Below are positions 1 to 58,278 of a stretch of 58,278 nucleotides of DNA, in pieces (positions within the stretch are counted from its first letter, which is position 1; each line of letters starts with the position of its first letter). The translations under genes were made by a program, and so were the position numbers. Source of the stretch: a bacterium (lineage in GTDB: Bacteria > Planctomycetota > JADGBV01); contig JAHFOS010000003.1 in assembly GCA_023261545.1 (NCBI GenBank), positions 1 to 58,278 of the forward strand. The letters are read 5' to 3'. A model generated the notes under the pieces. The model searched no databases and was not told the DNA's origin. It saw only the letters and a list, made by a program, of their open reading frames with translations.

Positions 1-2
1 CC

Positions 3-71
3 AACCTCGTGATCAAGAAGCGCCACCCCAGACAACCCCGTGCCTACAAGGGCTGTTCCCGTTCCCCGTGA
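3..71 (+). CDS. C-terminal end of an unidentified upstream gene (partial)
   Basis: An open frame enters from the left edge and ends at the TGA at 69-71, overlapping the GTG start of the arsenite exporter by four bases (GTGA). Only about 22 basic, proline-rich residues are visible, ending in CSRSP, so no family can be named. The overlap suggests translational coupling with the exporter, but the frame could also be fortuitous. Confidence 0.25.
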
Positions 72-1171
72 ACACCGGCTCTCCCGGCGGCATCGCGCTT
101 AACTCCACGGCAAATCGTAAGATTTCCGGAGCGGCGCGCCTGTCGTTCGCCGAACGCCACCTCACGCTTTGGATCTTTACGGCCATAGGGATGGGTATCA
201 CCCTCGGGCGATTGGCGCCCGAAGGCCGCGAGGCGCTCAACGGTGCCTCGGTGGGCACGACCAACATCCCTATCGCCATCGGCCTAATCCTGATGATGAT
301 CCCGCCTCTAGCCAAGGTGCGTTACGAGAAATTGCCCGGGATTTTCCGCGACGTGCGGATTCTCGCTGTATCCCTGGCACAGAATTGGATCGTTGGCCCG
401 TTGCTGATGTTTGTGCTTGCGACTCTGTGCTTGCACGACAGACCTGACTACATGACGGGCCTCATCCTAGTGGGCCTGGCGCGCTGCATCGCGATGGTGC
501 TTGTGTGGAATGATCTGGCCCAGGGCAGCGCCGAATATGGCGCCGGGCTGGTCGCGATCAACAGCCTCTTCCAAGTGATCTTCTTTAGCGCCTACGCCTG
601 GCTGTTCATCACGGTGCTACCGCCGCTTTGCGGCCTCGCGGGAGCCGTGGCGCCCGTCGCCATGGCCGAAATTTTCAAGAGTGTCCTTATCTATTTGGGC
701 ATTCCCTTCGCCGTTGGCGCGCTATTGCGGCTTTTCTTGCTGCCGCTTAAAGGCGAGGCCTGGTACGCGCGGCGCTTCATCCCGAAGATCGCGCCGATCA
801 CGCTTGGCGCCCTGTTGCTGACCATCGTCGCCATGTTCACCCTCCAGGGCGACGCGCTCCTGCGCCAACCCATGGATCTGCTGCGCATCGCTCTACCGCT
901 GGCGCTCTACTTTGCCATCATGTTTCTTTCGAGCTTTTGGCTGGCGCGAAAAGCCGGAGCCGATTATGAGCGAACCGCAACGCTGGCATTCACCGCCAGC
1001 GGCAACAACTTCGAACTGGCCATCGCCGTGGCCATCGCGGTGTTCGGCCTGGATAGCGGCGTAGCTTTCGCAACGGTGGTCGGTCCGCTGGTGGAAGTAC
1101 CCGTACTTATCGCGCTGGTGAACGTGTCGCTGTGGTTACGGCGGCGGTACTTCATAGCCCCCGGCGCATAA
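68..1171 (+). CDS. acr3: ACR3-family arsenite efflux transporter
   Basis: A 367-residue integral membrane protein of the ACR3 branch of the BART superfamily, which extrudes arsenite across the inner membrane using the proton gradient. The ACR3 signature [18 protein letters not shown] is present with the conserved cysteine at about residue 140. The late-helix segment [14 protein letters not shown] with its conserved glutamate is also intact, and about ten hydrophobic segments are visible. The GTG start at 68 is the furthest upstream; conserved sequence begins around residue 26 ([13 protein letters not shown]), so the true start could be slightly downstream. It begins an arsenic locus that includes an arsenate reductase 2 kb downstream, whose product arsenite this pump would export. 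Confidence 0.9.
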
Positions 1172-1528
1172 TATCCGGGCCGAGCGAAGCTACTGCCACG
1201 GCATGTGCAAGGCGTTCACATCTTCCTCTTTACGCGGACTTCGTCAGCGATTTGCCGAACCAAGGTGGCTAACGCCGGGGTGAGTTATCGACGTCCGCCA
1301 CCGGTGCAGCGGCCGGTCCTTGGACCCGGTGATATCGAGAATCGTGAGCACGACATCAGGCTTCGTGTAGATAGCCCCACGTTCCGTCTCATTGTTGTTC
1401 GCGAGCTGATCCGCCTTTCCTGCCCTGCGGATCGCTTCAGGCCCGCCGCTGGCGAAAAACTAACCCAAGCCTCACGTTCCGCAAACAGCCTCGGCTAATC
1501 TCTAGAAAAAAGAGCTGGAGGTACCTAG
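1172..1528. other. Intergenic region without a supported gene
   Basis: This gap of 357 bases separates the exporter from the HAD fusion gene. It contains a 97-codon frame (1205-1498) whose translation is rich in Arg and Pro and matches no fold that I recognise, so I treat it as non-coding. The last bases carry a purine-rich ribosome-binding site (GGAGG at about 1517-1521) for the next gene. I see no repeat, tRNA or clear terminator. Confidence 0.5.
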
Positions 1529-3082
1529 ATGAGCAACTGGATGGAGGCCCTCGCCGTCCACTACGAGGCGGTGCGTCAAAAGCATCCCGCGGATCGCTTG
1601 ATGCTGCTATTCGACATTGATGGCACGATCCTGGACGCGCGGCATGCGATCCGCTTCCTGCTGCAGTCTTACGATAAGGCGCGAAGCACTTGTTTCTTCG
1701 ATGAGCTCAGCCTGGAACACATCGCCAGCCATGGCGGCAACCTGGAAAACCTCGTAGCGGATCACGAGGAAATCAGCGAGCCCGAGAAGGCGGAGATCCT
1801 GCGCTGGTGTCTGGAGAAACAATGGAGCCTGCAGGCCATCTGGGAATCGCATCGGCCGCTCCGTGGCGTCCTGGGTGTCATCCGCTGGTTTCAACTGCAA
1901 CCGCTCACCTTCGTGGGTCTGAATTCGGGACGGCCGGGTTGGCTGCGCAGCGACACCCTGTTTTCACTCAATCGGCTGGGCGAGGAATTCCATGTGCATT
2001 TTTCCGAAGAGATGTTGCACATGAACGAAGGGTTTGCTCCAGAAGAGGTGACGCGCTCCAAAATCCACGGCGTGTACAGCTTTCAGAGCGTGGGCTATCG
2101 CGTCTTCGCGGCGGTGGACAGCGACACCAGGACGCTCAAAGCCCTGGCGGATATCGAGGACTTCAGCAATATCCTGCTGCTGCACGCCGAAACCTTGCGG
2201 GCCCCCCAGGACACGGCGCCGGCCCTGCCCTCGGGGGCGGTGAGCGGCCGCAGCTATCACTGGCTCGACCTGGTCCAGCCGGGCGATGGCTCCGCCATGT
2301 CGCGCGTGCAGTTCGTCTGGCATGGCTCGCGCGAACGCGAAAACCTGCGACAATTCCTCCAACTCGATATCCACTGGATCGAGATCACGGTGGATCGCGA
2401 TTTCGTCCTCAAGGAACCCGCGTTCACTCTGGAAGATGCGAGCGAATGCCACGAGGATCTTGGCGAAGTGACTCTGGATGAGGTTTTCGACTGGGCGCGC
2501 CTCAGTCGGCGCGGCGTGAAACTCGATCTCAAAGAGGGAGGCAGCCTGCTGAATGATGTGCTGCGCCGCATCGCGCGGCATGGCATTGCCGACTGCAATC
2601 TGTGGTTCAACGGCGGCATCGATCACCTGCAGGAGAAAGGGTTTCGCAAACTCGTTGCCCGCCATCCCGGAGCCCTGTTGCAATGTCCCGTGGATTTCCT
2701 CGCTCCGCTTTTCGCCACCTCACCGAACAGGGCCAAGGACATCCTCGAAATGCTCTGCGGCTGGGGCATCGGTCGCTTTTCCATCGGCTGGCGGACTCCT
2801 GACAGGGACCTCGTGATCGAGAAGCTGGGAGATTGGAAGTTCGAGCTGAACATCCACGACGTCCCCGATCTAGAGTCCTTCCTCAAGGCCGCCCTGCGGC
2901 TTCCAGCCTCGCTCTCCTCAGGGTTCAACTACCAGCACGCCGTCCATGCGCGCAGGTCTAAGGTGGGAGCAGCCGCCGCGTTTTCCGAGGCCCTGGAAGG
3001 GGTCTATGCCCAGCGACAGACCACGGACTTCGTCGAGATAATGTTTGGGGAGTCACAGATCGTGCCCTCGTTCAAGAAGTGA
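1529..3082 (+). CDS. HAD-superfamily phosphatase fused to a menorin/FAM151-like domain
   Basis: A 517-residue cytosolic protein. Residues ~22-230 form a HAD hydrolase: motif I is LLFDIDGT (D29, D31), a motif II-like LNSGRPG follows, and an acidic DSDT segment fits motif III/IV. Residues ~257-505 resemble the menorin/FAM151 (DUF2181) domain, a relative of the glycerophosphodiester phosphodiesterase superfamily. In order it shows WHGS, WIEITVDRDF, GVKLDLKEGG, NLWFNGGID and RFSIGWRT, matching the family's W-H, IE-D, GIKLDFK, WLNAD and LSLGWTT blocks. The ATG has a good GGAGG site seven to eight bases upstream. It lies between acr3 and arsC on the same strand, so a role in arsenic or phosphoester metabolism is inferred from position only. 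The HAD part is confident; the C-terminal assignment rests on motif order seen by eye. Confidence 0.6.
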   Translation: MSNWMEALAVHYEAVRQKHPADRLMLLFDIDGTILDARHAIRFLLQSYDKARSTCFFDELSLEHIASHGGNLENLVADHEEISEPEKAEILRWCLEKQWSLQAIWESHRPLRGVLGVIRWFQLQPLTFVGLNSGRPGWLRSDTLFSLNRLGEEFHVHFSEEMLHMNEGFAPEEVTRSKIHGVYSFQSVGYRVFAAVDSDTRTLKALADIEDFSNILLLHAETLRAPQDTAPALPSGAVSGRSYHWLDLVQPGDGSAMSRVQFVWHGSRERENLRQFLQLDIHWIEITVDRDFVLKEPAFTLEDASECHEDLGEVTLDEVFDWARLSRRGVKLDLKEGGSLLNDVLRRIARHGIADCNLWFNGGIDHLQEKGFRKLVARHPGALLQCPVDFLAPLFATSPNRAKDILEMLCGWGIGRFSIGWRTPDRDLVIEKLGDWKFELNIHDVPDLESFLKAALRLPASLSSGFNYQHAVHARRSKVGAAAAFSEALEGVYAQRQTTDFVEIMFGESQIVPSFKK

Positions 3083-3179
3083 TGCCTCGGCGCATGATGG
3101 GCGAACCTGGCAAATTGGGCCTCTTGCTTTCTCATAACCGCGCCGCGCACCCAGCCGCTGTCGGCCGCGATGATCAGTT

Positions 3180-3614
3180 TTGAAACGCATTGTTTTCATC
3201 TGTGTGGAGAACGCCGGTCGCAGTCAGATGGCTGAGGCCTTCGCGCGCTTGCACGGCGCCAATCATATCGAGGCCTTCAGCGCGGGCTCGAAGCCCGCCG
3301 CCGCCGTGCATCCTCTTGCCATCGTCCTGATGGCGGAGCGCGGTTGCGACATTTCTGCCCGCCAACCCAAGTCTCTGGACGCCTTCAAAGAAAGGAAATT
3401 CGACTGCGCCGTCACTATGGGCTGCGGCGATGATGGCCCGTCCCTGAAGGCCAAGAGTCGGGAGGATTGGGATATCCCTGACCCCTGGAGTCTGGACGAA
3501 GCCGGTTACCGCCGCGTTCGCAACCTTGTCGAGAAGAAAGTCCAAAGTTTGCTGGCGCGCTTACTGTACCACGGATCCCCCGCCGATAAAGCCCGAGAAC
3601 CCGGCAAATATTGA
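3180..3614 (+). CDS. arsC: Arsenate reductase, low-molecular-weight phosphatase type
   Basis: A 144-residue LMW-PTP-fold protein that reduces arsenate to arsenite for export by the ACR3 pump. The catalytic P-loop CVENAGRSQ (C8-x5-R14) sits right after the first strand, and the DP loop appears as DWDIPDP. Family members using thioredoxin carry further redox cysteines in a GCGDxCP-like segment; here that segment is MGCGDDGP, so C82 remains but the following cysteine is replaced by glycine. The start is TTG at 3180, because MKRIVFICVENAGRS aligns with the family N-terminus and no ATG or GTG lies closer. Its role is supported by acr3 upstream on the same strand. Confidence 0.85.
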   Translation: MKRIVFICVENAGRSQMAEAFARLHGANHIEAFSAGSKPAAAVHPLAIVLMAERGCDISARQPKSLDAFKERKFDCAVTMGCGDDGPSLKAKSREDWDIPDPWSLDEAGYRRVRNLVEKKVQSLLARLLYHGSPADKAREPGKY

Positions 3615-3690
3615 AAAATTCTCGACGGCTCGCGTTTTCACGGTCCGTGCAAGAGACGCCGCGCGGATAGAATGCCACGCCCGTCGGCAG

Positions 3691-4200
3691 ATGCCCGCAG
3701 CGCAATCCACCCTTTATCTGGTCCGCCACGCCCAGGCCAGCGAAGCTGGCCGAAACATGGCGGATTTTGATCGCCCGCTCACCAAGCGCGGTCGCCAGCA
3801 GGCTGCCCAATTGGCCAGGTCTTTCGCGAAGCGCGCGCCAGCGCCGGATCTCGTGGCCTCCAGCCCCGCCCCGCGCGCTTGGCAGACCGCGCAAGTTATC
3901 GCTGCGGCTTGGGACTTTCCGGAGTCCGCCATCCTGAAGGTTCCGGAACTTTACTCTGAAGAATCCGTGGAGTTGCCGCTCAAAATTCTGTTCGGCACCA
4001 TGCGCCGGGGCAAAAGCCTGCTGGCGGTGGGGCATAATCCCCTGCTCAAGGATTTAGCCGCCGTACTTCTTGGCTCTTTCTCCGGTCCGTTGCGCAAAGG
4101 GGAGCTGCTCGCCATCGGGTTCCGCGCGCGGCCAGCCCTCGGCTCGGGCCGGCTGATGTTCCGCATCTCTCCCCTCATTGAGGATGCCGCGCCCGGGTAG
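3691..4200 (+). CDS. sixA: SixA-like phosphohistidine phosphatase (histidine phosphatase superfamily)
   Basis: A 169-residue protein from the ATG at 3691, where the N-terminus MPAAQSTLYLVRHAQ aligns with the family; the open frame reaches further upstream into arsC but without conserved sequence. It shows the catalytic RHA motif (R12, H13), the LTKRGRQQA segment, SSPAPRAWQTA, and a second catalytic histidine in VGHNP. The size matches SixA (~160 residues), which removes phosphate from histidine-phosphorylated proteins in the cytosol. It lies 35 bases before ppk1 on the same strand, an association that suggests a role in phosphate or polyphosphate signalling. Other small histidine phosphatases have the same motifs, so the substrate is uncertain. 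Confidence 0.75.
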   Translation: MPAAQSTLYLVRHAQASEAGRNMADFDRPLTKRGRQQAAQLARSFAKRAPAPDLVASSPAPRAWQTAQVIAAAWDFPESAILKVPELYSEESVELPLKILFGTMRRGKSLLAVGHNPLLKDLAAVLLGSFSGPLRKGELLAIGFRARPALGSGRLMFRISPLIEDAAPG

Positions 4201-4235
4201 CCGCGCCTCCCGTTTTTTCCGAATATACTACCCTC

Positions 4236-6296
4236 ATGAAGGTCCCCACGCTGCCCCGCGAGATCGCCTGGTTGCATTTCAACGACCGCGTGCTCCGGGA
4301 GGCCGACGACGATTCGGTGCCGCTCGTCGGCCGCATGCGTTTCCTCGGCATCTTCTCCGCCAACCTCGACGAGTTCTTCCGCGTGCGCGTGGCGACGCTG
4401 AAGCGGCTGGCCATGATGCGCAAGACGCTCTCCGGGCACGACCCGCGCAAGGTGCTGAAGCAGATCCAGGACCTGGTGCTGGAGCAGACCGCGCGCTACG
4501 AGGAAATCTACGCCAAGCTCCTCACCAGCCTGCGCCAGGCGGGCATCTCCATCCTGAACGAGCAGGACCTCGACAAGCGCCAGCAACAGCACGTGCGCGC
4601 CTTCTTCTATGAGGAGGTGCGCCCCCGGCTCGTGCCGCTGATGCTGGAGTCCTTCAAGAACTTCCCGGCCATCAAGGATGAAAACGTCAACCTCGCGGTG
4701 AGCCTGCAGCTCGAGGGCGAAGCGCGGCGCCAGCGCTACGCGCTCATCGAACTGCCCCCGGACCTCCCGCGCTTCATCGAGCTCCCCGCCCAGGGGCGCC
4801 GCCAGTGCCTGATGTTCCTCGACGACGTGGTGCGCTTCGGGCTCAGGTACATCTTTTCCATCTTCGACGTCGAGAGCGTCGAGGCCTACGCCATCAAGCT
4901 CACGCGCGACTCCGAGATAGATATCGAGGAGGACTTCTCCGAAAGCTATCTCGAACGCATCCATGAAAGCCTGCGCAAACGCAAGAAGGGGGCGCCGGTG
5001 CGCTTCGTCTATGACGCCACTATCCCCAAGGGCCTGCTCAACTTCTTCATCAAGGGCCTGCACCTGAGCCAGATGGACGCTTTCATCCCCGGATCGCGCT
5101 ACCACAATTTCAAGGACCTCATCCGCTTTCCCGACCTCGGGCGCAAGGACCTCAACCTGCGCTATCCCCAGCCCATCGCCCACCCGCAGCTCCACGGCGC
5201 GCACAGCCTGCTGTCCGTCATCGCGCGCAGCGACGTGCTGCTGCATTTCCCCTACCATCCTTTCTCCACGTTCATTGACGTTTTGCGCGAGGCGGCCATT
5301 GACCCGGACGTGCGCGAAATCAAGCTCACCGTCTATCGCGCCAGCGCGCATTCCCACACCCTGAACACCCTCATCAACGCGGCCCGGAACGGCAAGCGCG
5401 TCACGGTGGTGCTCGAACCCCAGGCGCGCTTCGACGAGGAATCCAACATCAACTGGGCCAACAAGCTGAGCGAGGAAGGCGTGCGCGTTATCCTGGGCGT
5501 GCGCGGCCTCAAGATCCACGCCAAGCTCTGCCTCATCCTGAGGCAGGAGGACCATCGCACCGCCCGCACCGCGGCCATCGGCACCGGCAATTTCAATGAA
5601 GCCACGGCCCGGACCTACTGCGACCACCTGCTGCTCACCTGCGATCCGCAACTCACCCGGGAGGTGGAAGGCATCTTCGAGTACCTGGAGGGGCCCTTTC
5701 GCATCCCCAACTTCAAGCACATCATCTTCTCCCCCTTTTACACGCGCAAACGGCTGCTGCGCCTCATCGCCCGCGAAATCGACGAGGCCAGGGCGGGCAA
5801 GGAGGCGTACATCCACGCCAAGCTCAACAACTTGGACGATGCCGCCATCATCCAACGGCTCTACCAGGCGGGACAGGCCGGCGTGCGCGTGCGCCTCATC
5901 GTGCGCGGCATGTGCGCGCTCATCCCGGGCGCGGCGCAGCTCAGCGAGAACATCGAGGCCATCCGCATCGTGGACCAGTACCTTGAGCACTCGCGCCTCT
6001 TCGTCTTCGCGAGCGGGGGCGAGCCGCGCGTCTTCATCTCCTCCAGCGACTGGATGGTGCGCAATTTCGACCGCCGCGTCGAGGTCACCTGCCCCATCTT
6101 CGACCGCCGTCTGCAGAAGGAATTGCGCGATACCTTCGACTTGCTCTGGAACGACAACGTCAAGGCCAGCCCCGTGCTCGGCGGCACGCGGGAACTCGGG
6201 AACTCGGAGACTTGCCGCAGCCAGGTTGAAATCCACCGCTACCTCAAACAATCGGCGGCTGCCATGATCCGCCGCAGGAAAGAGCGCAGGAAATAA
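4236..6296 (+). CDS. ppk1: Polyphosphate kinase 1
   Basis: A 686-residue enzyme, the normal length for Ppk1, which reversibly polymerises the gamma-phosphate of ATP into inorganic polyphosphate. The N domain begins with REIAWLHFNDRVL and SANLDEFFRVRVA. The phospholipase-D-like catalytic half contains LKIHAK with the autophosphorylated histidine at about residue 428, IGTGNFNE, and a second catalytic histidine in YLEHSRLF at about residue 585. All expected blocks are intact. It is followed 21 bases later by the polyphosphate-degrading ppx gene and preceded by sixA, so synthesis and breakdown of polyphosphate are encoded together. Confidence 0.95.
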   Translation: MKVPTLPREIAWLHFNDRVLREADDDSVPLVGRMRFLGIFSANLDEFFRVRVATLKRLAMMRKTLSGHDPRKVLKQIQDLVLEQTARYEEIYAKLLTSLRQAGISILNEQDLDKRQQQHVRAFFYEEVRPRLVPLMLESFKNFPAIKDENVNLAVSLQLEGEARRQRYALIELPPDLPRFIELPAQGRRQCLMFLDDVVRFGLRYIFSIFDVESVEAYAIKLTRDSEIDIEEDFSESYLERIHESLRKRKKGAPVRFVYDATIPKGLLNFFIKGLHLSQMDAFIPGSRYHNFKDLIRFPDLGRKDLNLRYPQPIAHPQLHGAHSLLSVIARSDVLLHFPYHPFSTFIDVLREAAIDPDVREIKLTVYRASAHSHTLNTLINAARNGKRVTVVLEPQARFDEESNINWANKLSEEGVRVILGVRGLKIHAKLCLILRQEDHRTARTAAIGTGNFNEATARTYCDHLLLTCDPQLTREVEGIFEYLEGPFRIPNFKHIIFSPFYTRKRLLRLIAREIDEARAGKEAYIHAKLNNLDDAAIIQRLYQAGQAGVRVRLIVRGMCALIPGAAQLSENIEAIRIVDQYLEHSRLFVFASGGEPRVFISSSDWMVRNFDRRVEVTCPIFDRRLQKELRDTFDLLWNDNVKASPVLGGTRELGNSETCRSQVEIHRYLKQSAAAMIRRRKERRK

Positions 6297-6317
6297 AGCG
6301 CCGCAACGTCGCACGGC

Positions 6318-7250
6318 ATGCCAAAGACTCCCCCCGGTCGTTCCCGTCCAAGGGCTTCCCGACAGCCCCTGCGCTGCGCCGCCATTGACACCGGCTCCAA
6401 CGCCGTGCGCATGCTGCTGGCCCGCACCGTCGAGCGCGACAACAGCAGCGAAATCGTGAAAGAGGCCTTCATCCGCTTTCCCCTGCGGCTCGGCGAGGAT
6501 ACCTTCACCACCGGCCGCATCGGACCCAAGACCCAGAAGCGCCTCATCGCGGTCCTGCGCGGCTTCCGCGCGCTCGCCGCCGCCTATGGCGCTAAGTACT
6601 TGCGCGCCTGCGCCACCTCGGCCCTGCGCGAGGCCCGGAACGGATCGGCGGTCACGCGCGCCGTGCGCCGGCATGCCGGGGTGGCCCTCGAAATCCTGAA
6701 TGGCCGCGAGGAGGCGCGCCTCATCCTCGCGGGTTTCGCGCCGCAATTGGGGAACCGCGGCTTCCTCTACGTTGACATCGGGGGCGGCAGCACCGAGATC
6801 AGCCTGGTGCAGAGGGGACGGGCCGTGGCCTCGCGTTCTTTCCGCCTCGGGGCCGTGCGCCTGCTGCACCGCGAGCCCCCCGCCCGGGTGTGGGAGGGAG
6901 TCGAGAACTTCCTCGCGAAACTGCGGCGCCGCTACGGATCGTTCCACGGCGTGGGCAGCGGCGGCAGCATCGGCAAGGTGCGCGACCTCCTGGGTCTGGG
7001 CACTGACGAACCCTTTCAACTCGCGGACGCCCGCAAACTGCTGAAACGCCTCGCGCAGCTTTCCCCCGAGGAACGCATGTCGCGCTACGACCTCAAACCC
7101 GACCGCGCGGACGGCATCGTGCCAGCGGGCCGCATCCTGCTTTTCGTCATGAAGGAGGCGGGACTCAAGGAGATGCTCGCCCCGCCCCTGAGCCTCGCCG
7201 ACGGCCTGGCGCGCGAAATCTTCTATCGCGCGCGACGGCGGCGGAATTGA
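6318..7250 (+). CDS. ppx: Exopolyphosphatase / guanosine pentaphosphate phosphatase family protein
   Basis: A 310-residue ASKHA-fold phosphatase. The first phosphate-binding loop AAIDTGSNAVRML lies near residue 20, and the second is DIGGGSTEIS. ATSALREARNG and LNGREEARLI are further family blocks, and GSGGSIGKV fits the adenosine-type loop. The length matches the short form (~300 residues) without the C-terminal HD domain of E. coli Ppx. It removes terminal phosphate from polyphosphate, or from pppGpp in the GppA branch; the direct linkage to ppk1 favours polyphosphate. A basic stretch of about 17 residues precedes the conserved core. Confidence 0.9.
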   Translation: MPKTPPGRSRPRASRQPLRCAAIDTGSNAVRMLLARTVERDNSSEIVKEAFIRFPLRLGEDTFTTGRIGPKTQKRLIAVLRGFRALAAAYGAKYLRACATSALREARNGSAVTRAVRRHAGVALEILNGREEARLILAGFAPQLGNRGFLYVDIGGGSTEISLVQRGRAVASRSFRLGAVRLLHREPPARVWEGVENFLAKLRRRYGSFHGVGSGGSIGKVRDLLGLGTDEPFQLADARKLLKRLAQLSPEERMSRYDLKPDRADGIVPAGRILLFVMKEAGLKEMLAPPLSLADGLAREIFYRARRRRN

Positions 7251-7310
7251 GACCGCGCTGACCCGAGTGGAACCCATGATCAAGCACGGCATGGGCGGTC
7301 TCATGTGAAG

Positions 7311-7376
7311 GTAGCCCCAAGGGTTGCCCCTACGAACACACCGGTCTTGTGGTAGGGTCGCCCCTTGTGGGTGCCC
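7311..7376. repeat. Short inverted pair between ppx and dgt
   Basis: The segment at 7311-7333 read in reverse (GTAGGGGCAACCCTTGGGG) closely resembles 7352-7376 read forward (GTAGGGTCGCCCCTTGTGG). This makes an imperfect hairpin-forming pair in the ppx-dgt gap. It looks like one of the short palindromic repeats common in large bacterial genomes and could act as a transcript-end structure. Confidence 0.45.
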
Positions 7377-7449
7377 TTTCCGAGTCCCTTCTGCCTTCTT
7401 GGAAAGCCCCGCCACGTATAATCTCCCCCGTCGTGTCAGGAAACCGCCC

Positions 7450-8589
7450 ATGAGCCTGCGCCGCCGCTTGGAGGAATTGGAAGACCGCCGCCTCGCGCCT
7501 TGCGCCATCCGCTCCACGGCGGCCGGGGGCCGCGAGTATCCCGAGTCGCCCCAGGAGCAGCGCACCGAATTCCAACGCGACCGTGACCGCATCATCCATT
7601 CCACCGCCTTCCGCCGCCTGGAATACAAGACCCAGGTCTTCCCCAACCACGAGGGCGACCACTACCGCACGCGCCTCACCCACACCATCGAGGTGGCCAA
7701 CCTGGCGCGCACGCTGGCGCGCAGCCTCGACCTCAATGAGGATTTCACCGAATGCCTGGCCCTGGCGCACGACATCGGCCATCCACCCTTCGGCCATTGC
7801 GGCGAAGAGGTCCTCTCGCGCCTCATGGAGCCTTACGGCGGCTTCGAGCACAATGAACAGTCTTACCGCCTGCTCACGGTACTCGAAAAGGGCTACGCCG
7901 GTCACCCCGGGCTCAATTTGACGCGCGAGATCCTGAAGGCTGTCCTGCAGCACACCCGCGAGTACCGCCGCCGCTATCCCGAGGGCGGGCACGCGCTGCT
8001 CGAAACGCGGCTGGTCTCCATCGCCGACGAGATGGTGTACGATGCCCATGACCTCGACGACGGGCTGTCGAGCGGCATCCTCACGGAAGGGGAGCTGGCC
8101 CCCCTCGAGTTCTGGCGCGAGGCCGTCGCCACCCAGGGGTTCCCGCGCGACGCCGGCCCGGACGTCCGGCGCCGCACGGCGGTGCGCGCCATCTTGAACC
8201 TGCTGGTGCAAGACTTCATCGCAACCGCCCGGAGCAACCTTGAAATGCGCGCCTTCCGTTCCAAAGAGGAGGCGCAGCCCTTTTCCGCCGAAGTCTTGCG
8301 GTTCTCCGCGCACCTGGAGGGGCTCAAGGGCCAGCTCGAACTCTTCCTGCGCGAGCGCATGTACCGCCACCCCACCGTGCTCAAGATGATGAACAAATCC
8401 AAATACTTCGTGGAGCGGCTGTTCCAGCACTTCAAGGAGTTCCCCACCGAGTTGCCGCGCGAGTTCCAGGAGCGCTTCGCGCGCGACGGGGTGGAGCGAT
8501 CCATCGCCGACTATATCGCCGGCATGACGGATCGCTTCCTCCAGGAGGAATACGTGCGCATCTTCATGCCCTTTCAGAAAATGCTGTGA
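7450..8589 (+). CDS. dgt: Deoxyguanosinetriphosphate triphosphohydrolase-like protein (HD domain)
   Basis: A 379-residue cytosolic HD-domain dNTPase of the shorter bacterial class, which cleaves dGTP or other dNTPs to deoxynucleoside and triphosphate. The metal-binding residues are visible in RLTHTIEVA (H78) and LAHDIGHPPFGHCGE (H107, D108), with EMVYDAHDLDDG supplying the later acidic metal ligand. The N-terminal FQRDRDRIIHSTAFRRLEYKTQV block is typical. I chose the ATG at 7450, after an AGGAAA site; earlier codons run into a repeat. Its stop overlaps the start of the next gene (GTGA). Confidence 0.9.
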   Translation: MSLRRRLEELEDRRLAPCAIRSTAAGGREYPESPQEQRTEFQRDRDRIIHSTAFRRLEYKTQVFPNHEGDHYRTRLTHTIEVANLARTLARSLDLNEDFTECLALAHDIGHPPFGHCGEEVLSRLMEPYGGFEHNEQSYRLLTVLEKGYAGHPGLNLTREILKAVLQHTREYRRRYPEGGHALLETRLVSIADEMVYDAHDLDDGLSSGILTEGELAPLEFWREAVATQGFPRDAGPDVRRRTAVRAILNLLVQDFIATARSNLEMRAFRSKEEAQPFSAEVLRFSAHLEGLKGQLELFLRERMYRHPTVLKMMNKSKYFVERLFQHFKEFPTELPREFQERFARDGVERSIADYIAGMTDRFLQEEYVRIFMPFQKML

Positions 8590-9701
8590 CGGCCTGGTTC
8601 GAAACGCTGCCCACGCTGCAGAACATCACGCAGATCTGGGTGTTCCTGCTCACCTGGGTCATGGCCGAGGTGTTCTTCAACGTGGCCATCCGCCTGGCCA
8701 ATCGCTACCAGATCTACGACCAGCCCGATTTCAAGCGCAAGCTCCACGATTTTCCCGTGCCCACCATCGGCGGCATCCCGCTTTTCGCCGCCTTCTTTTT
8801 GGGCATCGTGCTCACGCAGCAAGGCTGGGACGACATGAAGGCGCCGCTCGCCGGCGCGTTCATCTGCATGCTATTAGGCGTGGTGGACGACGTGAAGCCC
8901 ATCAGCGCGGTCTTGAAGCTCGTCATCCTTTTCCTGGTCACCTGGCTCGTCTATTCCATCTCGGACGTCAAGGCCAACCTCACGCCCTTCGCGTGGCTGA
9001 ACCTGCTTATTTCGCTCATCTGGATCGTCGGCATGATGAGCGCCATCAACAGCCTCGACAACATGGACGGCCTGGCCGCCGGCGTCACCGCCATCGCCTG
9101 TGCCTTCATCTTCTTCATCGCCTGGGAGCACTGGCAGCGCTGGCTGAGCTTCATGGCGGCGGGGCTCCTGGCCGGATGCCTCACCTTCCTCAAATACAAC
9201 TTCTTCCAGAAACGCGCCGGCATCTTCCTCGGCGACAACGGCAGTTATTTCATCGGCTTTACGCTGGCCTGCATGGCCATGATGGGTGCCTGGACCAATC
9301 CGCGCATCGAGTACAGCCAGGCCGAACGTATCACCAAGGCCCTGCTGGTGCCCCCGCTGGTGCTGGGCGTCCCCATCTTCGACATCGTCACCGCCACCGT
9401 GCTGCGCCTCGTCAACAAGGAGGTCGCGACGGTGAAGGACGCCATCGTCTATTGCGGCAAGGACCACACCTCGCACCGCCTGGTGGCCCTCGGCTTCTCG
9501 CGCCGCGAGGCCGTGCTGCTGCTCTGGGGCCTGGGCTTCGCCCTGGGTTCCGTGGCCCTGGCCATTCAGAACATCAAATCGCCCATCGTCTGCCTGCTGC
9601 TGGCCGCCGCCGCCCTGGGCGGGCTCTTCGTGCTGGCCAAAATCCTCAACCGCGCCAGGGTTTACGAGAGTCAGCACACTCCGCACGCGGAGGCTGAATA
9701 G
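8586..9701 (+). CDS. Polyprenyl-phosphate sugar-1-phosphate transferase (MraY/WecA/TagO family)
   Basis: A 371-residue polytopic membrane enzyme that moves a sugar-1-phosphate, usually GlcNAc-1-P, from a UDP-sugar to undecaprenyl phosphate to start a surface glycan. Family blocks are PTIGGIPLF, the Mg-binding GVVDDV (D101, D102), NSLDNMDGLAAG, and FLGDNGSYFIGF. The cytosolic histidine loop reads KDHTSHRL. About ten hydrophobic helices are visible. The start is the GTG at 8586, overlapping the dgt stop by four bases. WecA-like function is more likely than MraY, since no murein genes are nearby and the NMDG form fits WecA/TagO. Confidence 0.85.
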   Translation: MTAWFETLPTLQNITQIWVFLLTWVMAEVFFNVAIRLANRYQIYDQPDFKRKLHDFPVPTIGGIPLFAAFFLGIVLTQQGWDDMKAPLAGAFICMLLGVVDDVKPISAVLKLVILFLVTWLVYSISDVKANLTPFAWLNLLISLIWIVGMMSAINSLDNMDGLAAGVTAIACAFIFFIAWEHWQRWLSFMAAGLLAGCLTFLKYNFFQKRAGIFLGDNGSYFIGFTLACMAMMGAWTNPRIEYSQAERITKALLVPPLVLGVPIFDIVTATVLRLVNKEVATVKDAIVYCGKDHTSHRLVALGFSRREAVLLLWGLGFALGSVALAIQNIKSPIVCLLLAAAALGGLFVLAKILNRARVYESQHTPHAEAE

Positions 9702-9871
9702 GCGCCAGCCGTCTTGCGCCCTCCCTCTGGGAGAAGGAGAATACTTCAGAACTCCTTTCCCCTGCCCGCAATCCCAAACTCCTCCTTCCCCCGGGAATTC
9801 ACATCCGTTGTCTGTGCTGATTTTGACACAGGAACCACTATCCCTAAGCTGCGCGGCCTTTCGATGCTCTC

Positions 9872-10555
9872 TTGGCTCTCTTGTCCACCCCAGCCCTGTC
9901 CGAGAAAAGAAAAACCACGCTCTTGACGGGGAGTTGCTTCACCCTGGTGGAACTGCTGCTCTGCTGCGCCGTGCTGGCGATCATGGCCAGCATGCTGCTG
10001 CCGGCCTACCGCCGCGCCTTGGCCCAGAGCCTCACCCTGCGCTGCCGCAACCACCTGCACCAGCTCGGCCTGGCGACCGACCTCTATAGCGAGGACAACT
10101 GTGGTGTGTTGCCCCACAAGGACGACGGCGACACCAAGCCTCCCCACCATATCCGTTGGAACAACGTCCTCGACGTAGAACCGTACAACGTACCCCCGTA
10201 CGAAGGCGGGCATAAAAGCCGTGACGGGTACGATCTCAAGATGAATTCCAGGATCGAGGACTATAAAGGCTCGAAGTCGTACTACTCCCCAGTCTTCCGC
10301 CATGTGGATTCGGTTCGTCAACCCGAGATTACGCCCCTTTACTTCGATGGCCGCGTGGACACGAAATATCACCGCGAGCGACCCTTCGGCTTTTTCAATG
10401 CCGTGGACCCGCGCCACGACGGAGAGGCCATGATATTATTCATGGACTACGGCGCGCGTCCCATCTGGGGCGTGCCCGATCTCGATGGCGGCTGGAAGGA
10501 TGCCGGGGAACTCACCTGGGATCCCGATGCTGAACTCAATGACCAGCTCCCCTGA
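9872..10555 (+). CDS. Type II secretion/type IV pilin-like pseudopilin
   Basis: A 227-residue exported protein with a class III signal sequence. A basic stretch (EKRKTT) precedes TGSCFTLVELLL, whose F-T-L-V-E core with glutamate at +5 is the prepilin peptidase and methylation signal. The hydrophobic helix ends in MASMLLPAYRRAL, a form typical of the abundant pseudopilins of Verrucomicrobiota, Lentisphaerota and Planctomycetota. The C-terminal part has an HDGEAMILFMDYGARPIW segment like the H-x-DG motif of DUF1559-type proteins. The start is uncertain: TTG at 9872 is the longest, and no ATG precedes the signal. It overlaps the start of the next gene. Confidence 0.75.
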   Translation: MALLSTPALSEKRKTTLLTGSCFTLVELLLCCAVLAIMASMLLPAYRRALAQSLTLRCRNHLHQLGLATDLYSEDNCGVLPHKDDGDTKPPHHIRWNNVLDVEPYNVPPYEGGHKSRDGYDLKMNSRIEDYKGSKSYYSPVFRHVDSVRQPEITPLYFDGRVDTKYHRERPFGFFNAVDPRHDGEAMILFMDYGARPIWGVPDLDGGWKDAGELTWDPDAELNDQLP

Positions 10556-11477
10556 ACCGGCAGTACGCGGCCCGACGCAGGCCTGCGTGCTGATTTTGAG
10601 CTACAACGGTGGCCGCGATACGCTCGTCGCCCTCGAAAGCCTCCAACCCCAGCGCGCTTACATTGACGGCATCTTCGTCTCCGACAACGACTCGACGGAC
10701 GACACGGCGGCTCTGCTGCGTCCCCGTCAGGAGGAACTCGGATTTAAATTGCTGCAACCTCCGGAGAACCGCGGTTTCGCCGGCGGCTTCAACCACCTCT
10801 TCGACTACGCGCTCACGCATTCGCGCGCACCCTACTTCCTCGTGCTCAACAACGACACCGCCGCCGAGCCGGGATTTTTCGAGAAGCTGCTCTCCGCCGC
10901 GGCTCCCGACCGCATCGTGAGCCCCATGATCGTCTGGATGAAGGACAACGACACGGTCATCCAGTGCGCCGGCAACTTCGACCGCGCCATGATGAAAATG
11001 GACAACCTCTTCGCCGGCCGCTCACGCCGCGATATTCCCCCGGAGCCGCAAGAGGTGGAACAGACGGACGGCTGCTGCTTCCTCATCCACCGCTGCTGGC
11101 TGGAAATCGGCGTCCGCTTCGACCCCAAGCTTTTCATCTACTTCGAGGACGTGGAGCTCTTCCTGCGTTTGCGCGCGGCTGGCGCGCGCTTCTTCTATGT
11201 TCCCGCCGCGGTGCTGCGGCACAAGGAGTACGGCAGCAGCGGGGGACGCGAAACGCCCTCTCCCTTCCGCAACTACTATTTCTACCGCAATCGCCTGGAG
11301 CTCGCGCGCCGGCTCCACCCCTGGCCGGAACGCCTGCGCGTCTATTGGCGGCTCGTGCGGCTGGCCCTCGAAAAACGCCGCGAGCAGCGCACCGCATCCC
11401 CGCGGGCCGCCCGGGCCATCCTGCGCGGACTGCGCGACGGGCTCCTGGGTCGTCTGGGGCGAAGGGCTGTTCCATAA
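10539..11477 (+). CDS. Glycosyltransferase family 2 protein
   Basis: A 312-residue GT-A fold glycosyltransferase. The nucleotide-binding start is ACVLILSYNGG, followed by FVSDNDSTDDTA, PENRGFAGGFNHLF and FLVLNNDTAAEPGF. The last is the acidic metal-binding region in the style of rhamnosyltransferases. FIYFEDVELFLRLRAAG is the conserved acceptor-side acidic block. The ATG at 10539 lies inside the end of the pseudopilin gene, with a 17-base overlap; an ATG 12 bases earlier is also possible. It may decorate a surface polymer started by the upstream sugar-phosphate transferase. Confidence 0.8.
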   Translation: MTSSPEPAVRGPTQACVLILSYNGGRDTLVALESLQPQRAYIDGIFVSDNDSTDDTAALLRPRQEELGFKLLQPPENRGFAGGFNHLFDYALTHSRAPYFLVLNNDTAAEPGFFEKLLSAAAPDRIVSPMIVWMKDNDTVIQCAGNFDRAMMKMDNLFAGRSRRDIPPEPQEVEQTDGCCFLIHRCWLEIGVRFDPKLFIYFEDVELFLRLRAAGARFFYVPAAVLRHKEYGSSGGRETPSPFRNYYFYRNRLELARRLHPWPERLRVYWRLVRLALEKRREQRTASPRAARAILRGLRDGLLGRLGRRAVP

Positions 11478-11785
11478 TTGGAAATTAGCGCTTCGTCTTT
11501 TTTCCAAGTTTCTTGGGGGCGTAAGAGGCGAAGAAGTCATTGAACCTGGGACTCAGGAACTCGGGAAAATTAAATGAAAACAAGCGAGGGCAGGCTTCCA
11601 CAGAGTGGGCGGCTTTCACGATTTTTTCCTGAGTTCCAGAGTTCCAGATTAAAAACCATGTTTTTTCTTAGCCTCGACTCGCCGGAATTTTAAATATTGG
11701 AATTTTAAAAGCGGGAAAAACCCTGTAACCTCCCCCGGTCCCAAGGGGTATTAAAGTTAAATCCCCATTTATAAGGGCCGTTTCC
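11478..11785. other. Intergenic region with an AT-rich 3' half, no gene seen
   Basis: This gap of 308 bases follows the GT2 gene. The right half (about 11640-11770) is much more AT-rich than its surroundings and includes a near-duplicated GGAATTTTAAA (about 11684 and 11699). It probably carries the promoter of the next gene. I see no RNA gene or convincing terminator. Confidence 0.4.
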
Positions 11786-12673
11786 ATGAAAAGATTCCTC
11801 TCCCCCCTGTTTGCCGCCGGCTGTCTGCTGGCGAGCCTCAGCGCTGCTTCGGTGCCCAAGAGCCTGCCCGCGCAGAGCCGTTTCGTCGCCTGCGCCCGCC
11901 TGGCGGAACTGCGCACCCAGCCTTTCGTCACCAAGCTCCTCGATATGTTCAAGTTCGAGCGCGACATGGCCCTCGGGCAACTGATGATGATGAGCGGTCT
12001 TGACTGGAACACCGTGGATAACGTCTGGCTCGCCGTGGAGAAAAAGGACTACGGCGTGGTGGTGTTGCAGGGCAAGTTCAATGCCGCCGCCATCGAGGCC
12101 GCGGTTTCCAAGAACTCCATGGTGCATCGCGAAACCCTGACGGGCGCGGACCTCGCGGTCTCGTTCAAACCCGGCGACGTGGCCGCCCTGGTGGGCGACA
12201 GCGTCATCGTCATGGGCAAGACCACCCTGGTGCAGACCTTCCTCGAGAACTACAAGGGCGAAGGCGCCGGCCTGGATGGCGACAAGTGGGCCAAGGTGAA
12301 TGCCATGGCCGATGCCAAGGCGGCTATCCACGCCGTGCTCTTCGAGGTCTATGCGGGCGACACCAATCACGCCCCCTGGCTGCGCAACCTGCTGAACGGC
12401 GAGATCAGCGCCGAAGTGCAGGACAATATCGGCCTCAACCTGATGCTGGGTTTCGCCAGCGCCGAGCAGGCCGCGGCCCTGGAGCAGACGGTGAACGGCT
12501 GGATCAACCTGGTGAAGACTTTCGCATCGCCCGCCACCGGCGAGGCCCTGAAAAAGCTGGTCTTGGACAGCATCGCGGTTTCCCATGACGGGGCCGGATT
12601 CACCCTCAACGCCGCCCTTCCCGGCGATGAACTGTTGAAGCTCATCGCCGAGCGCAAGAACGGCAAGGGCTGA
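11786..12673 (+). CDS. Secreted protein of unknown function
   Basis: A 295-residue protein with a clear signal peptide (MKRFLSPLFAAGCLLASLSA, cleavage near residue 21). The rest is a soluble alpha/beta sequence without cysteine clusters or catalytic motifs that I recognise. The layout, with repeated short strands such as VWLAVEKKDYGVVVLQGKF and a C-terminal FTLNAALPGDELL, resembles proteins of unknown function often seen in planctomycetes and relatives. It is followed after four bases by the ECF sigma factor gene, so it may belong to the same transcription unit and envelope-stress output. No function can be assigned. Confidence 0.65.
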   Translation: MKRFLSPLFAAGCLLASLSAASVPKSLPAQSRFVACARLAELRTQPFVTKLLDMFKFERDMALGQLMMMSGLDWNTVDNVWLAVEKKDYGVVVLQGKFNAAAIEAAVSKNSMVHRETLTGADLAVSFKPGDVAALVGDSVIVMGKTTLVQTFLENYKGEGAGLDGDKWAKVNAMADAKAAIHAVLFEVYAGDTNHAPWLRNLLNGEISAEVQDNIGLNLMLGFASAEQAAALEQTVNGWINLVKTFASPATGEALKKLVLDSIAVSHDGAGFTLNAALPGDELLKLIAERKNGKG

Positions 12674-12677
12674 ACAG

Positions 12678-13280
12678 ATGACCCCGGAGCGCGGCGCGGT
12701 CGAATCCCCCGTGGTTGCAACCACGGGGGAGGACGCCGCGTTCGCCTCCCGGGTGCTGGAAGGAGACCGCGAGGCCTACGGCCCGTTGGTGGAGAAATAT
12801 CAGCGCGCCGTTTTCGCCTGCGCGCTGGCCATCACCGGCAACGCCTTTGATGCCGAAGACGCCGCCCAGGAGACTTTTTTGCGACTCTATCAACACCTCG
12901 ATCAGTTCGACCTGCAACGCCCCATGAAACCCTACCTGCTCACCATCGCCGCCAATTGCAGCCGCAGCCTGCGCGCGCGCCGCGCCGCCGGCGCCATGCA
13001 GGGCCTTGTGGATATCCAAGAGGTCGGCGAGCCGGCGGCGACGGGACCGGGACCCCAGGAAGTGGCTCTAGGGGTTGAGCGCCGACGGGCCGTCCACGAA
13101 GTGATGGACTCGTTGCCCGCCGCCATGCGCGAGGTCTGCACGCTCTTCTACCTCGCGGACTGCACGGTGCGCGAGGTGGCCAGCGCCCTTTCCATGAGCG
13201 AAGGGGCGGTCAAGGTCGCGCTGCACCGCGCGCGCAAGAAGCTCTTAGAAAGCCCGCTCGCGGAATGGAGGCTGTCATGA
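12678..13280 (+). CDS. RNA polymerase ECF-type sigma factor
   Basis: A 200-residue sigma-70 family factor with only regions 2 and 4. Region 2 includes YQRAVFACALAITGNAFDAEDAAQETFLRLYQ, and region 4 is the helix-turn-helix CTVREVASALSMSEGAVKVALHRARKKL. A variable linker of about 40 residues lies between. Its TGA overlaps the ATG of the anti-sigma gene (ATGA), the standard arrangement that keeps the two in balance. The N-terminal 25 residues contain a short perfect hairpin in the DNA (CCCCCGTGGTT / AACCACGGGGG, 12705-12730), which could affect translation. Confidence 0.9.
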   Translation: MTPERGAVESPVVATTGEDAAFASRVLEGDREAYGPLVEKYQRAVFACALAITGNAFDAEDAAQETFLRLYQHLDQFDLQRPMKPYLLTIAANCSRSLRARRAAGAMQGLVDIQEVGEPAATGPGPQEVALGVERRRAVHEVMDSLPAAMREVCTLFYLADCTVREVASALSMSEGAVKVALHRARKKLLESPLAEWRLS

Positions 13281-13828
13281 ATCCCAACTCCTGCCAAGCG
13301 TTCCAGCAGTTCCTGCTGGAGCACGGGGAAAGCGCGGAGATTCCCGGACTGGAGCGGCATATTGAGGACTGCGCCGCTTGCGCGGAAACCCTCACCGCCC
13401 TGCGCGCGGCGGAGTCGGGTCTCACCGCAGCCTTGGAGGTTGAGCTGCCCAGCGATTTCTCGCGCAAAGTCATGGCGAATATCCGGCTCGAAGAGGCGCC
13501 GCACCCGACCCGGCCCGCCCGCGAAACACTTGCGCTGTTGGGCGCTCTGTTGCTGCTCGAAGGCCTCGTCGTGCTGCCGGCCCTCTTATGGTGGGAGAGC
13601 CTGAGTTCATGGACTGGCGAAGGCTGGTCTTTCGCGTGGGAGGGCTTCCTCGTGCCCTTGGCCTACGGCCTCGGCGACTACGCTTCCGGCTTGCTCTGGG
13701 ACGGCATCGCGATCGCCGGAGAAATGGATCCGGGCACCCTGCCCTCCTCCGGCGGTATGGCGGCCATCCTGTCCTTAGGGCTCATCGCCACCGCGGCGGC
13801 TCTGGCCGCGTTGCACCGCGAGACGTGA
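13277..13828 (+). CDS. Zinc-finger anti-sigma factor, membrane-anchored
   Basis: A 183-residue protein. The N-terminal domain carries the ZAS motif H28-x3-C32-x2-C35 (HIEDCAAC), used by anti-sigma factors to bind and sequester their cognate ECF sigma factor. Two hydrophobic segments follow (about residues 82-105 and 155-180), consistent with anchoring in the inner membrane. The ATG at 13277 overlaps the sigma stop. The next gene starts on this gene's last base, so the three genes form one operon, presumably autoregulated by the sigma factor. Confidence 0.8.
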   Translation: MNPNSCQAFQQFLLEHGESAEIPGLERHIEDCAACAETLTALRAAESGLTAALEVELPSDFSRKVMANIRLEEAPHPTRPARETLALLGALLLLEGLVVLPALLWWESLSSWTGEGWSFAWEGFLVPLAYGLGDYASGLLWDGIAIAGEMDPGTLPSSGGMAAILSLGLIATAAALAALHRET

Positions 13829-14505
13829 TGCGCAGGATACTCCTTATGGGCGTGCTGCTGGCCAGCCTCGCCGCGCCGTTGGCCGCCATGTTCGATTTCG
13901 ACATCAAGGTGGGTCTGGACGGAACCTCGCCCACGGTCACTCCGGCTCCCCCCAACGTTCACGCCCATTTCAACCCAACCCCGGCCCACCACCTGGGGGG
14001 CCTGGTGGCCGTGCTCCTCATCGCGCTGATCCTCAAAACCGGCTGGCTCGCCACCTGTCTGCTTTACGCGCTCTTGAAGCCCCAGCGGCTGCGACAAGGC
14101 GGCCAGATCCTCGCGGCGGGGATGCTCAAGAGCTTCCTCATCGGCCTGCTCGCTTTCCTCTGCTATCTGGTCTTCGCCATCATCCTCGTGGCCATGCTCA
14201 AGCGCACGCACTTGGCCCTGGCGCTGTGGATCCCCCTCGTCATCTGCTATTTCTACCAGCTTCTGAGCGGTTCCGCCATGCTCTACCTACACCTCGGGGA
14301 AAAGCTGCTCGCCAACCTCGCGAGCCCGCACCTGGGATCGAGCCTGTGGGCCGTGGCCTGCGGCGGCATGCTGGTGCTCGCCCTGGGATTTCTTTTCCCC
14401 ATCGGCTACCTGCTCTGGGCCCTGCTCGGCGCCGCGTGCCTGGGGGCCTCGACACGGACCCTGCTCTCCCCCCGGCCGGCGACGGGCATCAGCGCGCCGG
14501 CCTGA
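13828..14505 (+). CDS. Multi-pass membrane protein of the sigma operon
   Basis: A 225-residue protein beginning at the ATG at 13828, which shares its A with the TGA of the anti-sigma gene. It has an N-terminal signal-like helix (MRRILLMGVLLASLAAPLAA), a short periplasmic stretch rich in Pro and His, and then five or so transmembrane helices. I recognise no catalytic motif or family. Because it is translationally coupled to the sigma/anti-sigma pair it may take part in sensing or be a target of the response. Confidence 0.65.
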   Translation: MRRILLMGVLLASLAAPLAAMFDFDIKVGLDGTSPTVTPAPPNVHAHFNPTPAHHLGGLVAVLLIALILKTGWLATCLLYALLKPQRLRQGGQILAAGMLKSFLIGLLAFLCYLVFAIILVAMLKRTHLALALWIPLVICYFYQLLSGSAMLYLHLGEKLLANLASPHLGSSLWAVACGGMLVLALGFLFPIGYLLWALLGAACLGASTRTLLSPRPATGISAPA

Positions 14506-14542
14506 TGACGCCCCAGTCCGCGGCCCCCAATCCGCGGAAGTT

Positions 14543-14716
14543 TCAGGCTCTCGGACTGTCAGGAACAGCGAGCGAATGCTCGAGCTTTTTGACGATGTAC
14601 TCGTTGATGCGCATGTCTTCGACCCGGGCGCTCAGGGCCACGGCTTGGCGCAATTCCGCCGGCATGCGGAGGTGCAGACTGCCCGAGTACGCCCTGACTG
14701 TGGACGAATGTGAACG
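14543..14716 (-). pseudogene. Remnant of a HicB-type antitoxin (ribbon-helix-helix tail)
   Basis: Read on the minus strand, the 57 codons before the TGA at 14543-14545 encode YSGSLHLRMPAELRQAVALS followed by a helix ending INEYIVKKLEHSL. This is the pattern of the C-terminal ribbon-helix-helix DNA-binding domain of HicB antitoxins. The frame is closed upstream by a TAA at 14717-14719 with no ATG, GTG or TTG before the conserved part, so the N-terminal HicB domain and the HicA toxin are missing. It appears to be a decayed toxin-antitoxin locus. A short free-standing Arc-like protein starting at the internal ATG (14665, 40 residues) is possible but less likely. Confidence 0.5.
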
Positions 14717-14750
14717 TTAAGTTTGCGATGGGGTGTCGGCGGGCGGTCCG

Positions 14751-16262
14751 TCACCCGAGTTCGACGACGCGTCGGCCGCCCTGCCAGCGGACATCGAGGG
14801 TCAGGCGGCAGGTGGCGCTGGCCGCGATCTTCGGCTCCTCCGTCGCGTCGGCGCGGGTGGCGACGCGCACGTCAACGGCGCCGAAACGCCCGAAGGGCAG
14901 GGCCGCGATGCCGTGCTCGTCGGTGAGGCGCAAATCCCAAATCAGGCGGCGTCCCGGCACGTCCAGGCGCAGGCCGAAGACCTCCTCGATCAGCACGGCG
15001 ACCGGGCCGATGCCGCTCCAGCCGGTGAAGTCGGGCTTGGCGGGTTTTCCAGGTGCGGCGGATTCCGGCGCGTAGTTCTCCCAGACGGTGCCGGTATCAT
15101 TGAATACACGCACCACGTTGTCGAGGTGGTTCACGCCGATTTCGTGGGCGAGGGCGTCTTCACCCGCGTCGCGCAGCGCCGCCAGGACCATGGCGGTGGT
15201 CGGCGGCCAGACGCTGCCGAGCCAGTAGCCGCCGCTGGCCTCGTAGGCCGGATGGGAGGCCGAAAGCGTCGGGACGCGGTGCGGACGGGCGAAATGGCGC
15301 TCGTCGCGCAGCAGGGCAATCATGCGGGCGCGCCGCGCGGCGGGAACGCCGCCAGCGAGCAGGGTCCAGTAGCCCGCGATGGTCAGGACGTCGCTCACGC
15401 CGCCGCGCCGCCGGTCGGCATAGCAGCCGAGCGACTCGTTCCACATCGTCCGGTTGATAGCCTGCTCCAGGCGCGGTATTTCGTCGGCGATATCGCGCGC
15501 TTCGGCCTCGCGACCGAGCACGCTCGCCATCGCCGCCAGCGTGCGCGCCGACAACAGCGCCTGAGCGGTGGCGTCGATCCACGACATCCAACTGTGGTGG
15601 AAGCAGACGTGGAGGTCGGTGTCGAGGCGTGGCTGGTTGTCCATCCCGCAGCCCCAGCCGCTCGACCAGTAGGTGCCATCGGGCCAGGTGCGGTTGTCGC
15701 GCGTCCAGCGGTGGTAGTTCAACACCGGAGCGAACACCGCGCCGAGCCGCTGGCTATCGGCGCTGTCGCGCCAGTGCTCCCACTCGCTCCAAGCCAGCAG
15801 GTTGGGCCCGGTGGAGACGGGGTCGTGGCGGTGAAAGCGGTCACCGCCCGTCGTCCAGTCGATCTCGCGGCTGATGAAGCCGTCCGCATGCTGCTTGGCG
15901 TAGAGGTTGTCGAGGGTGCGCCGCGCGTCGAAGGCGCGGGAGGCGTAGCGCGCATAGCGCAGGATGAACACGCTGTCCCACAGGAACAAGCAGCCGTTGA
16001 AGGCGGTGTCAATGAACGGGGCGATGAATCCGCTGCCGGGCGTCACCGCGCGCAGGTTGGTCCAGAACAGCTCCCAGGTGCGTTGCCAGCACGCGAGCAC
16101 GTCGGGGCGCGCCGGCCAATGGGGCCGGGGCAGCAATTCCTGGGCGCGCTCCCACGCTGGCGGCGCGCTGCTGTCGGGGGAACAACCGCGAAAGACGTTC
16201 TCCGTGGCGCGCTCGCTGGCGTAGCAGGCCATGTACGGATCGCTGGGCGCCCGCGCGGTCAT
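14751..16262 (-). CDS. GH63/MGH-type (alpha/alpha)6-barrel glycoside hydrolase
   Basis: A 503-residue protein without a signal peptide, so cytosolic. The sequence has the (alpha/alpha)6-barrel motifs of the GH63/GH37 and amylo-alpha-1,6-glucosidase group. FLWDSVFILRYARYASRAF is followed by QHADGFISRE, TGPNLLAWSEW, SSGWGCGMDNQPR, ASGGYWLGSVWPPT and TVWENYAPE. The aspartate in the SSGWGCGMD region and the glutamate in WENYAPE are the likely acid and base. It is encoded 66 bases downstream of the GH65-like gene on the same strand. Substrate is unknown; alpha-glucosides or mannosylglycerate-like compounds are plausible. Confidence 0.7.
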   Translation of the reverse strand: MTARAPSDPYMACYASERATENVFRGCSPDSSAPPAWERAQELLPRPHWPARPDVLACWQRTWELFWTNLRAVTPGSGFIAPFIDTAFNGCLFLWDSVFILRYARYASRAFDARRTLDNLYAKQHADGFISREIDWTTGGDRFHRHDPVSTGPNLLAWSEWEHWRDSADSQRLGAVFAPVLNYHRWTRDNRTWPDGTYWSSGWGCGMDNQPRLDTDLHVCFHHSWMSWIDATAQALLSARTLAAMASVLGREAEARDIADEIPRLEQAINRTMWNESLGCYADRRRGGVSDVLTIAGYWTLLAGGVPAARRARMIALLRDERHFARPHRVPTLSASHPAYEASGGYWLGSVWPPTTAMVLAALRDAGEDALAHEIGVNHLDNVVRVFNDTGTVWENYAPESAAPGKPAKPDFTGWSGIGPVAVLIEEVFGLRLDVPGRRLIWDLRLTDEHGIAALPFGRFGAVDVRVATRADATEEPKIAASATCRLTLDVRWQGGRRVVELG

Positions 16263-16328
16263 GGCGCCGACCGCTGCCTGAAGGGTGTTTCAACGACGGA
16301 TTCGCGGCTCATGCCGGACGAGCTTACT

Positions 16329-18314
16329 CTAGCTCCAGGTGGCGCCAATGCGCGGCACGTCTTGCAGGTGGTCGAGGCTGGCTCCGTACCAGCCGAAGAC
16401 CAGGGCCTGGAGGAGACCGCCGATGCCGGTGAGCATGATGGAGTTGGCGTTGTCGGGCGTCTCGAAGGGGATGAGGTGGGGGCCGCGCACGTAGCGCTCG
16501 TACTCCGTGAAGAGATGCGCGAGGCCGCGCTCGCGGTCGCGGTGGCGCATGTAGAGGATGGCCTCGATCTGCTGGGTCATGAGCGGAACGCCCCCGGGCA
16601 GGCGCCCGCGATAATAGTCCACATTCTTCAGCACGGTTTCCGGCGCGGCGGCCGTGTCGAGCGGATAGAAGATGAGGATGGTGTCGGCCTGTTTGATCGC
16701 GTGGCCGCTGTAGCCGTCGTACTCTGGCGTCACGCCGTCGGCGGCGGGCGGCGGGATGACCATGCCCGCGGCCACTTCGGCCCACTGCGCTGGCGCTGGC
16801 TTTGCGAGCAGGCCGGCGGCCTCGCTGGCGCGGCGCAGGACGGCGCGGGCGGCGGCGTTGGTGAGGGCGTTGTCGTCGCAGAGGCCGCGGCCCTGGGGCA
16901 CCTCGTGCACCGATTCGTCGGGCGGGATGACGTCGCGGATGTGCCACCGGCCCGCCGCGTCGCGCTCTGCGCGGGAGACGAAGAAGTCGGCGACGCCGGA
17001 GAGAATAGGCCAGGTCGTCTCCTCTAGGAAAGCGCGGTCGCGCCCGCCATCGGAGGCCTCCCAGGCGCCGAGGGCGACCCACGCATTGTTGTGGATCTCA
17101 CGCCGGTACCCTTCGGGCGTGGCGTCGGAGCCGTCGTCCGCCGCCTTCCAGGGGTAAAACGCTCCGCGCAGCCCTTGCGACTTGGCGTTGGCCCGCGCGG
17201 CGGGCAGGATGGCGCGGTTGAAAGCGACGATGCTCCGAGCGAGTTCCGGCCAGAGCGGCAGGACGGCGCGGAAAATCCAAAGGTTGGCGTCCCACATCTG
17301 GCTGCCGTTCCAGCCGGGGCGCGACAGCCCCAAGGGGCCGAGCGGAAAGCAGCCGCGCTCGTCGAGGCTCGTCAGCAGGTGGAACTGGTTGACGAAAACC
17401 AGCCGCTCCCAGCGTTGTGTGGGATGGCGGAAATCGAGCCCGCGCGCCCACAGCTTTTTCCAGCGCCGGCGATTTTCGGAACGTGCGCATTTCCGCCCTT
17501 CAGGGTCCAGGGAATGCCAGTCGTCGCGAACGGCCTGCTCCGGGGCGGCGGATTCCGTTCCGCCGTGGAGGCTGTGGATCACGGAAAGCTCCGCCGCGGA
17601 ACCCGTGGCGGCGAGGGAGATCCAGGCGTGATCAGCCCGAAACTCGCGGCCGGTCTCTTTCCAGCCCTGGCCTTCCCAGCGCAATCCCTGCACCAGGGTG
17701 CGACCCTGGTGGCGGGTGGCGTAGGCGCCGAGGACTTCGCGATCGCCGCCGCTGAACCCGAGCTTCACGAAGCGATCCGCAACCTGGGCCGCGTTGAGGC
17801 CGATGCGCAGCGCGGCGGGTTCGGACAGATCGGAGAGCGACAACTCGTACCAGGACGCGCCGGTGTGTGACCGCGGCACCACCAGGCTCAGGCGCAAGGT
17901 GGCGCTACAACCGGGGCGGTACTCCCAGCGGTCCTCCAGGGAAACCTCCCCACCGCGCAGGTCGAGCGTATGGCTCAGGCGATGGCGTCCCGCGGAAGCC
18001 GCGTATTCCACTCCGCCGATGGCGAGGCGCGCCTGGTTCCAGGCCGGCAGGATGAGCTGGTCCCCGCCGTCATAGGCGTACCTGGCCAGGGTGATGAGGA
18101 GCTTGGCGTTGAGGCGTCCCCAGAAGTCGCCGCCCGGCTCGCAGAGCAGCGGCTGGCGGTCGCCATTCCAGTCGAGCCCCAGCAAGCCCACGCGCACCCC
18201 GAGGTGGCCGTTGCCGGTACCGTAAGGGATGAACCCCGTCAGCGCATCTTCAGTCACGGTGATGCGCCAGCGGGCGTCATCCTCCCAGGAAATGGCCGCG
18301 GCGTCAGCTTTCAT
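16329..18314 (-). CDS. GH65-like glycoside hydrolase/phosphorylase
   Basis: A 661-residue cytosolic protein. The N-terminal half is a beta-sandwich (TGFIPYGTGNGHLGVRVG...). The C-terminal half is an (alpha/alpha)6 barrel with SQMWDANLWIFRAVLPLWPE, GAFYPWKAADDG and REIHNNAWVALGAWE. The GH65 catalytic-acid block appears as IRDVIPPDES, the glutamate being the proton donor in this family. These features resemble the acid trehalase/ATHL1 branch, which hydrolyses alpha-glucosides, more than the bacterial phosphorylases, but substrate cannot be set from sequence. It neighbours a second barrel hydrolase gene and an AraC-controlled dehydrogenase, suggesting a disaccharide-use cluster. Confidence 0.7.
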   Translation of the reverse strand: MKADAAAISWEDDARWRITVTEDALTGFIPYGTGNGHLGVRVGLLGLDWNGDRQPLLCEPGGDFWGRLNAKLLITLARYAYDGGDQLILPAWNQARLAIGGVEYAASAGRHRLSHTLDLRGGEVSLEDRWEYRPGCSATLRLSLVVPRSHTGASWYELSLSDLSEPAALRIGLNAAQVADRFVKLGFSGGDREVLGAYATRHQGRTLVQGLRWEGQGWKETGREFRADHAWISLAATGSAAELSVIHSLHGGTESAAPEQAVRDDWHSLDPEGRKCARSENRRRWKKLWARGLDFRHPTQRWERLVFVNQFHLLTSLDERGCFPLGPLGLSRPGWNGSQMWDANLWIFRAVLPLWPELARSIVAFNRAILPAARANAKSQGLRGAFYPWKAADDGSDATPEGYRREIHNNAWVALGAWEASDGGRDRAFLEETTWPILSGVADFFVSRAERDAAGRWHIRDVIPPDESVHEVPQGRGLCDDNALTNAAARAVLRRASEAAGLLAKPAPAQWAEVAAGMVIPPPAADGVTPEYDGYSGHAIKQADTILIFYPLDTAAAPETVLKNVDYYRGRLPGGVPLMTQQIEAILYMRHRDRERGLAHLFTEYERYVRGPHLIPFETPDNANSIMLTGIGGLLQALVFGWYGASLDHLQDVPRIGATWS

Positions 18315-18406
18315 GTTTAGGGCACGTCCAGCGAAATTTTCTTTATAGGCTCAGGGGGATGACGGAATTTCCAAGACTTGGCAGAACTTCAAGACGTCTT
18401 TCCTGA

Positions 18407-19453
18407 TCATGGGTACGTGACGCCCATCTTGACGAAATTTTCGCGGTCGGCCATGATGCGCTGGTAGTCCTCGACGAGGCTGTCGGAGAAGCCGATCACC
18501 GGATCGACGATGTTCTCCCCGTCAATTTTCCCCTCCTCGATCAGGCGCAAGACGGCCCTGTGCACGCGGGCCTTGTCCCAGCGCGGGTGATCCCGGCCGG
18601 GATCGGACTCGGCGCGGGTGAAGATGATGTTGGGACGGTTCATGTGCGCTTCGCCGCCGAAGTCGAGGCCGGCCGCATAGGGTGCCGGGAAGGCCCCGCA
18701 GGCCACCGTGCCGCCGAAGGCCACGCCGCGCAGGGCCGCGTTCAGGGCGGAAACCGTACCAGAGTACTCCACGGCGACGTCAACTCCGCGCCAGGCGCTG
18801 AGTTCGCGCAGATCCCTCCCGACGTCCCTTCCGACAGGGTCCATGCTGACATCCGCGCCGAGTTTCTCGGCCAGCCGCCGGCGTTTGGCGACGGGATCGA
18901 TGGCCACCACCGGATGGCATCCGGCGAGCTTGGCCAGCGCGACGGCACACAGCCCGATGGCTCCGAGACCGAAGACCGCGACCGCGTCTCCGATCCGCAC
19001 TCCGGCATCGCGCAGGGCCGCGAAGGCGAAAGTGGCCGGGTCCAGGCAGGTCGCGGCCTTCCAGCAAGTATCCTCCGATATCTTCCATGTGGAGGCGGTG
19101 TGGGCCACGCCAGCGGCGGCGAAGCCGCCGAAGTAAAGCACGCGATCACCCTTTTTGATCGCGCCGCAATCCAGGCCCGTCCTTTCGACGTAGCCGACCT
19201 GCATGTTGCCCAAGGGAATCGGGTACTTCCAGGCGAGTCCCGCTCCCGTCGTGTGCAGACCGCGCTCGGCGTCCCAGGCGCCGCGCGCATTGCCGTGCTT
19301 GTGCACGAAGGATTCCATGGTGCCGTGCTTTTCCGCTCCGTGGGTATTGCGCACGATCAGTTGCCCCGGTCCCAGGTCATCGGGCAGCCGGTTTTCCAGC
19401 AGGGCGATGACACCGTGTTCCGGGCAGGCCAGTCTCTTTTCGCGCACCATCAT
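18407..19453 (-). CDS. Medium-chain alcohol/polyol dehydrogenase family protein
   Basis: A 348-residue MDR-fold oxidoreductase. The Rossmann nucleotide-binding motif is AVAVFGLGAIGLCAVALAKLAG (about residues 158-180), followed by VVAIDP, the acidic residue typical for NAD preference. The usual catalytic zinc ligands (C...GHE) are not obvious in the N-terminal third, which reads HTTGAG and MQVGYVER instead, so it may be a zinc-independent or atypical member. It is transcribed away from the AraC regulator gene across an 80-base intergenic region, a classic regulator-target layout, and probably oxidises a sugar or polyol released by the neighbouring hydrolases. Confidence 0.75.
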   Translation of the reverse strand: MMVREKRLACPEHGVIALLENRLPDDLGPGQLIVRNTHGAEKHGTMESFVHKHGNARGAWDAERGLHTTGAGLAWKYPIPLGNMQVGYVERTGLDCGAIKKGDRVLYFGGFAAAGVAHTASTWKISEDTCWKAATCLDPATFAFAALRDAGVRIGDAVAVFGLGAIGLCAVALAKLAGCHPVVAIDPVAKRRRLAEKLGADVSMDPVGRDVGRDLRELSAWRGVDVAVEYSGTVSALNAALRGVAFGGTVACGAFPAPYAAGLDFGGEAHMNRPNIIFTRAESDPGRDHPRWDKARVHRAVLRLIEEGKIDGENIVDPVIGFSDSLVEDYQRIMADRENFVKMGVTYP

Positions 19454-19533
19454 GAACCTCCGCTTTCCGAACTCCCGTCAGATAGATAATAGGATTAAAA
19501 TATCGAATAAAAATAGATATTTGCCGTATAAAC
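19454..19533. promoter_or_regulatory. Divergent promoter/operator region between dehydrogenase and AraC genes
   Basis: This 80-base gap is strongly AT-rich within GC-rich surroundings. It contains a perfect inverted repeat, AAATATC at 19498-19504 and GATATTT at 19516-19522, with an 11-base spacer, a plausible operator. The stretch GATAATAGGATT (19485) and TCGAATA (19503) recur in similar form upstream of the two large secreted glycoside hydrolases at 25391-25410. It must hold the promoters of both flanking genes. Confidence 0.5.
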
Positions 19534-20391
19534 ATGGATGATTCGCGCATAGCGGCCAACCGGATATTTCTGGGTGAAAGCGATCCGCGTTTTGACGACC
19601 GGGTGCGCCTGTTGGGCGTCGGGAGGGAGGAAACCATGCCGCCCGGATTCGTCTCGCGTCGGGAGGGACTCGCGGCGTGGCTGCTGGTGATCTTCCACCA
19701 CCCCGTCACGGCGCAGTTGCGCGGGCGCAGGGAGGCGTTGAACAGGGGCAGCCTGGTGCTGTGGGAGCCCCGCCGCCAGCATTTTTTCGGCAGCGAACGC
19801 GGCGCGTGGAGTCACTCCTGGATCGCCTTTTCCGGCTCGGAGTTCGTCCATGACGTCGAATCCATGAGCGGACATTGCGAACTCGCCTTGAGGCTGCGTT
19901 GCGAAAAACACCTGCTGGACCATTTCTTGGGCCTGCTCAGGGAGTTCAACGAATTTCGCCGCCCCGATCCGTTCCTCATCGCCGCGAACCTGAAGCTGAT
20001 CCTCCGCGAAATCGCGCGCGAATTGGAACTCGAGACGCGTGGTCTGCCGGAGCGGGACGAGGTTCGCGCGGCCAGGGAATTCATCCGCCGGAACCTCGGC
20101 CGGCCCATCAGCGTGTCTGAGGTTGCCCGCGAGGTCCGTCTCTCTCCCTCACGGCTCCAGCAGCTCTTCCGCGCCAGCCTGGGCGAAACGGTGCTCGTCC
20201 ACATCGAGCGGCTGCGGCTGCAGAACGCGCGCTACTGGCTGGACCATACGGGCCTGAAGATCGCCGCGGTCGCCGCACGCGCCGGGTTTGCCGATCCCCT
20301 GTATTTCTCGCGCCGTTTCAGCCGCGCCCTCGGCCTCAGTCCATCGGAGTACCGCAAGTCCCGCTCGGGGGGTGGGGCACAGCCCCGGTGA
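19534..20391 (+). CDS. AraC-family transcriptional regulator
   Basis: A 285-residue regulator. Residues ~15-150 form a cupin-like AraC sensor domain (GSLVLWEPRRQHFFGSE). Residues ~175-280 form the two helix-turn-helix units: ISVSEVAREVRLSPSRLQQLFRASLG and LKIAAVAARAGFADPLYFSRRFSRALG, ending in the family PSEYRK signature. Such proteins usually bind a sugar and activate nearby catabolic genes. It is divergent from the dehydrogenase gene, and likely controls it together with the GH genes beyond. The start is the ATG after the AT-rich operator region. Confidence 0.85.
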   Translation: MDDSRIAANRIFLGESDPRFDDRVRLLGVGREETMPPGFVSRREGLAAWLLVIFHHPVTAQLRGRREALNRGSLVLWEPRRQHFFGSERGAWSHSWIAFSGSEFVHDVESMSGHCELALRLRCEKHLLDHFLGLLREFNEFRRPDPFLIAANLKLILREIARELELETRGLPERDEVRAAREFIRRNLGRPISVSEVAREVRLSPSRLQQLFRASLGETVLVHIERLRLQNARYWLDHTGLKIAAVAARAGFADPLYFSRRFSRALGLSPSEYRKSRSGGGAQPR

Positions 20392-20453
20392 TGCCAGCCA
20401 TTCCGGCGCTCGGACGGCCCGGGCCGGTGGCTGCGCCCGTGGTCCGTGCGGAT

Positions 20454-21860
20454 TTACAGGCGATAGCGGATGATGACGATGCCGGAGCCGCCGTTGCCGC
20501 CAGCGCCGCCGTTGCCCGAGGCGCCGCCGCCGCCGCCCGTATTAGCGGTGCCGCTGCTGCCCCCGGTGGAATCCGTGCCCGAGGCCCCACCGCCACCGGT
20601 GCCACCCGCGCCGGCGGTATGCGCTCCCTGTCCGCCGCCGCCACCCGCGTAGGTGTTCGATGAACCCGAAAGGTCGTAGGCCAACCCACTGCCGCCAGCG
20701 CCGCCGACGTTGGCGGAGATATTCCCCGATCCATTAACACCGGTTGTCCCCGCGCCGCCACCGCCACCGGCACCCGTGGCATCGTTCCCGTTGCCGTTCC
20801 AGAGACTCGATCCTCCGGCTTTGCCCTGGCCGGTAGTGCCAGCGGCACCCGGAGCATCGGCGGACGCATAGCGCCCGCCGCCGCCACCGGAGCCGCCCGT
20901 TGTGGCCCCGGTAGTGGATCCAAATCTTCCGCCGCCACCGCCGCCGATGGCGGTGATGGTGCCGAAGATGCTATTGCCGCCCTGTGACCCGTCGGCCAGG
21001 GTGGCGGCCGTGGCTCCAGTTCCCCCCGCGCCCACGGTGACAGCCATGGTGCCCGACGTCACGAGATAGCCTGAATCATAGACGAGTCCGCCGCCGCCGC
21101 CACCACCACCACCGCCGGCAAAATTGCGGCCGCCGCCACCACCGCCGCCAGCCACCACCAGCACCTCCACGATGCCGCTGGTGGTCACCACGAAGTTGCC
21201 GGAGGAATAAAAAATGTGGATGCGGTAGCCTCCGGATTCCACCACGGAAGAACCTCCGGTGGCATAGGCGTTCTGCAGGTTGGAGGAACTGGTGATATAC
21301 CACTGCTTGCTGTCACTCACCACCCCCAGGAAGGGGGTGCCGGAGCTGCTCGTCGTCATGAGGACGGCCGCGGCGTTGTCAATGTTGTTGCCGCCGCCGC
21401 CCACCTGCAGGTTGTTGTTGCTCGAGGTCTTTTTGATGAAGTACTGCCTGCCCGCGACGTTGCCGGCGTAGGGAAGGGTCAGGACGATATTGCTGGAGGA
21501 TGTATCCGCCAGGATGACCGTGTTGCCCGAGGCCGTGGCGTTGGCGGATATCGTTTGCATGTTGAATCCAAGGGTGCCGCTGATATCGAGGACCGATTTC
21601 GGAGCCGAAGTGCCCACGCCGAGATTGCCGTTCATGAGGATCGCGTTGCCCATGACGTGCAGGTTGCTCTGAGGAGTCGTCGTTCCTATGCCCAGGTTGG
21701 ATCCGGAAAGCACAGCCGCGGTGCTGCCATTGCCGACGGGATCGAAGAGGATGTTGCCGCTGGACGACTTGATATCCGCCTGAAGGTGGCCGATGGAAAG
21801 CAGCGCGCCAAGCAGGACGAGTGCAGGCGCAAAACCCGTCCGACCCACGGAACGTTCCAT
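20454..21860 (-). CDS. Exported glycine-rich tail-fibre-like protein
   Basis: A 468-residue protein from the ATG at 21860, giving a signal peptide (MERSVGRTGFAPALVLLGA, cleavage near ALQA-type residue 28). An in-frame ATG 13 codons earlier is also possible. Residues ~55-90 hold two copies of a GIGTTTPQSNLHV / GVGTSAPKSVLDI repeat, common in phage tail-fibre and surface proteins of environmental bacteria. A beta-rich segment follows, and from about residue 190 to the end the sequence is dominated by long Gly/Ser/Ala/Thr runs, finishing with GGSGIVIIRYRL, the characteristic C-terminus of glycine-rich receptor-binding or surface proteins. Probably an extracellular structural or adhesive protein; function is unknown. 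Confidence 0.65.
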   Translation of the reverse strand: MERSVGRTGFAPALVLLGALLSIGHLQADIKSSSGNILFDPVGNGSTAAVLSGSNLGIGTTTPQSNLHVMGNAILMNGNLGVGTSAPKSVLDISGTLGFNMQTISANATASGNTVILADTSSSNIVLTLPYAGNVAGRQYFIKKTSSNNNLQVGGGGNNIDNAAAVLMTTSSSGTPFLGVVSDSKQWYITSSSNLQNAYATGGSSVVESGGYRIHIFYSSGNFVVTTSGIVEVLVVAGGGGGGGRNFAGGGGGGGGGGLVYDSGYLVTSGTMAVTVGAGGTGATAATLADGSQGGNSIFGTITAIGGGGGGRFGSTTGATTGGSGGGGGRYASADAPGAAGTTGQGKAGGSSLWNGNGNDATGAGGGGGAGTTGVNGSGNISANVGGAGGSGLAYDLSGSSNTYAGGGGGQGAHTAGAGGTGGGGASGTDSTGGSSGTANTGGGGGASGNGGAGGNGGSGIVIIRYRL

Positions 21861-21973
21861 CAGAGCGAGCCCTGCAACATGGACGATCGCACCCCTCATC
21901 TCAGCACTATTATACCCTCTGTCGTGGGCCTGCCAGTTGCCGGCCCCGATGGCCCCTTTGACTTGCCGCGGAT

Positions 21974-22477
21974 CTATGCCTGCGCGCCCTTTTTCTGCGC
22001 TGGCGCGTCCCAGCAATCGCTGCTCTTCAGATGCGTCGCCCCGCTCGCCTTCAGGTAGAGGAAGAGCTGCATCCGGTACGCGACGATAGGTTTGAACACC
22101 CATTGGATCAGCGCTTCGTTCAGGCGCACGGTCTTGCCGCCCCAGTCCTTGGTCGTGAGCTTGAGCAGCTTGCGCTCGTCGTAGGGCTTCAGCAGCCGCA
22201 CGAAACCACGGAACTGGCGGTCCAGCGCCGCGCCCATGTCGGCGAGGCCGAGGCGCTGCGACTCGGCCACGAGCTGTTCCCAATCCCAGCGCCGTTCGAT
22301 GGCGAAACGCGCGGGCGCGGTGATGGCGATGGTGAGGTAGCGCAGCAATTCGAGGGTCGAGCGCTGGCCCGCCGTCGGCCGGTAGTCGAGTTGCCCCGCG
22401 GGCACCTGGGTCGCGAGGTGCTGGAGGATTGCGGTTTCACTCCGGATCGAAGACAGGAGTTGCTGCTTGGTGTACAT
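21974..22477 (-). CDS. DinB-like four-helix protein
   Basis: A 167-residue soluble, mostly helical protein. The pattern of an N-terminal helix, an L-D-Y-R-P segment (QLDYRPTAGQRST) and the ELLRYLTIAI helix resembles the DinB/YfiT metal-dependent thiol-transferase superfamily. The canonical three histidines are not clearly present, so catalysis cannot be assumed. The C-terminal VFKPIVAYRMQLFLYLKASG helix fits the family's last helix. It lies 12 bases after the SGNH esterase stop on the same strand and may be co-transcribed. Confidence 0.5.
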   Translation of the reverse strand: MYTKQQLLSSIRSETAILQHLATQVPAGQLDYRPTAGQRSTLELLRYLTIAITAPARFAIERRWDWEQLVAESQRLGLADMGAALDRQFRGFVRLLKPYDERKLLKLTTKDWGGKTVRLNEALIQWVFKPIVAYRMQLFLYLKASGATHLKSSDCWDAPAQKKGAQA

Positions 22478-22489
22478 GCGGACGCCGCC

Positions 22490-23170
22490 TCATTTCTCGG
22501 GCGCACTGGCCTTCTGAAGCGCCTGCTGCACCGCCGCGGCGATCAGGGTGTGACCGTCGGGATTGGGATGCACCTTATCAACGAAGAAACCCGCGTCCTT
22601 GGCCGCCACATCCCTGGTCATGGCGTGCAGGTCGAGGAGCGGCAGGTTCAACTCCTTGGCGGCGGCCTCCACGGCGGGCAGGATATCGCTCGCGAGGTGC
22701 GCCTCATTGATCTCATAGGCGCCGGGATCGGCGACGAAACAGGGCTGGCAGATCACGACTTTCGGTTGGCTGTCCAGCGCCTGCAGCTCCTTCACCATCG
22801 TCACCAGGTCGTCCTTGAGTCCGTCGGCGTTGCCGACGTTCGCGTTCTTGCTGTCGTTGGTGCCGAGCATGATCACGACGAACTGCGGTTTGTATTCCCT
22901 GGCCTCCTGCCAGGCGACCTGATCCACATAGGGCTTATCGCCCCTGGGGGAGAGGGTCGTGCCGGGGATGCCGAAGTTCTTGACCTCCCAGCTGGCGCCC
23001 AGCGCCGCCTGGAGACGCACCGGGTAGCCTTTGCCGTTTTCGTCGCCATAGCCGAAGGTGATGCTGTCGCCGATACAGGCGACGCGGGCGCGAGCCTCTC
23101 CCTCGGCGGCAACCGCTGACGAGATCAGCGCGCACAGGGAGAAGGCGAGGAACAGACGCTGCGTGGTCAT
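22490..23170 (-). CDS. Secreted SGNH/GDSL-family esterase
   Basis: A 226-residue exported hydrolase starting at the ATG at 23170, preceded by an AGGAGTT ribosome-binding site. The signal peptide is MTTQRLFLAFSLCALISSAVA. Block I is ACIGDSITFGYG with the catalytic serine, block III is IMLGTNDSKN, and block V is DKVHPNPDGH with the catalytic Asp-His pair; the oxyanion glycine is in NFGIPGTT. These enzymes remove acetyl or other esters from polysaccharides. Its location beside a GH16 gene suggests deacylation of the same glycan. Confidence 0.8.
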   Translation of the reverse strand: MTTQRLFLAFSLCALISSAVAAEGEARARVACIGDSITFGYGDENGKGYPVRLQAALGASWEVKNFGIPGTTLSPRGDKPYVDQVAWQEAREYKPQFVVIMLGTNDSKNANVGNADGLKDDLVTMVKELQALDSQPKVVICQPCFVADPGAYEINEAHLASDILPAVEAAAKELNLPLLDLHAMTRDVAAKDAGFFVDKVHPNPDGHTLIAAAVQQALQKASAPEK

Positions 23171-23180
23171 GGGAACTCCT

Positions 23181-23193
23181 TTTGTATGACAAA
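23181..23193 (-). promoter_or_regulatory. Possible operator upstream of the SGNH esterase gene
   Basis: TTTGTATGACAAA is a palindrome around a three-base centre (TTTGT / ACAAA) lying 10-22 bases before the start codon. It resembles operators of FadR-subfamily GntR repressors, which often read TTGTATGACAA. It would overlap the ribosome-binding region, consistent with repression. No GntR gene is in the window. Confidence 0.3.
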
Positions 23194-23290
23194 TTACCAG
23201 AATTTTGTTGACTGACACGGGTTTTCGGTGTTCGATCATGGGTCCAATATTTCCTGACCACGAAGCACGAGGTTCGCGACCCTGCTGGCG

Positions 23291-25288
23291 CTATTTGGCT
23301 GCCTGCGACAGCGACTGCGCCGGGATGTTCGTCCTGTCAAATCCGGGGCCTTTCCAACGGACTTCCAGCGACTCGCCGCCCCAGGCTTCAAAGTAGCGGA
23401 CCTCAATGGCGTGCGTGCCCTGCTTCAGCCCGGCAGCGCCCGGTTTTTCCACCGCGCCGTGCAAACCGTCATTGTCCACGATCATTTGACCGTTGATGAG
23501 AAGTTGCGAGCCATCATCGGATTTGGTGCTGAAAGTGTAGAGACCGTCCGCGGGGATTTTGATGAAGCCTTTGAACAACAGCGCGAAGTGGTCGGCGCGC
23601 ACGCCCTTCGCCATGCCGAAAGTCTCGACCGCCATGGATTTCACCGGCTGCAGGGCGCTGAAATCGGGCAGTTTTTCCCATGTGCCTTCATAGTAGGTGC
23701 ACGCGAGGCCCGGTTGTGTAGGGCCGGGTTCGACGGCGTCCATGGCTTTGCGCACCTTGGCGGCGGCCACGGCGCTGGGTTTGAGGCCGTCGGCAACCAC
23801 GAACGCCTTGATGGCGCAGGCCTCGTTGATGGCCAAGGGTTGGGTGTAGCGACTCGACTTCGTCGTCGGTTCCGAGCCGTCGGTGGTGAAGTGGATGGCG
23901 GCGTCCTTCACGTCCGACTGGAGAACCACCTTGGCGGGCTCGCTGAAGTAGAACCCGTCCACGGGAGAGATGGAAGGCGGCGGTGCCGTGGTGCCGTACA
24001 CGCGGATATAATCCACCCACATATCCGCGCCGTTGCCATAGCGCTTGGCGTCTATCGGCCAACCGCTGATGCCGCCGACGGCATAGTTCACCATGAAAAA
24101 CGCGGGCGTGACGGCGCTGATGGGACCCGACGGATGGCGCAGCATTTCCATGTTGTCGAAATAATAAACCGTCTCCTTCGTGCCGATGTACACGCCGTAG
24201 GTGTGCGCGGTCGTGGACCAGTAGCTTTTGCCGCCCAGGTCCATCGTCGGCACCCTGCGGGAGAAACCCTTCATCGGATGGCCGGTCTCATCCTGCTGCC
24301 CCCAGAAGTGCGTGACCATGTGGTACACGGTCGAGTTGGGGTGGCCCGGGCCGAAGCCTCCGTAGCCCTCGATGATGTCCAGTTCATCCGCGCCCTTATC
24401 CGTCACCGCCAGCGTCCAGAACGCGGGCCATGCGCCGGGGAACGACTGCGCGGTAAAGCGGCATTCCATATAGCAGGGCGGCATGGCCTGCAGGCCGCCG
24501 TGGTCGTAGTGCGCGGAACCGATGATGCCGGTGCCCTGTTCCTCATTGCGGCCGCCCCATTTGCGCGCCTTGATGCGCAACCAGGTGCCGTGCTGTTCAT
24601 ACGGATCATGCGCGCCGGGGAAATCGTCCTTGTGCGAAAAGCGCCAGCCGCTGAAATCCTGCGTGCCGTCGTAGGGCTTGTGCGCCGAGTAGCGCGCGCC
24701 GATGCCGCTGGGCGTGATGGCGGGCATGGTATTGAAATCATCCGCGAAGATGAGCTTCATGCCCTCCGCGCCCGGCGGCGCCGCATCCGGAAGGCCTATT
24801 CCCGCCCACTTCACGCCGCCTTTGTTGTAGAGCTGCAATTCGCACAGGTCGCGTTTGCCGGTGGCGTCGTTCTGGGTGACGATGCGGATGTTGGTCGGTC
24901 CGTTGGGAAATTCGTCGGCGGGGAATGGGAATGAGATTTCCTTCTCGCCGTCAATGAGCTTCGACTTCATCACGATGGCGTCGTACCCCCACGCGCCTGG
25001 ATTAGCCTGATCGGGCTGATGCCAGCAGCGGGCTTCGGCGGCGGTCATGCCTGGCGCGGTGAAAGTTACCGTGATCATGCCGGAAATAAAATCGCGGTAG
25101 CCGGGCTTCAGGACCTTGATCGCCTGAACCCAGTCCTCGCCCTTGCCCTCGGCCTGACCGTAATTGAACTGCCCCGCATACTCGTCGTTGCAGGCGGCGT
25201 CTTGTGCGTTCATCAGTATTGCCATTCCCGCCAGGATCAAGGTGTTGCGCCACGTCGCCACGCGTTTCGTCCGACGGCCCGTTTGCAT
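23291..25288 (-). CDS. Secreted GH16 glycoside hydrolase with chitobiase-type and PA14 domains
   Basis: A 665-residue exported enzyme starting at the ATG at 25288 (signal peptide, residues ~1-33). Residues ~35-155 are an N-terminal beta-rich region. Residues ~175-425 are GH16, with the catalytic signature DELDIIE (nucleophile E302, D304, acid/base E307), as in laminarinases and other endo-beta-glucanases or galactanases. Residues ~440-515 match the chitobiase/beta-hexosaminidase C-terminal domain (PADGFYFSEPAKV...IHFTTDGSEPT). Residues ~530-660 match PA14 (LACTYYEGTWEKLPDF... and SDDGSQLLINGQMIVDN), a carbohydrate-binding module. The substrate is probably a beta-1,3/1,4-glucan or galactan outside the cell. 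Confidence 0.85.
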   Translation of the reverse strand: MQTGRRTKRVATWRNTLILAGMAILMNAQDAACNDEYAGQFNYGQAEGKGEDWVQAIKVLKPGYRDFISGMITVTFTAPGMTAAEARCWHQPDQANPGAWGYDAIVMKSKLIDGEKEISFPFPADEFPNGPTNIRIVTQNDATGKRDLCELQLYNKGGVKWAGIGLPDAAPPGAEGMKLIFADDFNTMPAITPSGIGARYSAHKPYDGTQDFSGWRFSHKDDFPGAHDPYEQHGTWLRIKARKWGGRNEEQGTGIIGSAHYDHGGLQAMPPCYMECRFTAQSFPGAWPAFWTLAVTDKGADELDIIEGYGGFGPGHPNSTVYHMVTHFWGQQDETGHPMKGFSRRVPTMDLGGKSYWSTTAHTYGVYIGTKETVYYFDNMEMLRHPSGPISAVTPAFFMVNYAVGGISGWPIDAKRYGNGADMWVDYIRVYGTTAPPPSISPVDGFYFSEPAKVVLQSDVKDAAIHFTTDGSEPTTKSSRYTQPLAINEACAIKAFVVADGLKPSAVAAAKVRKAMDAVEPGPTQPGLACTYYEGTWEKLPDFSALQPVKSMAVETFGMAKGVRADHFALLFKGFIKIPADGLYTFSTKSDDGSQLLINGQMIVDNDGLHGAVEKPGAAGLKQGTHAIEVRYFEAWGGESLEVRWKGPGFDRTNIPAQSLSQAAK

Positions 25289-25616
25289 CACGATACCCTT
25301 TGTGCAAAAATGTCCAAGTTGCCCGGCAAATGACGGCATAACCCGTCATGATTCCCGTCAGTGGCTTCCGTCAGCGGTGTCATCCCAGAGGATAATAGAA
25401 TTGTCGAATAGGCATAACAATGGATTAACGGATGAAATAATAGCACAAAAAGACGATCCGCTCGGACGACGGTTTTCTGGTGATAGTTCTTGCCCATCAG
25501 TCCGCCCTATCACAATCGGCGCAACAGTGCGTACCACCCTGGACAGCGATTGCCATTCTAATGCTCGCGCACGGCTCGTCCGCACGCATCGGCCAACCGT
25601 TTTCGGAGCAACCCAC
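25289..25616. promoter_or_regulatory. Divergent regulatory region between two secreted GH genes
   Basis: This gap of 328 bases carries promoters for the GH16 gene (minus) and the large GH-A gene (plus). It holds an inverted repeat ATGACGG/CCGTCAT (25330-25349, six-base spacer) and an AT-rich stretch, GATAATAGAATTG then TCGAATA (25391-25410). The latter resembles the AraC-dehydrogenase operator region at 19485-19509. I see no gene here; the 5' extensions of both flanking open frames have no conserved sequence. Confidence 0.4.
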
Positions 25617-28600
25617 ATGCTTTCCTTCCGCCACTGCTGTTCCCTGGCCCTCACCCTGCTGGCGGGCCTGGCCGCCGCTGAACCGCCCGCCGGCTTCCGC
25701 CAGGATTTCGAGGGCGCCGAACCCCTGAAAGGCTGGGTGTGCGCCGGCAACGTCGCGGTGGATGGCGCCCTGGGATTCAAGAGCGGCGCCAGCCTGCGGA
25801 TGGCGCGCACCCTGCAGCGGGTGGAAGAGGACACGAGCGCCATCGCCCCCGCGCTCGCGGTCGTGCCAGGCACCTGGGAGGTCAGCGGCGCCCTGGCCAC
25901 CGAACTGGTCACCCCCGACAGTTCCTACAACGTCATGGTGACGGTGGACTGGCAGGGGGCGGACGGCAAGCCGCTCGATCCCGTCGAGGTCGCCATGGCA
26001 GGCGGCCAGCAAGCCTGGCGGCCGTTCCGCAAGCGCATCGAGCCTCCGCTTGGCGCCACCAGCGCCCGGGTGCGGGTGATCCTCAACAAGGCGCACGGCG
26101 TCTGCCACATTGATGACCTCGCCCTGGCCTTCGTCAACGCAGAAGTGCGCAAGCCGGAGCTCATCGAGCGCTTCACCTATGCCAGCGCCTCCATCTGCAA
26201 CATCCTGCGGCCCACCGACAAGCTGGCGGTCACCGTCACAGTCGAGGCCTACAAGCCCCTGTCCGCGGAGCAGCGGCGCCTGACCTTCCAGGTGCGCGAC
26301 TACTGGGGCGCCGAGGTTGGCGAGCCCGGCGGCGTCGCCCTCGCCCCCGTCGGGGCCGGCAAGAACGCCCGCGACCGCTTCGCCTACAGCGCGGAGCTCG
26401 ACCTCAGCAACGTCGGCCTTGAGGTTGGCAAGTACTACGAGGTGCACACCCGCGTGGACCTGCCCGGCCTGGATGTGGCGCAGGACCGCACCACCCTCGC
26501 CATCCTTCCCGAAGCGCCAAGCAAAAAATACGCGCCGCTGGAAATCCCCTTCACCAGCCGCAACTGGGATCACCGCCTCGACATGCACCCGCTGCTGAGC
26601 GACCGCATCGGCCTGCGCGTCTGCGGCATTTGGGGCGGGTTCCCGGTGGAGGCGCCTGGGAACACCTTCATGCCGCAGTTCGAGAGCGCGGAGAAGCTGG
26701 GGATGGCCATGCTCACCGGCGTGCCCAGCCATGCCATCGAGAACCACACGCCCGGCTACGAGAAGTGGACGGTCGAGGCGATGCGCGTCGGCACCCGGGC
26801 CCTGCTGGCGACCTACGGCCAGCGCGGCCTGCGCATGATTGACCTCGGCAACGAGCCGCCGGGCCTCGAAGAGCGCGCGCGCGAAGCGCTGCCGTTCTAC
26901 AAGGCGATTTACGAGGAAGTGAAGAAATTCGATGCGACGATCCAGGTCCTCGGCACCTCGGTCGGCCCGTGCGAGGCCTATTTCAAGGCCGGCTTCCAGG
27001 ATGTCCTTGACGTCTTCGATTTCCACGTCTATGAGGACGTGCCCGGCATCCGCAACATCTTCGCCGAGTACGAGCGGCTGTTCGCCAAGTACAAATGCCG
27101 CAAGCCCATCGTCGCCACCGAGCTCGGCCTCAACAGCCAGGGCCTGCCGCGCCTCGCCATCACCAACGACCTCATCCGCAAGCTGTCGGTGTTCTTCGCC
27201 CTCGGCGGCCTGCACTGCTCGTGGTTCGACCTCTTCTACCCCGATCCGAAGGGCGTCATCACCGGCAGCAACGGCGACTCGTTCAACGCCTTCAACTGCA
27301 AGTACGAGAGCTACAGCCCGCGTCTCGACGCCCTCGCCTACTACAACATGGTGAACGGCATCCTGGTGAAAAAATGCCTGGGCGAGAAGCTCTATCCGAA
27401 CGGCGTCCTCGCCACCCTGTTCAAGGATGACAAGGGCGCCTGCTTCATGAGCCTGTACGCCGACAAGGGCCGCCACGACGTGTTCCTGCCCCTGCCCGGA
27501 ACCGGAGCGGTCAAGGTCCTGCGCATTGACGGCAGCGCGGTGGTCCTCGATGCCGGCGGCAAGGGCGTAACCCTGAGCATAGCCCAGGATGCGCTGCTGC
27601 TGTCGTGGCAGGGGGGCGCGAGCGCCCTGCCGACGGAGCTCGGCGAACCCGTCGCCAGCCTGATGGCGGAACCCGCCAGCGTGGTCAAGGGCAGCGCCGT
27701 CGCCCTCACCCTGGCCATGAATACCCTGCCGGTCGCGGCGGTGACGGTCAAGGCACCGCGAGGCTGGACGGTGGGGAAGCCGGTCGTCGGCAGCGCCAAC
27801 GGCAAGAATACCGCGACCTGGAGCCTGGGGGCACCAACCGTCACCAGCGCGCGCGAGGCGCGCGTCGCCATCGCCCTGGCCAAGGCCGGCGAGATTTACC
27901 TTGGCATCCCGGTCACCGGGCAGGTCTCGCTGCGCGTCCTGCCGACGATCCAAAAGGCTGAGGGCGCCGCCGGAGTGAGCGTGGGCGTGCGCAACAACGG
28001 CCGCGAGCCGCAGCGGGTGGCGCTGGCGTTGAGCCTGATGGGCGAGTACCTCATGGCGAAGAACAACTTCGACCCCGCCAAGCCGACGCCGACCCAGGCC
28101 TTCTTCGCCGATGTCCCCGAGACCAGCCTGCTGGTCGAGCCGGGAGCCGAGCGCCTGTTCAGCGTTGCGCTGAACGGCCTCGACCCGCAGACCATCTACC
28201 GGGTGCGGGCGCTGGCCACCGACGCGAGCGGCATCACCCTCACCCGCGAGCGCAACCTCGCCGGCTTCGCCAACGCGCCGCGCGCCAGGGCGGCGCCGAA
28301 GCTCGACGGCGTCCTCGACGAGGCCGACTGGCGGCGGGCGCAGGTCCTCAAGATCCACGAGGAGCGGCAGTTCTGGGGCTATGGCGAGCGCACCTGGCGC
28401 GGGCTCAAGGACGTGTCCGGCGAGCTGCGCGTGCTGTGGGACGACCAGTTCCTCTACGTCGGTGTCACCGTGGTGGACGACGTGTTCCGCAACCAGAAGC
28501 AGGACGTGGAGCTCTGGGCCGGCGACGGCCTGCAATTCCTCTTCGATCCCTGCCGCGAAGCGCCGGAGAAAATAGGCAAATACGACTACGGCATCGGCTA

Positions 28601-28904
28601 CGGCACCAAGGGGGCGCAGGCGTGGTGCTGGTATTCCGCCGACGTCCGGGCGCCGTCAGGGGCCGTGCCCAACATCCGCATCGCGGCCAAGGCGTTCACC
28701 GACGGCAGCGGCGGCAAGACCTACGAGGTCGCTTTCCCCTGGGAGCGCCTAGCTCCGTTCCAGCCGGCGGCAGGGCGCAACCTCGGCATGGCGATGATCC
28801 TCAACGACGACGACGGCGTGGGCCGCGACTGCTACAGCGGCTGGTTCAGCGGCGTCAGCACCAAGGAGGTGGACGTGGTGGGAGATGTCATCCTCGGGGA
28901 GTGA
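25617..28904 (+). CDS. Large secreted clan GH-A-type glycoside hydrolase with CBM9-like tail
   Basis: A 1095-residue exported protein starting at the ATG at 25617, with signal peptide MLSFRHCCSLALTLLAGLAA. Residues ~25-175 form a beta-sandwich like a carbohydrate-binding module, and ~185-300 a second. Residues ~305-560 look like a TIM barrel of clan GH-A: DLGNEP gives a proton-donor glutamate (E413), and IVATELGLN gives a nucleophile glutamate (E502), spaced as in GH39/GH5-like enzymes. Two Ig-like domains follow, and residues ~905-1095 match CBM9 (PKLDGVLDEADW... and GDGLQFLFDP). It is divergent from the GH16 gene and probably acts on the same plant or algal polysaccharide. Exact GH family and substrate are unknown. 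Confidence 0.7.
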   Translation: MLSFRHCCSLALTLLAGLAAAEPPAGFRQDFEGAEPLKGWVCAGNVAVDGALGFKSGASLRMARTLQRVEEDTSAIAPALAVVPGTWEVSGALATELVTPDSSYNVMVTVDWQGADGKPLDPVEVAMAGGQQAWRPFRKRIEPPLGATSARVRVILNKAHGVCHIDDLALAFVNAEVRKPELIERFTYASASICNILRPTDKLAVTVTVEAYKPLSAEQRRLTFQVRDYWGAEVGEPGGVALAPVGAGKNARDRFAYSAELDLSNVGLEVGKYYEVHTRVDLPGLDVAQDRTTLAILPEAPSKKYAPLEIPFTSRNWDHRLDMHPLLSDRIGLRVCGIWGGFPVEAPGNTFMPQFESAEKLGMAMLTGVPSHAIENHTPGYEKWTVEAMRVGTRALLATYGQRGLRMIDLGNEPPGLEERAREALPFYKAIYEEVKKFDATIQVLGTSVGPCEAYFKAGFQDVLDVFDFHVYEDVPGIRNIFAEYERLFAKYKCRKPIVATELGLNSQGLPRLAITNDLIRKLSVFFALGGLHCSWFDLFYPDPKGVITGSNGDSFNAFNCKYESYSPRLDALAYYNMVNGILVKKCLGEKLYPNGVLATLFKDDKGACFMSLYADKGRHDVFLPLPGTGAVKVLRIDGSAVVLDAGGKGVTLSIAQDALLLSWQGGASALPTELGEPVASLMAEPASVVKGSAVALTLAMNTLPVAAVTVKAPRGWTVGKPVVGSANGKNTATWSLGAPTVTSAREARVAIALAKAGEIYLGIPVTGQVSLRVLPTIQKAEGAAGVSVGVRNNGREPQRVALALSLMGEYLMAKNNFDPAKPTPTQAFFADVPETSLLVEPGAERLFSVALNGLDPQTIYRVRALATDASGITLTRERNLAGFANAPRARAAPKLDGVLDEADWRRAQVLKIHEERQFWGYGERTWRGLKDVSGELRVLWDDQFLYVGVTVVDDVFRNQKQDVELWAGDGLQFLFDPCREAPEKIGKYDYGIGYGTKGAQAWCWYSADVRAPSGAVPNIRIAAKAFTDGSGGKTYEVAFPWERLAPFQPAAGRNLGMAMILNDDDGVGRDCYSGWFSGVSTKEVDVVGDVILGE

Positions 28905-28985
28905 AGCAAGGCTGCGCGGGCTTGTTCCAGCGCCCGTGCACGAGCGCCCCTGGCGCTAAAATTACCATCGTTCATTGAATCAGAT

Positions 28986-29267
28986 TTGCTATCGATCCTG
29001 CCCGAATTGGCTCGTTTTTATGGAATCATCATCCGGATGTATCGGGAACTTGGGGAACCGCACCACAAGGCGCACTTTCACGCTTATTATCAGGAACAAA
29101 TGGCCGTTTTTACCATGGATCCGATTGACATGATCGCCGGTTCCTTCCCGAACCCGCAGAGACGCTTGGTAGAAGCTTGGGCCGAACTGCACCAAACCGA
29201 ATTGCTGAAGGATTGGAGCTTGCTCCTGAACGGTCGGAAGCCTGACCCCATCGCCCCATTGAGATAA
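28986..29267 (+). CDS. DUF4160 protein
   Basis: A 93-residue protein of the DUF4160 family. Visible family features are the N-terminal PELARFYGIIIRMY, HHKAHFHAYYQEQ with the conserved PHFH-like histidines, and a C-terminal RRLVEAWAELHQTELLKDW helix. Proteins of this family are usually encoded next to a DUF2442 gene, as here, six bases downstream; the pair is often suspected to be a toxin-antitoxin-like module but the biochemistry is not established. The start is TTG at 28986, chosen because no ATG precedes the conserved region. Confidence 0.75.
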   Translation: MLSILPELARFYGIIIRMYRELGEPHHKAHFHAYYQEQMAVFTMDPIDMIAGSFPNPQRRLVEAWAELHQTELLKDWSLLLNGRKPDPIAPLR

Positions 29268-29273
29268 GCCGCC

Positions 29274-29570
29274 ATGAAGCACACCCTCGCAAGAATCATC
29301 AGTTTCAAGCGGTTGGGCGATTACGTCCTGAAGGTTTCATTCGACGACGGCTCCTCGCAACGCATCGATTTCTTTCCATTATTGACCGGCGAGCTGTTCG
29401 AACCGCTCCAGGACAAGGATTTTTTTTCCAAGGTGAAAATCGATCCGATCGCACATACGCTGACATGGCCGAACGGAGCGGACTTCGACCCCGGCATGCT
29501 GCACGATTGGAGCCAGATCAAAGATGAGTTCCAGGCGCAAATTACGGGCAGGACGCTGACGACTCCTTAG
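29274..29570 (+). CDS. DUF2442 protein, partner of the DUF4160 gene
   Basis: A 98-residue protein matching DUF2442: DYVLKVSFDDGSSQRIDF, then LLTGELFEPLQDKDFFSKV, and LTWPNGADFDPGMLHDW near the end. It lies six bases after the DUF4160 stop and is clearly co-transcribed. The family folds as a small beta-rich domain related to NE0471-type proteins and is thought to act as a partner or antitoxin. The AGATAAGCCGCC stretch before the ATG is only a weak ribosome-binding site, which suits translational coupling. Confidence 0.75.
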   Translation: MKHTLARIISFKRLGDYVLKVSFDDGSSQRIDFFPLLTGELFEPLQDKDFFSKVKIDPIAHTLTWPNGADFDPGMLHDWSQIKDEFQAQITGRTLTTP

Positions 29571-29658
29571 CGGAGGGATCCAGTTGTCCAGGCAGGGGGT
29601 CCCACCTGCTTGGGCGTGATGTGCATTGTCGGCTTGTAAGTGTTCACGAAAAATATTA

Positions 29659-29822
29659 ACCGCGGATAACACGGATGGAAAAGAAAAATTAAACCTAAAA
29701 ACAGCAGTTGAAAACTAACCGGCTGAAAAGCAGGGGACTGTCCCTTCGCGAAGCGGGAACTGTCCCTTGCGATAAAACGACTTAACTTTCAACTACCGTT
29801 TTTAGGTTAAATTATCCGCGGT
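29659..29822. repeat. Nested palindromic repeat: element A (copy 1) within outer CCGCGGATAA arms
   Basis: Outer arms ACCGCGGATAA (29659-29669) and TTATCCGCGGT (29812-29822) are a perfect inverted repeat. Inside lies element A at 29692-29808, bounded by 22-base near-perfect inverted ends that start AACCTAAAAACAGCAGTTG and finish CAACTACCGTTTTTAGGTT. Its core contains two copies of GGGACTGTCCC-like sequence. The same ends and core recur at 33641, 39472 and 43021. It lies between convergent genes. Confidence 0.75.
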
Positions 29823-29906
29823 CGATCTTTTTTTTGTTCGTTTCGCCGTGACCACTTACCTTGCTTTTATGAAGAGCTTGCGAGGGCCCGTCGTGGTGCT
29901 CGGTCC

Positions 29907-31163
29907 TTATTCGACATGCCGCGAGTGTTGAAGGCCTGAAACGGCGGCTCGGGCGCAACCTTGCATCATCCCCGCCACAAAAAAAGGCGCCAGCAGAAAA
30001 GTGGCCGGGACGAAATAGCGCGGGACGGTGTAGATCAGGGTGTAGAGAACGGCCGTCGCCAGGGCGTAGATCAGCGCCAGGGCGGCGCACGTGTCGCCAT
30101 GGCGCATGCGGGACAACGCCCCGCGCAAGGCGAAAGCGAGAAAAAACAACCGGAACAGGAAGAGCGGCGAGGTCCAGGAGAACTGCCCCAGCGTCAGGAC
30201 CGTGAATTTGTAGAGGAAATGCGCCAGCGCCCGCCAGGGGTGCGCGGCCATGCGGGCGAGGCCGGCGCGGAAAAGCAGGCCGTCGGCCTTGTTGGGCGGC
30301 ACGGCGGCGAGCTCGCGGCGAAAATCCGCGGGGATGCGCGGGTCGTTCATGTTGGGAAGCTGCTCGAAGCGCAGGAGGTTGCCGCGGTAGAAGGAACTGC
30401 CGCCATCGGTGGAGGACAGGATGGGCTGGCCGAAACGCACCCAGTTGCGCGCCGTCCAGGAGAGCGGCAGCGCCAGCGCCAGCGCGAGGAACAGCGCGGC
30501 GGGCGCGAAATCCCTGCGCCCGCCGCGCCAGGCGATGACAAGGGCGAAAAGCGGCAGCAGCGCAATGTGGACGGACTTGACCAGGCCGCTCAGCCCCAGG
30601 AGGATGGCGGCGGCGATGAGGCTGGCCGTTCCCCCGTACCGCAAACGGCGGTCGAGGAAGAAGAGGCCGCCAGCCAGCAGCGGCAGGACCAGGACCTCGG
30701 AGAGGATGAGCTGGGCGACTTGCGCGACGGGGGGATAAGCGGCGAGAAACAATGCGGCAGCGGCGGCGTTGCGCGTTCCCACGGCGCGGCGCGCGAGAAC
30801 GAAGAGCATGGCGATGGCCGCGGCGTAGAGCAAGAGTTGAGCCACCAGCACCGGAGCGCATTGTGCGGGCGTGAGTTTGAAGGGTGCCAGCAACCCCACT
30901 TTGATGAAGGCGGCCAGGAATAACGGATAAAGCGGCTCCCGGGCCGCGCAGGAGGTTTGCCCATCCAGCGAGAACATTCCCGCCGTGGCGAGGTGGCTCG
31001 CCAGGTTGAAGTACGAGCCGCTGTCCGGCTGCAAGGGATGATCGGCGAATATTCCCGCACAGCCCAGCACCAGAAAAAGGCCGTGGGCCGCCGCAATCAG
31101 CAGAACAGCAGCGGGGATCAGCCCGCGCCAGCGATCTGGATTTTGCCTTCCCGTTTCAAGCAT
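29907..31163 (-). CDS. GT39/PMT-like polytopic glycosyltransferase
   Basis: A 418-residue membrane protein from the ATG at 31163. About ten to twelve hydrophobic helices are separated by short loops. The first large external loop contains QPDSGSYFNLASHLA and REPLYPLFLAAF, the acidic and R-E-P-L-Y-P pattern of ArnT/PMT-family lipid-linked sugar transferases. These use polyprenyl-phosphate sugars as donors outside the inner membrane. The start lies 46 bases inside the end of the DPM1-like GT2 gene, which could make that polyprenyl-phosphate sugar, so the two form a logical pair. Confidence 0.75.
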   Translation of the reverse strand: MLETGRQNPDRWRGLIPAAVLLIAAAHGLFLVLGCAGIFADHPLQPDSGSYFNLASHLATAGMFSLDGQTSCAAREPLYPLFLAAFIKVGLLAPFKLTPAQCAPVLVAQLLLYAAAIAMLFVLARRAVGTRNAAAAALFLAAYPPVAQVAQLILSEVLVLPLLAGGLFFLDRRLRYGGTASLIAAAILLGLSGLVKSVHIALLPLFALVIAWRGGRRDFAPAALFLALALALPLSWTARNWVRFGQPILSSTDGGSSFYRGNLLRFEQLPNMNDPRIPADFRRELAAVPPNKADGLLFRAGLARMAAHPWRALAHFLYKFTVLTLGQFSWTSPLFLFRLFFLAFALRGALSRMRHGDTCAALALIYALATAVLYTLIYTVPRYFVPATFLLAPFFVAGMMQGCARAAVSGLQHSRHVE

Positions 31164-31936
31164 GTGAGTTTTTGCTGATCTCCGGCATTCGAGCACCAGC
31201 GCCAGGCGAGCAGCGTGGTCAGGGCCTGGACGCCGTCGCGCCAGGATATTTTTTTGCCCTCGGCGAAGCCGCGCGGGCGGTAACTCACGGGAACCTCGTG
31301 GATGGCGATATCCAGTCGCAACAAGCGAGCTGTTATCTCGGGCTCCCACTCAAAACTGTCGCCAGCGAACGAAAGGGCGCGCAACAGGTCGCCCTGGAAG
31401 GCTTTATATCCGGTGGGCTCATCCGTAAGCCTGGCGCCGTAAAGCAGGTTGCAGGCCCAGGTGACGGCCACCCCCCCCCAGTAGTAACGCCGGTAGGAGT
31501 GGCGGTTGGCGCGGTTCCTCAGCCTTGAGCCATACACCACCAGGGCCTGGTTTTGCAGAATGGGATTCACGCAGGCAGGGATGTCGCCGGGGTCGTACTC
31601 GAGATCGGCGTCCTGGACGATGAGCACCCGACCGCGGCTGTGCTCGACGCCCAGCCGCACCGCCGAACCCTTGCCGCCGTTGGGTTTTTGGAAGAGCCGC
31701 GTGTGGCGCGCCAGCGCGCCGCGGTTTTCCGCCAGCCATGCGCGCACGCGCGCGGCGCTGGCGTCACGGCTGCCGTCATCCACCACCAGCACCTCCAGGG
31801 GGTCGGGAAAACGCAGCGCGGCGAGTTGTTCCAAAACTTCCACGACCGTGGCTTCCTCGTTGTACATGGGGACGATCACGCTGAGGGCGGGAGCGGGTGG
31901 CTCCTCCCGCAAACCGGGTGCGTCCGGATCAACCAA
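31118..31936 (-). CDS. Polyprenyl-phosphate glycosyltransferase, DPM1-like GT2
   Basis: A 272-residue GT2 enzyme of the dolichyl-phosphate mannose synthase type. Blocks are ALSVIVPMYNEEATV, VLVVDDGSRDAS, KPNGGKGSAVRLGV and the metal-binding VLIVQDADLEYDP. TGYKAFQGDLLRAL and FEWEPEITARLLR are the C-terminal active-site segments. It lacks the C-terminal membrane helices of some homologues. It transfers a sugar from a nucleotide donor to polyprenyl phosphate on the cytosolic face. Its start overlaps the gmk stop by eight bases, and its end overlaps the membrane GT gene. Confidence 0.85.
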   Translation of the reverse strand: MVDPDAPGLREEPPAPALSVIVPMYNEEATVVEVLEQLAALRFPDPLEVLVVDDGSRDASAARVRAWLAENRGALARHTRLFQKPNGGKGSAVRLGVEHSRGRVLIVQDADLEYDPGDIPACVNPILQNQALVVYGSRLRNRANRHSYRRYYWGGVAVTWACNLLYGARLTDEPTGYKAFQGDLLRALSFAGDSFEWEPEITARLLRLDIAIHEVPVSYRPRGFAEGKKISWRDGVQALTTLLAWRWCSNAGDQQKLTCLKREGKIQIAGAG

Positions 31937-32504
31937 CCAGCGGCCTCAGGATGGCGCGGAAGCGGCGGCAGGCCTTCTCGAAATCGCCGTTCACCACAAT
32001 ATGGTCGAAAAGCCCGCGCGCTTCCAGCTCTTTCTCGGCTTCACGGACGCGCGTCGCGAAGCGCTCCCGCGATTCGGTGCCGCGCCCCTTGAGCCGTTCG
32101 CGCAACACCTTCAGGGAAGGCGGCACGATGAAGATGGAGAGCCGGCGCGCCCGCGGCAGCGCTTGCATCAGGGCGGCGGCCCCCTGAACGTCCACGTCCT
32201 TGAGCAAAATATCGCCGCGCTCCAGGCCCGCTTCCACCGTGGCCTTGAGCGTTCCATAAAGGTGGCCGTAAACATCGGCATATTCGAGGAACCGCCCCTC
32301 TTTGATGCCGCGCGCGAAAGCGCGGCGCGTCAAAAAATGGTAGTGCACGCCATTTTTTTCTCCGGGCCGGCGCGGACGCGTGGTGGCCGAGGTGGGAAAG
32401 CGGATGGCCGGCACTTCCTTCAAGAGCCACGCGATGAGGCTGCTCTTGCCGCTGCCCGAAGGCCCCGAGACGATGCACAACTTTCCCTTGCGCCGGGCCA
32501 TCAC
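31929..32504 (-). CDS. gmk: Guanylate kinase
   Basis: A 191-residue enzyme of normal length for Gmk, which phosphorylates GMP to GDP. The P-loop IVSGPSGSGKSSL is near the N-terminus, followed by the GMP-binding SATTRPRRPGEKNGVHYHFL with its conserved arginines, and GHLYGTLKATVEAGLERG. DILLKDVDVQGAAAL and RLSIFIVPPSLKVLRERL are the Walker B-like and lid regions. It is the first of three overlapping minus-strand genes with two glycosyltransferases, a linkage that is probably only transcriptional. Confidence 0.95.
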   Translation of the reverse strand: MMARRKGKLCIVSGPSGSGKSSLIAWLLKEVPAIRFPTSATTRPRRPGEKNGVHYHFLTRRAFARGIKEGRFLEYADVYGHLYGTLKATVEAGLERGDILLKDVDVQGAAALMQALPRARRLSIFIVPPSLKVLRERLKGRGTESRERFATRVREAEKELEARGLFDHIVVNGDFEKACRRFRAILRPLVG

Positions 32505-32543
32505 GCTGGGTTCGGTCGCAAAAATACAGCCATCATCGGGAAT

Positions 32544-32625
32544 TGTCCACAGATATACACAGATTAAAGAAGATTGACCCGTATGGATTCTTATCTGTGT
32601 TGATCTGTGTCATCTGTGGATAAAT
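32544..32625. repeat. Palindromic repeat F, copy 1 (CCACAGAT type)
   Basis: The arms TCCACAGAT..ACACAGATTAA (from 32546) and TTATCTGTGT..ATCTGTGGATAAA (to 32624) form a long imperfect hairpin between gpsA (stop at 32649) and gmk (start at 32504). The same core is found inside the four ~250-base D elements and in a partial copy at 44710. Confidence 0.65.
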
Positions 32626-32648
32626 TTTTCGGGTTTTTGCTTGCGCGA

Positions 32649-33629
32649 TCAATCTTCCTGCTTGAGCGGCCGGTTCAACAGCTCGCGCATCACCTTGTGC
32701 GCCTCGCGCCCCTCCGCCACCACCGCGTGCACCGCGCGGCAGAGCGGCATTTCCGGCCCGCCCGCGGCGTCGAGCTCCTGCACCAGCGAGCGCACGGTGT
32801 AAGCGCCTTCGGCCAGGTGCTCTTCGAGTTTAAAGGAGGCGGGGTCGGTCACCTGGGCAAAGCCGAAAGAGCGGTTGCGCGAATCGGGGCTGCAACAGGT
32901 GGTCACGAGGTCTCCGATCCCGCTCAGCCCGTAGAAGGTCTCGCGGCGCGCCCCTTGGGCCAGGCTGTACTTGGTGATCTCCGCCAATCCCCGCGTGATG
33001 ATGGCCGACTTGGTGTTCATGCCGAAGCCCAGGCCATCCGACATGCCGGCGGCGATGGCGATGATGTTCTTGAGCGCACCGCCGAGTTCGACGCCGATGC
33101 GGTCGGCGCCGTGGTAGATGCGTAGGGTCGGCGTGGCAAAGGCGGTGGCCAGGCGGCTGCGCAGCGCAGCGCTATTCCCGGCCAGCACCAGGCTCGTGGG
33201 CAGTCCGCGCACCATCTCCCCGGCCAGGCTCGGCCCCGAGAGCGCCAGGATATTTTTGGCGGCGCAGCCCAGATCCTCCAGGATGGCGCAAGGGGTTTTG
33301 GAGGTGCCTATCTCCAGGCCCTTGGCGGTGCTGACGAGGGAACCCGCGAAATTTTTGAGGCCCAGCGCCTGGGCCGTGGCTCGCAAATGCTGGGTGGGCA
33401 CGGCGAGGACCAGCCCTTCGAAGGAAGCGAGATCGGCGCCGGGGCCGCTCGTGAGCGCTACCGTCTCCGGAATTCGGTATCCCGGCAGATAGCGCCTGTT
33501 TTCGCGCCGCTGGCCGAGCTCGGCGGCCAGTTCCGCGCGCCGGCACCATAAGAGCACGCCGTGCGCCGGACTGAGGAGCCCCGCCAGGGCCGTCCCCATG
33601 GCGCCGGCTCCCACCACGAGGATCCTCAT
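32649..33629 (-). CDS. gpsA: Glycerol-3-phosphate dehydrogenase [NAD(P)+]
   Basis: A 326-residue cytosolic enzyme that reduces dihydroxyacetone phosphate to sn-glycerol-3-phosphate for phospholipid synthesis. The N-terminal Rossmann motif is VVGAGAMGTALAGLL. VSTAKGLE and LSGPSLAGEM are the substrate-side blocks, VELGGALKNIIAIAAGMSDG contains the catalytic lysine, and LSGIGDLVTTC and NRSFG complete the set. Length is typical. The C-terminal MPLCRAVHAVVAEGREAHKV is also conserved. It lies downstream of a composite repeat that fills the gap to the preceding exported-protein gene. Confidence 0.95.
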   Translation of the reverse strand: MRILVVGAGAMGTALAGLLSPAHGVLLWCRRAELAAELGQRRENRRYLPGYRIPETVALTSGPGADLASFEGLVLAVPTQHLRATAQALGLKNFAGSLVSTAKGLEIGTSKTPCAILEDLGCAAKNILALSGPSLAGEMVRGLPTSLVLAGNSAALRSRLATAFATPTLRIYHGADRIGVELGGALKNIIAIAAGMSDGLGFGMNTKSAIITRGLAEITKYSLAQGARRETFYGLSGIGDLVTTCCSPDSRNRSFGFAQVTDPASFKLEEHLAEGAYTVRSLVQELDAAGGPEMPLCRAVHAVVAEGREAHKVMRELLNRPLKQED

Positions 33630-33640
33630 GCTAACCTATC

Positions 33641-33924
33641 AACGGCAGTTGAAAACCGAACGGCTGAGCAGGGGACGGTCCCTTCCCGCAAGGGGGGACT
33701 GTTCCTTGCGTTGAATCGGCATACTTTTCAAGTAAGCGTTCAGCTATGTTACAGAAATCCCAGCCGTTCGCCCTGAGCTTGTCGAAGGGTGAATGGCGAT
33801 GGAGGCTCGCGGCCCGTTCATGCTTCGACAGGCTCAGCACGAACGGGCCTGGCTGCTGACCCCGCAATGCGTAAGCTCGAATCATGGGGTGAACGCTTAC
33901 CTTTTCAACTGCCGTTTTTAGGTT
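33641..33924. repeat. Element A, copy 2, split by an inserted element B
   Basis: The outer ends AACGGCAGTTGAAAA (33641) and TTTTCAACTGCCGTTTTTAG (ending near 33921) are the inverted ends of element A, and the core GGGGACGGTCCC is visible. Element B is inserted between 33731 and 33901 and is flanked on both sides by CTTTTCAA, an 8-base duplication of element A sequence. The right end of element A abuts the TGA of the upstream exported protein gene (33924-33926), and the left end lies 11 bases before the gpsA start. Confidence 0.85.
33732..33900. mobile_element. Element B, copy 1: IS66-like MITE (169 bp)
   Basis: The ends GTAAGCGTTCA and TGAACGCTTAC form a perfect 11-base terminal inverted repeat, and perfect 8-base direct repeats CTTTTCAA flank the element (33724-33731 and 33901-33908). 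GTAA termini with 8-base duplications are the hallmark of the IS66 family, so this is probably a non-autonomous derivative. The interior carries an imperfect palindrome, CGCCCTGAGCTTGTCGAAGG paired with TTCGACAGGCTCAGCACG, a motif widespread in environmental genomes. No coding capacity. Confidence 0.8.
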
Positions 33925-36560
33925 CAATACTTCAGGGCAACCGGGAAGCTGCGGTTGATATGGCGCCGCCCCAAAGTCTCCTTGACCTCGACGCTCATGT
34001 TGGGGCCGAGGTCGCTCTCGCTGCCGCGCACGAAGAGCGAGCGCGTGCCGCGTTCACCGGGCTTGAGGTCGCGAAAAAAAGCTTCCAGGTTCGTGCCATT
34101 GGGAAACAGCGCCGCGACCACGAAGGTCGAGGGGCGCAGGTTCTTCTTGCCCAGTTCCAGGTGGATGTCCATGTTGAGTCCGCCCACGGCGCGGAAAAAC
34201 GTGACCGCCACGTCCACGTCGGAGTTCAAGGCGTCCTCGCGATAGAGCTTGACGAAATGCCGTTTTTGGCTCTCCGCCAGACTGATGTTGAGGTCGGTAT
34301 AGACCGGCACGGGTCCGAGCGGACTCAGCGGCGAGGGTGCGAGCTTGATGGCGGAAGCCCCGCCGGCACCGGGTTCGAGCTCCAGGGCAAAGACGTTGTT
34401 CTGGGCCAGCCATTCGCTGGGGTAGTGCAGGTCAATATCGAATTTGGCGCGTTCAGCGAAATGGTTGGTGATGGCGGCGCGCTGGTCCTGCAGCTTCACC
34501 GCCGCCTCAAGATCGCCGCGTTCCAGGCGGAAAGAAAGCAGCGTGCGCAACAGCTCGGGGTGCGGGCTCAAGATGAAGATGGGCGTGGAGGTGAGCTTGG
34601 TGGTGAAGCTGGAATCGTCCTCGACTTTGAGCGGACTCTGGTTGCCCATGAGGTCCATGCGGCGCACGCCCTCGCCCAGCCACAGCCGCGCGGGGCCGGC
34701 GCCAGCGCGGCGCCACAGCAGCACCAGGCCGCTGTCCTTCTTTTGGAAGGCGTAGCTCACGATATCCTTGTCATCGAGGGTGAGCTGACCCAGGATCTCG
34801 GCGTCCTGGAACCAGGACACCAGGGTCTTATAGGCGAAATATGCGGAGAAGGGTTTGTAATCCGGTCGCATCAGGCCGCGGTCGGCATCGGTGAGCCGGT
34901 CCACGAAGATCTTCTGGACCAACGGCTGGCCGCTGTCCCCGCGCGCGGCCTTGAGTAGAGTCACTTTCTTCACCAGGTTTTCGAGGACTTTGACCGCGCC
35001 CGCTTCCTCCAGGGAGTCGAGTTGCACGGTGACGTGCAGGCCTTCGCCCCGTGTGCCCGCCAGCCGCGCTTCGAGTTCATCGTAGCCCATGGTGGCGGGC
35101 ACATAAACCAGCGTGCCGCGCGCGGCATTGCCGCTCCAGGCCGTGGGAACGAGCACCTGGCTCCAGGAGGCACGCGCGCGCAGGTGATCCATGACGTTTC
35201 CGGCGGCCTGCAAACTTCCGGGAGGCACGGCGTCGGCGTCGTCCCCGATCTGCCAGTCGCTGATGGTGCTGCCATAGGCGAGCAGCAGTTGCTCGAAGAG
35301 CTCCTTCCAGCCGGGAACGTGCTGGCCCGCGTAGGTCCCCGCTTCGGCGTGGGTGGGGAAGGTTTCGATGACATGGCGGGGCGGGTTGATGGCGAACTTG
35401 GAGTGACCGTAGGCCTCATCGGGAATGCGGTTCACCACGGCGATGAAGTGATACCCGGCATCCGGGGCCAGGGTCAGGAGCAGCTCGTCCAGGTCTTTCA
35501 TGGCCGGGCCGTTCACGGCCGCCAGGGCGAAGGGGCGCGGCAGGAGGTCGAGCTTGCTGAGCGAGATCCCGAGCCTGGTGAGCGAGGTCATGAGCTCGCC
35601 ATAGGGAGGCCGCGGCCGGCCGAGGATAACTCCAAAGCCCGGATCCAGGGACCCGCGCTGGGGCGCGACGTCACGGGCCAGGATCTCGCGGTTTTCGACG
35701 ATGAGCTGACCACCTTTTTCCAGGCTGCTGTTCAGGTAGTACGCCCCGGAAAGCGACCGGTCGGCCAGCGGCACGCTCGCGGGCAGGCTCAGCGTGGTTT
35801 CGGAACCGCGAATAGCGCGGCTGCTGGAATCGATGACCTCGTCCAGGAAGTCGCGCACCACGGTCTTGAAAACGTATTCCTCGCCCGGCTGCGTGCCCTC
35901 GATGAGCTGCTTGAAGACCATGTCCTCCCCGGGCGCAAAGATGTTGAGGGGCCGGCTGGTCTCGATGTGCAGCCGCGGACTGGCCTCGATGGCCACCTCG
36001 TCCACCCACAGCACGCCCCGGCCTCCGGGGCGGCCCGCGAGATGCACGTAGAGCACGGCGGAACGGGCACGCGCGTCAATCCTTTCCACGCGCAAGGTGC
36101 GGCTTTGTGTCCAGGCGACGGGGAAGGTGGTTTCCCGGACGCTCTCGTCCTGCAGCAGTCGCTCATTCTCGCTGTAAGCCTTGAGGCCGAGTGTCATTTC
36201 ACTGCGCGTCTGGGGTCCGAGGTTTTCGCCCTTATAGTGGAGCGTGATATTATAGGCAAAGCGCGGGTCGAGCCGCAATGCCGCGCTACGCACCCCGGCC
36301 TTTCCTCCGGAGAACCCGAACCGCAGGCTGGTGGATCCATCGCTGCCCTGCGTGGTGTCAATCAAAAGACTGTGATAGCTCTGGAAACCCTCGCCCTTCT
36401 CCACGAACCATTCGTCAGGGAACCTGTCGCGATCGCTGTCTTCCGCGAAAGTGAAGCGGCGCATCTGTTCCACGGCCCGCAGAACATCCGCGCGGCCTTT
36501 GAGCGGCTCCGAGGCCGCGGCGGCGGGGAGAAACAAGAATAATAGCAGAAAATATTTCAC
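33924..36560 (-). CDS. Large exported protein of unknown function (third gene of secreted operon)
   Basis: An 878-residue protein from the GTG at 36560, which overlaps the TGA of the metalloprotease gene (GTGA). It starts with a signal peptide (VKYFLLLFLFLPAAAA). Residues ~30-45 contain FAEDSDRDRFPDEWF, a calcium-binding thrombospondin-3-like acidic loop. Residues ~45-190 look like a beta-sandwich binding module. A central region (~260-640) has the alternating strand-helix look of a TIM-barrel or similar domain, but I find no clear catalytic motif. The C-terminal ~200 residues are beta-rich. The length and style match the large extracellular proteins of PVC bacteria. Function is unknown. Confidence 0.65.
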   Translation of the reverse strand: MKYFLLLFLFLPAAAASEPLKGRADVLRAVEQMRRFTFAEDSDRDRFPDEWFVEKGEGFQSYHSLLIDTTQGSDGSTSLRFGFSGGKAGVRSAALRLDPRFAYNITLHYKGENLGPQTRSEMTLGLKAYSENERLLQDESVRETTFPVAWTQSRTLRVERIDARARSAVLYVHLAGRPGGRGVLWVDEVAIEASPRLHIETSRPLNIFAPGEDMVFKQLIEGTQPGEEYVFKTVVRDFLDEVIDSSSRAIRGSETTLSLPASVPLADRSLSGAYYLNSSLEKGGQLIVENREILARDVAPQRGSLDPGFGVILGRPRPPYGELMTSLTRLGISLSKLDLLPRPFALAAVNGPAMKDLDELLLTLAPDAGYHFIAVVNRIPDEAYGHSKFAINPPRHVIETFPTHAEAGTYAGQHVPGWKELFEQLLLAYGSTISDWQIGDDADAVPPGSLQAAGNVMDHLRARASWSQVLVPTAWSGNAARGTLVYVPATMGYDELEARLAGTRGEGLHVTVQLDSLEEAGAVKVLENLVKKVTLLKAARGDSGQPLVQKIFVDRLTDADRGLMRPDYKPFSAYFAYKTLVSWFQDAEILGQLTLDDKDIVSYAFQKKDSGLVLLWRRAGAGPARLWLGEGVRRMDLMGNQSPLKVEDDSSFTTKLTSTPIFILSPHPELLRTLLSFRLERGDLEAAVKLQDQRAAITNHFAERAKFDIDLHYPSEWLAQNNVFALELEPGAGGASAIKLAPSPLSPLGPVPVYTDLNISLAESQKRHFVKLYREDALNSDVDVAVTFFRAVGGLNMDIHLELGKKNLRPSTFVVAALFPNGTNLEAFFRDLKPGERGTRSLFVRGSESDLGPNMSVEVKETLGRRHINRSFPVALKY

Positions 36561-38158
36561 GGAAAACTTTGCAGCCAGCAGCGCCCCTTGTCCCCATCGG
36601 CCGTGCTGCTCTGCCGCAGCGCCGGCAACTCGGGCTTGAACCCGGGAATGGCGGAACGCGAGGGATCCGCGCTGGCGGTGGGCGCCCGGCTGACGGCGAC
36701 GGCGTAACTGCCGTAATGACCCGCCGTGCGTGTGTAGCTGCCGCCGTCCGGCCCGTAATTGCGGGTGGCGCTCGTGAAGCGCAGGACCTCGACGAAATAG
36801 TCGCCGTCCACGCCAGCGGACAGGAAGACGTAAGACGTCGTGTCGGAGCTGGCGCCGAAGCGCTGGGCATTGGACGCGATCAGCGGGCCGCCCTCCCCGA
36901 GATAGACGCGGAGCTCGGTGAGCGCGCCGTTGCCGGTCTTGCCGGTTTCGATATCGTAGGTCTCGCCCTTGAGGGCGCTGAAGCGAAAACTGTCCCGGTC
37001 GTTGGCGGGGAAGAACGTGAGCGCGTCCCTGGTGTAAGGAAGGTTGGCGGAAACCGCCACCGTCACGGGGGGAACCGCGGGTTCCAGGGCGTCCAGGGAG
37101 TAGGACATGCGCCGGTCGAGGTAAACCGCGCTCAAATCCGCGCCAGGGCTCACCACGGGAAAAACATCGTGGAAACTGTCCAGCGTCACCGGATCGCCCT
37201 GGAGCGCGGCCGGGACGGTGCGGAAACGCGCGGCGGCGGCGAGAACCCCGGCCTCGCCGAAGGACTCCCGGGCCTTCCAGAGGACATGGGCGACCGCCCA
37301 TTCATTGCCGGCCCCCAGAGCCTGCGCCGCGGGCTTCGAGATATCGAAGCTGCTGACGAGGGAGGCGCCCGTGGAATTCACGGAGCCGGTGCTATCCACG
37401 TGCACGGGATCGGAGCGCACCGCCGAGGAGAACCAGTGGGCGAAACCCTCCGACCAGCTCAGGCGCAAATCCAGGGTGCCAGTGATGGAGTGGCTGCCGC
37501 CCTCCGAGTGGTCGGTGCTGAAAAGCTCGGCGAAAAGGTGGCCGAATTCATGCAGGATGATGTCGTCGTCGAACTCATCGGGGTCGCCATCGCGGTGCTG
37601 CAACTGGATATAGAGCTTGCCCTCCCCGGGCACGAACTGGGTGGAGGAGCTGGGCCAAACCGCGCGGATACCGCTGTCCAGGCCGTAACCGCGCTCCAGC
37701 AGCCACCCGCGCCCGCGCGTGAGCTGCGTGAAGATATTGAAAGCCCCGGCGTTCGAGCTGCGCAGGATGATGAGGTCGCGCCCCAGCGCGGAGCCGGTCA
37801 ACGGCGTTACCTCCAGGGAATAAAGGCCGGTGGTATTGCCGCTGGAAAAGCCGCTCCCCACCGCAACGTAAGCGGAGGAGGAGGCCACTTCCACCCTCAC
37901 GGCTGAAGCATCCGCCCGCAGCGTGTAGAAGCCGTTCTTGTCCGTCTCCGCCGTTGCGGCCAGGTTCCCCACGGGGTCATACGCGCGGATGGCCGCGCCG
38001 GCCAGAGGCGCATAAGCCACCGCCTCCGGCACATTCGCCGGAGGACGGGAGTAGATGGTTTTTTCGTATTGCACCGTTCCGCTCACATTCACCGCGCCCG
38101 GAAGCGGTGCGAACATGGAGGCCATCAGGGCGCAGCACAGGCGCGAAAGCCGCGACAA
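36557..38158 (-). CDS. Exported HEFGH zinc metalloprotease-like protein
   Basis: A 533-residue protein starting at TTG 38158, four bases after the preceding stop codon; the signal peptide MSRLSRLCCALMASMFAPLP supports this start. Residues ~25-95 form a carboxypeptidase-regulatory-like beta-sandwich (AAIRAYDPVGNLAATAETDKNGFYTL). The gluzincin active site is ILHEFGHLFAEL (H203, E204, H207) with a likely third zinc ligand E237 in LSWSEGFAHW. Residues ~375-500 resemble a pre-peptidase C-terminal domain (NDRDSFRFSALKGETYDIE). I cannot place it in a named peptidase family. It sits between two other exported proteins in one operon. Confidence 0.7.
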   Translation of the reverse strand: MSRLSRLCCALMASMFAPLPGAVNVSGTVQYEKTIYSRPPANVPEAVAYAPLAGAAIRAYDPVGNLAATAETDKNGFYTLRADASAVRVEVASSSAYVAVGSGFSSGNTTGLYSLEVTPLTGSALGRDLIILRSSNAGAFNIFTQLTRGRGWLLERGYGLDSGIRAVWPSSSTQFVPGEGKLYIQLQHRDGDPDEFDDDIILHEFGHLFAELFSTDHSEGGSHSITGTLDLRLSWSEGFAHWFSSAVRSDPVHVDSTGSVNSTGASLVSSFDISKPAAQALGAGNEWAVAHVLWKARESFGEAGVLAAAARFRTVPAALQGDPVTLDSFHDVFPVVSPGADLSAVYLDRRMSYSLDALEPAVPPVTVAVSANLPYTRDALTFFPANDRDSFRFSALKGETYDIETGKTGNGALTELRVYLGEGGPLIASNAQRFGASSDTTSYVFLSAGVDGDYFVEVLRFTSATRNYGPDGGSYTRTAGHYGSYAVAVSRAPTASADPSRSAIPGFKPELPALRQSSTADGDKGRCWLQSFP

Positions 38159-38161
38159 CCC

Positions 38162-38623
38162 TCAGCGCCGCGAGATGCCAGAGTCGCGCGAGCGCCGCGA
38201 GGCGCCGGGGTCCAGTCCCTCCGCCTTCTGCAGGTTGCTCTGGCGATTCAAATCCAGCGAGAAAACCTGGGCGCTCTTGTTTTCGCCTTCCAGGGAAATT
38301 TCCGCTGAAAGCTCCACCAGGCCCTTGCCCTCAAGAGGCGCGGTGATGATGAAGGTGCGGACGAAAACGACGTTGCTCTTCAAGGGCCCCTCCCAGAACT
38401 GGAAGCCCTGCTCCAGGACGAAATTCGGCGGGAGCTTGAGGTGAAAAGAGGCCCGGGTGGTGTCGTTCCAGGGACGAAATTCCAGCAACAGGGAGTACTG
38501 CGCGACCCCTTCGCGGATTTCAAGCCCCGTGAGGGTCAGGTTGCCGTCCATGGGTTGCGACGGCTTGGCTTCGGCCACGGCGCCGATGGCGCAAACCAGC
38601 AGGAAGGACAACAGGGATTTCAT
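38162..38623 (-). CDS. Small exported protein (first gene of secreted operon)
   Basis: A 153-residue protein with a signal peptide (MKSLLSFLLVCAIGAVAEA). The mature part is mostly beta-strand and shows no known motif; a charged Arg/Ser tail ends it. Its start codon overlaps the RNase HII gene stop by four bases, and the metalloprotease gene starts four bases after its stop. It may be a substrate, inhibitor or partner of the protease. Confidence 0.6.
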   Translation of the reverse strand: MKSLLSFLLVCAIGAVAEAKPSQPMDGNLTLTGLEIREGVAQYSLLLEFRPWNDTTRASFHLKLPPNFVLEQGFQFWEGPLKSNVVFVRTFIITAPLEGKGLVELSAEISLEGENKSAQVFSLDLNRQSNLQKAEGLDPGASRRSRDSGISRR

Positions 38624-39471
38624 CGGCTTCTCCTCAGCAGTCGGAGGGGGATATTATGGCGCGCGCGGCATTCTTCAATCTCGGCGAGGAAGCGCAGACC
38701 GTCCTCGTAGTAGCCGGCCGTCGGGAGCAACCCCGGCAGCAGGCGCACCCACCAAGCGTTGAAACGGGCCATCAAGACTTCGCGCGCCAGCTTGGCGAAA
38801 CAAGAGGCGGCGGCGATGGCCGGCTCGCTGCGATCCCCACCCACCAGGAAGGCGATTTGCAACCTGCGTCCGCGCCAGAATGCCGTGTAACGGCTGGCTT
38901 TGTCGCCGTCGTCACTTTCGTGAACCTCAAACCCCCAAGCAGCGAGGATTGGCGCATACCTGTGCCGGCCTCCCCAGCGATCGAAAGCGACGTGGGCTTC
39001 GTGCCATTCCGGCGCGGTTTTCTCAAAAAGCTCCAAGAGCACGTCGCGGTAGAGTTCGGCCAGAAAATCGGCTTTGTTGCCTCGTTGCAGACCTTGAGAA
39101 AACTCTGCGACGCCGGCGGCCCGCGCGCGGATTTGCAGGCCTGGGATTTCAGCATCCGCGGACATCCCCGCGCCAGAAACGGCAGGGCCGTTGGCTATCA
39201 TGGCGTCCCCCTCCGCCGGCGGCAAGTGCCAGGGTTCCTGCTCCATGCCCTGCCCGCTGACGGAATCTAGCAACACTTCGGCCAACGGGATTTTCCCCGC
39301 GAGCTGCCGGCAGCGCGCCACCAGCCTGGAAATATTTCCTCCGCGGTAAATCGCCTTGGAATCGCGGGCCGGCCCCGCCATCTCCCGCCGGCTTGCATAG
39401 GCCGCAACGCACAACGGCCCGAGGATCGGACCGTAACCCGCCTCATCGAGGCCAACCCAAAGAATTTTCAT
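38620..39471 (-). CDS. rnhB: Divergent ribonuclease HII-like protein
   Basis: A 283-residue protein, longer than usual RNase HII (~200). The catalytic entry block GLDEAGYGPILGPLCVAA (D9, E10) and DSK (D37) are intact, and a third acidic position is found in VAFDRWGGRHRYAPIL. AAASCFAKLAREVLM corresponds to the conserved alanine/serine helix. About 60 extra residues are inserted between the first and second halves. RNase HII removes RNA from RNA/DNA hybrids in the cytosol. Its ATG immediately follows a palindromic element (39472-39604). The assignment to the superfamily is good; biochemical identity is uncertain because of the insertion. Confidence 0.65.
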   Translation of the reverse strand: MKILWVGLDEAGYGPILGPLCVAAYASRREMAGPARDSKAIYRGGNISRLVARCRQLAGKIPLAEVLLDSVSGQGMEQEPWHLPPAEGDAMIANGPAVSGAGMSADAEIPGLQIRARAAGVAEFSQGLQRGNKADFLAELYRDVLLELFEKTAPEWHEAHVAFDRWGGRHRYAPILAAWGFEVHESDDGDKASRYTAFWRGRRLQIAFLVGGDRSEPAIAAASCFAKLAREVLMARFNAWWVRLLPGLLPTAGYYEDGLRFLAEIEECRARHNIPLRLLRRSR

Positions 39472-39604
39472 CCTAAAAACGGCGGTTGAAAGCTAACCGG
39501 CTGCAAGGCAAGAGACTGCCCCTTCCCGAATCCCCTCGAATGGGGGACGCCGGGGGGGACTGTCCCTTGCGATACAAAGACTTGCCTTTCAACTGCCGTT
39601 TTTA
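39472..39604. repeat. Element A, copy 3 (133 bp)
   Basis: The ends CCTAAAAACGGCGGTTGAAA (39472) and TTTCAACTGCCGTTTTTA (to 39604) form an inverted repeat around a GGACTGTCCC core, with a secondary hairpin CCCCTCGAATGGGGG. It fills the gap between the RluA-family stop (39619) and the rnhB-like start, directly abutting that ATG, so it would form a strong structure in the mRNA leader. Confidence 0.8.
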
Positions 39605-39618
39605 ATTCACCTACCGCT

Positions 39619-40542
39619 TCAGCCGCTGAGCCCGAGGCGGCGGGCGAACGCCGTGAAATCCTCCGGTTCAGGGGCGCTGAGGGTGAGGGATCGTCCGTCC
39701 AGCGCCGGAAACGTGAGGCTGCGGCTGTGCAGCATGGTGCGCGCGATCTCGCCGGGCTTGAAACCCTCCAGGTGGCGCGGTCCATAAAGGGGATCGCCCA
39801 AAATGAAATGGCCGAGGTGTTTCAAGTGCGCGCGGATCTGGTGGGTGCGCCCGGTGAGCGGCCGCGCTTCGAGCAGCGCGAAACGTCCCACCAGCCGCAG
39901 CACGCGGAACTGCGTCTGCGCCGGCCGGCCGCGGGTGTCCACGCGCCGCGTGGTACGCTGCTGGGGATCACGCGCCAGGGGCGCATCGCAATGGAACTCC
40001 ATGCGCAGGAAGCTGCCGCTGGCCAGGCAATGGTAGATCTTCTGCACCCGCTGCTCGCGGAAGGCCTGCTGTAAATGCGCGTGGGCGCGCTCGCTCTTGG
40101 CGAGCAGCAGCACGCCGCTGGTGTCGCGGTCCAGGCGATGCACCAGGCCCGCGCGCGCGGGGTCCTCCCCGCCCGCGAGCCGCCAGCCGCGTGCGCGCGC
40201 CGCTTCGAGCAGGCTGCCGCCGCGCCGGCCCGGGGGCGGCTGGCAGGCGAGGCCCGACGGCTTGTCCACTGCCAGCAGCTCCTCATCCTCGTAGAGCACC
40301 ACGAGCTGCTCCGCGGCGGGCGGCAAGGGTTCCTCGGGCACCGGTTCATCGAGGGAATCGAAAGCGACGCGGTCGCCGTCGCTCACCATGTCTCCAGGCC
40401 GGCCCGGCTGGTCGTTCACGCGCACCCGGCCCGCGCGGATGGCCTGCTGGATGCGGTTGCGGCTCGTTTCTGTAAACTGCTCGCGTAGTGTGACGTCCAG
40501 GCGTCGGGGCGCGCCCGTCACGAAAAACTCGCCGCCGTTCAA
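39619..40542 (-). CDS. RluA-family pseudouridine synthase
   Basis: A 307-residue enzyme with an N-terminal S4 RNA-binding domain (RRLDVTLREQF...RIQQAIRAGRVRVNDQ, residues ~12-50) and a catalytic domain. The active-site block HRLDRDTSGVLLLAK contains the catalytic D138. EARPLTGRTHQIRAHLKHLGHFILGDPLYG is the conserved motif III. The two-domain plan matches RluC/RluD, which convert uridines of 23S rRNA helices to pseudouridine. The exact site cannot be read from sequence. It lies 10 bases after the fliY-like gene on the same strand, an unusual but compact linkage. Confidence 0.85.
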   Translation of the reverse strand: MNGGEFFVTGAPRRLDVTLREQFTETSRNRIQQAIRAGRVRVNDQPGRPGDMVSDGDRVAFDSLDEPVPEEPLPPAAEQLVVLYEDEELLAVDKPSGLACQPPPGRRGGSLLEAARARGWRLAGGEDPARAGLVHRLDRDTSGVLLLAKSERAHAHLQQAFREQRVQKIYHCLASGSFLRMEFHCDAPLARDPQQRTTRRVDTRGRPAQTQFRVLRLVGRFALLEARPLTGRTHQIRAHLKHLGHFILGDPLYGPRHLEGFKPGEIARTMLHSRSLTFPALDGRSLTLSAPEPEDFTAFARRLGLSG

Positions 40543-40552
40543 GGCGGCCGGT

Positions 40553-41425
40553 CTAGTCCCGGGGAGCGACTTCGTGGACGCGCAGCGCGAAGTGCTGGTC
40601 CTGAGTGGCCACCACCTCGCCGTTGGCGAACGTCGTGTCGCAAATCTCGAGGTTCACCGGAGCGTCGCACAGTTTCTTGAACTCCAGGACCGAGCCCACG
40701 CAGATGTTCAGGACTTCGCTGTACTTCATGATGCGATCCGCGAGGATGACCTCCGCCAGCACGGGCGTGTCGAGCAATTGCCGGTCAATGACCGCCTTGC
40801 TGACGGGTTCCGCCTTGGCCTGCGCGGGCGCGGTGGCAGCGTGCGCCGGCGCCGCGGCGTGCTTCTGAGGATTGGCGATGTGTTCCGCCAGCGCGGCGGG
40901 CAGCATCCAATAGAGGTGGGAGCCGCCATAACCCTCGAGTTCGAGAGTGGATCGCAGCAGGTGACCCTTGGGATCGAATTCGCCCGCCGTGCCGTCCAGG
41001 CTCGCGCCTTCTACCGCGCCAGGACGCGCGGCCACGGAACAGGCCAGGCGGTCGCGCAGCACCGTCGCCGTGGTGGCGGCCAACTGGTTGAAGGCCTCGC
41101 GCAGCGCGTCGAGTTCGGTGTCGCCGAAACTTTTCGCCGCACGCGATTTCTCCACCTGCGCCTCGTCCCCGCCCATGGCGATCATCAGGCCCACCATGGT
41201 GAGGGCTTCGAGCTTGGGGATGAAGACCCGCGCCGCTCCGGAGAGGTCGCCGCTGAAGGAGATGGTGGCCGAGGCGAACTCGCCCTGGAGCTCGCCCAGG
41301 AAGGGCGCGGACCCGAGCGCTGACTCCTCGACCGCGCCGAGCGCGATCTTCTTTTGCAGCAGCGTGGTCCAGGCAGCGGCGAGCGCCTCACCCACGGCGG
41401 TAAAAGCGGCGGCGATGGTCATCAC
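40553..41425 (-). CDS. fliY: Flagellar motor switch protein, FliY/FliN type
   Basis: A 290-residue protein. The N-terminal ~160 residues resemble a CheC-like phosphatase domain: EALTMVGLMIAMGGDE, then DTELDALREAFNQLAATTATVL, in place of the E-x2-N motif. A linker rich in Ala/Pro/Gln follows. The C-terminal ~80 residues are a SpoA (FliN) domain: TPVLAEVILADRIMKYSEVLNICVGSVLEF and VNLEICDTTFANGEVVATQDQHFALRV. This matches FliY, which forms the switch C-ring and can dephosphorylate CheY-P. Its ATG overlaps the fliM stop (ATGA). Confidence 0.75.
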   Translation of the reverse strand: MMTIAAAFTAVGEALAAAWTTLLQKKIALGAVEESALGSAPFLGELQGEFASATISFSGDLSGAARVFIPKLEALTMVGLMIAMGGDEAQVEKSRAAKSFGDTELDALREAFNQLAATTATVLRDRLACSVAARPGAVEGASLDGTAGEFDPKGHLLRSTLELEGYGGSHLYWMLPAALAEHIANPQKHAAAPAHAATAPAQAKAEPVSKAVIDRQLLDTPVLAEVILADRIMKYSEVLNICVGSVLEFKKLCDAPVNLEICDTTFANGEVVATQDQHFALRVHEVAPRD

Positions 41426-42501
41426 AAGTTGATTTTATCGGTTTCCCGCGCCCGGCCCTCGATGCGCATGGCCTTGTGCCCGCGGATCTGGCCCATGGTG
41501 GCGCGAAACTTGGGCTTGCCGCCGATGTGCGCCAGGACGGGATGGCGCGCCAGCTTGGACGTGGTGATAATGTCGCCCGGCTTCAGGTTGCGGAAATCCC
41601 GGAGCGCTATGTCGGTCTCGGCGATGAAGCACTCCAGGGTCATGTTCACGTCCTGGAGGTTGGTGCGGATGCGCTGGGCGTCCTCCTTGCCGGCGCGGCT
41701 GCGGTCCATGAACCAGCTCTGGCTGGACAGGCTGCCCATGATGGGCTCGATGACGTTGAAGGGCAGGCACAGGTTGAGCATGCCGCCCGCCTCGCCCTCG
41801 CTCATGCGCACCTCGAAGGTGAGCAGCACCACGATTTCATTGGGCGCCACGTTTTGCAGGATCTGCGGGTTGGTTTCGGTGTCCACCACGGAAAAATGCA
41901 GGTTGGCCACCGGGGTCCACACCTCCTGCAGGTTGTGGATGATGTGGTCCACGATCTGGGAAATCAACCGCGTCTCGATTTCCGTGAACGCGCGCTCCGG
42001 CGCGGCCGCGGCCGCGTGCCCGCCGCCCAGCAGCTTGTCAATGACGGGGAAGCAGATGGTGGGGTTGAGTTCCAGGACGATCTCTCCGGAGAGCGGCTCG
42101 CAGGAGAGCACCGTGATGCTGGTGGGGTTCGGCAGCGACATGGTGAATTCCTGGAAAGTCAGTTGCTCCGCTTGCGAGGCCTGGATGTCAATGAGCGTGC
42201 GCAGCACGCCGGTGAGTTCGGCGGCGAGGTTGCGCGCGAACTGCTCGTGCAGCGAGGAGAGCGCGCGCATCTGCTCGGGGGAAACGCGGTTCGGGCGCTT
42301 GAAATCGTAGATGGTGACGTTTTTGTCCTCGAATTGCGGACGCGCCTTTTTCTTGGGCGCCGCCGCCGCCGCCGGGGAGGCGCCGGGAGCCGCTGGCGCG
42401 GCCCCCGTAGGACTGGACAGATCGAAACCTCCGGTGTCTTCCCCGCCCCCCACCGCTTGCAGCAGGGCATCCACTTCGCTCTGGCTCAGGACGTCAGCCA
42501 T
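41422..42501 (-). CDS. fliM: Flagellar motor switch protein FliM
   Basis: A 359-residue C-ring protein from the ATG at 42501, where the CheY-P-binding motif VLSQSEVDALLQAV begins. The middle domain shows VSPEQMRALSSLHEQFARNL, LTGVLRTLIDIQ, EQLTFQEFTMSLPNPTS, NPTICFPVIDKLLGG and FTEIETRLISQI. The C-terminal SpoA domain is ECFIAETDIALRDFRNLKPG. An Ala/Pro-rich linker of about 20 residues follows the N-terminal peptide. The fliM-fliY pair shows that the organism is flagellated, though the rest of the flagellar genes are elsewhere. Confidence 0.95.
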   Translation of the reverse strand: MADVLSQSEVDALLQAVGGGEDTGGFDLSSPTGAAPAAPGASPAAAAAPKKKARPQFEDKNVTIYDFKRPNRVSPEQMRALSSLHEQFARNLAAELTGVLRTLIDIQASQAEQLTFQEFTMSLPNPTSITVLSCEPLSGEIVLELNPTICFPVIDKLLGGGHAAAAAPERAFTEIETRLISQIVDHIIHNLQEVWTPVANLHFSVVDTETNPQILQNVAPNEIVVLLTFEVRMSEGEAGGMLNLCLPFNVIEPIMGSLSSQSWFMDRSRAGKEDAQRIRTNLQDVNMTLECFIAETDIALRDFRNLKPGDIITTSKLARHPVLAHIGGKPKFRATMGQIRGHKAMRIEGRARETDKINL

Positions 42502-42505
42502 GGCT

Positions 42506-42823
42506 TCAGGGTTCCGGCCCCACGAGGTTGAATTCGGCGCGCACCAGGCGCTCCATGGTGAACCCGTCGCGATCCGCGACCAGGGCGCGGATGGACCGCA
42601 AACGGTGCGCGTCGGCGCGCAGATCCACGAGCTCCCGCTCCTCGCGGGCCATGCGTAGCTCTTCCAGCGACAGCGTGTTCTCCATGGGGCAGACGAGGAA
42701 ACAAAACCACACGCTGGCCACAACGACCATCAGCCAGGAGAAGGCCCGCGCGCTGACCAGTCGCAGCGCGGCGCTCACGCCCCTCGCAAAAGGCAGGTCG
42801 GGCAGATTCAGGATTTCCCCCAC
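42506..42823 (-). CDS. FtsB/DivIC-like septum protein
   Basis: A 105-residue single-pass membrane protein. A short cytosolic N-terminus (MGEILNLPDLPFARGVS) precedes one transmembrane helix (residues ~27-45, WLMVVVASVWFCFLVCP), followed by a charged coiled coil (RMAREERELVDLRADAHRLRS). The C-terminal DGFTMERLVRAEFNLVGPEP matches the conserved DivIC/FtsB end (IE..AR.ELG.V.PGE). These proteins link FtsL and FtsQ at the division site. It ends four bases before fliM. Confidence 0.65.
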   Translation of the reverse strand: MGEILNLPDLPFARGVSAALRLVSARAFSWLMVVVASVWFCFLVCPMENTLSLEELRMAREERELVDLRADAHRLRSIRALVADRDGFTMERLVRAEFNLVGPEP

Positions 42824-42904
42824 GGATTCAAGTCTAAACGGCGGCGGAGGCGGTCAATAAGCCTAACCCGGCAAAGCCGGAACCAAAAAAGACGAAAACG
42901 ATGC

Positions 42905-42971
42905 ACCACAGAGGCACAGAGGACACGGAGAACGCAGGAGAAATTCTCTGTGATCTCTGTGTCTCTGTGGT
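42905..42971. repeat. Short palindromic repeat H (ACCACAGAG type)
   Basis: The 17-base arms at 42905-42921 (ACCACAGAGGCACAGAG) and 42955-42971 (CTCTGTGTCTCTGTGGT) pair with one mismatch across a loop of about 33 bases. It lies between the SpoU-family gene stop and the FtsB-like gene start. A hairpin of this type is common in environmental genomes. Confidence 0.65.
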
Positions 42972-43020
42972 AGAAGTTGTATTCAAATTCCCAACCAGGC
43001 AGAGCTCAAGCGGGAGGAAG

Positions 43021-43079
43021 CGGGAGGAGACAGTCCCTTGCTGCACGGCCACGAGTTTTTCAACTGCCGTTTTCAGGAT
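43021..43079. repeat. Element A, copy 4 (partial, right end)
   Basis: Only the core CAGTCCCTTGC and the right end TTTTTCAACTGCCGTTTTCA (43056-43075) remain, without the matching left arm. The end overlaps the 3' end of the SpoU-family gene, where the element sequence encodes the last residues ENGS and its TGA stop. Confidence 0.65.
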
Positions 43080-43824
43080 GAATCCGGCCGCGCAGCCGAT
43101 CCAGCAGCAGCGCGGCGGCGATGGGCGCGCTCAGGGATTCGAGTCCCCCGGACATTTCGATGGCCAAGGCTCCCGGAGCGGAACGCAGACCTTCGGGAAG
43201 CCCATGCGCTTCGCCGCCCACCACCAGCAGGTTGGGCCGGTCGCGCGCCAATCGCGCCGGAGCGCGGGAAGCCGAGGCGTCGGCGTAGAAACAAGCCCAG
43301 GTTTCCGGCGGCTGCTCGCGGGCCGGCAGGCGCGCCAGGGGAAGATGGAAGACGCTGCCCATGGAAGCGCGGATGACCTTGGGAGAAAAGAAATCCGGGC
43401 CCTCCCCCCATTGGAGGACCGAGGCCGCCCCGAGGCCCCGCGCGCAGCGCACCACGGCGCCGGTATTGGCGGGGTCGCGCCACTCGTAGAGGGCGAGGTG
43501 CAAAGAACCGGGCTGCCCCGCCGGCAGACCGGCGGCGACGGGCGGACGCCGGACGATGGCGAGCACGCCCTCGGGGGTGGCGGTGCTGCAGAGCGCGGCG
43601 AGCGTTTTTTCCGCGACTTCATGCGCGTGGTCGCGCGCGAGAGAGAGCGGCGCGAGGGCGCCGGCGGCGCGCGCGGAAAAAAAGACCGCGACCGGCGGAC
43701 CCATCCGCAGCGCTTCCTTCAGGCACTTGAAGCCCTCGACCAGGCACAAGCCGCGCTCTTCGCCGCAGCGGCGCTGTTGCAATTTGCGCGCCAGCCGCAG
43801 GGGCGCGGAATCCGTCGCCGCCAT
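43060..43824 (-). CDS. TrmH/SpoU-family RNA methyltransferase
   Basis: A 254-residue SPOUT-fold enzyme, with an N-terminal substrate-binding segment (CLVEGFKCLKEALRMG) and a C-terminal knotted domain. Motif 1 is LYEWRDPANTGAVVRCARGLGA, motif 2 LLVVGGEAHGLPE, and motif 3 IEMSGGLESLSAPIAAALLL, where the usual N-V-S is S-A-P. It methylates a ribose 2'-O in tRNA or rRNA using S-adenosylmethionine; the exact target is unknown. The last codons and stop come from a repeat (element A), so the natural C-terminus may have been changed. Confidence 0.8.
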   Translation of the reverse strand: MAATDSAPLRLARKLQQRRCGEERGLCLVEGFKCLKEALRMGPPVAVFFSARAAGALAPLSLARDHAHEVAEKTLAALCSTATPEGVLAIVRRPPVAAGLPAGQPGSLHLALYEWRDPANTGAVVRCARGLGAASVLQWGEGPDFFSPKVIRASMGSVFHLPLARLPAREQPPETWACFYADASASRAPARLARDRPNLLVVGGEAHGLPEGLRSAPGALAIEMSGGLESLSAPIAAALLLDRLRGRIHPENGS

Positions 43825-43859
43825 CAGGGTGCGGGGAACCCGTTCACCGGATTTTTTAT

Positions 43860-43970
43860 CTGGAAAGCAGGAAAGCAGGAAAAAGAGCCAAAAAACACGT
43901 GTCGGCTTCTTTTTTCGACCAGGAAACCCCAGAGAGCTTTTCTGATTTTTCCTGATTTCCCGCTTTCCAG
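43860..43970. repeat. Element E, intact copy (111 bp)
   Basis: The ends CTGGAAAGCAGGAAAGCAGG (43860) and CCTGATTTCCCGCTTTCCAG (to 43970) are inverted repeats. The interior contains GAGCCAAAAAACACGTGTCG. A second copy at 51642-52007, in reverse orientation, is interrupted by a D element. It lies between the SpoU-family gene start and lolD. Confidence 0.7.
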
Positions 43971-44009
43971 ATTCAAGTTGATTCTTTGCATTTTAGCCCG
44001 GCTGAACCA

Positions 44010-44690
44010 TTACAGAGCGGGAAGCAGACGGTGCGAGCGCAGCTCGCAGCGCAGGTCCGCCGCCGCCGCGAGTTCGAGGTTGTGCGTGACCAGCAGCACC
44101 GCGCTGCCCTCGTCGCGCGCCAGCGCGAACAGCTCTTCCATGACCTTGCGTCCCAAGCCCGGATCGAGGTTGCCGGTGGGCTCGTCGAGCAGCAGCAGGG
44201 CCGGACGATTCAGCAAGGCCCGGCACAGGGCCGCGCGCTGCGCCTCGCCGCCGCTGAGCGTGGGCGGATAGGCGGCGGCGAGATCCGCGATGCCTAGGCG
44301 CTCCAGCAGGCCGCGCGCGCGCGCGTCGAGCGCGCGCGTTTCCCCGCGGCGCGCGGCGGGAAGCAGCACGTTTTCCAGCAGGGTGAACTCATTCAGCAGT
44401 AGATGCCGCTGAAAGGCGAAACCCAGCTTGGCGGCGCGGAAGTCCTCGCGCGCCGCGCGTTTCCAGGCGCCGACGTTTTCGCCCGCGTAGCGGATCTCGC
44501 CCGCGTCCGGGCGATCCACCAAGCCCACGAGGTGCAGCAGCGTGCTTTTCCCCGAGCCGCTCGGCCCGGTGAGGCTCATGACCGCGCCGGCCGGGAGCGC
44601 GAAGTCCACGTTGTCCAGGACGGCCTTGGCGCCCGCCCGCCCCTCGCGGTAGCTTTTCGCGAGGCCGCGAACTTCAAGCAGCGCCGTCAT
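44010..44690 (-). CDS. lolD: LolD-like ABC transporter ATP-binding protein
   Basis: A 226-residue ATPase from the ATG at 44690. Walker A is GPSGSGKST (42-50), the Q-loop glutamine is in FAFQRHLLLNEFTLLENV, the signature is LSGGE (145-149), Walker B is LLLLDEP (D169), and the switch histidine is in LLVTHN. Length and the LLNEFTLLENV segment fit the LolD/MacB (o-228) subfamily, which extracts lipoproteins from the inner membrane or powers similar export. No permease gene is adjacent, so the LolC/E partner must be elsewhere. D-loop NLD is present. Confidence 0.85.
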   Translation of the reverse strand: MTALLEVRGLAKSYREGRAGAKAVLDNVDFALPAGAVMSLTGPSGSGKSTLLHLVGLVDRPDAGEIRYAGENVGAWKRAAREDFRAAKLGFAFQRHLLLNEFTLLENVLLPAARRGETRALDARARGLLERLGIADLAAAYPPTLSGGEAQRAALCRALLNRPALLLLDEPTGNLDPGLGRKVMEELFALARDEGSAVLLVTHNLELAAAADLRCELRSHRLLPAL

Positions 44691-44709
44691 TGTCGTGCTA
44701 CCGGGGGGA

Positions 44710-44800
44710 TTTTCCACAGAGGACACAGATTAACACAGATAATCATCAATCTGGGCAGACTTTTTAATCGGTGCCCATCGGTGTCATCTGTGGATAAATC
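44710..44800. repeat. Palindromic repeat F, copy 2 (core of element D)
   Basis: TTTTCCACAGAGGACACAGA (44710) pairs with ATCTGTGGATAAA (to 44798) through a loop. It shares CACAGATTAACACAGATAAT and TTTTTAATCGG with the four D elements but lacks their GGCTCATCC ends, so it is probably a truncated relative. It lies between the zinc-ribbon gene stop and the lolD start. Confidence 0.65.
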
Positions 44801-44868
44801 CGAACTGAGGGCGCAGAGAGCCAATTTCCACCTCGGGACGCCGCGCGTTTTGGGGCGCGGGCATGTCA

Positions 44869-45594
44869 TTAATCCTGCGGCGCGGAAATGAGCGAGGCCA
44901 TGAAGAGGATGCGCCCGCAGGAGTTGCACAGCACGAGCTCCTGCTGCATCTTCACCCGCTCCACGGTGTCGAGGGTGACGATGGAGTAGCAGCCGGTGCA
45001 GGTGCGGCCGTCGAGCTCGGCCAGGGGCTTCTTGTCCGGCAGTTTGAGCAAGCGCTGGTAGGCCGCCAGCACTTCGCGGCGCACGGCGGATTCGTAAGAG
45101 CTGCGCTTGCCCTTGAGCTCCTCGACCTCGGGCTGGTGGCGCGCGACCTCGACATCGTGCTCCTGTTTGATGATGGCGACGCGCGCGCGTTCCTTTTCGA
45201 TGCGCGCCGCGTAGTCGCCCACCGTTTTCTGCAATTCATCAATGGCGGTGAGCAGCGCCATGCCGTCGTTCTCAAGTCCCGCGATGGTTTCGCGGATGGT
45301 CTGGAGCTGGTTCTTCATGGCATCGTAGGTGCGCTGGTCCTTCATGCTCAGCAACTGGTAGCTCATCTCCTTGTAGCGATGCTCCAGGGCCTTGATTTCA
45401 TTATCCACGCGCTGGGAATCGAGCTGCTTCGCCTTGAGTTCGCGGCTCTTGCCGTCAAGTTGCTGAGTCGCCGTGGCCAGGCGCGCCTCGTCCTGCGCGA
45501 TGGTGCGGTGGCGTTCTTCAAGGTGGCCGAGGATCTCGTGGATCTTGCGATCAAATCCGTGCAGGGTGACCAGCTTGAAGATTTCCTCTTTCAT
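44869..45594 (-). CDS. Coiled-coil protein with C4 zinc ribbon (DUF164/zf-RING_7)
   Basis: A 241-residue protein from the ATG at 45594. Residues ~5-180 are a long heptad-rich coiled coil (DEARLATATQQLDGKSRELK...). The C-terminal zinc ribbon has two C-x2-C pairs, CTGCYSIV and CNSCGRILF. The family is present in many bacteria and in chlamydiae (CT398), and is thought to bind nucleic acid or partner proteins; its exact role is not settled. In chlamydia it associates with sigma-54 and export components. Confidence 0.8.
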   Translation of the reverse strand: MKEEIFKLVTLHGFDRKIHEILGHLEERHRTIAQDEARLATATQQLDGKSRELKAKQLDSQRVDNEIKALEHRYKEMSYQLLSMKDQRTYDAMKNQLQTIRETIAGLENDGMALLTAIDELQKTVGDYAARIEKERARVAIIKQEHDVEVARHQPEVEELKGKRSSYESAVRREVLAAYQRLLKLPDKKPLAELDGRTCTGCYSIVTLDTVERVKMQQELVLCNSCGRILFMASLISAPQD

Positions 45595-45790
45595 GGGCTC
45601 CGCGGAAGAAGGGCACCATCTTGGCAAGCCGGGACTTTCTTCAAGAGGCCCGCCGCGGGGCACCGCACACACTTGGGACATAGTTTCACAATTCACCGCA
45701 ATATCGCTTCACAATTCACATTATTTTTAGCGCCTTACGCATTTCCTTCTTTGGAAAAACGCGGCATGTGAGTTGTCTTCTCCGCGCTCC

Positions 45791-46064
45791 CCGCGTCTCC
45801 GCGTGCAAGAAAATTTGTAAGCGTTCAGCCCTTTTGGAGCCACGACAAGGCTTTCCCTGCCGTTCGCCCTGAGCTTGTCGAAGGGTGGACTGCGCCGATG
45901 GCACGGCCCGTTCATGCTTCGACAGGCTCAGCACGAACGGGCCTGGCTTCTGGTGCCACAATGCATAGGCGCGAATCGTGTGCTGAACGCTTACAAAATT
46001 TTTGCGTTCGGCGCTGGCGTGAAAAATGAAAAGCAGACGGGGATTTATTCACGCGGAGACGCGG
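45791..46064. repeat. Palindromic repeat C (CCGCGTCTCCGCGTG type) split by element B copy 2
   Basis: The arms CCGCGTCTCCGCGTG (45791-45805) and CACGCGGAGACGCGG (46050-46064) are a perfect 15-base inverted repeat. Element B copy 2 is inserted between them at 45817-45994. Without it the palindrome spans about 90 bases. It occupies the gap between the zinc-ribbon gene and the GGDEF gene, which diverge. Open frames across this region are only repeat translations. Confidence 0.7.
45817..45994. mobile_element. Element B, copy 2: IS66-like MITE (178 bp)
   Basis: It has terminal inverted repeats GTAAGCGTTCA and TGAACGCTTAC, the same interior palindrome as copy 1, and perfect 7-base direct repeats AAAATTT (45810-45816 and 45995-46001) on either side. 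The interior differs from copy 1 by several bases, so the two copies are not recent duplicates of each other. Confidence 0.75.
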
Positions 46065-46158
46065 AGGGGGAGGCGGCGTTTGACGTCTTGTTGGATTCCG
46101 GCTGCCAGGTTAGTAGCACGCGCAGGTGTCACATCCTTGCCGGTCTTAGGATGCCCGC

Positions 46159-47223
46159 ATGCGCGCGTCCGCCGTCACGGGGGATTTCTATCTGGGCAAA
46201 CTCGCCGAGCTGAGCGCCGTGCTGGCACGGGTGCAACCCGGATCGGAACCTTTTTTCGCGGGGCCGCTGCAACTCGTCCAGGAAGCCATGGGTTTCACGG
46301 TGAGCGTCCTCTACCGCGTGGAGAATACGGTGGATCGCACGCTCATCCTCGAGGTGGCGGAGGTGCTCGATCCGGCGGGCCGGCGCCGCGCGCTCGTGCG
46401 CGGGGCGCGCCTCGCCATCAACCTCGATCATCCGGATCCCGCTTTCCGCAATGAGGCGCGGGCCTTCCTCAGCCGCGAGGTCGCCGCCGTCAACGTGCCG
46501 GGGGCGGGATGCGACATCGCGGGCTATATCACCGCCGGCGAGACCAGCGCGGAGGCCTACCTGCTGGCCGGGGATTTCGTGGGTCTGGACGCCGAAATTG
46601 CGGAAGCGGATCGCCGCGTTTTCGAAATCGCCACGGGACTGCTGAGCGCGCTGCTGATGAAAGCCCACTTCCAGCGGCGCGCCGACCACGACCGCCTCAC
46701 CGGCCTGCTAAGCTCCGCGCGCATCCGCGCCGAGCTCGAAGTCGCCCTGCGGCGCTGCGCGCGCCGGCCCGCGCGCGCTCTGGCGGTGGCGCTGGCCGAC
46801 GTTGACCATTTCAAGCGCATCAACGATGGTCACGGCCACCTCCAGGGCGACGCCGTGCTCGAGGAGCTGGGAAAGCTCATCGCCACGGCGTTGCGCGCGG
46901 GGCAGGATCACGCCGGCCGCTACGGCGGCGAGGAATTCCTGATCCTCCTGGAGGACACTTCCCCCGAAGCCGCGCGCGCCATCCTGGAGCGCCTGCGCCT
47001 GGCGGTGGAACGCCATCCCTTTCGCGGCGTGGGCCCCGACGGCCGGCCGCTCCTTGAAGGCACGTTGCCGGCCACGATTTCCATCGGCGCCTGGTGGCCC
47101 GAAGACGAAAGCCCCATCCCCGAGGCGGCCGCGGTGCTGGCGGCTGCCGACCGCGCGCTTTACTTGGCCAAACACGCGGGCCGCAACCGCGTGTGTTTTT
47201 TGGGCCCTGGGGCTGAAAAATAA
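46159..47223 (+). CDS. Diguanylate cyclase (GAF-like sensor plus GGDEF)
   Basis: A 354-residue protein. Residues ~10-165 look like a GAF-type sensor (LVQEAMGFTVSVLYRVEN...). The GGDEF domain runs from about 175 to 348: DRLTGLLSSARIRAELE, ADVDHFKRINDGHGHLQGDAVL with the metal-binding and GTP-contacting residues, and the active-site motif YGGEEF (256-260). The preceding RAGQD does not form a canonical R-x-x-D inhibitory site. It makes cyclic di-GMP from GTP. The stop codon TAA lies within an 8-base target duplication of a D element inserted directly after it. Confidence 0.9.
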   Translation: MRASAVTGDFYLGKLAELSAVLARVQPGSEPFFAGPLQLVQEAMGFTVSVLYRVENTVDRTLILEVAEVLDPAGRRRALVRGARLAINLDHPDPAFRNEARAFLSREVAAVNVPGAGCDIAGYITAGETSAEAYLLAGDFVGLDAEIAEADRRVFEIATGLLSALLMKAHFQRRADHDRLTGLLSSARIRAELEVALRRCARRPARALAVALADVDHFKRINDGHGHLQGDAVLEELGKLIATALRAGQDHAGRYGGEEFLILLEDTSPEAARAILERLRLAVERHPFRGVGPDGRPLLEGTLPATISIGAWWPEDESPIPEAAAVLAAADRALYLAKHAGRNRVCFLGPGAEK

Positions 47224-47467
47224 GGCTCATCCGAATAGTGCGTACTTTTCCAGAATTTTCACGCCGGTGCCTGGTCGAGCAAGATCGGAACCCAATCGAG
47301 TTGCCAGGGGGATTTTCCACAGATTGCACAGATTAACACAGATAATAATCAAGCAGGGCCGTCCTTTTTAATCCATGTAATCTGTGGATGCTTTCAAGTT
47401 TGGAGCGCAGCGGACCAAGAAAAACAGAGCGGACACTGCCCAGAAGTACGCATGAGTCGGATGAGCC
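47224..47467. mobile_element. Element D, copy 1: ISL3-like MITE (244 bp)
   Basis: Terminal inverted repeats begin GGCTCATCCGA and continue TGCGTACTT (21 of 24 bases match between ends). Perfect 8-base direct repeats AAAAATAA flank the element (47216-47223 and 47468-47475). The interior carries the CCACAGATT...ATCTGTGGATG palindrome. GGCTC-type termini with AT-rich 8-base duplications match the ISL3 family. It begins immediately after the TAA of the diguanylate cyclase gene, and the duplication contains that stop codon. No coding capacity. Confidence 0.8.
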
Positions 47468-47564
47468 AAAAATAAAAGCCGACACCGGGTTGAAAAAATG
47501 CGGCGCGGAGGATGATGCGGCATGGAGAAAGGCGGCTGGTGCTGATCATCGCAAGGGCGGCGTC

Positions 47565-47957
47565 GTGAGCGCGGAGCAGGCGCCCCGCGCCTTGTCCCGC
47601 ATCCTGGCCGTGGAAGATCAGAAGATCATGCACCTGATGTTCGACCGCGCCTTCGAGGGCAGCGAATTCGTGGTCGATCATGCCTACGACGGTCCCGAGG
47701 CCTTGGCCAAACTGCGCAACGGAAATTATTGCGCCCTGCTGCTGGATTTGCATCTGCCCGAGATGAACGGCATTGATCTGCTGAAAACCCTCCGCCAGTC
47801 GCACCCCGCGCTCGGCGTCATCATCATCACCGCCGACAGGGACGAAGCGCTGATGGAGGAAGCGCGCGGCCTCGGGGTGCGCGAGTTCATCATCAAGCCC
47901 GTCACCGAGCGTGACCGGCTCCTCGGCGCCGTGCGGCGCCTGGCTGGCGAAGTCTAG
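47565..47957 (+). CDS. Single-domain response regulator (CheY-like receiver)
   Basis: A 130-residue receiver domain from the GTG at 47565; longer upstream frames run into the D element. The acidic pocket is ILAVEDQK (E17, D18), the phospho-acceptor is D61 in LLLDLHLPEMNG, the conserved threonine is in IIITADRDE, and the lysine is K111 in FIIKPVT. There is no output domain. It lies between the diguanylate cyclase and the TonB receptor genes and could be the partner of the sensor kinase encoded 4 kb downstream. Confidence 0.85.
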   Translation: MSAEQAPRALSRILAVEDQKIMHLMFDRAFEGSEFVVDHAYDGPEALAKLRNGNYCALLLDLHLPEMNGIDLLKTLRQSHPALGVIIITADRDEALMEEARGLGVREFIIKPVTERDRLLGAVRRLAGEV

Positions 47958-48069
47958 GCGGGCCATGGCCGGGCGCATCGGGGTTCTCAGGAGTGGGAAT
48001 TTCCATAGTCACTGCTCAGGCCGATCCCCCTCTCCCAGGTTGGATAGTGGCACAAGCCATCTCTGATCT

Positions 48070-48218
48070 CCCTCTCCCTCCGGGAGAGGGCAGGGTGAGG
48101 GGAAGGCACTGTCTGCGAAATAATTTTGCAAGCGCGTTCCGTATTGTTATCCGTCTTAGTTGCCTCTCGATTTTGGTGATACAAAACCCCTCACCCCGGC
48201 CCTCTCCCGGAGGGAGAG
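48070..48218. repeat. Palindromic repeat G (CTCTCCCTCCGGGAGAGG type)
   Basis: The arms CCTCTCCCTCCGGGAGAGGG (48071) and CCCTCTCCCGGAGGGAGAG (to 48218) are inverted copies extending into GGTGAGGGG/CCCCTCACC, about 32 bases each. The whole forms a long hairpin before the TonB receptor gene, ending some 45 bases from its start. This repeat type is common in many bacterial genomes. Confidence 0.7.
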
Positions 48219-48264
48219 AGAGCTTGCCGAGACTTGATCCGTTAATTTCCATATAAGGGCGCAC

Positions 48265-50436
48265 GTGTTTCGCAGATCCGTCATGGTCCCCGCGCTGATC
48301 CTCGCCGGCATGGCGGTCGTGGGCCTGGACCGCGTTGCGGTGGCGCAGGCCGAAGAAGGAACCAGGGCTATCTCGACCGCCCGGTCCCGCCGTGCCTTGG
48401 CAGGCAGGCCCCCCGCGGCGCGGACTGAGGCGCAAGCGGACGAGCGTGCCATTTCAGAGCGCCAGCCCTTGAATGCCACGGCCGTCGCGACGGAAAAAGG
48501 CGAGGCCGCCGAAGAATTGCGGCTTTTTGATGAGATATCCCCGGTGAGCTTCGCCGCGCTCAAGGAGCCCATCCGGCGCGAACGGGCGCCCAACACCACC
48601 TACGTCTTCGCGGGGCGCGAACTGCGGGAACGGGGTATCCTGACGCTCAGGGATCTGCTGCGGCGCATTCCGGGATCCCAGGTGAACCCCCAGCGCCAGG
48701 GGCACGACGTGGCCTGGTTCCGCGGCGTACAGGCCCGCTACAACGACAAGATCCTGCTGGTGGTGGACGGCGTGCCCGTGCGCGACTACTTTTACGGCAA
48801 TTTCCTGCTGGACGAGATGCACCCGGTGGAGGAAATGGAGCGCGTTGAAATCGTGATGGGCCCCGGCTCCGTGCTCTACGGCGCCAATGCCTTCGCTGGC
48901 GTCATCAATATCACCACCTTCAAGCAGGGCGGCGAGGCCAGCGCCCGCTACGGCTCCCACGGCAGCGCCCAGGCCAGCGCGCGGCATGGCGCGCAGGGCC
49001 TGTCGGTCTTCGGCTCGCGGCTGCGGGTCACGGACGGCTTCGCGCCCACTTACGGCCGGGACGGCCTGGCGCGACGCGTTGCGCAGAACCAGGATCGCGA
49101 TCTCACCCGTTTCAACGTGGGGCTCACCCTGAACGACGCGCTCACCATGGCCATCGGCCGCACGGAGTACACTTACCCTTACGCCTATTCGAGTTTCGAC
49201 AGCGACCGTTTGAACCGGCGCGTGCCCACGACGACCTCGCTGCGCTACGCGACCCCAGAGGCCAAGGGCGAGGCGTGCATGTCGGACTTTGAAATCCTCG
49301 CGTATCACGTCCATTACGAGTTCTCCCAGAGCACCTTCAAGGTGAGCAAAAGCGGCGCCGTGGCGCCGAAAAGCGCGGAGGACGAATACCGTGACAACCG
49401 TTATTATGGCGTGGACGCGCTGTGGCGCCGCCACCATGGGGCTCACGGCCTGCTTTTCGGCCTGTCCCTCCAGGGGGACTCCCCCACCAGCCAGAACTAC
49501 AGCGAAGTTTACAAATACACCGCGGGCGGTGCGCGCGTCTTCGACAAACGCCTGGAAACCCTGGCCTATCCTCAGGACAGATACCTGAACTATGCGGCCT
49601 ATATCCAGGACTACTGGGCGCTGGGGCCCGACCTCGCCATCACCCTGGGGGGCAGGTACGACATTCAAGATCGTTTTGACGATGAGGTTTCCTACCGCGC
49701 CGGCCTGGTGCGCTCTTTCGGGGAAATCGCCGTCAAAGGCCTGGTGGGTACGGCTTTTCGCATCCCCAGTTACCGCGAGTTCCAAAAACTGGAAGACGGA
49801 ATCCCCGCCTACGACACCAGCCTCAAAACCGAGCACCTGCAGACCTTCGAGCTGGCGCTGGAGCGCAAGACGGCGCGCGCGGACCTGCTGGTCACGGGTT
49901 TCTACAATATCTACCGGGACTACATTGACGACCGCTTCGTGGCCACGGCCAGCGACGAGGTTTATTTCAATTTCCCGCGCCTGGACACGCGCGGCATCGA
50001 GGTCTCCAGCGAGCATTGGAGCCCCGGCCGGCGCGTGGGTTTGCTCCAGGGCCTCGCCTACACGCAGCGCCACGCCAAGGGCGGCGTCACCAACCAGCAG
50101 GGGCTTTCCCCGTGGTCGGGATTCGCCGGGCTGCGCTGGCTCCCCGAACCCCGGCTGGAGCTGGGCTCGGACCTGCTTTTCGCCTCGCGGCGCAAAGTGA
50201 ATGCGGACTATCAGAGCGCCGTTCCCGTGGCTCAGAGGGGTGCGGGTCTGCCCCGGGGCTACGCCGTGATCGACGCCCACGCCAGCCTGCAAATCCGGCC
50301 CCAGATGCGCTTGCGCCTCGCCGCGCGCAACCTCGCCAATGTCAAGTATGCGAGCCCCCATTTTGGGCCATCTTCCGGATACGATTACGCATGGCCCGGA
50401 GCCGAATTCGATTTGAGCCTGGCCGCGGAATGGTGA
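48265..50436 (+). CDS. TonB-dependent outer-membrane receptor
   Basis: A 723-residue outer-membrane protein starting at GTG 48265, with a signal peptide (MFRRSVMVPALILAGMAVVG). The plug domain (~110-230) shows GILTLRDLLRRIPGSQVNPQ, KILLVVDGVPVRD and VERVEIVMGPGSVLYGANAFAGVINI. The beta-barrel follows, ending in LSLAAEW with a terminal aromatic residue as expected for BAM assembly. The substrate is unknown; the short size and plug fit the cirA/fepA-like group. It is followed by an exported substrate-binding protein gene and a sensor kinase gene, suggesting uptake or sensing of one compound. Confidence 0.85.
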   Translation: MFRRSVMVPALILAGMAVVGLDRVAVAQAEEGTRAISTARSRRALAGRPPAARTEAQADERAISERQPLNATAVATEKGEAAEELRLFDEISPVSFAALKEPIRRERAPNTTYVFAGRELRERGILTLRDLLRRIPGSQVNPQRQGHDVAWFRGVQARYNDKILLVVDGVPVRDYFYGNFLLDEMHPVEEMERVEIVMGPGSVLYGANAFAGVINITTFKQGGEASARYGSHGSAQASARHGAQGLSVFGSRLRVTDGFAPTYGRDGLARRVAQNQDRDLTRFNVGLTLNDALTMAIGRTEYTYPYAYSSFDSDRLNRRVPTTTSLRYATPEAKGEACMSDFEILAYHVHYEFSQSTFKVSKSGAVAPKSAEDEYRDNRYYGVDALWRRHHGAHGLLFGLSLQGDSPTSQNYSEVYKYTAGGARVFDKRLETLAYPQDRYLNYAAYIQDYWALGPDLAITLGGRYDIQDRFDDEVSYRAGLVRSFGEIAVKGLVGTAFRIPSYREFQKLEDGIPAYDTSLKTEHLQTFELALERKTARADLLVTGFYNIYRDYIDDRFVATASDEVYFNFPRLDTRGIEVSSEHWSPGRRVGLLQGLAYTQRHAKGGVTNQQGLSPWSGFAGLRWLPEPRLELGSDLLFASRRKVNADYQSAVPVAQRGAGLPRGYAVIDAHASLQIRPQMRLRLAARNLANVKYASPHFGPSSGYDYAWPGAEFDLSLAAEW

Positions 50437-50461
50437 GGCGCGCTGCCAAGCTAAGCAATTA

Positions 50462-50660
50462 GTAAGCGTCCATCCCATGATTCGCGCTTGCGTATTGCGA
50501 TGTCAGCAGCCAGGCCCGTTCGTGCTGAGCTTGTCGAAGCACGAACGGGCCGTGTCGTCAGCGCCGTCCGCCCCCTTCGACTATGCTCAGGACAGGCTTC
50601 GACAAGCTCATCCCCCAAAACTGGGGATAAAGGGCGAACGGCGGGGGGGGCCCTGTCGTG
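50462..50660. repeat. Element B, copy 3 (degraded, inverted)
   Basis: Starting GTAAGCGTCCATCCCATGAT, this is the reverse-complement of the right end of element B copy 1. The interior palindrome CGTTCGTGCTGAGCTTGTCG is present twice, but the second terminal end is missing or diverged. It fills the gap between the TonB receptor gene and the substrate-binding protein gene, and produces spurious upstream extensions of the latter's frame. Confidence 0.65.
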
Positions 50661-50671
50661 GCACCAAAGTG

Positions 50672-51604
50672 GTGAACTCAGTTTGGTTCCGGCTTTGCCG
50701 GTCGGCGTTCTTGGTTTCCGCGCTGCTGGCGCGTTGCGCCAGCGCGGAAGACGTGCGCATTGTCACGCGGGACCACCCGCGCTACCGCGAGGTGCTCCAG
50801 GGGGTGCGCGATGGCATGCGCGAGGCGTCGTCCGGGCTTGCGCTCAGCACCGAATTCCTGAAGGAGAAACCAGAAGGCGCGCGGGAACACGCCGCCGCGC
50901 CCGCGCGCCTGATGCTGGCCATCGGCAGCGAGGCCTACAGCCTGGCCTTGCGGGAGCAAAGCCCCCTGCCGCTGGTTTTCTCCATGGTGCTCCAGCCCGC
51001 CGTCCCCGCCGCGGAACAGGGCGGGCGGCGCGTGGCGGGCGTCCTGGCGCTGCCGGAGCCGCACCTGCTCTGGAGCACGCTGCGCCTGGTGCAGCCCAAG
51101 GCCGAGAGGGTTGGCACGCTTTTTCTTTCCCCGGGGATTCGCGACTATGTGGCGGCCCTGCAACGCGAAGCCCAGAGCCAAGCCCTGGAGCTCGTCGCCT
51201 TGGAGGTCAAGGACAAGGCGGATTTCTCGGCGTCCCTGGAAAACTTGCTGACCCGGCAGCCGCAGGCCCTGTTGCTCCTGCCCGATTTCGGGCTCTGGAA
51301 CGAAGCGGCGGTTCGGCACACGCTGCTGCGCGCCTTTCGCGCCGGGATCCCCTGCATCGGCTTCTCCCAAGGCCAGGTCAAGGCCGGCGCCCTGTGGGGC
51401 CTCGGGCTATCGCCGCGCAATATCGGCCGCCAGAGCGCCCGTCTGGCCCTGGACCTGCTGGAGGGCAAGACCCCGCCGCCTTTGACCTATGCGGAGGGCA
51501 GCGAGCGCTATCTCAACCTCGTCACCAGCCGCGCTCTGGGACTCAGCCTGCCCAAGGCGGTGCTGGACAGCATGGACGCCGTGCTGGATGATGAGCGACC
51601 GTAA
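50672..51604 (+). CDS. Exported ABC-type substrate-binding protein (PF04392-like), orphan
   Basis: A 310-residue protein from the GTG at 50672 with a signal peptide (VNSVWFRLCRSAFLVSALLA...CASA). The fold is of the periplasmic-binding-protein type: ILAIGSEAYSLALREQ, LPLVFSMVLQPAVPA and RVAGVLALPEPHLLWSTLRLVQPKAERVG resemble the ABC_sub_bind family. The C-terminal half has IPCIGFSQGQVKAGALWGLGLSPRNIGRQSARLALDLL. No permease or ATPase gene is adjacent; a sensor kinase gene follows instead. It may therefore deliver a ligand signal rather than serve transport. Confidence 0.7.
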   Translation: MNSVWFRLCRSAFLVSALLARCASAEDVRIVTRDHPRYREVLQGVRDGMREASSGLALSTEFLKEKPEGAREHAAAPARLMLAIGSEAYSLALREQSPLPLVFSMVLQPAVPAAEQGGRRVAGVLALPEPHLLWSTLRLVQPKAERVGTLFLSPGIRDYVAALQREAQSQALELVALEVKDKADFSASLENLLTRQPQALLLLPDFGLWNEAAVRHTLLRAFRAGIPCIGFSQGQVKAGALWGLGLSPRNIGRQSARLALDLLEGKTPPPLTYAEGSERYLNLVTSRALGLSLPKAVLDSMDAVLDDERP

Positions 51605-51641
51605 GGGTTCACCCGATCAAAATGCGAAAAATTAATTTGAA

Positions 51642-52007
51642 TCCGGAAGGCAGGAAAGCAGGAAAACGCAAGAAAGTCCTCTGGGACTTCCTCGAAAAAA
51701 GAAACCGACACGTGTTTTTGGGGCTTTTCCGAAAAATGCGTACCTTTCAAGAGGTTTCACACGGGACCACGACCTGGCAAGGCGGGGACCCAATCGCAAT
51801 ACAGGGAGATTTTTCCACAGATGACACAGATTAACTCAGAAAACAATCAATCAGGGCTGGCCTCTTTATCAGTGCCCATCGGTGTAATCTGTGGATAAAT
51901 CCGAGTTGAGAACACGGAGCAATAGGAAAAAACTGGGGGAGAGGACTTTGCCAGAGGTACGCATTCCTCGGATGAACCGTTTTTTGGCTCTTTTTCCTGC
52001 TTTCCAG
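51642..52007. repeat. Element E, second copy, interrupted by element D copy 2
   Basis: The outer ends CCGGAAGGCAGGAAAGCAGG (51642) and CCTGCTTTCCAG (to 52007) match element E in reverse orientation. Element D copy 2 sits between 51722 and 51978 in the GTTTTTTGG stretch of element E, with that stretch found on both sides (left GTTTTTGG, right GTTTTTTGG). The intact copy at 43860-43970 shows the pre-insertion sequence. Confidence 0.7.
51722..51978. mobile_element. Element D, copy 2 (diverged ends, 257 bp)
   Basis: Its left end, GGCTTTTCCGAAAAATGCG, and right end, GGTTCATCCGAGGAATGCG when reversed, resemble other D copies but have several substitutions, and the flanking duplication has a one-base indel. 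The interior CCACAGATGACACAGATTAA palindrome is intact. It lies in the gap between the substrate-binding protein and sensor kinase genes, within element E. Confidence 0.7.
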
Positions 52008-52042
52008 ATAAAAAATCCGGTGCACCGTTACGAGCGACAGCC

Positions 52043-53512
52043 GTGAAAGCGCGCTTTATTCCCGGGTTCACGCTCTCCCTCACCGCCAAGCTCGCCCTCA
52101 CGCTCTCCTTCACTATTTTCGCCACGGCCGCGCTGCTGGGCTTGGAGATGATGCGCGGCCGGCGGGCGGTGCTGGATCGCGCGCTCAAGGAACAGGGGCA
52201 TACCTTGCTGCGCGGGTTCGCGAGTTCCTGCGAGTTCGGCCTCACCTTCGGCAACCGCGAACTGCTGCACAGCCTCGCGGGCGACCTGCTGAAGGAGCCG
52301 GACGTGGTGCGGGTCGCGGTGCGCGACGCCAAGGGGAAAATCCTCGTCGCCCTGGAGGAAGCGGATCTCGGCACGGCGTATGTTTTCGAGCTTTCCGCGG
52401 AGGTGCGCGCCGCCGGCGCCGAGGGCGAGGAATGGGCCCTGCCGAAAGGCGCAACGGGCGCTGAAAGTGAATTGGTGGGCTCCGTGACCCTGGGCATCTC
52501 CACCGCTTCGCTGCACGCGCGCATCAGCGAATTGCGCCAGACCATCCTCCAGATAACCACGATCATCGCCGTCGCGGGCCTCATGGTTTCGCTGCTGCTG
52601 GCCAGGCTTTTGACCGTACCCTTGAGACGCCTGGTGCAGGGGACGGAAAACATCGCCGCCGGCCGTTTCGACTTCAAGGTGGAGGAAACCGGCGCGGATG
52701 ATCTGGGGATGCTGGCGCGATCCTTCAACCACATGACGGGGGCGCTGAAGCAGAGCACGGAGACCCGGGACCTGCGGGAACAGCAGTTGCGGGAGGCCTA
52801 CCAGCAGCTCAAACAGGCCCAGGACCAGATCGTCCAGGCCGACAAGCTCGCCGTGCTGGGCGAACTCGGCGCCGGCATCGCCCACGAGCTCAACCAGCCG
52901 CTCACGGGCATCCTGCAGTTCGCGGCGCTGGCGCGGAGCTCGCTGGGAGAGGAGCACCCCGTGGCCAGGGACCTGCGCCTGATAGAGGAACAGGCGCAGC
53001 GCATGGCGGTGCTCGTCCGCAAAATTACCGCCTTTTCCCGGACGCAAAAAATTGAACTGCGCCGCGTGCGGGTGCGCGCCGAGCTGGAGGATGCCCTGGA
53101 GCTCATCGGTCATCAGCTCCGCGCGCAGCGCATCAAGGTGCATCCGGACGTGGCCGCGGACCTGGAGGTGCTGGCCGCCCCGCACTTCCTGCAGCAGGTT
53201 TTCTTGAACCTGCTCAGCAACGCCCGCGACGCCATCGTGCCCCGTGAGCAGGGGGGGGAGATCCGCGTCTTTGAGAGATCGGCTGCCGCTGGGCGGTGCG
53301 CCGTCGTCGTCACGGACAACGGCCAGGACATCGCGGACGAGACCGCGCGCCGCCTTTTCGAGCCCTTCTTCACCACCAAGGAAGCCGGCAAAGGCACGGG
53401 CCTCGGCCTCTCCGTCTCCTACGGCATCATGCGCGATCTGGGGGGCAGCCTCTCCTTCCAACGCGGCGCCGCCGGAGAAAAAGAGTTCGTCATCGAGCTG
53501 CGGCGGGCGTGA
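52043..53512 (+). CDS. Membrane sensor histidine kinase with HAMP domain
   Basis: A 489-residue kinase from the GTG at 52043. Two transmembrane helices (~12-35 and ~168-190) flank a periplasmic sensor region of about 130 residues. A HAMP domain follows (PLRRLVQGTENIAAGRFDFKV), then a coiled coil, then HisKA with the phospho-acceptor H281 in AGIAHELNQPLTGI. The ATPase domain has the N-box LLSNARDA, a G1 box DNGQDI (usual form DNGxGI), FEPFFTTK and the G2 box GTGLGLSVSYGI. The Asp in place of Gly at 429 is unusual. The regulator partner is probably the CheY-like protein encoded upstream. Confidence 0.9.
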   Translation: MKARFIPGFTLSLTAKLALTLSFTIFATAALLGLEMMRGRRAVLDRALKEQGHTLLRGFASSCEFGLTFGNRELLHSLAGDLLKEPDVVRVAVRDAKGKILVALEEADLGTAYVFELSAEVRAAGAEGEEWALPKGATGAESELVGSVTLGISTASLHARISELRQTILQITTIIAVAGLMVSLLLARLLTVPLRRLVQGTENIAAGRFDFKVEETGADDLGMLARSFNHMTGALKQSTETRDLREQQLREAYQQLKQAQDQIVQADKLAVLGELGAGIAHELNQPLTGILQFAALARSSLGEEHPVARDLRLIEEQAQRMAVLVRKITAFSRTQKIELRRVRVRAELEDALELIGHQLRAQRIKVHPDVAADLEVLAAPHFLQQVFLNLLSNARDAIVPREQGGEIRVFERSAAAGRCAVVVTDNGQDIADETARRLFEPFFTTKEAGKGTGLGLSVSYGIMRDLGGSLSFQRGAAGEKEFVIELRRA

Positions 53513-53532
53513 GGCCCGGCCAAAAGAAATCC

Positions 53533-53786
53533 GGCTCATCCGAAGAATGCGTACCTCCTTGGCAGTGTCCCCCTGTTTGTACTCGGCTCTCCGCGTCCTC
53601 AACTCGGGAGCATCCACAGATTACACAGATTTGCACTGATTAAAAAGGACGGCCCCGGTTGATTATTTTCTGCGTTAATCTGTGTAATCTGTGGAAAATC
53701 CCCCTGGCAGTTCGATTTGGTTCCGGTCCTGCTCGACCAAGCACCTGTGTGAAAATTCTGGAAAGTGCGCACAATTCGGATGAGCC
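53533..53786. mobile_element. Element D, copy 3 (254 bp)
   Basis: Its ends GGCTCATCCGAAGAATGCG and (reversed) GGCTCATCCGAATTGTGCG match the D family. The flanking octamers AGAAATCC and AAAAATCA agree at six of eight positions, consistent with an older duplication. The interior palindrome ATCCACAGATTACACAGATT...AATCTGTGGAAAATCC is present. It lies 20 bases after the sensor kinase stop. Confidence 0.75.
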
Positions 53787-53791
53787 AAAAA

Positions 53792-54244
53792 TCAGCCCGG
53801 ATTTCGCCGCGTATAGATGCCCACGGCCAGGGTGCCGTGCGCCGTCTTGGCGGCGAAAAAATTCCCGCTATCCGGGGGCGGATACTCCTGCGCGAAAAGG
53901 GAGGGTAGGCCCATCCGAGTTTCCGGCCACAGGTAGCGCTTGAGGCAACCGCAGACCTGGTTGGCGAATTCGAGGCCCATGCTGGTCCGGAACCTCATCA
54001 ACTCATCCACAGCCGGGGGCCCCCCGAGCATGCCCGCGACCATGGCGTCGAGCAGGGATGGCTCCAGGACGAAGATGAAGAACAGGCTCGGTTCACCGGA
54101 AAGCGGGAAGGCGACGCGCACCCCCGTTGTTTCAGGCAGGCGATCCAGACCTATCAGCGGCGGGCAGACGACCTGAGAGCTCCGCAACACGACATCCAAG
54201 GCGCTGCGCAGGTTGGAATCGAAATCTGCTTGATCGGGCGACAT
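53792..54244 (-). CDS. CheX-like chemotaxis phosphatase domain protein
   Basis: A 150-residue cytosolic protein from the ATG at 54244; the longer upstream frame has no conserved sequence. It resembles CheX: a strand-rich start (GVRVAFPLSGEPSLFFIFVL), then LEPSLLDAMVAGMLGG, and the helix MGLEFANQVCGCLKRYLWPE, which corresponds to the E-x2-N catalytic motif (E-F-A-N). The end APEYPPPD-like region and GTLAVGIY fit the last strands. CheX dephosphorylates CheY-P. The response regulator gene 6 kb upstream could be its substrate. Confidence 0.6.
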   Translation of the reverse strand: MSPDQADFDSNLRSALDVVLRSSQVVCPPLIGLDRLPETTGVRVAFPLSGEPSLFFIFVLEPSLLDAMVAGMLGGPPAVDELMRFRTSMGLEFANQVCGCLKRYLWPETRMGLPSLFAQEYPPPDSGNFFAAKTAHGTLAVGIYTRRNPG

Positions 54245-54320
54245 GCGGTTTTTCACAATTGTAGCAATATCATGAAAATGACAATCGCAATTGTGGCGTC
54301 GTGTGGCTTTGGCGCCAAGC

Positions 54321-56084
54321 TCAGATCCCGGTAAAAAGGTCGGAAAGGCGGGCGGTTTCGCGGTCGGCGGGATCGAAAAGCGCGTCCAGACCCGCGCCCG
54401 CGCGGCGCAGCGCCGAGCGCACGTAATAGCTCCCAGCCGCGCGGGCGCGCAGGGCTTCGGGCGAGTCCGCCTTGAAGTCCGTGAGGTCGCGCTCAAGCCG
54501 GCCTAGCACCGCCGCGGAGGTGGTGAGGGCGATGGCGGCTTCCGCGATGCGGTTCAGGTCCAATTGCCGGTCCACCACCTGCTCGCGCCAGCGCGCGAGC
54601 ACGCGCACGCCAGCGCGGTGGAAGCGCTGCAATTCCCGCCCGTAGATTTCCGCCAGGGGCGCGAGTTCTCCGTGGGCGCAGGGGAAGGCTTCACGGCGCA
54701 GCCAGTCGGCAGCCAGCGACCCGGCGCCCGCGATGAAACGCCCCCAAGCCGCGGGCCGGCGCGCGTTTTCCAGCAGCGCCTCCAGATCGCGGCCCAGGCC
54801 GCGCAGCCCCGTGAGCGCGATGAACACGCGCAGCACTTCGTTCGCGCCCTCGCCGATGGTGTTGAGCCGGGCGTCGCGCATCATGCGCTCGAAGGGCTCG
54901 TCGGTAAAAAAAGAGCGCCCGCCCAGCACCTGCATGGCCTCGTAGCTCAGCGTCCACAGCGCTTCGCTGGCAAAAACCTTCAGGATGGCGGTTTCCAGCA
55001 TCACGTCTTCCTCGCCGCGATCCACCAGGCCCGCGGTGAGATAGGTCATGGCCTCCATGGCGTAGCTCAAGGAGGCCATGCGGGCTATTTTTTCCTGGAC
55101 CATGCCGAAAGCGCCGATGGGGCGGTGGAACTGCTGGCGGCTCGCGGCGTGCGCCGCGGCGCGCTGCAGCAGGACTTTTCCGGCGCCGGTGCAGGAAGCG
55201 CCGAAGGTGAGGCGGCCGAAATCCAGCACCGTGAGCGCTATCTTGAGCCCCAGGCCCGGCGCGCCCAGCAGGTTTTCCTCGGGGACCTCCAGGTTTTCGA
55301 AGGCGAGCTTGGCGGTGGCCGTGCCGCGGATGCCGCACTTCTCCAGGGCCGCGGCCTCCACCTTGAAACCGGGGAGATCGGGTGTGACCAGGAAGGCGCA
55401 GATTTTGTCCTCTTTGCCGCGCGGGCCTTGAACCTCCATGCGAGCCATGAGCGTGAGCACGCCGGCGATGGCGCCGTTGGTGATCCACTGTTTGCGCCCA
55501 TTGATGAGGTAAACGCGGCGCTCCGGCAGGTGGATGGCGCGGGTCTCGATGCCGGCGGCGTCCGATCCGGCATTGGGCTCGGTGAGGGCGAAGGCCGCGA
55601 GCTTGCGGCCGCGCGCGAGATCAGGCAGGAAACGGCGCTGCTGCGCTTCGTTGCCGAAAAGCAGGATGGCCTTGAGCCCGATGCTCTGGTGCGCGTTCAC
55701 GAACACCGCGGTGGCTCCGCAGCGCGCGGCCACGGCCTCCATGGCGCGGGCGTAGGCGTATTGCGAAAGCCCCAATCCCCCGTGGGCCTGGGGTAGGGTG
55801 AGCCCCAGCAGCCCGATCTCGCCGAGTGCGGCGATGAGTGGATCGGGAATGCGCGCCTCGCGATCAATGGCCACGGCGTCGAGGTGGGCGTCGAGCACGG
55901 GGCGCAAGCGGGCGAGGAACTCCTCGGCCGCGCGCTGCTCCTGCGCCGACGGCGCGGGGAAAGGCCGCACCTTGGCGGCGAGCAGGCGGCCACGGAAAAG
56001 CGACTTCGCGAAACCCGCGGCGAGAGGCTTGGCGAAGAGCAGTTCCTCCGCCATTTTGAGCTGTAAGCGCTGCGCCTCGTCCAT
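54321..56084 (-). CDS. Acyl-CoA dehydrogenase (VLCAD/ACAD9-like)
   Basis: A 587-residue flavoenzyme from the ATG at 56084 for the first step of beta-oxidation. The FAD-binding blocks are AFALTEPNAGSDA and GRKQWITNGA. LAFENLEVPEENLLG and RLTFGASCTGAGK are conserved in the middle domain. The C-terminal domain has RSFFTDEPFERMMRDARL and NTIGEGANEVLRVFIALTG, whose glutamate is the catalytic base position of the long-chain enzymes. The extra ~180 residues at the C-terminus match the VLCAD/ACAD9 class. It is divergent from the hydroxyacyl-CoA dehydrogenase gene across a 31-base gap. Confidence 0.85.
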   Translation of the reverse strand: MDEAQRLQLKMAEELLFAKPLAAGFAKSLFRGRLLAAKVRPFPAPSAQEQRAAEEFLARLRPVLDAHLDAVAIDREARIPDPLIAALGEIGLLGLTLPQAHGGLGLSQYAYARAMEAVAARCGATAVFVNAHQSIGLKAILLFGNEAQQRRFLPDLARGRKLAAFALTEPNAGSDAAGIETRAIHLPERRVYLINGRKQWITNGAIAGVLTLMARMEVQGPRGKEDKICAFLVTPDLPGFKVEAAALEKCGIRGTATAKLAFENLEVPEENLLGAPGLGLKIALTVLDFGRLTFGASCTGAGKVLLQRAAAHAASRQQFHRPIGAFGMVQEKIARMASLSYAMEAMTYLTAGLVDRGEEDVMLETAILKVFASEALWTLSYEAMQVLGGRSFFTDEPFERMMRDARLNTIGEGANEVLRVFIALTGLRGLGRDLEALLENARRPAAWGRFIAGAGSLAADWLRREAFPCAHGELAPLAEIYGRELQRFHRAGVRVLARWREQVVDRQLDLNRIAEAAIALTTSAAVLGRLERDLTDFKADSPEALRARAAGSYYVRSALRRAGAGLDALFDPADRETARLSDLFTGI

Positions 56085-56115
56085 AGTGTCTTTTGAGCTG
56101 CCTGGGGGGCTTATT

Positions 56116-57492
56116 ATGCCATTGTACTCTATGACAGGCGAAGACAAAAACGCGCTGGATTTTGATGGCCGATTAGCGAACGCGGCCGTGATCGGCGCGG
56201 GCGGCAAGATGGGACGCGGCATCGCGCTCGTCTTAGCCTTGGAGCTCGCGAAAATGGCCGCGACACGGCCGGGGCTGCGTCCGCGCCTGTGCCTGGTGGA
56301 GCAGGACGAGATGGCCTTGCAGGCCGCCGTGGCCTACATCGAAACGCAGGCCGCGCGCTGGGCTGAGAAGAACATCAATGCGCTGCGCGCCCTTTACGCG
56401 CCGCGCCGCGAGCTCGTGGAGAACGCCGAGATGGTCGAGGCCTTCACGCGCGCGACGGCGCGCAGCCTGGCGCCGGGCCGGGCCGTCGAGAGCACCGCCG
56501 GCGTGGAACTGGTTTTTGAGGCCGTTCATGAAGACGAGGAACTCAAGGCCCGGTTGCTGGCGCGCGCGGGCGCGCTGGCCGCCCCCGAGGCGTGGTTCCT
56601 CACCAATACGTCCTCCATTCCCATCGCCGCCCTGGAGCGCGCGAGCGGGCTCTCGGGCCGGCTCATGGGCTTTCATTTCTACAACCCGCCAGCGGTGCAG
56701 AAACTCGTCGAGCTCATCCCTGCGGCGGGAACGCGCGCGCCGCTGCGGGATTTTGCGCTCGCGCTCGCGGGACGCCTCGGCAAGACGGCGGTGCCGGTGA
56801 ACGACGTGGCGGGCTTCATCGGCAACGGCCAGTTCATCCGCGAGGCCGTCTTCGCCATCGCGCTGGCGGGCGAGCTTTCAAAAATCCACGGTGAGGCCGA
56901 GGCTTACGGCGTTTTGCAAATCTTCACCCGCGACTGGCTGCTGCGCCCCATGGGCGTCTTGCAGGTGGTGGACTACATTGGCCTCGACGTTTTCTCCATG
57001 ATCGCCGCGGTGATGGAAAAACACGGCGCCGGGGAGCGCCTGACCTTAGGGCCGGTGCCGCAACTGCTCGCGCGCGGCATCGTGGGCGGCCTGCATCCCG
57101 ATGGCCGCCAGCGCGACGGGTTCTACCGCTATGGGCCCGCTGGCGTCGAGGCTGTCGTCGCGCCCAGTCGCGGGGAGTACCAGCCGCTCGCCGCCCTCGC
57201 GGTGACGCTGGAAGCTTGGTGTGGCCCCAAGCCCGCGGGCTGGGCGCCGTGGAGCCGCCTGCAGCGCGAGCCGGGCGGCCGCGCGGCGGTGGCGGCCTAT
57301 CTGGAGGCCCTGGCCGCGCATCCAGGCGCTGGCGGCGAACTCGCGCGGCGTTACCTCGACCGCTGCCGCGCCATCGCGGAAGGCCTGCTCGCCAAGGGAG
57401 CGGCCCAAACGCCCGAGGATGTGGACCAGGTGATGACGCTGGGCTTCAACCTGCTCTACGGCCCCTGCGCCTGGAAAGCGGCGGCGCAATAA
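56116..57492 (+). CDS. 3-hydroxyacyl-CoA dehydrogenase
   Basis: A 458-residue enzyme from the ATG at 56116 (an ATG five codons later is also possible). The NAD-binding motif is AAVIGAGGKMGRGIAL, ESTAGVELVFEAVHEDEELK and TNTSSIPIAAL follow, and HFYNPPAVQKLVELIPA carries the catalytic histidine. NDVAGFIGNGQFIREA starts the C-terminal dimerisation domain. It lacks the N-terminal enoyl-CoA hydratase part of FadB, so it is a stand-alone enzyme for the third step of beta-oxidation. A thiolase gene follows downstream. Confidence 0.85.
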   Translation: MPLYSMTGEDKNALDFDGRLANAAVIGAGGKMGRGIALVLALELAKMAATRPGLRPRLCLVEQDEMALQAAVAYIETQAARWAEKNINALRALYAPRRELVENAEMVEAFTRATARSLAPGRAVESTAGVELVFEAVHEDEELKARLLARAGALAAPEAWFLTNTSSIPIAALERASGLSGRLMGFHFYNPPAVQKLVELIPAAGTRAPLRDFALALAGRLGKTAVPVNDVAGFIGNGQFIREAVFAIALAGELSKIHGEAEAYGVLQIFTRDWLLRPMGVLQVVDYIGLDVFSMIAAVMEKHGAGERLTLGPVPQLLARGIVGGLHPDGRQRDGFYRYGPAGVEAVVAPSRGEYQPLAALAVTLEAWCGPKPAGWAPWSRLQREPGGRAAVAAYLEALAAHPGAGGELARRYLDRCRAIAEGLLAKGAAQTPEDVDQVMTLGFNLLYGPCAWKAAAQ

Positions 57493-57531
57493 TTCTGAGG
57501 GTTCAAAATGCGAAGAATTAAGGTGAATTGT

Positions 57532-57787
57532 GGCTCATCCGAAGAATGCGTACCTCTGGCAGGGTTCCCCCTCATTTGTTCTCGGCTCTCTGCGCCCTCA
57601 ACTCGGGAGCATCCACAGATTACACAGATTTGCACCGATTAAAAAGGATGGCCCGGATTGATTATTATCAGTGTTAATCTGTGCAATCTGTGGAAAATCC
57701 CCCCGGCAGATCGCCTTGGTTTCAGACTTACTCGACCGAGTGCCCGTGTTAAAAATCCCAGAAAAGTACGCATTATTCGGATGAGCC
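57532..57787. mobile_element. Element D, copy 4 (256 bp)
   Basis: Ends GGCTCATCCGAAGAATGCG and (reversed) GGCTCATCCGAATAATGCG are nearly identical. The flanking octamers TGAATTGT (57524-57531) and TAAATTGT (57788-57795) agree at seven of eight positions. The interior CCACAGATTACACAGATTT...AATCTGTGGAAAATCC palindrome is shared. It lies between the hydroxyacyl-CoA dehydrogenase stop and the thiolase start, so the thiolase promoter or leader lies within or near it. Confidence 0.75.
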
Positions 57788-57809
57788 TAAATTGTTACGC
57801 GGGGGCGAT

Positions 57810-58278
57810 GTGAAGCCGCATAAACCCGTTTATCTCGCCGCGGGCTATAATACCGTGGCCTTGGGGCCTGGCCGGCCCGAATTCGATCCCTTCAGACCGC
57901 GGCCGGGCTTGCTGCACCACGTGGAAGAAGCGGGCCGCGCGGTGCTCGCGGCCCTTCCCGAACCCGGCCTCGTGGACGAGGCGGTCATCGCCAACTTCAT
58001 GGCGGCGCGTTTCTGCCGCCAGGGGCACCTCGCCGCACTGCTGCCCGCCATCCACCCCATGCTGCGCGGCAAGCCCTGCACGCGCGTGGAGAGCGCCTGC
58101 GCCTCCGGAGGCCTGGGGCTCAGCGTGGCCCTCAAAAGCGTGCTGGCGGGCGCGGCGGATCTCGTGTTGTGCCTGGGGGTCGAGGTGCAAAACACGGTGA
58201 AGGCGCTCTATGGCGCTGATTACCTGGCCGGGGCGGGCTGGTATGAAAGATATCGCAAGGGCGGCGCGGCCTACTTTT
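57810..58278 (+). CDS. Thiolase (acetyl-CoA acyltransferase), 5' part
   Basis: The window ends after about 156 codons, so this is truncated at the 3' side. From the GTG at 57810 the protein reads VKPHKPVYLAAGYNTVALGP, and the thiolase nucleophile block RVESACASGGLGLSVAL contains the acyl-accepting cysteine. VLCLGVEVQNTVK follows as in SCP-x/acetyl-CoA acetyltransferases. It would perform the last step of beta-oxidation, completing the set with the neighbouring dehydrogenases. The start is not certain, since a TTG 18 bases upstream is in frame. Confidence 0.8.
   Translation, partial: MKPHKPVYLAAGYNTVALGPGRPEFDPFRPRPGLLHHVEEAGRAVLAALPEPGLVDEAVIANFMAARFCRQGHLAALLPAIHPMLRGKPCTRVESACASGGLGLSVALKSVLAGAADLVLCLGVEVQNTVKALYGADYLAGAGWYERYRKGGAAYF

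Follow-up and report, generated by a model that had tools for sequence, protein, structure and literature searches.

A high-copy ISL3-type MITE family with a slowly changing box palindrome, a putative protein-binding site very probably kept in place

Within a 58,278-nucleotide stretch of planctomycete DNA (the window), four non-coding elements of 244–257 bp raise the question of what moved them and why the palindrome in their middle changes so little. The slow core matters more than the MITE family that carries it: drift is the expected fate of non-coding transposon debris, but here one motif appears to have been kept after insertion, as if the cell still used it. Judged from the sequence, this is very probably a high-copy ISL3-type MITE family with an internal cargo of boxes that is retained in place as a putative protein-binding site.

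Four copies with shared ends and flanking duplications

A search with the end pattern GGCTCATCCGAANNATGCGTAC, allowing up to three mismatches, returned eight matches in the window, which were exactly the eight MITE ends, and none in 100 shuffles. This recovers the four ~250-bp MITEs with shared termini that a first-pass annotation had placed at 47224, 51722, 53533 and 57532. The reference copy, copy 4 (57532–57787, plus strand, 256 bp), has no mismatch at either end; its palindromic CACnGAT core occupies 57612–57694, and it lies between TGAATTGT (57524–57531) and TAAATTGT (57788–57795), which agree at 7/8 positions. Copy 3 (53533–53786, plus strand, 254 bp, with 0 and 2 end mismatches) has its core at 53613–53695 and is flanked by AGAAATCC (53525–53532) and AAAAATCA (53787–53794), a 6/8 match. 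On the minus strand, copy 2 (51722–51978, 257 bp, two mismatches per end, core at 51814–51895) is flanked by GTTTTTGG (51714–51721) and GTTTTTTG (51979–51986), matching at 7/8. Copy 1 (47224–47467, 244 bp) is in minus orientation relative to copy 4, with ends at 47224–47245 and 47446–47467 (one mismatch each) and its core at 47316–47388; here AAAAATAA is repeated 8/8 on the left (47216–47223) and right (47468–47475). All four pairs of octamers had been named in the annotation and stand at these identities. The TAA within the left duplication of copy 1 (47216–47223) is the stop codon of the ORF at 46159–47223.

Three further features were found on the contig. A CACnGAT core accompanied by some MITE arm sequence but no recognisable ends (44713–44794) is either a decayed MITE copy or a free core, a CACnGAT palindrome at 32546–32620 is free of MITE arms and ends, and a fifth MITE copy lies past the window edge at 71103–71360.

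Empty counterparts of filled sites were found among paralogues. Copy 2 sits within another dispersed repeat, and its joined flanks match uninterrupted paralogues of that repeat. One of these empty sites is in the window itself (43842–43991, minus strand), where the host repeat without the MITE is 80% identical over 150 aligned columns across the junction and has a single GTTTTTTG, followed by GCTC, where copy 2 has two. The joined flanks of several copies matched uninterrupted repeats with 75–90% identity across the junction.

The family across the genome

The host genome (G000) is a 4.56-Mb MAG of 288 contigs and 91% completeness, in which 113 and 121 MITE ends (234 in all) were detected, compared to 0 with a reversed control pattern; the copy number is about 117. 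Paired-copy statistics and change rates were obtained from a 1.16-Mb sample of this genome containing 80 paired copies of 244–272 bp, each of which has the palindrome (80/80). The flanking octamers were identical at 8/8 in 45 pairs and at 7/8 or better in 58, where about 1.5 were expected from shuffling right flanks among copies, so the octamer match proposed in the first-pass annotation lies beyond chance. A flank length of 8 alone gave high identity (0.83), while other lengths gave at most 0.51. Target octamers have 18% GC in a genome of 63% GC, and their four central bases are 97% A/T. None of 75 copies lies inside a gene, while coding sequence makes up 82% of the sample. The earlier observation that all four copies lie 3' of plus-strand stop codons holds in the window (at 0, 117, 20 and 39 bp) but does not extend to the family: of the gene ends that flank the 75 copies, 81 are 3' and 69 are 5', and no genome-wide preference for 3' ends was found.

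The graded decay of the duplications had also been proposed as a way to rank the ages of the copies. Decay barely follows copy divergence, with Spearman rho of −0.10 (p=0.36) against divergence from the consensus and −0.30 (p=0.007) against end mismatches, and therefore yields no age ranking. The copy at 57532, with a 7/8 duplication, has a sibling that is 98.4% identical, while the best match of the copy at 47224, with an 8/8 duplication, reaches just 92.6%. Terminal inverted repeats present at one end were considered as larger elements and rejected; they belong to MITEs that are truncated or to copies located where a contig ends. In plasmids and viral contigs, matches to the MITE ends were at chance level or absent.

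A very probable ISL3 origin

Among ISL3 insertion sequences (PF01610/NF033550), the closest was L193, an intact 1309-bp element from the same phylum (PF01610 E=5e-74, NF033550 E=4.5e-98), whose GGCTCATCCG... ends match the MITE end at 21/24 and 19/24 positions and whose flanking duplication, tgaattgt, is 8/8. Perfect 8-bp duplications were found in six ISL3 elements of the phylum, and the two kinds of element share 8-bp duplications at AT-rich sites. At another locus (L182), a MITE-type end with 2 mismatches in 20 specified bases directly follows the C-terminus of an ISL3 transposase, and in the sister-family genome G001 the ends of an ISL3 element match at 16–17/24. MITEs in KSB1 have the same ends and 7/8 duplications. 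The MITE differs from L193 in being 250 bp rather than 1.3 kb, in being gene-free, and in its palindromic core, which was not seen in L193. As an ISL3 example the family is well documented, by its ~117 copies, by empty sites and by an autonomous element that is a close relative.

The MITE ends, 8-bp duplications, paralogous empty sites and near-identity to intact ISL3 ends are all read directly from the sequence and uphold the earlier proposal that the MITEs derive from, or were moved by, an ISL3 transposon. A full ISL3 element in the same genome, which the annotation had named as something to look for, was not found, and the 91%-complete assembly gave no match to the ISL3 gene (PF01610). Only some MITE families are known to share their genome with an autonomous partner. 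We infer that an ISL3 transposase moved these MITEs and has since been lost from the genome or is missing from the assembly. The ~24-bp ends would be binding and cleavage sites for this DDE transposase, which, acting in trans, would insert the 250-bp non-coding element into NN[AT]4NN octamers, nearly always between genes, duplicating 8 bp. The cargo, tandem CACnGA boxes at 9-bp spacing arranged as an inverted pair, would then be retained as a putative protein-binding site acting where it is located.

The IS1595 family also makes 8-bp duplications; an IS1595-family derivative was rejected on gene absence (no DDE_Tnp_IS1595, PF12762, in the host genome). The 235-bp MITE Chunjie of Geobacter uraniireducens (PMC10969869) is likewise small and non-coding, with terminal inverted repeats and sequence-variable copies; the passages found in that review make no mention of a slow-changing tandem-box core, and the term ISL3 is absent from it.

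A core that changes slowly after insertion

The internal CCACAGAT palindrome changes about 4 times more slowly than the arms, loop or ends, with rates of 2.3% for the core, 7.6% for the arms and 6.2% for the ends. Across 36 copy pairs, where pairs less than ~93% identical may have branches of the copy tree in common, 30 core changes were observed compared to 94–99 expected; the 18 pairs above 93% identity had 6 compared to 23.6 expected. Matching by base or by trinucleotide left the expectation at 94–99, and a base-composition or trinucleotide mutation bias was therefore rejected as the reason for the conservation. Since the ends change near-neutrally, differences between close copies mostly postdate insertion. 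Conservation in the core falls on tandem CACnGA boxes spaced 9 bp apart, and the bases between them change neutrally: 7 of 1008 box positions changed (0.7%) compared to 23 of 288 bases between boxes (8.0%), a contrast that is partly circular because box positions were chosen after conservation had been seen; the 4-fold slower change of the stems as a whole is free of this circularity. Because the boxes change far more slowly after insertion than the rest of the element, they are best read as a retained, putative protein-binding site acting in situ. The reading of TTATCCACA as a DnaA box was discarded, as the bases preceding CCACA vary between subfamilies.

Alternative explanations

Selection on transposition only, with intact-core copies multiplying and the core serving as an internal transposase or host-factor site, would fit the presence of the core in every paired copy. 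The ends, however, are also required for transposition and change at the near-neutral 6.2%, while the core changed 2.3% over the same time, and we consider this explanation rather unlikely. The core could also be slowed by recombination, without selection on a binding site, if copies convert each other at the shared palindrome, for example through hairpin cleavage. Long palindromes are recombinogenic, and this one is common to more than 100 copies as well as to free cores. Conversion would homogenise the spacer bases too, yet these vary like the arms (8.0% and 7.6%, compared to 0.7% for the boxes), which argues against conversion and renders it distinctly unlikely.

Retention of the core for its hairpin fold, in RNA or DNA, for instance to terminate transcription or stabilise the 3' ends of mRNAs, is very unlikely, although copy 4 folds into a single long imperfect hairpin far better than shuffles do (z=−7.6) and gene 3' ends are close to many copies. 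Gene 3' ends are not in excess, covariation between the stems is absent (0.798 identity between the left and right stem of one copy, compared to 0.802 when shuffled), and changing core positions create mismatches. No Rfam family reached its gathering score (the best match in a MITE, mir-254, scored 24.6 bits against 70), and no known structured RNA was recognised. REP/BIME sequences with RAYT proteins are, like the MITEs, high-copy intergenic palindromes, and genes for two PF01797 proteins are present in the host genome, with open frames of 303 and 310 aa. Movement of REP-type palindromes by such a Y1 (RAYT-like) transposase, instead of ISL3 MITEs, is nonetheless scarcely credible: the MITE ends match ISL3, 8-bp duplications such as those seen here are not known from RAYT systems, and the Y1 genes are not flanked by arrays, with no tandem C[AG]CnRA[GT] boxes in the ~3.3 and 2.6 kb around them.

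Related arrays outside the MITEs

On the preferred reading, a putative protein-binding site kept in place, the boxes look like an array for protein binding that ISL3-type MITEs carry, and they make it possible to test whether a host or mobile-element protein binds 9-bp-phased CACnGA boxes. C[AG]CnRA[GT] arrays fill the intergenic DNA of the host genome and also occur without MITE ends. With MITEs masked, this intergenic DNA contained 128 box pairs at lag 9 compared to 3.2 expected, and two control motifs gave 0–2 pairs. Such arrays are also present in the KSB1 MITEs with the same ends; the loci there, chosen by their MITE ends, had 24 box pairs at lag 9 and 37 at lag 10, compared to 1.3. A literature search that included the repeat sequences themselves returned no relevant paper and no description of the arrays. 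We tentatively suggest, as a possibility held with less than even confidence, that the core belongs to a cross-phylum class of intergenic, inverted C[AG]CnRA[GT] arrays phased at 8–10 bp, which would be in-place sites for a putative, probably modular protein family and for which ISL3-type MITEs would be one vehicle. Binding of this kind may also account for similar arrays found repeatedly in the intergenic DNA of unrelated bacteria. In G043, a distant genome, the same pattern of conserved and variable positions extends to a third box that the search pattern did not cover, and CACGAAG and CACCAAG versions of the box were found inserted into MITE cores.

Copies, target duplications and empty sites

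The four MITE copies of the window (47224-47467, 51722-51978, 53533-53786 and 57532-57787) were recovered with the positions, ends and flanking octamers described in the first-pass annotation. The end pattern matched eight times in the window, compared to none in 100 shuffles, and 234 times across the host genome (4.56 Mb in 288 contigs, 91% complete), where a reversed control pattern gave 0 matches. Ends were paired in a 1.16-Mb non-redundant sample put together from fetched stretches of this genome, whose MITE density is not that of the genome because the stretches were picked partly for containing copies. Pairing yielded 80 elements of 244–272 bp, of which 45 have identical flanking octamers and 58 have octamers agreeing at 7 or more positions, compared to ~1.5 expected from shuffling right flanks among copies. 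Mean flank identity was 0.83 at a length of 8 bp and at most 0.51 at 4–7 and 9–12 bp, and the central four positions of the octamer were 97% A/T in a genome of 63% GC. The element is almost certainly a MITE, ordinary in kind, unusually well supported and with one unusual feature.

The difference between filled and empty sites proposed as a check in that annotation was found in paralogous form: several copies are inserted within other dispersed repeats of which uninterrupted versions are also present. When flanks were joined after removing one octamer and aligned across the junction, those of the copy at 51722 were 80% identical to window 43842-43991 across 150 columns; for copies on contigs C111, C97 and C24, the matching loci on C62, C32 and C37 were 84–90% identical. 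The landing site at 51722 is another dispersed palindromic repeat, GAATC-GGAAAGCAGGAAAA...CCTGCTTTCCAGATAAAAAATCCGGT (window 43842-43991 and 51617-52030), present elsewhere in the genome too. MITEs have repeatedly struck two more host repeat families, in which the boxes read CGCGGAT and CGCGGAG; a family on C62, C37, C24, C29, C111 and C53 holds at least 4 of the 80 copies, and one on C32, C16, C203, C158, C135, C284 and C61 at least 5.

Position relative to genes

None of 75 classifiable copies lay within genes predicted by our own simple codon model, in a sample that is 82% coding. Tandem, convergent and divergent gaps held 45, 18 and 12 copies (such gaps number 346, 97 and 101), and the flanking gene ends were 81 3' versus 69 5'. 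The ORF upstream of the copy at 47224 keeps an intact frame because its stop codon lies in the duplicated octamer. At window 48060-48222, CTCCCTCTCCCTCCGGGAGAGGG-type sequence forms an inverted pair (arms 93% complementary, 99 bp apart) that adjoins a long ORF at 48265-50436, TonB-dependent receptor-like by eye.

A probable ISL3 origin

The proposed derivation from an ISL3 transposon was supported by ISL3 elements of the same phylum; of those retrieved, six are flanked by perfect 8-bp duplications. In one of them, L193 (1309 bp), the ends GGCTCATCCGACTAACGCGTACTT and GGCTCATCCGGTAAACGCGTACTT agree with the MITE end at 21/24 and 19/24 positions, the duplication (tgaattgt) is perfect, and the 404-aa protein matches the ISL3 transposase profile NF033550 (4.5e-98). 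In a second locus, L182, the ISL3 C-terminus leads straight into a MITE-type end, and in the one additional genome from the host's family an ISL3 element has ends agreeing at 16–17/24. These sequence comparisons put the ISL3 reading to the test, and the MITE was very likely moved by an ISL3 transposase. Neither the ISL3 profile PF01610, present in 73 of 294 genomes of the phylum, nor PF12762 (DDE_Tnp_IS1595) matched the host assembly; the mobilising element may have been lost or be unassembled.

With at most one mismatch, the MITE end was absent from all other genomes among 149 phylum members; a more degenerate pattern found one or two matches in each of four, one match being L182. When 84,980 species genomes were scanned for exact matches, a set from which records of the window's own genome were possibly excluded, the only hit was a KSB1 MAG, which we infer to be of another phylum because relatives gave no other match. 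Its copies have different interiors, their ends are asymmetric, and the 8-bp duplications around them are near-perfect: gcattaaa/acattaaa for the 492-bp copy, gtaaatat/ataaatat for the 200-bp copy and 6/8 for the 284-bp copy. In this MAG (JAFGJB01) all 7 GGCTCATCC end matches have plus orientation on their contigs, and the other end of the element is of another type, GGTTNTTCCG...GAGTACTT, so that each element has two distinct ends.

A slowly changing core

The internal palindrome (core) was present in all 80 paired copies. Across 36 disjoint pairs of similar copies, differences amounted to 7.6% in the arms, 6.4% in the middle, 6.2% in the ends and 2.3% in the two 18-bp core stems. The stems showed 30 changes, compared to 94 expected with base and CpG matching or 99 with trinucleotide matching; in the 18 pairs >93% identical, 6 were observed and 23.6 expected. 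Selection of copies does not account for this, since the stem search tolerated as many as 5 mismatches in 19 and retained 79 of 80 copies. At the TCCAC.GAT..CAC.GAT positions, chosen after seeing the data, 7 of 1008 sites had changed, compared to 23 of 288 at the four bases between; a third box further inward showed no conservation. Left and right stems did not covary, which argues against a maintained stem. Over the same time the ends change nearly neutrally, and we know of no role for them once inserted. The simplest reading is that the core is a putative DNA-binding array kept in place, and an in-place function is plausible.

Box arrays beyond the MITE

The core also occurs outside MITEs, at window 32546-32620 and in other genomes. 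In a distant phylum member, a third tandem box lying beyond the search pattern has CAC and GAT almost fixed but varies at n and at the two inter-box bases, the same pattern as in the core. With MITEs masked, host intergenic DNA held 128 pairs of C[AG]CnRA[GT] heptamers at 9 bp, compared to 3.2 expected; spacings of 8 and 10 bp gave 57 and 40 pairs, and those of 11–13 bp at most 5. Two control motifs gave 0–2 at 8–10 bp, and ISL3 loci of other genomes, chosen without regard to repeats, gave 2–3 pairs. KSB1 MITEs bear CACCGAG and CGCAAAG arrays. Array sequences in this sense had no description in the literature searched (one library).

A second repeat, AGAACAAAC...GAATCTTGTTTTTC...GGTTCCGG, with its own palindrome (CACGAAG in two cases, CACCAAG in one), interrupts three host MITE cores (C219:48299-48724, C241:9912-10347 and C158:13750-14000) at almost identical positions, which suggests site-specific insertion into the core. 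The host genome also has two Y1 (RAYT-like) transposase genes, at C145:1553-1879 and C121:22317-22475; the former has flanking GGGTCGGACCAAGCTAA repeats that may be REP-type elements belonging to it.
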